Shown here: in pieces, positions 1-33,103 of the stretch
Numbering within the stretch: position 1 is the stretch's first letter
Layout: each line of letters opens with the position of its first letter
Origin: an uncultured beta proteobacterium
GTDB taxonomy: Bacteria; Pseudomonadota; Gammaproteobacteria; Burkholderiales; Burkholderiaceae_C
Direction: 5' to 3'
NCBI GenBank assembly: GCA_903894475.1
Contig: CAITQH010000021.1
Location: forward strand, 1-33,103
DNA length: 33,103 nucleotides
Notes under the pieces: model-generated
What the model saw: only the letters and a program-made list of their open reading frames with translations
Databases searched by the model: none
What the model was told of the DNA's origin: nothing
Made by a program: the position numbers and the translations under genes

Positions 1-222
1 CCATTCCAGCCACCGGCGAAAGTCAGGACCGGCCGGTCGCGGCCCTGGTCCGGGATGCCAATGCGGTCACCCAGATTGAGGTTTCGTTTTCACTGACATG
101 TCGGGCTCCATTGCGGAGAAAAGTCATTCACGACTGGCAGCTTCCTGGAATTTGAATTCGACGCGAGTGAGCCGCCACTGGTGGAGGCGGGCAACGTGCC
201 TGCGACCATTCATATGATGTGA
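1..222 (+). pseudogene. Frameshifted C-terminal gene fragment entering from the left edge
   Basis: Frame 3 reads an open, protein-like stretch from the window edge (containing GESQDRPVAALVRDANAVTQ) to a TGA at 153-155. Frame 1 reads a second protein-like stretch from about 115 (KSFTTGSFLEFEFDAS) to a TGA at 220-222. The two could be one C-terminus split by a frameshift near 96-120. I do not recognise the family. It could also be chance open frame in GC-rich DNA, since both pieces are short and the 5' part lies outside the window. Confidence 0.3.
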
Positions 223-394
223 CTGCTGCGACACCCAAACGGCGTAACGGGCACACGTTTCAACAATTGCCCTTTCGGTCTATCAATTTCAACACTTTTC
301 TTGCAATCTAGGTGCTTGCTGGAAATTCAATTGCTGCCGTTCGCTTGTCAGTCAACTGACCCTACACGGTTGCCCGACCAGCAATCAGTTCAAA
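223..394. other. Intergenic gap with a half-copy of a short palindrome
   Basis: No open frame of note. At 262-278 the sequence AACAATTGCCCTTTCGG resembles one arm of the palindromes at 1681-1706 and 10085-10108. Nothing else was recognised. Local A+T is higher than in neighbouring genes. Confidence 0.4.
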
Positions 395-715
395 TCAGGC
401 TCCATGCGCGTCTGGCTGACTGATGGGTAGCGTGATGGTAAAACGGGTGCCGGTGCCAACTTGGCTCCAGACCTCGATTTCACCATGATGGCGCTCGACG
501 CTCCTGGAGGCCAACCACAGGCCCAGCCCGGAGCCCTTGCCCAGGCGATCGGTCAGGATCGATAGCTCGCGCTTGGCTTCCAGCGATTGCACAGCGTTGA
601 CCAGCAGCGTCATGAAAACCTCTAAGAGCTGAGCTGACTGACAGCATACGGCCTCAAGTGCGGCAACGCAGGAGCCAAATTCTTTTCTTTCCGTAGGGGC
701 GGCTTTACTCGTCAT
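395..715 (-). pseudogene. Histidine kinase remnant (ATPase domain pieces only)
   Basis: The 106-residue frame carries two recognisable pieces of a HisKA-type sensor kinase. The first is an N-box-like stretch (LLEVFMTLLVNAVQSLE, residues about 30-46). The second is a G2 box and C-terminal strand (GKGSGLGLWLASRSVERHHG, then GTRFTITLPI) up to the stop. A normal kinase has about 50 residues between these, including the G1 box (DxGxG) and F box; here they are missing, as are the phosphoacceptor histidine domain and any sensor. The start overlaps the stop of the upstream receiver-tail frame in an ATGA, the usual coupling of regulator to kinase. It most likely descends from a coupled regulator-kinase pair and cannot act as a kinase. 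A regulatory ATPase fragment is a remote alternative. Confidence 0.7.
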
Positions 716-1041
716 GTCAGCCGGTCCCGAACCCAGGCGATGACCTGGCGCGCACTGAAAGGCTTGATGAAAATGCGCGTCGACACCGGGCAGGTCTCGC
801 TGACCTCACTCGCAAATTCGATGGACTCGACGCCAAGCTCTTGCAGCAGCCTGCATCCGACCTGCGCCTTGATTTTTGGGCTGTAGAAGAAGGCTCCAAG
901 ACCATTTTCCAGTTCCCTCAGTTGCGCCAGCGATATGTTGTGGCGCCTGGCAAACGCCGTCTCATCAATATTCGCATCGAGCCGGCATTTGTGCAGAAGG
1001 TCCTGTTCAACCGCCGTCCAGGATGAAATCTTCGTAGTCAC
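712..1041 (-). pseudogene. HTH protein joined to a response-regulator C-terminal tail
   Basis: From a possible GTG start at 1041 the frame encodes a helix-turn-helix region (TAVEQDLLHKCRL, then FARRHNISLAQLRELENG and YSPKIKAQVGCRLLQELG). This resembles the small RodZ-like HTH proteins common in Burkholderiales. Without a stop it runs into IFIKPFSARQVIAWVRDRLT, the alpha5 end of a receiver domain containing the KPF motif. The receiver lacks its acidic pocket and phosphorylated aspartate, so this looks like a deletion junction rather than a designed fusion. The DNA of the tail (about 712-790) is clearly homologous to the end of the intact receiver at 1253-1624. The ORF-track start at 1152 gives an N-terminus with no family resemblance. 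Whether the product is made or functional is unknown. Confidence 0.55.
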
Positions 1042-1256
1042 CTGAATCTCGCCAGGATGCTTTCCGAAAACATGACGGCCTTGGTCTTGTACCGCAGCCG
1101 GCAATGCCGACCCTGCTGGCATCCTCCGGCAGGAGCGTTCAAGTCGCAGCAAGATTTCGCTGCTTCTTCGCTTCTGTTGATGCGGTCTTGGCAGTGCAGC
1201 AGCCAGTCACCAATGCGATTGCGCCACACGCTGAGAACGTAAGTCTTGCTTGTCAT
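1038..1256 (-). pseudogene. Possible 5' remnant of a kinase gene coupled to the receiver gene
   Basis: The 72-residue frame begins MTSK and overlaps the stop of the receiver gene (ATGA at 1253-1256). The kinase remnant at 395-715 does the same: it also begins MTSK and overlaps its regulator tail. The rest of the sequence (VLSVWRNRIGDWLLHCQD and onward) shows no domain I recognise and is cysteine- and arginine-rich, as decayed frames often are. I read it as the decayed start of a sensor-kinase gene, on position and the shared MTSK start only. Confidence 0.3.
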
Positions 1257-1624
1257 ACCAGCCTGTCCCGAACCCAGGCGCTGACCTGACGCGGACTAAA
1301 GGGCTTGATGAAATACGCATCGGCACCAAACCGCCGAGCCTGATCTGAGTCGGCAATCTGGCCTCGCGCACTTACCATCGCGACCTGAATACTATCGGTT
1401 TGCGGGTTGCTCTTGATCGCTTGAAGCACCTGCAAGCCATCCAGTTCGCCGGGCATCATGACATCGAGCAAGACGACCTTTGGCGGGAACTGCCGGATAC
1501 TTTCGAGCGCGCTGAGGCCATCTTTTGCTTCATCAAGTGCGTAATCCTCGCCCAAGGTGATGGCAAGCAGACGCCTAATGTCGGGGTTGTCGTCAACAAT
1601 AAGGACTTGGGTCATGGCAGGCAT
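1253..1624 (-). CDS. Single-domain response regulator (CheY-like receiver)
   Basis: The 123-residue protein is a complete stand-alone receiver. It has the acidic pair (VDDN, residues about 10-13), phosphoacceptor aspartate in LLDVMMPG (about residue 54), the serine switch (VSARG) and the lysine in FIKPF. It has no output domain, so it should relay a phosphoryl group or act by protein contact. The downstream partner gene expected from the ATGA overlap is degenerate, leaving it without an obvious adjacent kinase. It is divergent from the HD-GYP gene at 1782 across a 157-bp gap. MTQVLIVDDN, three codons downstream, is an equally good start; neither has a strong ribosome site. Confidence 0.85.
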   Translation of the reverse strand: MPAMTQVLIVDDNPDIRRLLAITLGEDYALDEAKDGLSALESIRQFPPKVVLLDVMMPGELDGLQVLQAIKSNPQTDSIQVAMVSARGQIADSDQARRFGADAYFIKPFSPRQVSAWVRDRLV

Positions 1625-1781
1625 TCAATCGAAGTGAATTAGTCCAATAATGGCCGAGTATTGGCGCTCTACGGAATAGGAACAATTACCCCAAAGGGCA
1701 ATTGTTCTTTTGGGCCAGTTCCCTAGCATGCGAAGCACGATAGCGATCCAGCTGGATCTCACGTGAAATGGTGAAATACGT
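1625..1781. promoter_or_regulatory. Divergent intergenic region with a hairpin palindrome
   Basis: The gap between the receiver gene (minus) and the HD-GYP gene (plus) holds an inverted repeat at 1681-1706: AACAATT then CCC, loop CAAA, then GGG and AATTGTT, with one A/C mismatch in the stem. It is A+T-rich around the palindrome. The same core recurs at 10085-10108. It could be an operator for divergent promoters or a dispersed hairpin repeat. No convincing -35/-10 pair was found. Confidence 0.45.
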
Positions 1782-2951
1782 ATGGCCCATCCCGCAGTCA
1801 AACTCAAGAATCGTCGGCAAGCTGCCCTGCGATTGAGTGAAACCAGCGCCCTGTTGGAAGCAGCCCTGCAGACCATGTCACAAGGAATTTGCGTGATTGG
1901 CCAGGACGGCCGCTACAAAATGGTCAATGACAGGGCCTGCGAGTTGCTGGACCTGCCGAAGTCACTGCTGCAGAGCCAACCTTTGTTGTCTGAAGTGGTG
2001 AAGTTTCAGCGCGATCGGGGTGACTTCGGACCGGGACTCTCTCGTGTGCAGGAGTCGGCGCGCAACTATGTAGCCACCTTGGGCGTGGATGTGGACGAAC
2101 GTATACCCCGGCGCTACCTGCGCCAGGACCATATTGGCCGCTATATTGAGGTCCACACCCACCGCATGCCATCAGGTGATGTGGTTCGGACCTACACCGA
2201 CGTCACGCGTTACGAGGAAGTCAATCGGCAGCTCAAGCTAGTGCTTGACGAATACCAGGAACTCAGTGACAACGCGATGCAGCGCGGTCGCGATCAGATG
2301 ATCGCCGCGCTGACTCGACTCTCTCTTGTTCGTGACAACGAAACCGGACTGCACACCAAGCGCACTCAACTCTACGTCAGGGCACTGGCGCAAGCCCTGG
2401 TTCGCGCTGGCCACTACACCGAGCAACTAGCCGAGTCACAAATTGAGCTGATTGCCAAGGCCACCCCGATGCACGACTTGGGCAAGGTCGGCATACCCGA
2501 CCATATTCTGTTAAAGCCCGGCCTCCTCACTGACGAGGAAACGCAACTTATGCGCACACACGCCGCGCTGGGCGAGTCAATTCTGCGGGTGATGGCAGGC
2601 GCAGGGCAAGCCGATGGCTCCCTGTTTTCTGTAGCAGCCAGTTTGGCCGGCGCGCACCATGAAAACTGGGACGGCAGCGGCTATCCACGGGGTCTGAGCG
2701 GCCAGGACATCCCGCTGGGAGCACGCTTGATGGCAGTTGCTGATGTGTACGACGCACTGACGACGGCCCGCGTCTACAAGCGCGCATGGACGCATGCAGA
2801 GGCGAGCGCTGAAATCCTGAAGCTCGATGGCATCAAATTTGACCCGCTGATTGTTGCTGCGTTCCAGCAGGAGGAGGCGCGCTTCTATCTCATTGCGGAG
2901 GAATTTCGCGATAAGGAAGAAACTCATCAGGCGCACAAAGCACCAGCATAA
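1782..2951 (+). CDS. PAS-HD-GYP cyclic-di-GMP phosphodiesterase
   Basis: The 389-residue protein has an N-terminal PAS-like sensor (residues about 22-145, with GICVIGQDGRYKMVND) and a C-terminal HD-GYP domain (about 165-370). Metal-site motifs are present: H191 after ETGL, HD at 231-232 in MHDLGKVGIPD, HH at 292-293, GYP at 300-302 and DVYDAL near 321. HD-GYP proteins hydrolyse cyclic di-GMP to pGpG or GMP; activity here is inferred from intact motifs. No membrane segment is visible, so it should be cytoplasmic. An in-frame TGA lies just upstream, which supports the ATG at 1782. It is followed closely by two regulator genes, suggesting one operon that couples phosphorelay to cyclic-di-GMP turnover. 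Confidence 0.9.
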   Translation: MAHPAVKLKNRRQAALRLSETSALLEAALQTMSQGICVIGQDGRYKMVNDRACELLDLPKSLLQSQPLLSEVVKFQRDRGDFGPGLSRVQESARNYVATLGVDVDERIPRRYLRQDHIGRYIEVHTHRMPSGDVVRTYTDVTRYEEVNRQLKLVLDEYQELSDNAMQRGRDQMIAALTRLSLVRDNETGLHTKRTQLYVRALAQALVRAGHYTEQLAESQIELIAKATPMHDLGKVGIPDHILLKPGLLTDEETQLMRTHAALGESILRVMAGAGQADGSLFSVAASLAGAHHENWDGSGYPRGLSGQDIPLGARLMAVADVYDALTTARVYKRAWTHAEASAEILKLDGIKFDPLIVAAFQQEEARFYLIAEEFRDKEETHQAHKAPA

Positions 2952-2961
2952 TCATTACGCA

Positions 2962-3465
2962 ATGCAGGCAAACCCAAGGATGAAAGAAATACCCCGCACA
3001 CCCTCGACCCAGGCGCCCGTTGCTTTGCCCGGTGTTGTAGCGCTGGTTGATGATGACCTCCAGATTGGTCAGGCGCTCAGTACCTGGTTCAAACTGGGTG
3101 GCTTGCAGACCGCGCACCACAGCTCAAGTGAGAGTCTGCTTCAGGCGATCACGCAGACAAATGGGCATCCAACGCTGCCGTCAAGCACCGACCCGTCGCA
3201 GCGGACTGAATTGGTCGCCGCCGTGCTCGACCTGAACCTGCCCGGCATGTCGGGTTTCGCGCTGGCCACCACGCTGCGGGAGCGCTTCCCCCGCTTGCCA
3301 ATGGTCATCATCACCGCCCTGCGCGAGGATGAAAGGGCGCCTTATGGCGCTGCGCCCTCGAGCATCACCTGCCTGCAAAAGCCTTTTGACCTTGATGCCC
3401 TGGACGAGGCGCTTTTTCCGATGATGCACGCCAACATGGTCGATGACTTGACAAACCGATCATGA
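2962..3465 (+). CDS. Stand-alone receiver-domain response regulator
   Basis: From the ATG at 2962 the protein is 167 residues. The receiver begins at VVALVDDDLQIG, has the phosphoacceptor in VLDLNLPGMSG, the switch residue in IITALR and the lysine in LQKPFDLDAL. It has no output domain. The ORF-track start at 2851 lies inside the HD-GYP gene and gives an unrelated arginine-rich leader, so a start at 2962 (or the ATG at 2980 just after AAGG) is preferred. It begins 10 bp after the HD-GYP stop and ends in a 4-base ATGA overlap with the next regulator. The loop before the phosphoacceptor strand is long (about 25 residues with TNGHPTLPSSTDPSQ), which is unusual for a receiver. Confidence 0.85.
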   Translation: MQANPRMKEIPRTPSTQAPVALPGVVALVDDDLQIGQALSTWFKLGGLQTAHHSSSESLLQAITQTNGHPTLPSSTDPSQRTELVAAVLDLNLPGMSGFALATTLRERFPRLPMVIITALREDERAPYGAAPSSITCLQKPFDLDALDEALFPMMHANMVDDLTNRS

Positions 3466-4154
3466 ACAACAAGCCGATGCTTGCCGGCAATGTGCGACGG
3501 ACGATTACCGTGGATGATGAGCGCATGGCCGCGCGTTGCGCTGTTGGGCGCGTGGTCCTGATTGACGATGACCCGCAAATTCTGGCAGCACTGGGCGCGC
3601 TGCTGGACATGGAAGGCTATGCCGTAGAGACGTATTCGTTGGCTTTGAGTTACTTGCAGGTGCTGACCTTCAACCGTCCTCTCTTTCCCGGGCCAAGTTG
3701 CGTGCTGTGCGACGTCAAGATGCCTGAAGTCGATGGCCTGGAATTGCAACGCAGACTGGCCGAGCTTGACCACATACCGCTGCTACTGATGAGCGGTGAC
3801 AGCGGCGCCTTGGAGGCGGTCAGTGCCTTTCGCGCAGGCGCCCTCAACTTCCTGATCAAACCGATCGAGGCCGATTTGCTGCTCGATGCAGTGGCTCACG
3901 CTCTGGCCGTGAGTGCACAGCGCCAGCAACTCGATGGCCGCCAGACCGATCGGGCACGACGCATTGCCTCCTTGACCGAGCGTGAACGCGATGTCGCCCG
4001 CTGCGTGGTGCGTGGCAGCATCAACCAGGATATCGCCGACGAATTGGGTATTGCACTTCGCACGGTCAAACTGCATCGGCAGCGCGCGCTGGAAAAACTC
4101 GGCGTCAATACGGTAGCCGATCTGGTTCGACTGGCGGAACCAGGCGGCCTTTAA
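3462..4154 (+). CDS. FixJ/NarL-type response regulator with LuxR HTH
   Basis: The 230-residue protein has a receiver (residues about 30-150: IDDD, phosphoacceptor D84 in CDVKMPEVDG, LLMSGDSG, IKPIEADLL) and a LuxR-type helix-turn-helix (about 168-225: LTERERDVARCVVRGSINQD, then TVKLHRQRALEKLGVNTVAD). It should be a DNA-binding transcription factor activated by phosphorylation. The first 28 residues are an extension before the receiver. It overlaps the preceding receiver gene by 4 bases and converges on the kinase gene with only a 12-bp gap, a typical arrangement for a FixJ-like regulator and its FixL-like kinase. The receiver has a short insert (LTFNRPLFPGPS) before the phosphoacceptor strand. 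Confidence 0.9.
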   Translation: MNNKPMLAGNVRRTITVDDERMAARCAVGRVVLIDDDPQILAALGALLDMEGYAVETYSLALSYLQVLTFNRPLFPGPSCVLCDVKMPEVDGLELQRRLAELDHIPLLLMSGDSGALEAVSAFRAGALNFLIKPIEADLLLDAVAHALAVSAQRQQLDGRQTDRARRIASLTERERDVARCVVRGSINQDIADELGIALRTVKLHRQRALEKLGVNTVADLVRLAEPGGL

Positions 4155-4166
4155 GGAGGCACAGGA

Positions 4167-6263
4167 TTATCCAGGCAATCGGTTCGCATTCACCGGCAAT
4201 GTCATGGTCACGCAGGCGCCTGCATCGTCGGCATTGACAATGCTCAGGGTGCCCTGGTGCTTGGCCATGATGTTGCGGGAGATCGACAGCCCCAGCCCCA
4301 AGCCGGTGCTCTTGGTGCTGAAAAACGCGGTGCCGACCTGTTCCAGGTTCTCGGGCGTCAAGCCCGGACCAGTGTCGGTGATGCTTAATTGCACCTGTTT
4401 TTGCGTCGTGTTGATCTGAATCTCGATCACGCGATGCCGGACCTGTTGCAAGGCCTCGATGGCGTTACGCAGGGCATTGAGAAGCACCTGAGAAAGTTGT
4501 ATCACATCCCCTTGCACCAGAACCGGGCTGTCGGTCATCGCGAACTTGACCAGCACTTGATGCTGACGGATATCCACTTCCATCAAATCAAGGGCGTCAA
4601 GCACCACTTGCTGCAAATCCACTACCAGGTGCTGCGCCTGGCTCGGGCGAATGAAGGTACGTATCCGCTCGATGATGTCGCTGGCGCGCCGGGTGTTGTG
4701 GATGATTCGCTCAATCAACTCCCCGACCTGGGCCGTCTCCAGACGACCGCTGCGCAAGCCCCGCTGCATGACCTGTGCGTTGGTCAGGATAGCGGTCAGC
4801 GGCTGATTGAGTTCATGCCCGAGTGAGGCCGACATCTGGCCCAGACTGCGTTGGCGATCAAGCTGGACAAGCTGATCGGTCAACCGTCGCCCCTCTGTTT
4901 CCAATTCGCCTCTGCGGCGTTTGTGTTCGGAGATGTCACGCGTCACGCCGAGCACCTCGAACATACCATCCTCATTCACCATCGGATACGCCATGACTTC
5001 GGTCCATACTGTGGAGCCGTCTTTGCAGCGGTATTCGAGCTCGCCCCGAAAAGTTTGCGGTTCTGCACCAGCAGCCAGGTCAACGTGTAATTGCGTGAAA
5101 TATCCGATGCTAATGGCTTGGGAATCGGGGGTCAGGGTCTCCTCAATGGTTTGTTGCATCGCCTCCATCGGGGTGAACCCGCGCACGGCCATGACAGCCG
5201 GGCTGACATAGGTAACGCTGCCGTCGGGCGCCATGGTCCAGATCACATCCCGGGTGTTGTCGGCCAGCAGCCGAAGTCGATGTTCGCTTATGCGCAAGGC
5301 ATCCTCAGCCTGTTTGCGAGGGGTGATGTCTTCCTTCACTGCCAGGTAGTGGCTGACCACGCCGTCCTCATCGGCAATCGGTGCAATGACGGCCCATTCA
5401 TGGTAAAGAGAGCCATCTTTTTTGCGATTCACGAGTTCGCCTTGCCACTCCTGGCCAGCAGTTAGGGCATCCCATAATTCCCGATAGGTACTGAACTTTG
5501 TCTTGTCTGACTTCAGTATCCGTGGGTTCTTCCCGACCACCGCATCGAATGGATAGCCGGTGACTTTGCTGAAGCTCGGGTTGACATATTCGATGTTGCC
5601 GGCCAAATCCGTGAGCACAATGGTGGTCGGGCTTTGCTCAACCATGCGCGTCAACTTTCGCAATTCGATCTCGACCTGCTGGCGTCGCGCGATTTCATCG
5701 TCGGCCCGCGCCAGCGCCCGAAACACCAATCTGTTGCTGTAATACACCGCACTGGCGGTCATTCCAAATAGCGCCGTAAAGTTCATCCATTGCGTGATGC
5801 CAACGCTGTAGTTCGGCTTGGGCAAGAGGCCAGCATTCTCAGCCAGGATCAAGCCCATCACTGCCAGCGAGCTTGCAATGGTGGCAAGCACAATGCCGGG
5901 CAGCTGAAACAACATGCCGACCAGAATCACCCAAAAGACATAGATCGACGCCGTCGGTGTCCGGATGGTCCCCAAACTGATGTTCGCTGCCGTTAGAAAG
6001 ACAAAAAAGAGGGTGGTCAGGGTGAATGCGACAAAGGTGACTCTGCCGCTGTGCAGTATTCGGCGAATCGACAAGAGCACGGCAAACCACAAAATAGCGA
6101 TGACCAGTGCACCGATCGGGACGTTGTTGCCAAGCACGACGCCGATGATGATAAGCACAGTCAGCAACAAATTAACGGTAATGGCCCCATTTATCAGCTC
6201 AGCGTGGCGCGTCTTTTCTTCATCACCTTCAAAAAGAGGTGACGCGAACCAGCGTCTGATCAT
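4167..6263 (-). CDS. Membrane-bound PAS-PAS sensor histidine kinase (FixL-like)
   Basis: From the ATG at 6263 the protein has 698 residues. Several hydrophobic segments (for example VNLLLTVLIIIGVVLGN and ASIYVFWVILVGMLFQLPG) fill the first 190 residues, so it is an inner-membrane sensor. Two PAS domains with PAC motifs follow (MVEQSPTTIVLTDLAGNIEY; LLADNTRDVIWTMAPDGSVTY). The kinase core has H-box GHELNQPLTAILTNAQ, N-box LLNALRNAIEALQ, G1 ITDTGPGLTPENL and G2 GLGLGLSISRNI. The HELNQPL H-box is typical of FixL/DctB-type kinases. I see no evidence of a heme-binding PAS. The ORF-track start (6296) is a TTG; a GTG at 6272 after GGGGGA is another option. It converges on the FixJ-like gene, its likely partner. 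Confidence 0.9.
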   Translation of the reverse strand: MIRRWFASPLFEGDEEKTRHAELINGAITVNLLLTVLIIIGVVLGNNVPIGALVIAILWFAVLLSIRRILHSGRVTFVAFTLTTLFFVFLTAANISLGTIRTPTASIYVFWVILVGMLFQLPGIVLATIASSLAVMGLILAENAGLLPKPNYSVGITQWMNFTALFGMTASAVYYSNRLVFRALARADDEIARRQQVEIELRKLTRMVEQSPTTIVLTDLAGNIEYVNPSFSKVTGYPFDAVVGKNPRILKSDKTKFSTYRELWDALTAGQEWQGELVNRKKDGSLYHEWAVIAPIADEDGVVSHYLAVKEDITPRKQAEDALRISEHRLRLLADNTRDVIWTMAPDGSVTYVSPAVMAVRGFTPMEAMQQTIEETLTPDSQAISIGYFTQLHVDLAAGAEPQTFRGELEYRCKDGSTVWTEVMAYPMVNEDGMFEVLGVTRDISEHKRRRGELETEGRRLTDQLVQLDRQRSLGQMSASLGHELNQPLTAILTNAQVMQRGLRSGRLETAQVGELIERIIHNTRRASDIIERIRTFIRPSQAQHLVVDLQQVVLDALDLMEVDIRQHQVLVKFAMTDSPVLVQGDVIQLSQVLLNALRNAIEALQQVRHRVIEIQINTTQKQVQLSITDTGPGLTPENLEQVGTAFFSTKSTGLGLGLSISRNIMAKHQGTLSIVNADDAGACVTMTLPVNANRLPG

Positions 6264-6381
6264 GTCTATCACATGCGTCCCCCAGTTTGTTGCCAACGAA
6301 CAAGTTTACGCTCCACCGGTTGACGGGATAGCTTGTGCCTTATGGTCGAGTTGCAAAGAAATGACTCTGAGCGCGTCGGAT

Positions 6382-8358
6382 TTACCTGGTGACAATGGCA
6401 AAGGTGCCGGTGGCCTTGTCAATCAGGCTGAAGAAACGGATCAGGTCGATCTTGCTGCCGCCGATCTTGAGATCGTCGCTCAGCAGGGTGTCTTTCACAC
6501 CCGCAGTACCCGCCATCATCTTGACAAAGATCGGCTTGGTCAGCGTCAGAGTCGCATTGGCGTTGTCTGCCGGGTTAGCCTTCTTGAAGTGCAAAACCGA
6601 ATTTTCAATCCACAGCACAAAGGACTCCTGACTGTCCGAGAACACCAGATTGATTTTGAGGTCCTTGCCCTCAGCCGCCGGACCATCCAGACCGGCAGCC
6701 ATGGCTTCCAGAAAGCGCTCGATCGGGGTTTGCGACAGCATGTCTACAAAGTAACTGCGATCAACCCCCTTCTTTGGCGCTCCGCTGCGCAGTTCAAGCG
6801 CTGCCGTCAGATAGCTGTTGCGCCAGGTTGATGCCTCGGACATATAGCCCATCTGGTCGTACGTCTTGGCCAGCAGTTCCTTGGCGCCTTGGTGCGCAGG
6901 ATCGCCAAAGACGACTTGGTCGAGCAGTTCTGCCGCCCAGCGATAGTCACCTTTGTCAAACGCGCTCTGGGCCGCAGCAACCGTCTTGTCGACGCCTCCC
7001 ATGAGTTCCAGATAGCGCTTGGCAGACTCCTGTGCCGGCAGCGGGTTGAGATGGGCTGGGTTGCCATCGTAGGCGCCCAGGTAGAACTGGTAGACCGCCT
7101 TCACGTTGTGGCGCAGGTCGCCGTAGTAACCGCGGGCGCCGAAATGTTCCGACAGTGACTTTGGCAGTTTGACCGTCTCTGCGATGTCGCGTGGGGTGTA
7201 GCCTGCGTTCATCAAGCGAACCGACTGATCGTGCGTGTACTTGTAGACGTCGCGGTGCTTGGTGATGAATTCGGCAATGCGCGCGTTGCCCCAGATGGGC
7301 CAATTGTGTTGACCCACATAGATTTCAGAATCACCCAACTGATCGAGCGCCTGCTGCATGTACTGTGACCAGCGCAAGGCATCACGCACCTTGGCGCCAC
7401 GCACCGGCAGCAGGTTGTGCATGGTCTGTGTCAGGTTCTCCGCGCCGCCGTAGAGTTTTTTGTCCGGGATCGAGAACGTCATTTCGGCCGGTGCCTCGGC
7501 ACCTGGAACATTGTGAAATACAAAGCGCACACCGTCGAGCAGCAGTTCTTCGGTGGGTTTACTGATGATCTTGTTGGGCGCCAGGATGCCGAAGCTGCCG
7601 TAAGCCGTCTCGCGGCCGATCCCGACATCAACAAAGCCCTTGGCTGTGCGTTCCAGGTTGCGTCCGGTCTGGTAGACCGATCGCCGACCCATCGCCGTGC
7701 CGACCATGATGTTTTCGCTGGTGGCCTCTTCCATGAAGCCTTCAGAAGCAACGACAGGAATCTTGCGCGCCGCAACCTCTGCGGCTGTCACAACACCCAG
7801 GGCGCCGCCAAAGTGGTCGATATGGCTGTGCGTGAAAATGATGACCGATACCGGCTTTTCACCCAGATGCTTGGCGACGAAGGCCAACGCTGCTGTGGCG
7901 CTTTCGCGCGCAGTCAGGGTGTCGATAACAATCCAGCCGCTCTTGCCCTCGACCAGGGTCATGTTGGCCATGTCAAAGCCACGCACCTGGTAGACACCGT
8001 CCGTTACCTTGAACAGGCCCACCTGCGAGTCAAGCTTGGCATGGCGCCACAGACTCGGGTTGACCGTTGCCGGCGCTGGCCCGTCGATGAACTTGAAGGC
8101 ATCGAAGTCAATCAGGGTCTGGCCAGTGGAGTCGACGATCTTGCCCTCGGGCTTGGCGACCAGCCCTCGTTTGGCATCTTCGAAGTCCTGTTGCTCATCG
8201 AGTCTGAGGTCTTTGGCAAACTGGGCGTTGACCTTCAGCGTTTCGGGCATCGCGTCTCCCGCTGCGCCACCTACGCCGGCAGTCTTGCTGCAGCCGCCTG
8301 CCAGGATAAGCAGCGCCGCCAGGCACAGTGTCTGGGATACATGAATCAGTTTGTTCAT
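6382..8358 (-). CDS. Alkyl-sulfatase-like metallo-beta-lactamase-fold lipoprotein
   Basis: The 658-residue protein has the order of SdsA1/BDS1-type alkyl sulfatases. A metallo-beta-lactamase domain carries THSHIDH at residues 176-182 and the conserved GGAENLTQTMHNLLPVRGAK. It is followed by an alkyl-sulfatase dimerisation region (HNWPIWG onward) and an SCP2-like C-terminal domain (last about 120 residues). The family hydrolyses primary alkyl sulfates to an alcohol plus sulfate using two zinc ions. The N-terminus is a lipoprotein signal (LCLAALLILAGGC, Cys23), so it should be anchored in the cell envelope facing the periplasm or outside. The start has a good ribosome site (AAGGAG). It lies 42 bp downstream of a GMC alcohol dehydrogenase in the same direction, which could oxidise the released alcohol. 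The exact substrate cannot be read from the sequence. Confidence 0.88.
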   Translation of the reverse strand: MNKLIHVSQTLCLAALLILAGGCSKTAGVGGAAGDAMPETLKVNAQFAKDLRLDEQQDFEDAKRGLVAKPEGKIVDSTGQTLIDFDAFKFIDGPAPATVNPSLWRHAKLDSQVGLFKVTDGVYQVRGFDMANMTLVEGKSGWIVIDTLTARESATAALAFVAKHLGEKPVSVIIFTHSHIDHFGGALGVVTAAEVAARKIPVVASEGFMEEATSENIMVGTAMGRRSVYQTGRNLERTAKGFVDVGIGRETAYGSFGILAPNKIISKPTEELLLDGVRFVFHNVPGAEAPAEMTFSIPDKKLYGGAENLTQTMHNLLPVRGAKVRDALRWSQYMQQALDQLGDSEIYVGQHNWPIWGNARIAEFITKHRDVYKYTHDQSVRLMNAGYTPRDIAETVKLPKSLSEHFGARGYYGDLRHNVKAVYQFYLGAYDGNPAHLNPLPAQESAKRYLELMGGVDKTVAAAQSAFDKGDYRWAAELLDQVVFGDPAHQGAKELLAKTYDQMGYMSEASTWRNSYLTAALELRSGAPKKGVDRSYFVDMLSQTPIERFLEAMAAGLDGPAAEGKDLKINLVFSDSQESFVLWIENSVLHFKKANPADNANATLTLTKPIFVKMMAGTAGVKDTLLSDDLKIGGSKIDLIRFFSLIDKATGTFAIVTR

Positions 8359-8400
8359 ATGAAGTGCTCCTTGTCTTCCGGTTTTTTTGTTGGACGGTTA

Positions 8401-10005
8401 TCACTGGCCTGCACGAATCAACTCGGCCGCTTTTTCCGCAATCATGATGGTCGGTGCGTTGGTGTTGCCGCCGATCAGGGTTGGCATGATGGAGGCGTCG
8501 ACCACGCGCAGGCCTGCTATGCCCTTGACACGCAACTGCGCATCAACTACCGCCAGTGGATCGCTGTCCGGTCCCATCTTGCAGGTGCCAACCGGGTGGT
8601 ACTGGGTGTCGGCTCGATTGCGAATATCGCGCGCCATGCCCTCGGGGTCATCAAGCGCAGCCGGGTAGAGCATCTTGCCGCGGATCGAATCAAAGGGCCT
8701 GGATTCAATGATGCGCTGTTGCATCTGCCCGCCTTTGACGAGCAGATGAAGATCGCGCTCATCGGCGAGGAACTTCGGATCAATGCTGGGCGCAACGCGG
8801 GGGTCTGGACTGTTCAGCGTCACGACACCACGGCTGTAGGGACGTAGCACGTCGACGTGGCAGGATATGCCGTGGCCCAGGTGCATGGTGCGTGCGTGGT
8901 TGTCAACGATGGCGATCACAAACACCAGTTGCAGATCGGGTATGGCCACCTCAGGTGAGGATCGCATGAAGGCGCCGGCAGTCGCGATCGAACTGGTGAT
9001 TAGGCCGGAACGCTTGCCGCGCCATTGCAACATGGCATTGGCCAGCTTGGCAGACCCGCGCAAGGACACGCCAATGGTGTCGGTATGGCTGGGTACACGC
9101 CAGGTTTGAACGTAGTCGATGTGATCCTGCAAATTCTTGCCTACACCCCACAGGTCTTTCACGACCGGGATGCCAAACTTTTGCAACTCATGGGTGGCAC
9201 CAATACCGGACAGCATCAACAACTGAGGTGAACCGAACGCACCGGCGGCCAAAAGTACTTCACGACGCGCACGTACCTGCTCGAGATGGTTGCCCTGGTA
9301 GTAAGCCACGCCGCGGGCGCACTTGCCTTCGATCATCACTTTCGCCGCTGTTGCCTGGGTGACGACCGTGAGGTTGGGACGTGAAAGATTGGGTGTTAGA
9401 AAGCCCTTGGCTGCGCTGCATCGTTCGCCGTTTTTCTGCGTGACCTGGTACAGGAAGGCGCCATCCTGCTCGGCGCCGTTGTAGTCCGGATTGAGTGCAA
9501 GTCCATTCAGCTGTGCTGCGTCCAGAAAGAGCTTGTTGACCGGGCTGGCGTGGTTCTGGTAGGTGACGTTGAGCGGTCCGCCCTGACCATGAAAGCCATC
9601 GACAAACTGTTCGTTGTTTTCGCTGCGCTTGAACAGCGGCAACACGTCGTCATAACGCCATCCGGGGTTGCCCAAGGCGGCCCAGTGGTCATAGTCCCAC
9701 GGGTTCCCACGCACATACAGCATGGCATTGATGGAACTCGAGCCGCCCAGCGTCTTGCCGCGTGGCTGGTAGCCGCGACGACCATTCAGACCCGGCTGCG
9801 GCACCGTCTCAAAAGCGTAGTTGTTGATCCTGGTGGGGACCATCGCCACGACGCCGACTGGGGCGTGAATCAGCACGCTCTTGTCGGGTCCTCCGGACTC
9901 CAGCAAGCAGACCGTGACACCAGGATCCTCACTCAAGCGCCCTGCCAGCACACACCCGGCTGAGCCAGCGCCGACCACCACGTAGTCAAACTCCATACTT
10001 GACAT
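8401..10005 (-). CDS. GMC-family FAD alcohol/choline dehydrogenase
   Basis: The 534-residue length fits the GMC oxidoreductases. The FAD-binding start is [20 protein letters not shown] (GxGxxG at residues 12-17). The second GMC signature is around [19 protein letters not shown]. The C-terminal catalytic region has [10 protein letters not shown] with the active-site histidine and [19 protein letters not shown]. The nearest described members are choline dehydrogenase BetA and the alcohol dehydrogenase AlkJ. With no betaine gene nearby and an alkyl-sulfatase gene directly downstream, an AlkJ-like role on aliphatic alcohols is the better inference. The start is supported by GGAG seven bases upstream. 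No signal peptide is visible, so it acts in the cytoplasm or at the inner face of the membrane. Confidence 0.92.
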
Positions 10006-10084
10006 CTTTTGTCTCCATATCTATGCAGCTCTTGCATCACAAGCTGTCGTGAAAAAAGTCAAGCGTAGCGAGCGGGCGTTTAAG

Positions 10085-10108
10085 AGCAATTGCCCCAAAG
10101 GGCAACAA
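10085..10108. repeat. Short dispersed palindrome (second copy)
   Basis: GCAATTGCCCCAAAGGGCAA forms a hairpin of TTGCCC/GGGCAA with a CAAA loop. It shares the core CAATTRCCCCAAAGGGCAA with 1681-1706, and one arm with 262-278. All three lie between genes, here 80 bp upstream of the GMC dehydrogenase start. Confidence 0.55.
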
Positions 10109-10423
10109 ATGGAGCATGACTGCGGATAGCAAAACCATCACGACTGCGACTTGACTGCCGTTTCGCTGGGTTTTCTGTTATGTGCTTTCCCGCGTTTATA
10201 GGTAGCTTTGCTTCTCCCGAGGCCGAGTGACAGGTGTTGAGATCACAGTTCGCTGAAAGACCGCTTTGGAGTGCAATCTTGGCCGTCTCTTGTGGTCGGC
10301 AAAAGCCAGCGGGCACCTTGAAGTGCCCACCCGAAACATGACATTCGGGGATTGACAGATCAGGTTGCCGCAACCCTGCCGGTCGTGAGTGCGAACAAGG
10401 TGTCCTTACGCCACAGTGGCTGA

Positions 10424-10451
10424 GAGGATGCTAGCAGCGATCTGCATCCTC
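10424..10451. other. 8-bp stem-loop of unknown role
   Basis: GAGGATGC and GCATCCTC pair perfectly around a 12-base loop. No T-run follows on either strand, so it is not a classical intrinsic terminator. It lies about 150 bp beyond the 3' end of the TctC gene and could stabilise or end that transcript. Confidence 0.35.
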
Positions 10452-10601
10452 AATTTCGGCTCTGCGCCTTCGGTTGAAAAGCCCCAAGCGCAATCCGCGT
10501 CGTTTGAGGTGGGCAGGTCAACACATGATGTCGAAAACGCAAGCCCATCACTGCGTCCGAGCAAGGCCGCAGAAGCCAAACGGCTGCTCAGGCTGTTTCA
10601 C

Positions 10602-11576
10602 TCAATCCACCTTCGCGCCAGAAGCCTCTACAGCCGCACGCCAGCTCTCCGTGTCTCGGCGCACAAAATCAGAGAACTCTTGAGGAGTACCTCCGACAAC
10701 TTCAAGGCCTTGGCCAGCCAGGTTGCTGCGTAGTGCCGGGTCTGCCAGCGCCTTGCCAATTTCAGAGTTCAGCCGAGCAATCGTTGTCGCTGGCGTGCCT
10801 GCCGGCACCATGATGCCCTGCCATCCCACCGCTGCATAATCCTTCAGACCAGCCTCTGCCATGGTAGGCACGTCGGGCATCACAGGTGATCGTGTAGCGC
10901 CAGTGATCGCCAACGCTCGGACCTTGCCAGCCTTGACGTACGGCACCGCCGTGACCAAGTCGTTTGAGAGAACTTGAACATCCTTTCCAAGAAGTGCGCT
11001 GAGTGCCGGTGCCGCGCCCTTGTATGGAATATGCGTCATTGAAATGCCAGCTCGCAACTTGAACAACTCAACTGCCAGATGCGGGAAGGTTCCGTTGCCC
11101 GCCGATGAGTAATTGAGCGCGCCCGGCTGCCTTTTCGCCAGCGCAATCAGTTCAGCCAAATTCGCCACCTTGACGTCTTCTGCCACCAGAAGCAGGTTCG
11201 GCACCTTTACCATCAAAATGACCGGGGCGAAGGCGGCAGCAGTATCGTAGGGGAGCGTTTTGTAGAGACTTGGGTTGATGGCGATATTGGTGTTGGCAAA
11301 CAACAGCGTGTGCCCGTCTGCAGGTGCCTTTGCGACCGTGTCGGCACCAAGAATTCCGCCGGCCCCGGCTTTGTTGTCGATAACCACTGGCTGACCCAGG
11401 GCAGAGGACAAGCGAGTGCCAATCGTGCGCGCCAGGACATCGGCTGAGCCGCCGGGTGGGAAAGGCACAACGATGCGTATCGGTTTGAAAGGAAAGTCCT
11501 GGGCCGTCGCCGTAACGCAGGCCAATGCCATGCAGGCACCGATCAAATACTCGATCAAACGCACGACAAACTTCAT
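10602..11576 (-). CDS. TctC/Bug-family periplasmic solute-binding protein
   Basis: From the ATG at 11576 the protein is 324 residues, the usual Bug length. A signal peptide (LIGACMALACVTATAQ) is followed by the family signature IRIVVPFPPGGSADVLAR. IDNKAGAGGILGADTVAKAP, IPYKGAAPALSALLG and the ending of the TctC fold follow. The family binds small carboxylates, either for TctAB transporters or as extracellular sensors. No tctA or tctB gene is present in the window, so this is an orphan. The longer ORF-track start (11834) is rejected because GGAG precedes 11576 by eight bases and its ATG overlaps the upstream hydrolase stop (ATGA). The tight coupling suggests it binds the substrate or product of that hydrolase; the ligand is unknown. 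Confidence 0.92.
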   Translation of the reverse strand: MKFVVRLIEYLIGACMALACVTATAQDFPFKPIRIVVPFPPGGSADVLARTIGTRLSSALGQPVVIDNKAGAGGILGADTVAKAPADGHTLLFANTNIAINPSLYKTLPYDTAAAFAPVILMVKVPNLLLVAEDVKVANLAELIALAKRQPGALNYSSAGNGTFPHLAVELFKLRAGISMTHIPYKGAAPALSALLGKDVQVLSNDLVTAVPYVKAGKVRALAITGATRSPVMPDVPTMAEAGLKDYAAVGWQGIMVPAGTPATTIARLNSEIGKALADPALRSNLAGQGLEVVGGTPQEFSDFVRRDTESWRAAVEASGAKVD

Positions 11577-13264
11577 GATTGTTCTCCTGCTTGCGGAATA
11601 ACTGGCAACAATAAATAGGACTCGAAGGCGCCGCCAAAATGCAGGGTATGACGGGTCAGAACTGGGTTGCAGGTATGCACCCAGATCGGATCTTCTGCTG
11701 TCGAGTCTTGCCCCCGGATGTCCAGGGCAAGACAATGCCCCTTGCGGAACAAATTTGACACTTCCCGAATCTCCATTGCATAAGCGTAGCTTTGACCCAT
11801 CGTCAATTGCTCCTTGCCGCTGTGTCTTTGCCAAGGTCGAAAAGGTGTCGATTTTTCGGCATCAAGTTCCCGCTGCGAAGCCCGCAGCCATCCCTTGGTC
11901 AGAGTACGTGAAGTGCCATCGGGTGCCAGGTCGCGCAGGGTGACAATCCAGGTTGCGTCGGGCTGGTCCAATGTTGCATGAAAATTCAGCATCACCGGAC
12001 CAGTCACCTCGACGTCGGCGGTGAAGGGCTCGGTCAGAAACGTCACAGCAGGCGGCAGTTGGCCGGGCGGCAGGTCGGGGTTGTTCAGGAGCTCGACGGC
12101 GTCGGAATGATCCTGCTGCTTGCGGGAAAGTGAACCGTGTGAGCCCAGGTAGAACCTGGTCCACGCAGTGCGCGCCAGCGGCCACTCGTTCTCGAAACGA
12201 TACTCGCCACTGCCCTTGATCAATAACTGGATCGGCGGCTCATCCATGAAGCCTGTATCGTTCCCCTTGAGCCAATGGTCATACCAGCGCAGAATCAAAT
12301 CATGATGGTCGGTCCAGGGGCGCAGTGGGCCAAGACGCGACTCCGTCTCCATCACCAGCAATTTCTTGGGGGCGGTGATACCTTCGTAGGCTTGAAATGC
12401 ACCAGCCAGATGCACAGCCCAACTGGTCCAGCGCGTGACCAGGAAAGTAGGGATGCGGATCCTGTCAAACATCCGATATGGCGAACGTTCCCAATAGAAC
12501 GGGCCATCAAACGGCTCCAGCATCCAGCCGAAAAGTAGAGGGTTCTTGTTCGGATATTTGAGTTGAATATGCAGATAAGGAGAATTCTGCACCTCTGGTG
12601 TCTGCATCAACGCCGAGACACGACGATCAATCTCATGCTGGGGCAAGTAGTCGTAACTCAATGGGCGCATGCCGTCCACACTCACATGACCCCACCACTG
12701 GTGCCAGAACCCCTCATTGAGCAGTCCGCCGTGGTAAACGCTTTGCCGATAGCGATCGGTCAGCGCCTCGTAGGGAACGATCGCTTTAAGATGAGGTGGC
12801 TGCTGCGCCGCCACCATGTATTGCATCACTGCGAAATAAGACATGCCCAGCATGCCGCAGTTGCCGTCGCACCAAGCCTGCTCGGCCATCCACTCAATGA
12901 TGTCGTAACCGTCTTCCTGCTCCTTGGGTCCCTGGTAACAGTACTCACCCTCCGAATCGCCCGAGCCACGTGCATCGGCGATGACGTGAACGTAGCCGCG
13001 GCTGACAAAGTATTCCGAATCGCCTGCTTCGAGTCCGCCATTGCCTGCCAATGGACTGAGTGGCGATCGTTTGTCGGAAATGCGTTGCAGATCCTTGCCA
13101 TAGTGAGAGTAAGACAAGAGGGCCGGATAGCGGCCAGGCTCGTCAGGAAGATAGACGTCGCAGGCCACACGGGTGCCGTCACGGGTCCGAATCATGACGC
13201 CCCGCTGCACAGACATACCGTAGGCCGGTTGGGATACTTTGCTGTGCCAGTCCTGTGCAGTCAT
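11573..13264 (-). CDS. CocE/NonD-type serine hydrolase (S15-like)
   Basis: The 563-residue protein has the two-part build of CocE/NonD hydrolases: an alpha/beta-hydrolase domain and a C-terminal jelly-roll domain. The nucleophile elbow is GMSYFA (Ser142). The acid motif region is ADARGSGDSEGEY, and a conserved histidine lies in the TDHHDLILRWYDHWLKG stretch. C-terminal PPAVTFLTEPFTADVEVTGP is typical of the beta-domain. Members cleave esters (cocaine esterase), amides or acyl-amino acids. The start at 13264 has GGAAG five bases upstream; the ORF-track start at 13291 is a GTG with no ribosome site. No signal peptide, so cytoplasmic. It is translationally coupled to the TctC gene and divergent from a MarR gene with a shared operator candidate. 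Confidence 0.88.
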   Translation of the reverse strand: MTAQDWHSKVSQPAYGMSVQRGVMIRTRDGTRVACDVYLPDEPGRYPALLSYSHYGKDLQRISDKRSPLSPLAGNGGLEAGDSEYFVSRGYVHVIADARGSGDSEGEYCYQGPKEQEDGYDIIEWMAEQAWCDGNCGMLGMSYFAVMQYMVAAQQPPHLKAIVPYEALTDRYRQSVYHGGLLNEGFWHQWWGHVSVDGMRPLSYDYLPQHEIDRRVSALMQTPEVQNSPYLHIQLKYPNKNPLLFGWMLEPFDGPFYWERSPYRMFDRIRIPTFLVTRWTSWAVHLAGAFQAYEGITAPKKLLVMETESRLGPLRPWTDHHDLILRWYDHWLKGNDTGFMDEPPIQLLIKGSGEYRFENEWPLARTAWTRFYLGSHGSLSRKQQDHSDAVELLNNPDLPPGQLPPAVTFLTEPFTADVEVTGPVMLNFHATLDQPDATWIVTLRDLAPDGTSRTLTKGWLRASQRELDAEKSTPFRPWQRHSGKEQLTMGQSYAYAMEIREVSNLFRKGHCLALDIRGQDSTAEDPIWVHTCNPVLTRHTLHFGGAFESYLLLPVIPQAGEQS

Positions 13265-13319
13265 ATTTGCTTCCATCAAGAGGTTTACCACGCCGAATTC
13301 GGCTGGAACGCTTCAGTTT

Positions 13320-13349
13320 AGGATAGAGTTCGATGGTTGTAATAATCAA
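13320..13349 (-). promoter_or_regulatory. Candidate promoter of the hydrolase-tctC operon
   Basis: On the minus strand TTGATT (13349-13344) and TATCCT (13325-13320) are separated by 18 bases. The -35 lies inside the palindrome at 13332-13354, so a bound MarR protein would block polymerase. Each hexamer matches consensus only moderately. Confidence 0.35.
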
Positions 13350-13354
13350 CTATC
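13332..13354. promoter_or_regulatory. Candidate MarR operator, site A
   Basis: Inverted repeat GATGGTTG-N7-CAACTATC, arms 8 bases with one mismatch, in the divergent gap between the CocE-like hydrolase and the MarR gene. The same architecture and nearly the same arms recur at 13972-13994. MarR proteins usually bind such palindromes near their own gene. Confidence 0.65.
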
Positions 13355-13384
13355 ACAGGTAGAAACCCGCAGTCTGCCAAGCAA

Positions 13385-13903
13385 ATGTCGCTCCAAGCGC
13401 CGAAACGGCTGGATGAATTATTGAATTACCGGCTTGCACGTTTGCTGGCCAAGAGCAGCGCACCTGGAATCAGGCTGTTCGAAGGGAGATATGGTGTTTC
13501 AAGGCGTGAATGGCGATTGGTGGGTCTTGTTGCAGTTTATGGCGCGATGTCTCCGTCAGATCTGGCAACCCTGGCTCACCTGGATCGCCCATGCGTTTCC
13601 CGGGCCATTACGGAGTTGGTTGAAAAGGGATTGCTGGTGCGTGCTGGCGTTCCAAACGACGGACGTCGAGCCCAGGTCGACATTACCCGCAAAGGCAAGA
13701 AGCTGTACGAAGTGGTGTTGCCGCAGGTAGTGAGCATCAACAATGCCGTGTTGGGGGTCCTTAACTCTGATCAGCTGACCGAACTCGACAAGATTCTTGA
13801 CTTGCTTACCCAATCCGCCGAAGAGGTAGTGCGCTCGTCTCCCGTGATTGGAGAGGGTTCACGTCACATTGGCGGTCTGCGTTCGATGCCGGACTTGAAC
13901 TGA
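13385..13903 (+). CDS. MarR-family transcriptional regulator
   Basis: The 172-residue protein is a typical MarR winged-helix dimer. N-terminal and C-terminal helices (RLDELLNYRLARLLAKSS; LNSDQLTELDKILDLLTQSA) flank a DNA-binding core: MSPSDLATLAHLDRPCVSRAITELVEKGLL, then the wing NDGRRAQVDITRKGKK. MarR proteins usually repress neighbouring genes until a phenolic or other small ligand binds. It is divergent from the hydrolase-tctC operon and upstream of the DUF6351-like lipoprotein gene. Matching palindromes in both control regions support it as the local regulator. It carries an extra 25-residue C-terminal tail. A GTG/TTG start upstream is not needed, as the family N-terminus is complete. Confidence 0.9.
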   Translation: MSLQAPKRLDELLNYRLARLLAKSSAPGIRLFEGRYGVSRREWRLVGLVAVYGAMSPSDLATLAHLDRPCVSRAITELVEKGLLVRAGVPNDGRRAQVDITRKGKKLYEVVLPQVVSINNAVLGVLNSDQLTELDKILDLLTQSAEEVVRSSPVIGEGSRHIGGLRSMPDLN

Positions 13904-13971
13904 AATGGTCTTGACAGATCTTGACGCCCGTGAAGGAGCCTTTGTTCCACAGACAGCGGGTTTGTACGTAG

Positions 13972-13994
13972 GATAGTTGTTTTGTACAACGATC
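13972..13994. promoter_or_regulatory. Candidate MarR operator, site B
   Basis: Inverted repeat GATAGTTG-N7-CAACGATC, arms 8 bases with one mismatch, 71 bp upstream of the lipoprotein start. Spacing and arms match site A at 13332-13354, giving consensus GATRGTTG-N7-CAACNATC. Confidence 0.65.
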
Positions 13995-14011
13995 GCATTC
14001 CGTCCTAGACT
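13982..14011 (+). promoter_or_regulatory. Candidate promoter of the DUF6351-like lipoprotein gene
   Basis: TTGTAC (13982-13987) and TAGACT (14006-14011) are 18 bases apart. The -35 is inside the operator candidate at 13972-13994, consistent with repression by the MarR protein. Hexamers are moderate matches. Confidence 0.4.
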
Positions 14012-14064
14012 GAAGCGTCCGCATCGAATTTGATGTGGATGACTATTATTACAAAGGAGACATA

Positions 14065-16422
14065 ATGGAAATGCGCAATTCGCGACTCCGTTTGGCGTTC
14101 AGCAGACCGGTCGTTTTTTCAGTCGGACTTGCACTCCTGACAGTCGGGGTGCTGACCGCTTGCGGGGGCAGCGATCCGATTCCCCCTGTAGTTGCACCTA
14201 CCCCCACCCCGGTACCCGTCGTTTCAACGCCAAGCGTCTCGGTACTGTCGTCGCTGGCGCACCGCGTCAGTGGTGGCAGTGCACTCGTGGATATCGCCAT
14301 GCCCGCGAATGCCACGGCGTCAGATGCCTTGGTGGTAACCGCTAACGGAAAAGACGTGACCTCGATCTTCAAGGCAAGCGCTACAACGGGCCATCTATCC
14401 GGCCTGGTGACCGGACTCGCGGCTGGCGATAACGCACTGGTGGCCAAGGTCGGCAATTCCGCTGCAGCCACGGTGACCTTGACCAATTACGGCATTGCCG
14501 GTCCGGTTTCATCCGGGCCATACGTTACCCCCTTCATCTGTCAGACCAGCACATTGGCCTTGCCGGATGGGACCAAACTGGTGGCCACGGCAAATGACCC
14601 CAATTGCTCGGCTGCGACCAATGTTCAGTATCAGTATCGGACGACAGCTGAGGTCTACAAGACATTGACTGACACCACGAAGATTCCGACCGATGTGAAG
14701 ATGATCAAGAACGCAGCTGGGGCGTCTGTTCCGTACATCGTGCGGGTGGAAACAATGACCATCGACAGAGGTATCGCTCAGATCACCATCCTCTTTGATC
14801 CCACGACGGACGTAGAGCCTACCCCGGCAACGCCTCCGAAAAACTGGAACAAACGCCTTGTCTACGGCCACGGAACTGGTTGCATGGCCGGTTGGTTCAT
14901 TCAGGGTGGTGTCTGGGGCTATAACCCGATGAATGACACTTGGCTTTCACGCGGATACGCAGTGGCCAACAACACCTTGAACCACCCGACCAATAGTTGC
15001 AATCAAGTGATCTCCGGCGAAGCTGCCGTGATGACCAAAGAGTATTTCATCAAGCGTTTTGGAGCTCCGGTTTATACGATTTCTACAGGAACTTCTGGCG
15101 GCTCGATCGCAAGCGTGCAATTGGGTGATATGTTCCCGGGGCTTTTTGACGGTGCGCTTGTCGATGCCAGCTTCCCCGATGTCATCACGATTGCGCAATC
15201 AGCGACTGATGCGCATTTGCTGTCCAACTACTTTGCCAGCACTTCTCCATCTGCCGCTTCGTTCACATCCCAGCAGAAGGCATTGGTTTCAGGCTACGCC
15301 GCAGAAATAACGATGGTCGCGGCTGGCAATCAAATGGGGCGCACGGATCCGGTACCGGGCCGTCTGGCACCAACTTTTGCTGGCGTTGGAAATTACGCAT
15401 CGGCCGTCTGGAATGCGGTGGTGCCAGTGTCCCTGCGCTACGATCCAAACGCCACGCCGCCAAATTTTGCTGGTGCTAGACCCACAATTTACGATATCGG
15501 TGTCAACGTTTACGGCAAGGGAGTGAATCCACTCGACCCCTCCGGCAAGACAACCATCGGTTTACGCACTTTTGACAACGTCGGCGTGCAATACGGGCTG
15601 TCAGCACTCAATGCGGGTGCCATCACGGCTACACAATTTCTGGACATGAACGCCAGCGTTGGTGGCTTTGATACCGATGCCAATCCGGTCACTAAACGTA
15701 GCGTCGGAAACGACGGGGCGATCTTGCGCGCAAACCAGGCTGGCTTGCTGCTTAGTGCCAGCGCAGGCCTTGCGTCTATTCCGGTTCTTGACGTTACCAA
15801 TATTTATGCGGAAGACACCAGTAATTACCATTTGCAGTGGGAGCACTTTGCGGTGCGCGAACGGTTGATCCAGTCCAATGGAAACGCAGACAACTATGTG
15901 ATGTGGCGTGGTGGCCCCGGTACCGGTGCCACCACAGCCAATCCTGCCGCGCCTATTGCAGCGCTTAGCACCAATGCTATTGCTGCCTTCGAAAAATGGA
16001 TGGAGGCCATCCTTGCGGACAAGTCGGCAGACCTTCAGCGGACCAAAGTTATCCGCAACAAGCCGGCCGACCTGGTTGACGGTTGCTTTGACAAGTCGAC
16101 GCCCCCGCAATTCATTGCGGAGAAGCAGACTTTAGGTACGAGTGGAACGCAGTGCAATATCTTGTGGCCTTCGTACCGTTTTCCGCGCATGGAAGCGGGT
16201 GGTTCGCTGGCGTCCAACAATCTGAAATGCCAGCTCAAGCCTGTGGACCTCGCAGACTACAAGTTGTCCTTCAGCTCTGCCGACTTGAGCCGCCTGCGCG
16301 CGACATTTCCTTCAGGCGTGTGCGATTTCAGCAAGCCGGGTGTGAATTTCACCAAAGTAGTTCCGTGGGCTTCCTTCGGCCCGTCGAAGGTCAACCTGGT
16401 GTTCGACATCACCGCGCCTTGA
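14065..16422 (+). CDS. DUF6351-like alpha/beta-hydrolase lipoprotein
   Basis: From the ATG at 14065 (AAAGGAG five bases upstream) the protein has 785 residues. The ORF-track start at 14035 has no ribosome site. A lipoprotein signal (LLTVGVLTACGG, Cys33) is followed by a Pro/Thr linker (PPVVAPTPTPVPV). A beta-rich N-terminal domain comes next (about 50-150), then an alpha/beta-hydrolase-like domain with YGHGTGC and the nucleophile elbow GTSGGS (Ser about 344). I think it belongs to the DUF6351 family, recalled rather than searched; another large esterase family, such as 3-hydroxybutyrate oligomer hydrolases, is an alternative. It should act on the outer surface or in the periplasm. It is not a transporter or porin by any visible feature. 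A MarR operator candidate precedes it and a strong terminator follows. Confidence 0.8.
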   Translation: MEMRNSRLRLAFSRPVVFSVGLALLTVGVLTACGGSDPIPPVVAPTPTPVPVVSTPSVSVLSSLAHRVSGGSALVDIAMPANATASDALVVTANGKDVTSIFKASATTGHLSGLVTGLAAGDNALVAKVGNSAAATVTLTNYGIAGPVSSGPYVTPFICQTSTLALPDGTKLVATANDPNCSAATNVQYQYRTTAEVYKTLTDTTKIPTDVKMIKNAAGASVPYIVRVETMTIDRGIAQITILFDPTTDVEPTPATPPKNWNKRLVYGHGTGCMAGWFIQGGVWGYNPMNDTWLSRGYAVANNTLNHPTNSCNQVISGEAAVMTKEYFIKRFGAPVYTISTGTSGGSIASVQLGDMFPGLFDGALVDASFPDVITIAQSATDAHLLSNYFASTSPSAASFTSQQKALVSGYAAEITMVAAGNQMGRTDPVPGRLAPTFAGVGNYASAVWNAVVPVSLRYDPNATPPNFAGARPTIYDIGVNVYGKGVNPLDPSGKTTIGLRTFDNVGVQYGLSALNAGAITATQFLDMNASVGGFDTDANPVTKRSVGNDGAILRANQAGLLLSASAGLASIPVLDVTNIYAEDTSNYHLQWEHFAVRERLIQSNGNADNYVMWRGGPGTGATTANPAAPIAALSTNAIAAFEKWMEAILADKSADLQRTKVIRNKPADLVDGCFDKSTPPQFIAEKQTLGTSGTQCNILWPSYRFPRMEAGGSLASNNLKCQLKPVDLADYKLSFSSADLSRLRATFPSGVCDFSKPGVNFTKVVPWASFGPSKVNLVFDITAP

Positions 16423-16513
16423 GTCGCAGTTTCCTGACTTTGTCTGGATTGACTGAGTCAGGAAGCCATCGCACGAAGGGCTAGCTATTGGGTCCTTCAC
16501 CGAAGTTCCATAG

Positions 16514-16543
16514 AACCCACAACTTTGCCGTTGTGGGTTTTTT
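16514..16543 (+). terminator. Rho-independent terminator of the lipoprotein gene
   Basis: AACCCACAA and TTGTGGGTT form a perfect 9-bp stem with an 8-base loop, followed by TTTTTT-type sequence (GGGTTTTTTATT). It lies 91 bp after the lipoprotein stop. On the minus strand the tail is poor, so it acts mainly in the plus direction. Confidence 0.9.
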
Positions 16544-16576
16544 ATTGAACACGAGTCGATGAAATCGCCGCACCAA

Positions 16577-17461
16577 TCACTCTCGTTGCGACGATGGCTT
16601 GCGCCCGCTCCACCAGCTGTCCACGCTGTACACCAGCAGGGCAATCCAGATCAGATAAAAGCCGATGGCACGTGCTGGCTCGAACACCTCAGCGTAAAGC
16701 CACACACCCACCAGCATCTGCAAACTGGGCGAGATGTATTGCAGAATGCCCAGTGTTGCCATCGGTATGCGGCGGGCACCGGCGGCAAATAGCAGCAGGG
16801 GGATGGCGGTCAGCGGCCCGGCGAGCAAGAGCCAGCCCATGGTGAGCGCATCAGCTTGCACCAGCGCACCCTGCCCGTGCCATGCCCACCACGCCAGCGT
16901 GCCCACAGCGAACGGCGAGAGCAGCAGTGTCTCCAGCGTCAGGCCTTCCAGTGCGCCAAGTTGGGCCAACTTGCGCAGCAGTCCGTAAATGCCAAACGTA
17001 GCCGCCAGTAGCAAAGCGATCCAGGGCAGTCGTCCGCCTTGCAGCGTGAGCCACAGCACGCCTGCCGCGGCCAACGCCACGGCCAGCCATTGGCCACGGC
17101 GCGGTCGCTCCTTCAGGAAGATGAACCCTAGAAAGACATTGACCAATGGCAGGATGAAGTAGCCCAAACTGGCGTCGATGACATGGGCATTTTGTATGGC
17201 CCAAACATAGACCGACCAATTGATCGACAGGAGCAGGGCCGACACGCCAAAGGCAAGCAGCACGCGCGGCTGACGGGTCGCCTCGCGCAGCCAGGCCCAA
17301 CGCCGCAGAACCAGCAGCACACACAGCAGAAAGAGCAGAGCCCACACCATGCGGTGCGCCACGACCTCCAGCGCATTGACGTGAGAAAGCTGCTTGAAGA
17401 AGACCGGCAACAAGCCCCATGAGGCGTAGGCCAGTGCGGCGTAGATCACACCGGGGTTCAT
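16577..17461 (-). CDS. rarD: RarD-type EamA/DMT-superfamily permease
   Basis: From the ATG at 17461 the protein has 294 residues and about ten hydrophobic segments, the RarD length and layout. The start MNPGVIYAALAYASWGLLPV, YVWAIQNAHVIDASLGYFI, LGFIFLKERPRRGQW and LGILQYISPSLQMLVGVWLY are RarD hallmarks. The family was named for chloramphenicol-sensitivity proteins; substrates are not established. The ORF-track start at 17737 adds a leader that only shadows the neighbouring DMT gene. The ATG overlaps the stop of that upstream DMT gene in an ATGA, so the two are coupled. Confidence 0.9.
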   Translation of the reverse strand: MNPGVIYAALAYASWGLLPVFFKQLSHVNALEVVAHRMVWALLFLLCVLLVLRRWAWLREATRQPRVLLAFGVSALLLSINWSVYVWAIQNAHVIDASLGYFILPLVNVFLGFIFLKERPRRGQWLAVALAAAGVLWLTLQGGRLPWIALLLAATFGIYGLLRKLAQLGALEGLTLETLLLSPFAVGTLAWWAWHGQGALVQADALTMGWLLLAGPLTAIPLLLFAAGARRIPMATLGILQYISPSLQMLVGVWLYAEVFEPARAIGFYLIWIALLVYSVDSWWSGRKPSSQRE

Positions 17462-17907
17462 GGCCTGAGCCTGATCAGCTTGGCCGACAGGGCGGTGCCG
17501 CAGACGATGATGGCGGCGCACAGCAACATCCACAGTGAAATCGTTTCCTGAAGGAAGACCATGCCATAGAGCAGCGCAAACACTGGAACGACGAAGGTGA
17601 CGGTTTTGGTAAAACTGGCCGATATGCCGTAGCTCAGACAGGCCAGCAGGCAAGCCATGATGGCCCAGGCGCTCGACAGGCCGATGAAGAAGACCTTTTT
17701 CCAGTTGGCCGCGAGTTGTCGCCGCAGACCGCGCCACAGCAACCAGGGCAGCAGAAAAAGTGCGGCGATCACGACGCGCAGACCAGCGGTAGGCAGTGCA
17801 CCAAATTCCTGACCAGCCAGGCGCATGAACAAAAAGGACGATCCCCAGAGCGCAGCCAGCAGCAGGAACTTGCCAAGCCAGGGTTTGCTGGTCTGAGCTG
17901 GGTTCAA
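17458..17907 (-). pseudogene. DMT/EamA permease shortened by two in-frame deletions
   Basis: The frame gives 149 residues from a TTG at 17907 that overlaps the Ogt stop; normal members have about 290-300 residues and ten membrane segments. The N-terminus (KPWLGKFLLLAALWGSSFLF to VFFIGL) covers two segments and the start of the third. It jumps to SSAWAIMACLLACLSYGISA, normally the start of the second EamA repeat. It then jumps to TVTFVVPVFALLYGMVFLQE, normally the last two segments. Two stretches of about 80 and 70 residues are therefore missing while the frame stays open to the end. It is probably non-functional as a carrier, though an assembly of short segments cannot be excluded. The missing-length estimates rest on recalled family architecture. 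Confidence 0.75.
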
Positions 17908-18398
17908 AGCATGCCTTCGAGATGCAGCAAGGCGGTCTTGCGATCGAGTCCGCCAGCGTATCCGGTCAGGGCGCCGTTGGCTCCGATCACGCGGTGGCAT
18001 GGCACCACGATGCTAAAGGGATTGCGCCCGACGGCGCCGCCGAGGGCGCGCACGGCGCGGGGCCGGCCGATGGCGCTGCTGAGTGCGCCGTAGCTGGTGC
18101 TGCTGCCATAGGGAATGGCCAGCAGGGCGTGCCAGACGGCTTGTTGAAAAGCGGTGCCGCACGCCATGTCCAGCGGCACAGTGAAGGTGTGGCGCTGGCC
18201 GGCGAAGTACTCGTCGAGTTCGGTCCCGGCGCGTCGCAGCAGCGGATGCTGGTCGTCACGCGCCCAGTGTGATGTGTCGGGCTGATGGCGCTGGCCGGCA
18301 AACCAGATGCCCACCAGTTGCTCCTCGCTGGCGGCCAGAATGATAGCGCCGAGCGCGCTGGTGTGGAGCGTTTGAACGGTGGATGCGGCGAATTTCAT
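17904..18398 (-). CDS. ogt: Methylated-DNA--protein-cysteine methyltransferase
   Basis: From the ATG at 18398 (GGAG eight bases upstream) the protein has 164 residues, the Ogt length. It repairs O6-methylguanine by transferring the methyl group to its own cysteine. The acceptor motif is IVVPCHRVIGANGALTGYAG, preceded by the DNA-binding helix region AIPYGSSTSYGALSSAIGRP. The start overlaps the stop of the Ada-AlkA gene (ATGA), so both repair proteins are made from one coupled message. The gene replaces the C-terminal methyltransferase half that full-length Ada has and the upstream fusion lacks. Confidence 0.93.
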   Translation of the reverse strand: MKFAASTVQTLHTSALGAIILAASEEQLVGIWFAGQRHQPDTSHWARDDQHPLLRRAGTELDEYFAGQRHTFTVPLDMACGTAFQQAVWHALLAIPYGSSTSYGALSSAIGRPRAVRALGGAVGRNPFSIVVPCHRVIGANGALTGYAGGLDRKTALLHLEGML

Positions 18399-19900
18399 GT
18401 TGCTAACTCCTGCCAGGCTCGTATCACGGCGTAACTGCGCCACGGTTGCCAGGCCTTTGATTTCAGTTCTGCCTCTTTGGCGGAATGCTTGCTGTTCTGC
18501 AAACCCAAAGCGCGATGCAAGGCGACATCGCCGGCGGGAAAGGCGTCGGGCCAGCGCAGTGCGCGCATGGCAATGTACTGCGCTGTCCAGTCGCCGATAC
18601 CGGGCAGGGCTTGGAGCGCGCTCATCGTGGCTTGAACATCGGCACCCGCGTGCAACTGCAGGCCCTGCGTCAGCACGGCGCGAGCGAGCGCCTGGATTGC
18701 AGCCTGGCGCTGCTTGACGATGCCCAGGCGCCCCAGCGCATCAGGGCTGGCGTTGGCCAGCGCGGCCGCTCGCGGGAAAAGTCGGTTCAAACCGTCGATA
18801 GGCGTCTGAATCGGCTCGCCAAACGCTTGCACCAGGCGAGTTGTCAGGGTGCGGGCCGCCGCAACGGTAATCTGCTGACCCAACACGGCGCGAACGGCCA
18901 GCTCAAAGCCGTCCAGGCTACCGGGCACGCGCAAACCGTCGCCCTGTGGAAAGCTCGCGTGCAGCAAGCTGTTGATGGCCAGTGGATCGGCGTCCAGATC
19001 CAGCAGAGAACGCACTCGGGCCAGCAGCGCTGGCAGCACCGGGCGCAATGAATCGCTCAGACGCAGTTCAAGGCGGTGGCCGACGGCGTCAAAGCGTGCT
19101 ACCAGCCAGCCGCTGTAATGCTGCTGGCAGATCTCGACGCTGACCGTCTTGCTGATGCTCCTGTGCCCCGGCAGGAGCGTCACCTGCTCCGTGCCGGCCA
19201 CGCTGCGGCTGGCAAAGAATTGCAACATCGCCGGCACGTCATAGGGGGGGCGGTAGGCGAGTTTGAGGTTGAGGCCGGGGTCGGCCCGACTCGAGCCGCC
19301 CGCGGCATGGCTGCGCCGCAGTTGGCTCGGGTTCAAGGCGTAGTGTTGGGCAAATGCCGTGTTGAAACTGCGCACGCTGGCAAAACCGCTCAAGCGGGCC
19401 ACCTCACTGACGGGCAGCGTGGTGTCGGTCAGGAACTGCTTGGCCGACAGCAGGCGCCGGGTTTGCAGGTATTGCAGTGGTGAGACACCAAAACGCGCCT
19501 CGAAGATGCGCCGCAGGTGCCGGTCGCTGACGCCCAGACGCTGCGCCAACTGTTGCATGCTGGGCGTTGCGCCGTTCCAGTTTTCGTACCGGTCGATCAG
19601 ATCGGCGGCCTGACCGGCGAGGATGCTGGAGGCGTCCTGCATCGACCAGACCCGACTCTCCACTTCTCGGTTGATGGGGTGGCCGCGCGGCGCAAGTTCT
19701 GGCCGGCAACGCAGACAGGGTCGAAAGCCGGCCCCTTCGGCCTGCGCCGGTTGCGAAAAAAAGCGGCAATTCTCGCGCTTGGGTGTACGCACACGGCAGA
19801 CCGGCCGGCAGTAGATTCCGGTGGACGTCACGCCAGCGAAAAAGAGACCGTCGAATCGTGCATCCCGCGCCATCAGTGCGAGGTAGCGTTGTTCATTCAT
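18395..19900 (-). CDS. Ada-type regulator fused to AlkA DNA glycosylase
   Basis: The 501-residue protein joins three parts. Residues 1-75 are the Ada metal-binding domain with four cysteines at 31, 35, 62 and 65 (GIYCRPVC; FRPCLRCRPE), the same spacing as in E. coli Ada. The first is the methylphosphotriester acceptor. Residues about 85-190 are an AraC-type HTH (LAQRLGVSDRHLRRIFEARFG; VARLSGFASVRSFNTAF). Residues about 205-500 are an AlkA-type glycosylase with helix-hairpin-helix LPGIGDWTAQYIAMRAL and catalytic aspartate in FPAGDVAL. It should sense methylation damage, activate repair genes and excise alkylated bases. The start at 19900 gives a clean Ada N-terminus; an ATG at 19924 is the alternative. 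It heads the coupled ogt-DMT-rarD row. Confidence 0.92.
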   Translation of the reverse strand: MNEQRYLALMARDARFDGLFFAGVTSTGIYCRPVCRVRTPKRENCRFFSQPAQAEGAGFRPCLRCRPELAPRGHPINREVESRVWSMQDASSILAGQAADLIDRYENWNGATPSMQQLAQRLGVSDRHLRRIFEARFGVSPLQYLQTRRLLSAKQFLTDTTLPVSEVARLSGFASVRSFNTAFAQHYALNPSQLRRSHAAGGSSRADPGLNLKLAYRPPYDVPAMLQFFASRSVAGTEQVTLLPGHRSISKTVSVEICQQHYSGWLVARFDAVGHRLELRLSDSLRPVLPALLARVRSLLDLDADPLAINSLLHASFPQGDGLRVPGSLDGFELAVRAVLGQQITVAAARTLTTRLVQAFGEPIQTPIDGLNRLFPRAAALANASPDALGRLGIVKQRQAAIQALARAVLTQGLQLHAGADVQATMSALQALPGIGDWTAQYIAMRALRWPDAFPAGDVALHRALGLQNSKHSAKEAELKSKAWQPWRSYAVIRAWQELAT

Positions 19901-20054
19901 CGATTCGTCTTCAAGGCCTGTCATGCGCTGGATGATACGCGCGCAAAGGGCCTTGATGCAGATCTTTTCAGCCGTTTTCGGACATGCCCATGGACTAGAC
20001 TGCGACCTACAATTCGGGGCGCAGCGGTCATGCCGCATTTTCAGGAACTTCACC

Positions 20055-21437
20055 ATGCAGTTATCAGCTTCGATCTTCAAGGCCTACGACATCCGCGGCA
20101 TTGTGCCGAGCACCATCAATGAAGCCGTGGCCGAGGCGCTCGGTCGCGCCTTTGGCACCGTAGCGCGCGCCGAAGGTGAAACGGCAGTCGCGGTCGGACG
20201 TGACGGCCGGCTCAGCGGTGCCATGCTGAGCGCTGCCTTGATGCGCGGTCTGGTGGCCGCTGGCGTTGAGGTGATTGACATCGGCATGGCGACGACACCG
20301 ATGCTTTACTTTGCCGCCAGCACCGAGTGCCGCAGCGGCATTCAGGTGACCGGCAGCCACAACCCGAGGGACTACAACGGTTTCAAGATGGTGCTGGCCG
20401 GGCGCGCCATTTACGGTGACGAAATTCAGGCCTTGCGGCGCATGATGGAAGCTGAGTCCTGGTCGCTGCAAGGCGGCGGAAGTCTGCGCCAGATCGACGT
20501 TGAGCCGGCCTACCGGGCGCGCATTGTTGGCGACATCAAGCTGGCGCGTCCGATGAAGATCGTGGTGGACTGCGGCAACGGCATTGCCGGTGCGTCGGCA
20601 CCCGCCATCCTGCGCGCCATTGGCTGCGAAGTGACCGAGTTGTACAGCGAGGTCGATGGCAACTTTCCGAATCACCATCCGGACCCGAGCAAGCCCGAAA
20701 ATTTGCGCGACCTGATTGCCGCGCTGGCCGCCGGCGACGCGGAGATCGGTCTGGCTTTTGATGGTGATGGCGACCGCCTCGGAATCGTCACCAGCGCCGG
20801 CAACAACATCTACCCGGACCGGCAACTGATGCTGTTCGCGCAGGATGTCCTGAGCCGCGTGCCGGGTGGCACCATTCTGTTTGATGTCAAGTGTTCGCAA
20901 CGTCTGGCGCCGGCGATCGAGGCGGCTGGTGGCAAGCCTTTGATGTTCAAGACCGGGCATTCGCTGATCAAGGCCAAAATGAAAGCCGTCAATTCGCCGC
21001 TCGGTGGTGAAATGAGCGGCCACATTTTCTTCAAGGAGCGCTGGTTCGGCTTTGATGATGGCACGTATGCGGGCTGTCGTCTGCTTGAAATTCTGAGCCG
21101 CTCAGCCGACGGCAATGCGGTGCTCGACGCGCTGCCGAGCAGTTTTTCGACGCCCGAACTCAACGTGAAATGTGCCGAGGGTGAACCGCACACGCTGGTG
21201 GATCAACTGCTGGCAGCGGCGAATTTCGCGGCACCCGCTGTGGTGAATCCGATCGATGGTCTGCGCGTTGACTGGCCCGATGGCTTTGGCCTGATTCGCG
21301 CCTCCAACACCACGCCGGTGCTGGTGCTGCGCTTTGAAGGGCAGACCGAAGCGGCTCTCCAGCGCATCGAGGGCGACATGCTGGCCTTGCTGCGCTCGGT
21401 CAAACCCGGCGCCAAACTGGACGAGGCCGCGCATTGA
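20055..21437 (+). CDS. Phosphomannomutase/phosphoglucomutase (AlgC type)
   Basis: From the ATG at 20055 (AGGA eight bases upstream) the protein has 460 residues, the length of AlgC. It interconverts the 6- and 1-phosphates of mannose or glucose, feeding LPS and exopolysaccharide precursors. The phosphoserine loop is TGSHNPRDYNGFKMVL (Ser101). The metal loop is AFDGDGDRLGIVT, the sugar-binding loop GGEMSGHIFF and the phosphate-binding loop near RASNTTPVLVLRFEG. The ORF-track start at 19923 overlaps the divergent Ada gene and is rejected. It lies 310 bp upstream of waaC in the same direction, with a repeat-filled gap between. Confidence 0.94.
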   Translation: MQLSASIFKAYDIRGIVPSTINEAVAEALGRAFGTVARAEGETAVAVGRDGRLSGAMLSAALMRGLVAAGVEVIDIGMATTPMLYFAASTECRSGIQVTGSHNPRDYNGFKMVLAGRAIYGDEIQALRRMMEAESWSLQGGGSLRQIDVEPAYRARIVGDIKLARPMKIVVDCGNGIAGASAPAILRAIGCEVTELYSEVDGNFPNHHPDPSKPENLRDLIAALAAGDAEIGLAFDGDGDRLGIVTSAGNNIYPDRQLMLFAQDVLSRVPGGTILFDVKCSQRLAPAIEAAGGKPLMFKTGHSLIKAKMKAVNSPLGGEMSGHIFFKERWFGFDDGTYAGCRLLEILSRSADGNAVLDALPSSFSTPELNVKCAEGEPHTLVDQLLAAANFAAPAVVNPIDGLRVDWPDGFGLIRASNTTPVLVLRFEGQTEAALQRIEGDMLALLRSVKPGAKLDEAAH

Positions 21438-21474
21438 AGATGCGGTCGAGCCGCGTGCCCCAGCGCGCTCCCGT

Positions 21475-21600
21475 CCTCCCGGCACCGTCTGTCCTCCCGG
21501 CACCGTCTGTTCTCCCGGCACCGTCTGTTCTCCCGGCACCGTCTGTTCTCCCGGCACCGTCTGTCCTCCCGGCATCAGCTGTCACCCCGGCATCATCTGT
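21475..21600. repeat. 18-bp tandem repeat, seven units
   Basis: Seven consecutive 18-base units of the type CCTCCCGGCACCGTCTGT. Units 1-2 are identical to each other, units 3-5 differ only at the first base (T), unit 6 ends GGCATCAGCTGT and unit 7 starts CACCCCGGCATC. Divergence increases toward the adjoining hairpin core, as expected if the array grew from the edge of that element. Confidence 0.9.
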
Positions 21601-21640
21601 CATCCCGGGCCTGACCCGGGATCCATGGATTGCGGATCAG
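21601..21640. repeat. Dispersed repeat core with hairpin (copy 1)
   Basis: ATCCCGGG and CCCGGGAT form an 8-bp stem around CCTGA at 21602-21622, followed by CCATGGATTGCGG. The same core, with stem ATCCCGGA/TCCGGGAT, occurs at 33029-33049. Confidence 0.75.
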
Positions 21641-21645
21641 GTCAG

Positions 21646-21706
21646 CAATGACACGGGGGTCCGCAATGACACGGGGGTCAGCAACTACAGGTGGTACCGC
21701 AATGAC
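21646..21706. repeat. 18-bp tandem repeat, about 3.4 units
   Basis: Units of CAATGACACGGGGGTCCG type start at 21646, 21664, 21682 (degenerate, CAACTAC) and 21700 (partial). The unit resembles the 19-bp unit at 24151-24214. Confidence 0.75.
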
Positions 21707-21747
21707 AGTCAGGACTGCACTGGCAGGCCGTGTGTGGGTGACGGGCT

Positions 21748-22728
21748 ATGAAAATTTTGATCGTCAAGCTGTCTTCGCTTGGCGATGTGGTGCATGCCAT
21801 GGCGGCCTTGCAGGATATTCGGCGTGCCTTGCCGCAGGCGCAGATTGACTGGGTGGTGGAGCGTGGTTTTGGCGCCTTGGTGCGGCGTTGCGTGGGCGTG
21901 AATCGCGTCATTGACTGCGAACTCAGGCGCTGGCGCAAGGAGCCTTTGTCTGCGCAGACATGGCACGCCTGGCGCAGTTTTAAAGCCGAACTGCAACGCG
22001 AACCGTATGACGCGGTGATCGATCTGCAGGGCTTGACCAAGTCTGCCCTGATTTCCTGGCTGGCGCATCTCACAGCGCAGGGCCAGCGCTACGGCCTGGC
22101 ACTGCAAAGCGAAGGATCGAGCTTTGAAGCGCCGGCGCGCTGGGTGGCCGATGTTGCCATTGAGTTGCCAACGCACATTCACGCGGTCGACCGTTCGCGT
22201 CAGCTGTGCGCCAAAGCGCTTGGCTACGAGTTGGCGCAGGACCTGTCTTTCGGATTGATGGCGAAGGCCCCATCGCAGGTCGGCGAGCGCCCGCTGGTGG
22301 CCCTGATCCATGGCACTTCGCGTGTTGACAAGCAGTGGCCAGTCGCCTGCTGGCAAACGCTTGGTCAAAACTTGATTCAGCAGGGATACCGCCTTGCCTT
22401 GCCTTGTGGCAGTGATGCGGAAGAACAGCTTGCGCGCCAAATTGCCAGCGGCCTGAGCGATGCCGAGGTCTGGCCGCGCCTGGAACTCGACGCCCTGACC
22501 GATGCGCTGGCCGGCTGTGCCGGCGTCGTTGGTGTTGACAGTGGCCTGAGTCACATCGCTGTGGCATTGAACTTGCGCCACGTTCAGATCTACAACTTTG
22601 ACACCGCCTGGCGTACCGGGCCGCAAGGCAGCTTGCGTCAGCGCAGCGTCTTTGCCAGCCCGACGCCCTCGGCCGAGGCGGTTTGGCAGGCCTGGCTTGG
22701 ACTGACAGAAGAAAGCAGTTCGACATGA
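21748..22728 (+). CDS. waaC: Lipopolysaccharide heptosyltransferase I
   Basis: The 326-residue protein is a GT-B family 9 glycosyltransferase. It adds the first heptose to Kdo2-lipid A at the inner face of the inner membrane. The start MKILIVKLSSLGDVVHAMAAL is the WaaC/WaaF signature. DAVIDLQGLTKSALISWLA, ALIHGTSRVDKQWPVACW (ADP-heptose binding region) and GVVGVDSGLSHIAVALN follow. The SSLGD start and WHAWRSFK stretch favour WaaC over WaaF. It overlaps waaA by 4 bases (ATGA), so the two LPS core enzymes are coupled. The ribosome site is weak (GGGTGACGGGCT), which may reduce translation. Confidence 0.93.
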   Translation: MKILIVKLSSLGDVVHAMAALQDIRRALPQAQIDWVVERGFGALVRRCVGVNRVIDCELRRWRKEPLSAQTWHAWRSFKAELQREPYDAVIDLQGLTKSALISWLAHLTAQGQRYGLALQSEGSSFEAPARWVADVAIELPTHIHAVDRSRQLCAKALGYELAQDLSFGLMAKAPSQVGERPLVALIHGTSRVDKQWPVACWQTLGQNLIQQGYRLALPCGSDAEEQLARQIASGLSDAEVWPRLELDALTDALAGCAGVVGVDSGLSHIAVALNLRHVQIYNFDTAWRTGPQGSLRQRSVFASPTPSAEAVWQAWLGLTEESSST

Positions 22729-24014
22729 CCCGGCTGCTCTACAGCTTTCTGATGTGGTTGGCGCAACCGCTGTTGCGGCGCAAGCTGGCACGCCGCGGCG
22801 AGCAGGAACCGGGCTACCTGGAGGCGATTGAAGAGCGTTTTGGTCACTACGGTCAGGCGGCGTCTGCGGTCGACGGCAATACGGTCTGGCTGCACGCCGT
22901 CTCCTTGGGCGAGACACGCGCAGCCGGGCCATTGGTGGCAGCTCTGCGCCGGCGCCTGCCTGGCATGCGTTTGCTGCTGACGCATGGCACGGCCACCGGT
23001 CGCATGGAAGGCCGCAAATTGCTGCAACCGGGTGACCTGCAGTGCTGGCAGCCCTGGGACACGAGCGGCGCCACCGCACGCTTCGTCGAACATTTCAGGC
23101 CGCGCATCGGCATTCTGATGGAGACCGAGATCTGGCCCAATCTGGCTGCGGCCTGTGCGCAGGCTGGTGTTGCGCTGGTGCTGGCGAACGCCCGCCTGAG
23201 CGAGCAATCGCTGCGTTGGTCGCAGCGTCTGGCTTGGCTGGCGCGCCCGGCCTATCGCAGCCTGAAGGCGGTGTGGGCGCAGACGCAGGACGATGCAACA
23301 CGCCTGGCCGCGATGGGCGCCCCGGTGCAGGGTGTTCTGGGTAATCTGAAATTCGATGCCACGCCGGATGCCGCGCAGTTGGCGCTGGGGCGATCCTGGC
23401 ATGCCAGGCTTGAGCGACCTGTTGTGATGTTTGCCAGCTCGCGGGACGGTGAGGAAGCGGCCTTGCTGCGGGCGCTTGCTGCGCCCGAGATGGCGCAGGC
23501 AGCGAACGCAGTGCAGTGGCTCTTGGTGCCGCGCCATCCACAGCGTTTTGATGAGGTCGCCGCGCTGATGGCGCAACAGGGCTTTGCCGTTTCCCGGCGC
23601 AGTCTGTGGTCTGAGGGACCGCCGTCTTTCACGGCCGATAAGCCGACACTCTTGCTTGGCGACACGCTGGGCGAGATGGCGCTCTATTACGCTCTGGCCG
23701 ATGTTGCACTTCTGGGTGGGAGTTTCGAGCCGCTGGGCGGGCAAAACCTGATTGAAGCGGCGGCCTGCGCCTGTCCGGTGGTGATGGGTCCGCACACCTT
23801 TAATTTTGCCGAGGCGGCGCAGCTGGCCCTTGCGGCGGGCGCCGCGCAGCGTGTCGACAATCTCCAAGAAGCGGTGTTGGCAGCATCAGCCTTGACGCAG
23901 GATGCACAGCGGCTGCCCGCAGCGCGGCTGGCCGCTGACGCCTTTGCGCAGGCGCATCAGGGGGCGCTGGAACGCACGCTCGACGGTATTTTGTCGTCGT
24001 TACGAAACCCCTGA
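22725..24014 (+). CDS. waaA: 3-deoxy-D-manno-octulosonic acid (Kdo) transferase
   Basis: From the ATG at 22725 the protein has 429 residues, normal for WaaA/KdtA. It transfers Kdo from CMP-Kdo to lipid A precursor. An N-terminal membrane anchor (MTRLLYSFLMWLAQPLLRRK) is followed by VWLHAVSLGETRAAGPLV. GILMETEIWPNLAAAC, LGGSFEPLGGQNLIEAAA and GPHTFNFAEAAQLAL are the conserved donor- and acceptor-site segments. The ORF-track start at 22683 lies within waaC and is not needed. It overlaps the waaC stop in ATGA. Its 3' end abuts the repeat region at 24012 onward, and it converges on tolC. Confidence 0.94.
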   Translation: MTRLLYSFLMWLAQPLLRRKLARRGEQEPGYLEAIEERFGHYGQAASAVDGNTVWLHAVSLGETRAAGPLVAALRRRLPGMRLLLTHGTATGRMEGRKLLQPGDLQCWQPWDTSGATARFVEHFRPRIGILMETEIWPNLAAACAQAGVALVLANARLSEQSLRWSQRLAWLARPAYRSLKAVWAQTQDDATRLAAMGAPVQGVLGNLKFDATPDAAQLALGRSWHARLERPVVMFASSRDGEEAALLRALAAPEMAQAANAVQWLLVPRHPQRFDEVAALMAQQGFAVSRRSLWSEGPPSFTADKPTLLLGDTLGEMALYYALADVALLGGSFEPLGGQNLIEAAACACPVVMGPHTFNFAEAAQLALAAGAAQRVDNLQEAVLAASALTQDAQRLPAARLAADAFAQAHQGALERTLDGILSSLRNP

Positions 24015-24091
24015 ACCCGGTGTCGTCGCGGCGCAACAGCCGTGAACCCGAAATCGTCACCGTGTGCCGCCCCTGAACCCGGTGTCGTCAC
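24012..24091. repeat. 31-bp tandem repeat, about 2.5 units
   Basis: TGAACCCGGTGTCGTC-type units begin at 24012, 24043 (TGAACCCGAAATCGTCA) and 24074. The first begins on the waaA stop codon. The middle unit matches TGAACCTGAAATTGTCA at 33013-33029. Confidence 0.65.
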
Positions 24092-24152
24092 TGCGAGCGA
24101 AGCGCGGCAGTCCATGCAGTCAGAAGTCATGGATTGCTTCACTTCGTTCGCA
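24090..24152. repeat. Dispersed inverted repeat (copy 2)
   Basis: TGCGAGCGAAG and CTTCGTTCGCA form long near-complementary arms around a core with a CATGGATTGC motif. Such elements are common between genes in Proteobacteria; no transposase gene is present. Confidence 0.65.
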
Positions 24153-24214
24153 ATGACGGGGGTACAGCGCAATGACGTGGGTACAGCGCAATGGCGGGGG
24201 TGTCGCGCAATGAC
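24151..24214. repeat. 19-bp tandem repeat, about 3.4 units
   Basis: Units of CAATGACGGGGGTACAGCG begin at 24151, 24170, 24189 and 24208 (partial). The array ends one base before the tolC stop codon, so repeat growth was limited by the gene. Confidence 0.8.
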
Positions 24215-25549
24215 TTACTTGGCCAACAACAGGGAGTTGACGCTTTGCAGGTCGTCGGCCTTGAGCGTGCCATTGGCCTGGCGCAACTTCAGACCACCGA
24301 GCAGAACGTCGTAGCGTGCTTTGGCCAGCTTGGCCTTGGTATCGAACAACTGGCTCTGCGAGTTGAGCACGTCAATGTTGATGCGCACGCCAACCTGGTA
24401 ACCCAGCTTGTTGGCGTCCAGCGCGCTCTGGCTGGAAGCCTCCGCCGCTTCCAGCGCTGCGACCTGGCCCTGACCCGAGAGCACACCAAAAAAGGCGGTG
24501 CGTGTGCCCTGCGCCACTGCCCGTTTGGCGCCCTCCAGGTCATTGCGTGCCTTGTCTTCCAGTGCGATGGTTTCCTTGATCCGGTTCTGGGTCGCAAAGC
24601 CGGCAAACAGCGGCAGGTTGAACGACAGGCCGATAGAGCCGGCATTGACGCGGGAACCGACGCCCACTGTGCTGTTGCCTTCCAGATTGTTCATGGCGGT
24701 ATAGCTGGCGCTCAAGTCAAGCGTTGGCTTGTGGCCGGCCTGTGCCTTTTTGGTTTCTAGCAGCGCCACATCGAGTGCGATCTGACCCTGGCCTATCGCC
24801 GGGTGCACGGTCTCGGATTGTTGGACCCAGACGTTGACGTTGTCCGGCTGCAGCGCGGGCAGCTTCAGCGGCAGTGCCAGCGCCAGTGGCTGGGCGTTGT
24901 CCTTGCCAACGAGCTGATCGAGCGCAATTTTCTTCACGCGCAGATCGTTTTCGGCCGCGATCTCCTGGGCGATCACCAGATCGTAGCGGGCTTGCGCCTC
25001 GCGGGTGTCGGTGATGGTGGAGGTGCCGACCTCGAAGTTGCGTTTGGCCGATGCGAGTTGCTCGGCCACCGCTGTCTTCTGGGCTTTCACAAAGGTCAGG
25101 CTGTCCTGCGCGGCCAGCACGTCGAAGTAGCCCTGGCCAACGCGCACGATCAGGTCCTGATCGGCGCTCACCAATTGGGCCTGCGCCAGATCAATCTGCT
25201 TGATGCCTTGCTGGTAGCTGGCCCAGTTGGCCGGGCGGTAAAGCGCTTGCGACGCGCTGACGGTGGCGCTCTGGGTGCCGTAGGAACGGTCGCTGCTGGG
25301 GCCCAGATCGGGGATGACTTCCTGCGTCGAACGCGACAGCCCGAGCGCCAGATTGGCCACCGGGAGAATCGCCGCCTTGGCCTGATCGGCTTTCGCCAGC
25401 GTTGCGTCAAACTGCGATTTGGCTGACTGGTAGGACGCATCAAAACTGCGTGCCGACTGGTACAAATCGATCAGACTTTGCGCCTGCGCCGGCAAGGCCA
25501 GCGCGGCTCCGACGGCGACAAACAGGGGTAGCAGACGAAACGTTTTCAT
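24215..25549 (-). CDS. tolC: TolC-family outer membrane efflux channel
   Basis: The 444-residue protein starts with a cleavable signal peptide (ALALPAQAQ before SLIDLYQ). Two structural repeats of long helices and short strands follow, as in TolC (SAKSQFDATLAKADQAKAA; GQGYFDVLAAQDSLTFVKAQ; the second repeat begins around HPAIGQGQIALDVALLE). FEVGTSTITDTREAQARYD and YQVGVRINIDVLNSQSQLFD are the paired conserved loops. The channel spans the outer membrane and the periplasm as a trimer. It lies 19 bp downstream of pcm and at the end of the RND operon, so it is the natural partner of the pump. It is convergent with waaA. Confidence 0.93.
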   Translation of the reverse strand: MKTFRLLPLFVAVGAALALPAQAQSLIDLYQSARSFDASYQSAKSQFDATLAKADQAKAAILPVANLALGLSRSTQEVIPDLGPSSDRSYGTQSATVSASQALYRPANWASYQQGIKQIDLAQAQLVSADQDLIVRVGQGYFDVLAAQDSLTFVKAQKTAVAEQLASAKRNFEVGTSTITDTREAQARYDLVIAQEIAAENDLRVKKIALDQLVGKDNAQPLALALPLKLPALQPDNVNVWVQQSETVHPAIGQGQIALDVALLETKKAQAGHKPTLDLSASYTAMNNLEGNSTVGVGSRVNAGSIGLSFNLPLFAGFATQNRIKETIALEDKARNDLEGAKRAVAQGTRTAFFGVLSGQGQVAALEAAEASSQSALDANKLGYQVGVRINIDVLNSQSQLFDTKAKLAKARYDVLLGGLKLRQANGTLKADDLQSVNSLLLAK

Positions 25550-25568
25550 GAGTGCCTTCGCGTGGGGA

Positions 25569-26222
25569 TCAGAAGCGGAACGGTGAGGGCACCGGAAAGT
25601 TCAGCAGGGTCGGAGCAGCGCTGTCCCAGGGCTGGCTGGTCGAAAACTCGGCCTCACCGGTGCGGCTGATGATGGTAGCGCGCATCACCGGCTCCTGCCC
25701 GACGATGGCCAGCAGACGACCACCGACCTTGAGTTGAGCGAGCAGATTCTGCGGAACTTCGGCAACGCAGCCGCCCAGCACGATGACATCAAAAGGGCCT
25801 TCTGCCGCTGCGCCAACAGCGCCATCAAACTGACGCACTTCGGCGTTGTGAATGCCGGCCTTTTGCAGGTTGGCGCGCGCCATGGCAGCCAACTCGGGCT
25901 GGATTTCCAGAGCAATGACACGTTGCGCCTGGTGTGCCAGCAAAGCGGTCAGGTAGCCCGAGCCGGCGCCAATCTCCAGAACCTTCTCGTGCTTCTGCAC
26001 GGCCGCGTCCTGCAGCAGTCGCGCCTCCAGTCGGGGCGCGAGCATGCGCTGGCCGTGGCCGATCGGGATTTCCATGTCGACAAAAGCCAGTGCCTTGTGC
26101 GCCAGCGGGACAAAGTCTTCGCGTTTGACCACTGACAGCAGGTGCAGCACCTGATCGTCCAGAACGTTCCATGGACGAATTTGCTGTTCGATCATGTTGA
26201 AGCGCGCTTGTTCAAGGTTCAT
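25569..26222 (-). CDS. Protein-L-isoaspartate O-methyltransferase-like protein
   Basis: From the ATG at 26222 (GGAG seven bases upstream) the protein has 217 residues. The SAM-binding fold is clear: VLEIGAGSGYLTALLAHQA (motif I), VIALEIQP, FDVIVLGGCVAEVP and LKVGGRLLAIVGQEP. N-terminal IPIGHGQRMLAPRLEARLLQ corresponds to the substrate loop of Pcm, though the usual GQTIS..Y is changed to GQRMLAPRL. Pcm repairs damaged aspartyl residues. The altered loop and the position between an RND pump gene and tolC may mean a specialised target; this is inference. The longer start at 26321 overlaps the pump gene and is rejected. Confidence 0.85.
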   Translation of the reverse strand: MNLEQARFNMIEQQIRPWNVLDDQVLHLLSVVKREDFVPLAHKALAFVDMEIPIGHGQRMLAPRLEARLLQDAAVQKHEKVLEIGAGSGYLTALLAHQAQRVIALEIQPELAAMARANLQKAGIHNAEVRQFDGAVGAAAEGPFDVIVLGGCVAEVPQNLLAQLKVGGRLLAIVGQEPVMRATIISRTGEAEFSTSQPWDSAAPTLLNFPVPSPFRF

Positions 26223-26262
26223 TTCTTTACTCCGAGGGTCGGTTAACTGATTTGGCAAAATT

Positions 26263-29200
26263 TTACCCGCTGGCGCCGTCGCGGGCGCTCCAGCGGCGGC
26301 GCAGCCATTGCGCCAGATCATCCAGATAGCAGTAGACCACCGGTACCACCACCAAAGTCAGCAGTGACGAAGTGATGACGCCGCCAATCACTGCCTGTCC
26401 CATCGGAGCGCGCTGCTCCGAGCCCTCGGTCAGCGCAAAGGCCAGTGGCAGCATGCCAAAAATCATGGCCAACGTGGTCATCAGAATCGGGCGCAGGCGC
26501 ACTTTGGCAGCCATCAGCAGGGCGGCGCCGCGCTCCATGCCGTCCTCGCGGGCGCGAATCGCAAAGTCGACCAGCAAAATGGCGTTCTTGGTCACTAGGC
26601 CCATCAGCATCACGATGCCGATGATGGAGAACATCGATAGCGTCGAGCCGAACATCAGCAGCGCCAGCACCACACCAATGAGGGTCAGCGGCAGGGCCGT
26701 CATCAGGGCCAGCGGCTGGAAGAAGCTCTTGAACTGACTGGCCAGGATCATGTAGATGAAGACGATGGCCAGCATCAGCGCGGAGATCGCATAGTCAAAC
26801 GACTCGGCCATGTTCTTGGTCGAGCCGCCCATCTGGTAGCGGTAACCGGGTGGAAAACGTATGCTTGCCAGCGCAGCCTTGATGTCGTCTGATACCTCAC
26901 CGACCGAGCGTTGATAGACGTTGGTGCTGATGGCTACCTCGCGCGTCATGTCGCGCCGGTTGATCTGGTTCGCCCCAGTGGACTCGAGCACCCTGGCAAT
27001 CTGGTTCAGGCGCACGATGCGCGCGCTGCCGTCGGCGTTGGCGCCCATCGTGAAGGGCAGGTGCTGCAGATCATCCGGGTTGTTTCGTGCATCGGGCGCC
27101 AGACGGACATTGACATCGTAAGTCTGATCATCCGGTGCGCGCCAGTTGCCCACCGTCTGCCCCGCGATCAGGGTACGCAGCGCGCTGGCAATCTGACCGA
27201 TGCCCAGACCCAGGTCGGAGGCGGCATCGCGCCGCACCGCCACGGCCAGCGTCGGCTTGTTCGGTTTGACGCTGGAGTCCAGATCGACCAGGCCGGGAAT
27301 CGGCCGGATCCTGTCCATTACCAGTTTGGTGAGGCGCTCGAGCTCGGCCAGATCCTGACCCTGCAGAGAAAACTCGATCTGCTTTTGCCCACCCACCGGA
27401 TCCATCAGGCCAACGTGCGTTACCGTAATACCGCTGACCTGCTTGAGCCGCTGGCGCAAGGCAGACGAGAGTTCATCGACGCTGCGCTGGCGTTCCTTTC
27501 GGTCCACCAGGCGGATATAGAAGCTGGCGTAGCTCTTGCCGGCGGCGCTGCCGGTGTTGATGGTCGCCAGCGAGTAATGCACTTCGGGATTGCTGCGCAG
27601 AATGGCTTCGACCTGCTTGACTTTGCCTTCGGTCACTTCGATCGAAGAACCCATCGGCGTATAGAAGTTGAGCCAGGTTTCAGAAAAATCGGCGGACGGC
27701 ACAAATTCGGTGCCCAGCAGCGGCACCATGAAAATGCTGGTGATAAAAATCAGCAGTGCCGCGAACAGGGTCTTGAGCTTGTGCACCAGTGCCCAGCGCA
27801 GGATGCTCTGGTAGAGGTCGATCAGCAGATCGGTCGCATGGTCGAACCAGCCGGTAACGCGGCCAATCGTCTTGTCGTAGAGCGTGACCGGTGGGCCGTG
27901 GCGGCCGTGCGCATCGATGCTGGGGTCATGCCAGATCGATGAAAGCATGGGGTCCAGCGTGAAGCTGACAAACATGGAGATCAGTACGGCGGCCACGATG
28001 GTGAGACCGAACTCATGGAAGAACTTGCCGATGATGCCGCCCATGAAACCAATCGGCATGAACACTGCCACGATCGACAGCGTGGTGGCCAGCACCGCCA
28101 GGCCGATTTCCTGGGTGCCGTCGAGCGAGGCCTGATACGGCTTCTTGCCCATCTGCACATGGCGCACGATGTTTTCACGCACCACGATCGCATCGTCAAT
28201 CAGCAAGCCAACACACAGGCTGAGCGCCATCAGCGTGATCATGTTGATGGTAAAGCCGAACAGGTTCATGAACAGAAAGGTGCCAATCAGCGCGATCGGC
28301 AGTGTCAGACCCGTGATGACGGTGGAGCGCCAGGAATTGAGAAACAGGAACACGATCAGGATGGTGAGCAGGGCGCCTTCAAAAAGGGTCTCGCGCACGT
28401 TTTCCACCGCCACCTTGATCTGGCGCGAGCCGTCGTAAACCGGTTCGAGTCGTACGCCCGGCGGCAGTTCAGCCTTCATTGCGGCAACCGTTTTTTGCAG
28501 TCCCTCAATCACGGCAATCGTGTTTTCGTCCTGCGCCTTTTGCACGCTCAGCAGCAGAGTGCGCTGTCCGTTGTAAAGTGCCAGGCTGTCGGTTTCCTGG
28601 GCACCATCGACGACGCTGGCGATCTGGCCGATGCGTACCGGCGTGCCGGCCTTGCGCGCGACGATGATTCGGGTGAAATCTTCCGGACGCTGCATGCGCG
28701 CTTCGATCTTGACCACGCGCTCCTGTTCCAGCGAGCGGATCGCGCCCATGGGCAGGTCCTGATTTTCATAATTGACGGCCGCCACCACCTGTTCGGGTGT
28801 CACGCCAAAGGCTTCCATGGCCTGCGGGTTGAGGTAGATATTGATTTCGCGCTTGGTGCCGCCGACCACCGTCACGGAGCCCACACCACGCACATTTTCC
28901 AGGCGCTTTCTGAGTGTCTGGTCGGCCCAGTTCGTCAGTTCAACGTCGGACATGGATTTGCCGCCCGCTGGGCCTGCTTTGGCGGGCTCTGCCAGTACCG
29001 CGAGTGACCAGACCGCCTTGCTTGCCGGGTCGAAGCGCAGCACACGCGGCTCCTTCACCTCGGTGCGCAGGGTGGGGCGCACGATGGCGACTTTTTCTCG
29101 TACATCGTCGGCGGCCTTGCGCCCGTTGATGTGCAGCTGGAATTCAATGATCACGACCGACATGCCTTCATAGCTGCGTGAGGTCAGTGCGTTGATGCCG

Positions 29201-29424
29201 GCAATCGAGTTGACACCTTCTTCGATCTTTTTGGTGATTTCGCTTTCCACAATTTCCGGTGAGGCGCCCGGGTATTCGGTTGTGACCACTACGACCGGAA
29301 AGTCAACGTTGGGGAACTGGTCCACCTGCAGACGCTGGTAGGAAAACAGACCCAGCACCACGATGGCAAGCATGATCATGGTGGCAAAGACCGGGTTCTT
29401 CAGGCTGACGCGGGTGAACCACAT
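26263..29424 (-). CDS. RND-family multidrug efflux permease (AcrB/MdtB-like)
   Basis: The 1053-residue length and layout are those of hydrophobe/amphiphile RND pumps: twelve membrane segments and two large periplasmic loops. The start [20 protein letters not shown] is typical. Membrane segment 4 has the proton-relay pair [37 protein letters not shown] and the C-terminal [20 protein letters not shown] are conserved family signatures. It uses the proton gradient to export compounds through the adaptor and TolC. The start lies 3 bp after the adaptor stop. The substrate cannot be inferred; the residues resemble MdtB/C-type and general HAE1 pumps rather than metal pumps. Confidence 0.95.
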
Positions 29425-29427
29425 GGC

Positions 29428-30564
29428 TTACTTGCCGCTGGCCGCGGGCGCGAGGGTGATGGGGGTGCCATCACGCAGGGTGCCAACACTGCCCGATACC
29501 ACTTTGGCGTTTTCGCTGACGCCCTTGATGGCGACCATGGCCTGAGCGTCGATCTCGCCACGCGCACCAAGCTCCACCGTCTGGTGCCGCACCTGCTGCT
29601 TTTCCGCCAGTTGAACATAGGGTTGCGGTTTGTCGGTGCGAACCGCGCTCAGAGGCACGGCCAGCGTCTGCAGGTGGCCCGTGCCGAGTACGCCTTGCGC
29701 AAACAGACCCTGGCGCAGACCAGGGGCCGGGTCCACCGCCAGATAGGCGACAACGGCGCGGCTGCCGGCAACAGCGCTCGGGTTGATCCGGACCACGCGA
29801 GCGTTTACCGGCTTGGCAGAACCCTCTATTTGCAGCACAGCGCTTTGACCCAGACGCAAGTCCATCGACTCGGTGGCGCTCAGGCTGGCTTCGAGTTCAA
29901 GCCGGCTCAGATCGACGATTTCCACAATCCGTGCTTCCGGCGAGACCCGCTCGCCAGGCTGTGCCAGGCGCTGCGAAACCAGACCGGCCAGCGGCGCGCG
30001 CAAGACCGTGTCGTCCAACGCCTTGCTTGCGACCTCCGAGCCGGCCTGCGCGGCTCTAAAACTGGCCTCGGCGGCTGCCAGGCTGGCCAGCGATGTATCG
30101 AGTGCGGTCTTGGAGATAAAGCCTTGATCGACCAGTGAACGGTTGTTGTCAAAGGCGCGCCGGGCAATGTCAACCTGGGCCTTGGCCGACTCGGCCAGTT
30201 GCTGCGCCTGGCGGACTCGCGCCTGGTATTCGCCCGGATCGACGCGGGCGATGATCTGACCGGCCTTCACCGTGTCGCCTTCGCGCACGGTCAGGTCCTG
30301 CAGTTCGCCAGCGACGCGGGCTTTCACAATGGCGGAATTGACCGCCTTGAGCGCGCCCGAAATGGCCAGTCCGATGGCCATGTCGCGGCTCTTCACCTCA
30401 ATCACATCAAGAGCGCCCAGTTCGACGACGGGTTGGCTGCGATCTGCTGCCAGTCTGGCGACCGTTGCCTGCTGCGCCTGACGGCTCGACAGCGCGCGCC
30501 AGACGCTGCTTGCGAGCAATCCGACCAACAAGGCGAGCAGCGCCCATTTCATCCAGCGTTTCAT
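29428..30564 (-). CDS. RND periplasmic adaptor (membrane fusion protein)
   Basis: From the ATG at 30564 the protein has 378 residues. An N-terminal membrane anchor (WMKWALLALLVGLLASSVW) is followed by a lipoyl half (VKARVAGELQDLTVREGD), an alpha-helical hairpin (residues about 110-170, YQARVRQAQQLAESAKAQVD) and the second lipoyl half (LRAPLAGLVSQRLAQPGERV). A beta-barrel and membrane-proximal part end the protein. It joins the RND permease to TolC. The lipid-type cysteine of AcrA is absent, so it is held by the transmembrane anchor. Its ATG overlaps the TetR stop (ATGA), so regulator and pump are translated together. The start at 30612 lies inside the TetR gene. Confidence 0.92.
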   Translation of the reverse strand: MKRWMKWALLALLVGLLASSVWRALSSRQAQQATVARLAADRSQPVVELGALDVIEVKSRDMAIGLAISGALKAVNSAIVKARVAGELQDLTVREGDTVKAGQIIARVDPGEYQARVRQAQQLAESAKAQVDIARRAFDNNRSLVDQGFISKTALDTSLASLAAAEASFRAAQAGSEVASKALDDTVLRAPLAGLVSQRLAQPGERVSPEARIVEIVDLSRLELEASLSATESMDLRLGQSAVLQIEGSAKPVNARVVRINPSAVAGSRAVVAYLAVDPAPGLRQGLFAQGVLGTGHLQTLAVPLSAVRTDKPQPYVQLAEKQQVRHQTVELGARGEIDAQAMVAIKGVSENAKVVSGSVGTLRDGTPITLAPAASGK

Positions 30565-31268
30565 AAACAGTGAGTTCCTTTTTTGGTCACAGCGGAAGCG
30601 GGGCGCAGGCACAGACCGGCAAGAATGATTTGCAACTGGCTTGCCAGATATTCTTCGGGCACCAACTCGGTTTGCTCTGCCGGGTCATAGCAGGCAGTGT
30701 TGGAGTGAATCAGAAGTTGCAGAAAGATCATGGGTGCAAGTACGGCAAAAACTGCGTATTTCATGTTGAGCGGCGCAAATTCGCCATGGTCCACGCCGCG
30801 TTGCAGAATGCGTGCAATCAGCAGGTGGGCCGGTTGGATCACTTCCTGTTGGTAAAACAGGGCGAGCTCCGGGAAGTTCTTGCCTTCTCCTAGCATCAGC
30901 TTGGTGATGCCTGAGACCTTGGCGTTGCCCTGGCGCTGCCACCACAGCGTCATGCAGTGGCGCAGCATGTCGGGCGTGCTGCCGTCAAAGGCATCGAACT
31001 CTGCGTTCCATTGCGAAAAGCCGCCAGAAATGTTCTCCCTGACCACAGCCTTGAACAACTCTTCCTTGCTCGCGAAATACAAGAACAAAGTCCCTTTGGA
31101 AACACCGGCTCGGTGTGCCACTTCTTCGGCGCGGGTCGCGGCAAAACCCTTTTCGACAAACAGGTCCAGAGCGGCGGCCAGCAGCTCGCCTGGACGCGCG
31201 TCCTTGCGCCGCTCGTGCTTGATCGACGGCGGTGCATTCGCGGTGCGGGGGGTTTTGCCTGGAGACAC
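30561..31268 (-). CDS. TetR-family repressor of the efflux operon
   Basis: From a GTG at 31268 the protein has 235 residues. The HTH is residues about 22-68: GELLAAALDLFVEKGFAATR, AEEVAHRAGVSKGTLFLYFASKEELF. The rest is the variable ligand domain, with FAPLNMKYAVFAVLAPMIFL near the C-terminus. TetR proteins are usually repressors released by a ligand. A palindrome overlapping the promoter just upstream suggests it controls its own operon. The ORF-track start (31454) is upstream of the promoter and passes through the operator, so it cannot be the real start; no ATG lies between. The GTG has no clear ribosome site. Confidence 0.88.
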   Translation of the reverse strand: MSPGKTPRTANAPPSIKHERRKDARPGELLAAALDLFVEKGFAATRAEEVAHRAGVSKGTLFLYFASKEELFKAVVRENISGGFSQWNAEFDAFDGSTPDMLRHCMTLWWQRQGNAKVSGITKLMLGEGKNFPELALFYQQEVIQPAHLLIARILQRGVDHGEFAPLNMKYAVFAVLAPMIFLQLLIHSNTACYDPAEQTELVPEEYLASQLQIILAGLCLRPASAVTKKGTHCL

Positions 31269-31273
31269 GTTTG

Positions 31274-31295
31274 TTAATGACTGGTTGGTTAGTAA
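31274..31295. promoter_or_regulatory. Candidate TetR operator
   Basis: A 22-base imperfect palindrome of the form TTAnTnAC-N6-GTnAnTAA lies between the promoter and the GTG start, six bases upstream of the start. On the minus strand it reads TTACTAACC then AACCAGTCATTAA. Its overlap with the -10 fits autorepression. Confidence 0.65.
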
Positions 31296-31322
31296 TGTAG
31301 CTTGCGACGGCCAGACTGTCAA
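31294..31322 (-). promoter_or_regulatory. Sigma-70-type promoter of the efflux operon
   Basis: On the minus strand a perfect TTGACA (31322-31317) is followed after 17 bases by TACATT (31299-31294). This places the transcript start near 31287, within the operator candidate and about 20 bases before the TetR GTG. Confidence 0.7.
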
Positions 31323-31428
31323 CGCTGGCGATGTAAATTTGAGCAAAGTGGACACCCCTGCGGGAGCTGAAACAGGGTGGCGCGTAAGATGACCGGATTG
31401 AGCGCTGTGCAAACTTGGGGAGTATTGA

Positions 31429-31968
31429 ATGACCGAGCTTCGACAAACCATCACTCTTGGCGGCGGCTGCTTCTGGTGTCTGGAGGCGGTCTATGTCTGC
31501 GTCAAGGGTGTGCTGGACGTGGAAAGCGGCTATTGCAACGGTCACGTGCTGCAACCGAGCTACAGCGATGTCTGCAGCGGCGCGACCGGTCACAACGAAG
31601 TGGTCAAGCTGGTGTTTGATTCGACCCAGATCAGCGCACGCGAAATTCTGGAGATCTTCTTCGTGATCCATGATCCGACGACGCTCAATCGCCAGGGTCA
31701 TGACAGTGGTACGCAGTACCGCAGCGGCATCTATTTTTCGACGCCGGTGCAGCAGGCGCTGGCCAGAGAGATCATTGATGAGATGACGAACGGCACGGTC
31801 TACCGCAGCCCCATCGTCACCGAAGTGCTGCCGCTGGCGAATTACTGGGCCGCCGAGGATTACCACCAGGATTACTTTGCAAAGAACCCGCAGCAGGGCT
31901 ATTGCGTCGCAGTGGCGGCACCGAAAGTTGCGAAATTTCGTCGTACTTTTGCACGCTTGGTGCGCTGA
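31429..31968 (+). CDS. msrA: Peptide-methionine (S)-S-oxide reductase
   Basis: The 179-residue protein repairs oxidised methionine using a catalytic cysteine in GGGCFWCLEAVY (Cys14). HDPTTLNRQGHDSGTQYRSG is the conserved substrate region. A second cysteine near the C-terminus (QQGYCVAVAAPK) is the recycling cysteine of the thioredoxin-linked forms. No signal peptide, so cytoplasmic. The ribosome site GGGGAG is six bases upstream. It diverges from the efflux operon and is followed by the AEC carrier after 18 bp, probably on one message. The GVLDVESGYCNGHV stretch departs from the usual GV..T.VGYAGG but is seen in a subset of MsrA proteins. Confidence 0.94.
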   Translation: MTELRQTITLGGGCFWCLEAVYVCVKGVLDVESGYCNGHVLQPSYSDVCSGATGHNEVVKLVFDSTQISAREILEIFFVIHDPTTLNRQGHDSGTQYRSGIYFSTPVQQALAREIIDEMTNGTVYRSPIVTEVLPLANYWAAEDYHQDYFAKNPQQGYCVAVAAPKVAKFRRTFARLVR

Positions 31969-31986
31969 TATTTCTAAACGGCGGCC

Positions 31987-32937
31987 GTGACCGATCCTGT
32001 TTTTTCCGCCCTCTTGCCTGTCGTCGTCCTGATTGCGATTGGCTACATCAGCGGTCGCGCCGGCTGGATCCGCTCCGAGGCCAGCAAAGACCTGTCAGAT
32101 CTGGTCTTTATGGTGCTGGCGCCGGCCTTGTTGTTTCGCACCATGAGCACGGTGCATGTGGAGCAACTCAATTTCAAGCCGGTGGCCATGTATTTTGTGG
32201 CGGCGGCCTTTATCTTTGCAGCGATGCTGGTCTGGCAGGGTATGTCACGCCGTGCGGCCGTGCTGGCGTTGGCGGCAACTTTCAGCAATACCGTGATGAT
32301 AGGAGTGCCCCTGGTGGCGCTGGCTTATGGCGAAGCCGGATTGGTGATGCTGTTCACACTGATATCGGTGCATGCGCTTGTGCTACTGACACTGGCTACG
32401 GTGGTACTGGAACTTGCTGTGGCACGCGAACAGTCGGTCAGTGACAGCGGTGCGCCGCGCCACATGGCGCTGACCGTACTGGCGGCGATGCGCAACGGCA
32501 TCATCCATCCGGTGCCCCTGCCCATCCTGTTGGGTCTGGTCTTTGCGCAAACCGGTCTGGTGGTTCCAGCGCTGCTGGACAAGCCCTTGCTGCTGCTGAG
32601 CAACGCGTTTGGCCCGATCGCGCTGCTGCTGGTCGGTGTTACCCTGGCCCAGGTGCGTGTAGGCGAGCATCTCAGAGCGGCCCTGGGCCTGGCGCTGATC
32701 AAGAATCTCGCGTTCCCGGCGCTGGTTGCGCTGTTGAGTTGGTCGCTCGGACTCAGTGGTCTGACTTTGTCCGTGATGATTGTGGCTGCTTCCATGCCGA
32801 TCGGCGCCAATGTGTTCCTGTTTTCGCAGCGCTACCAGGTGGCGCAGGAACTGGTGACGGCCAGCGTGGCAGTGTCAACCGTGCTGGCGCTGTTGACAGT
32901 TTCGCTGGTGATGACCCTGTTGGGTACGACTTATTGA
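31987..32937 (+). CDS. AEC-family permease (auxin/malonate efflux carrier type)
   Basis: The 316-residue protein has about ten hydrophobic segments arranged as two repeats of five, as in the AEC family. The start VFSALLPVVVLIAIGYISGR, LVFMVLAPALLFRTMSTVHV and FSNTVMIGVPLVALAYGEAG are family marks. The C-terminal half has SMPIGANVFLFSQRYQVAQE, near-invariant in this family. Members export or import organic acids; the substrate here is unknown. The start is a GTG with a weak ribosome site and lies 18 bp after msrA. The tail ends close to a dispersed repeat that reaches the window edge. Confidence 0.88.
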   Translation: MTDPVFSALLPVVVLIAIGYISGRAGWIRSEASKDLSDLVFMVLAPALLFRTMSTVHVEQLNFKPVAMYFVAAAFIFAAMLVWQGMSRRAAVLALAATFSNTVMIGVPLVALAYGEAGLVMLFTLISVHALVLLTLATVVLELAVAREQSVSDSGAPRHMALTVLAAMRNGIIHPVPLPILLGLVFAQTGLVVPALLDKPLLLLSNAFGPIALLLVGVTLAQVRVGEHLRAALGLALIKNLAFPALVALLSWSLGLSGLTLSVMIVAASMPIGANVFLFSQRYQVAQELVTASVAVSTVLALLTVSLVMTLLGTTY

Positions 32938-33103
32938 GACTTCCATAAATCATGACAGTCCGGATCGTCATTGCGAGCCTCCCGAATCCGGCCCGATACC
33001 GCACACGGACTCTGAACCTGAAATTGTCATCCCGGACTTGATCCGGGATCCAGTGCCACGCGAGCCATGGATTGCGGGTCGGGGCCCGCAATGACAAGCA
33101 GGG
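32938..33103. repeat. Dispersed intergenic repeat at right edge (copy 3)
   Basis: TCATTGCGAGC at the left, TGAACCTGAAATTGTCA at 33013, a perfect hairpin ATCCCGGA/TCCGGGAT around CTTGA (33029-33049), then CCATGGATTGCGG and CCCGCAATGAC near the window end. It matches parts of the elements at 21601 and 24012-24214. No gene is seen. Confidence 0.7.

Follow-up and report, generated by a model that had tools for sequence, protein, structure and literature searches.

Most TTT binding proteins, TphC among them, are encoded at a distance from TctAB (PMC8556258, PMC5812351). BctC of Bordetella acts as the sensor partner of a histidine kinase (PMC5812351), and a report on arylmalonate decarboxylases describes an orphan TctC with these enzymes in beta-proteobacteria and full systems in other groups (PMC4996985). 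The stretch of DNA analysed here (33,103 nucleotides of contig CAITQH010000021.1, assembly GCA_903894475.1, from an uncultured beta proteobacterium of freshwater type; hereafter the window) carries a tctC gene next to genes for a CocE/NonD-type hydrolase, a MarR-family regulator and a DUF6351 lipoprotein. We consider it fairly probable (about 0.6) that region 10562-16554 is a self-contained catabolic cassette combining MarR-repressed surface hydrolysis, capture by TctC, uptake through a borrowed TctAB pair and internal hydrolysis; its role is probably feeding on an acid-bearing ester or amide. A literature search for CocE together with TctC returned nothing relevant, and among 5.39 million papers searched in full text, one mentions DUF6351.

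Gene content and conservation of the cassette

All four genes named in the preliminary description of the window are present (Table 1); the range it assigned to them, 11573-16422, covers the hydrolase, MarR and DUF6351 genes and omits nearly all of tctC (10602-11576). The window and locus L031 share a continuous 80%-identical match containing exactly the four genes and a terminator, and their flanks are unrelated. Overlapping open reading frames of 110-410 amino acids, such as 12563-13321 (forward strand), 15601-16110 (reverse strand) and an N-terminal extension of the tctC reading frame, were dismissed as mechanical. No RNA families were detected in the window.

Table 1. Features of the cassette and its predicted regulatory sites (window coordinates).
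Feature	Position	Strand	Remarks
Four-gene block	10562..16554		80%-identical stretch common to the window and L031
TctC/Bug periplasmic solute-binding protein	10602..11576	-	signal peptide; PF03401, 247.7 bits; ATG overlaps CocE stop
CocE/NonD-type hydrolase (peptidase S15 fold), predicted cytoplasmic	11573..13264	-	563 aa; no signal peptide; Ser142 and Tyr55 invariant
Putative -10 (TAAACT), CocE-tctC promoter	13315..13320	-	at every locus 15 nt from the operator; -10 predicted
Operator copy 1 (putative), MarR/CocE divergent promoter	13336..13352	-	palindrome, TAGTTGATTATTACAAC
MarR-family regulator, divergent from CocE-tctC	13385..13903	+	PF12802, 44.5 bits
Operator copy 2 (putative), 5' of DUF6351	13974..13990	+	palindrome, TAGTTGTTTTGTACAAC
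Putative -10 (TAGACT), DUF6351 promoter	14006..14011	+	spacing as at CocE; -10 predicted
DUF6351 lipoprotein, tannase-like alpha/beta hydrolase	14065..16422	+	ATG 14065, AAAGGAG upstream; Ser344 and His589 invariant
Intrinsic terminator 3' of DUF6351	16516..16543	+	strong; 8-bp stem, T6; fold z-score -5.0

To the left of the block, two tandem genes on the reverse strand (6382-10005, 42 nt apart) encode an SdsA-type alkylsulfatase with a lipoprotein-like signal (6382-8358) and a GMC/choline-dehydrogenase-like oxidoreductase (8401-10005), a pair that suggests oxidation of alkyl sulfates or alcohols. Both were considered as members of the system and excluded, since the block shared with L031 ends at 10562 and about 600 nt separate them from tctC. 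At the left end of the contig (1253-6296), response regulators are clustered with an HD-domain PAS protein and a PAS histidine kinase; the kinase (4167-6296) was discarded as a sensor partner of TctC because of its position outside the shared block. No product-catabolising enzymes adjoin the cassette. The genus-conserved RarD was considered as a marker of the empty site, and it has neither the cassette nor the left-flank genes next to it in 14 congeners.

Top-ranking homologues of the window's CocE protein were taken from 85,462 species genomes, and the window genes were then mapped onto the homologue loci. TctC directly follows CocE on the same strand in all nine orthologue loci (68-86% identity), with a gap of 0-81 nt, and in L031 and L032 it overlaps or touches the CocE stop codon; TctC identity broadly declines alongside that of CocE, from 83% to 61%. 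A MarR gene (49-85% identity) is divergent from CocE at seven of the nine loci and was not found at the remaining two, L037 and L039. Nucleotide matches of the window to L032, L033 and L036 start at, or a few bases from, the tctC stop and end inside MarR, which marks MarR/CocE-TctC as a compact unit in varied surroundings. Judged by its gene order in the orthologues, the triad is a genuine conserved unit; it is also carried by a named strain, Limnohabitans sp. Rim28 (L035).

The MarR/CocE-TctC unit is rare (1/301 family members and 1/90 congeners, both times the window genome itself only). DUF6351 adjoins the triad in just one other genome, L031, and is absent from 11 of the 12 genomes with a CocE homologue, which implies that the core works without it. 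The four-gene neighbourhood proposed earlier, to be given up if the genes failed to co-occur elsewhere, thus survives by half: CocE-tctC with its divergent MarR is conserved, and the missing DUF6351 weakens the reading as a four-gene system.

Operator and promoter sequences

A MarR-type palindrome, TAGTTGnTTnnTACAAC, has exactly two exact copies in the 5.2-Mb window genome, one in the MarR/CocE promoter and the other 5' of DUF6351. Each of the seven MarR/CocE intergenic regions retains a recognisable form of it, despite drift in the remaining sequence; in these regions its end lies 70-77 nt ahead of the start codon, and a TA(A/G/C)ACT hexamer lies 15 nt past it (7/7). Upstream of DUF6351 it occurs both in the window and in L031. 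A winged-helix MarR domain and a palindrome in the divergent promoter, the sequence features of a self-acting MarR repressor, are both present, with the binding putative. At the observed spacing from the hexamer the operator would overlap the -35, which makes occlusion by MarR plausible.

The two matches in the window at up to two mismatches were equalled in none of 100 shuffles. The CocE and DUF6351 promoters align over 69 bp with 52 identical positions, against 32/69 for the next best place in the window, and this similarity looks like the outcome of a promoter duplication. A search of the window genome with an extended pattern gave no site beyond the two copies, and in nine related genomes it returned only MarR/CocE sites and the L031 DUF6351 site, with controls at zero; a short pattern at two mismatches matched the window genome no more often than its reversed control. 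The extended pattern is strict: the divergent sites of L034 and L035 escaped it, so the regulon may have additional members.

The copied operator and promoter tie DUF6351 to the single MarR gene around which the preliminary description had grouped it, a connection that amounts to one evolutionary event in two related genomes. By this comparison DUF6351 would be a lineage-specific fourth member added under a copied operator, and the arrangement suggests a route of growth for catabolic modules in which a regulon takes up a new gene along with a copy of operator and promoter.

Two other elements were noted in the intergenic regions. The MarR/CocE region of L034 (L034:2373-2508) carries a second repeat, GGGTATCTACC, twice, and in most loci a GGGTnnnnACC-like element precedes the operator by about 11-12 nt; it may be another site or belong to the MarR promoter.

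The encoded proteins

The CocE/NonD-type hydrolase scores 325.5 bits against TIGR00976 (curated cut-off 66.3) and is composed of Peptidase_S15 (179 bits) and PepX_C (119 bits) domains; its ATG start at 13264 was favoured over the listed GTG at 13291, which is less likely. The nucleophile-elbow Ser142 and the oxyanion Tyr55 are invariant in 19 homologues (L031-L049), as are His178 and His285, and the columns of cocaine-esterase Asp259 and His287 are not conserved in the same set. The protein was therefore assigned to a CocE-like subfamily and not to the cocaine-esterase type. Its nearest solved relative, SACOL2612 of Staphylococcus (3iii/3ib3), also has the Trp-x5-His pattern. Foldseek groups the structural model with cocaine esterase (E 9e-36), although its active-site region (pLDDT <50) is too weak for triad geometry to be judged. 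With the canonical Asp and His columns missing and the model weak at this point, hydrolytic activity is graded as likely.

TctC contains the P-F-x-x-G-G-x-x-D motif of TTT solute-binding proteins as PFPPGGSAD, and its nearest PDB relatives are Bug27 and a terephthalate-binding protein. Its ATG and the TGA of CocE overlap as ATGA at 11573-11576, visible directly in the sequence, so the translational coupling to the hydrolase that had been claimed is plausible. No TctA or TctB, and hence no complete TctABC, was found among the Pfam-scanned window genes. The absence of TctAB, pointed out earlier, is correct for the window and nothing special: the genome encodes 30 TctC and 4 TctA proteins (all TctA outside the window), TctA was found in 9/9 triad genomes, and 17 to 92 orphan TctC per genome were counted in eight genomes. 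As TTT binding proteins mostly lie apart from TctAB, such a gap is ordinary.

Among CocE relatives of 44-60% identity, TctA or DctM is nearby in 6/10, and the association with any transporter weakens among remoter homologues (10/24 at 38-44% identity, 4/36 below). These transporters beside deeper relatives speak most strongly, in our view, for an imported organic acid as the substrate of CocE. Homologues directly beside complete transporters occur in delta-proteobacterial, Chloroflexi and beta-proteobacterial MAGs, with TctCBA at L042:6660-11671 and TRAP systems at L043:2501-9754, L044:860-5626 and L047:9989-14573; their subunits were confirmed by Pfam.

The fourth protein matches DUF6351 (PF19878) over profile positions 1-652 of 655 with 679.9 bits (E 6e-204), above the Pfam gathering threshold. 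A lipobox, LTAC-GG with Cys33, marks it as a lipoprotein, and the serine-hydrolase elbow GTSGGS, likewise noted earlier, surrounds Ser344. All 33 aligned DUF6351 members have this serine; His589 is invariant in the alignment too. A model built from 27 sequences (pLDDT 80.7, pTM 0.84) gave MHETase as the top Foldseek match, followed by tannase and feruloyl esterases (E ~1e-6, probability 1.00), a significant yet loose fit with global TM-scores of 0.2-0.37. This predicted fold supports grouping DUF6351 with the tannase-type esterases, which include plastic- and tannin-cleaving enzymes. The tannase family has a Cys-Ser / His-Cys pairing. In DUF6351 the residue preceding Ser344 is variable, the tannase Cys next to the nucleophile not being conserved, and sequence and profile searches of the PDB gave no convincing match and no solved tannase-family chain; for these reasons the protein was not assigned to the tannases or MHETases.

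TctC lies directly 3' of DUF6351 on the same strand in 5/29 loci of the family (P ~3e-4 at a 2% base rate, with relatedness ignored; the TctC density of those genomes is 1-2%), and TctC directly follows DUF6351 also in two Variovorax plasmids. DUF6351 and CocE thus have independent links to a TctC, and the window lineage joins both. Variovorax and relatives have a recurrent cluster with the gene order DUF6351, TctC, sensor histidine kinase, sigma54-dependent regulator (L117:8157-15180, L125:8014-14730, L133:14752-21669, L134:9746-16602), which looks like a TctC-coupled sensing module of a kind not known to us. One genome has three DUF6351 genes inside 9 kb (L112:1704-10706), and none was found in viral contigs.

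Proposed pathway and known systems

According to the reading that we favour, a single operator palindrome would let MarR repress both its own divergent promoter, shared with CocE-tctC, and the copy at DUF6351, until an inducer releases it; the inducer would probably be the substrate itself or something formed in its breakdown. The DUF6351 lipoprotein, at the cell surface or in the periplasm, would then cleave an ester bond or one of similar kind, TctC would bind a carboxylate-bearing product and pass it to a TctAB pair encoded elsewhere, and CocE would hydrolyse the imported compound in the cytoplasm. That the substrates are esters or amides of one compound class, as first proposed, we infer. 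A bolder formulation is put forward tentatively, at somewhat less than even odds: MarR/CocE-TctC would be an undescribed import-and-hydrolyse cassette for the ester or amide of an organic acid, with a non-canonical CocE triad, to which one lineage recruited a DUF6351 surface esterase by duplication of operator and promoter. On that formulation DUF6351 would gain its first member with a place in a function, namely the outer step in uptake through TctC.

The presence of DUF6351 beside the triad in a single other genome, its absence from most CocE genomes and the occurrence of its relatives in other contexts would fit a functional unit of MarR/CocE-TctC alone, with DUF6351 an unrelated passenger under its own control. 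We judge this quite improbable, since the 69-bp copy of the CocE operator and promoter precedes DUF6351 at equal spacing, the operator is retained in L031, and the four genes form one 80%-identical block between differing flanks. An improbable view, though one to be taken a little more seriously, is that of a detoxification or resistance device in which MarR senses a toxic ester-like compound, CocE inactivates it and TctC and DUF6351 are accessory. Many MarR regulators respond to toxic aromatics, the substrates of CocE-type enzymes include drugs, for example cocaine and beta-lactam precursors, and the distribution of the cassette is sporadic; against this, the tightly conserved solute-binding protein and the complete importers (TTT or TRAP) next to deeper CocE relatives point to uptake, and CocE-tctC has no efflux gene beside it in the window.

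Of greater weight, if still doubtful, is the view that CocE is not a classical serine esterase and that a relocated histidine or another chemistry (amidase, peptidase, acyltransferase) acts on the imported organic acid. It would account for the unconserved Asp259 and His287 columns next to invariant Ser142, Tyr55, His178 and His285, and for the Trp-x5-His pattern shared with SACOL2612, but the retained nucleophile elbow and oxyanion tyrosine speak for the classical type, as does the Foldseek match to cocaine esterase despite the low confidence of the modelled active site. It changes only the last step of the favoured pathway and is compatible with the remainder. Very unlikely, finally, is a TctC that serves mainly as the sensor partner of a histidine kinase and not in uptake. 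BctC provides a precedent (PMC5812351), and the DUF6351-TctC-kinase-regulator clusters exist in other bacteria; the role as a sensor, which the preliminary description had left open, nevertheless receives no direct support here: the scored DUF6351-linked TctC proteins are only 31-38% identical to that of the window, and the window kinase (4167-6296) is not part of the shared block and had no homologue in the vicinity of the nine CocE-linked TctC.

Few orphan TctC proteins have a known ligand, and no function is assigned to DUF6351. Both questions become testable with a cassette that is small, has a defined operator and a binding protein open to ligand screening, and whose core triad is present in a named strain.

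Among described systems, TphC-TpiBA terephthalate utilisation in Ideonella and Comamonas likewise has a TctC-type protein in a catabolic operon and TctAB elsewhere (PMC8556258), and MHETase, the top fold match of DUF6351, is a tannase-fold ester hydrolase. The cassette differs from both in having no terephthalate dioxygenase genes, MarR in place of TphR and an extra CocE-type cytoplasmic hydrolase, and DUF6351 is at the sequence level a different family from tannase and MHETase, with no tannase-family PDB match by profile. In the BctCBA-BctDE citrate system of Bordetella a TctC-type protein also stands beside regulatory genes, but there with a complete transporter and two-component control, where the cassette has an orphan TctC and MarR (PMC5812351). 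Cocaine esterase and other CocE/NonD proteins, as well as SACOL2612, share the Peptidase S15 core, PepX_C domain and Ser nucleophile; unlike cocaine esterase, the CocE protein described here does not conserve the canonical Asp and His columns and is linked to a solute-binding protein. The arylmalonate decarboxylase clusters of beta-proteobacteria similarly combine one catabolic enzyme and an orphan TctC, with complete transporters in other groups, but their enzyme is a decarboxylase and, as far as their description was read, the cassette has in addition a MarR operator and a surface lipoprotein (PMC4996985). A catabolic hydrolase with an orphan TctC is an already known arrangement, and the cassette is a variant of it.
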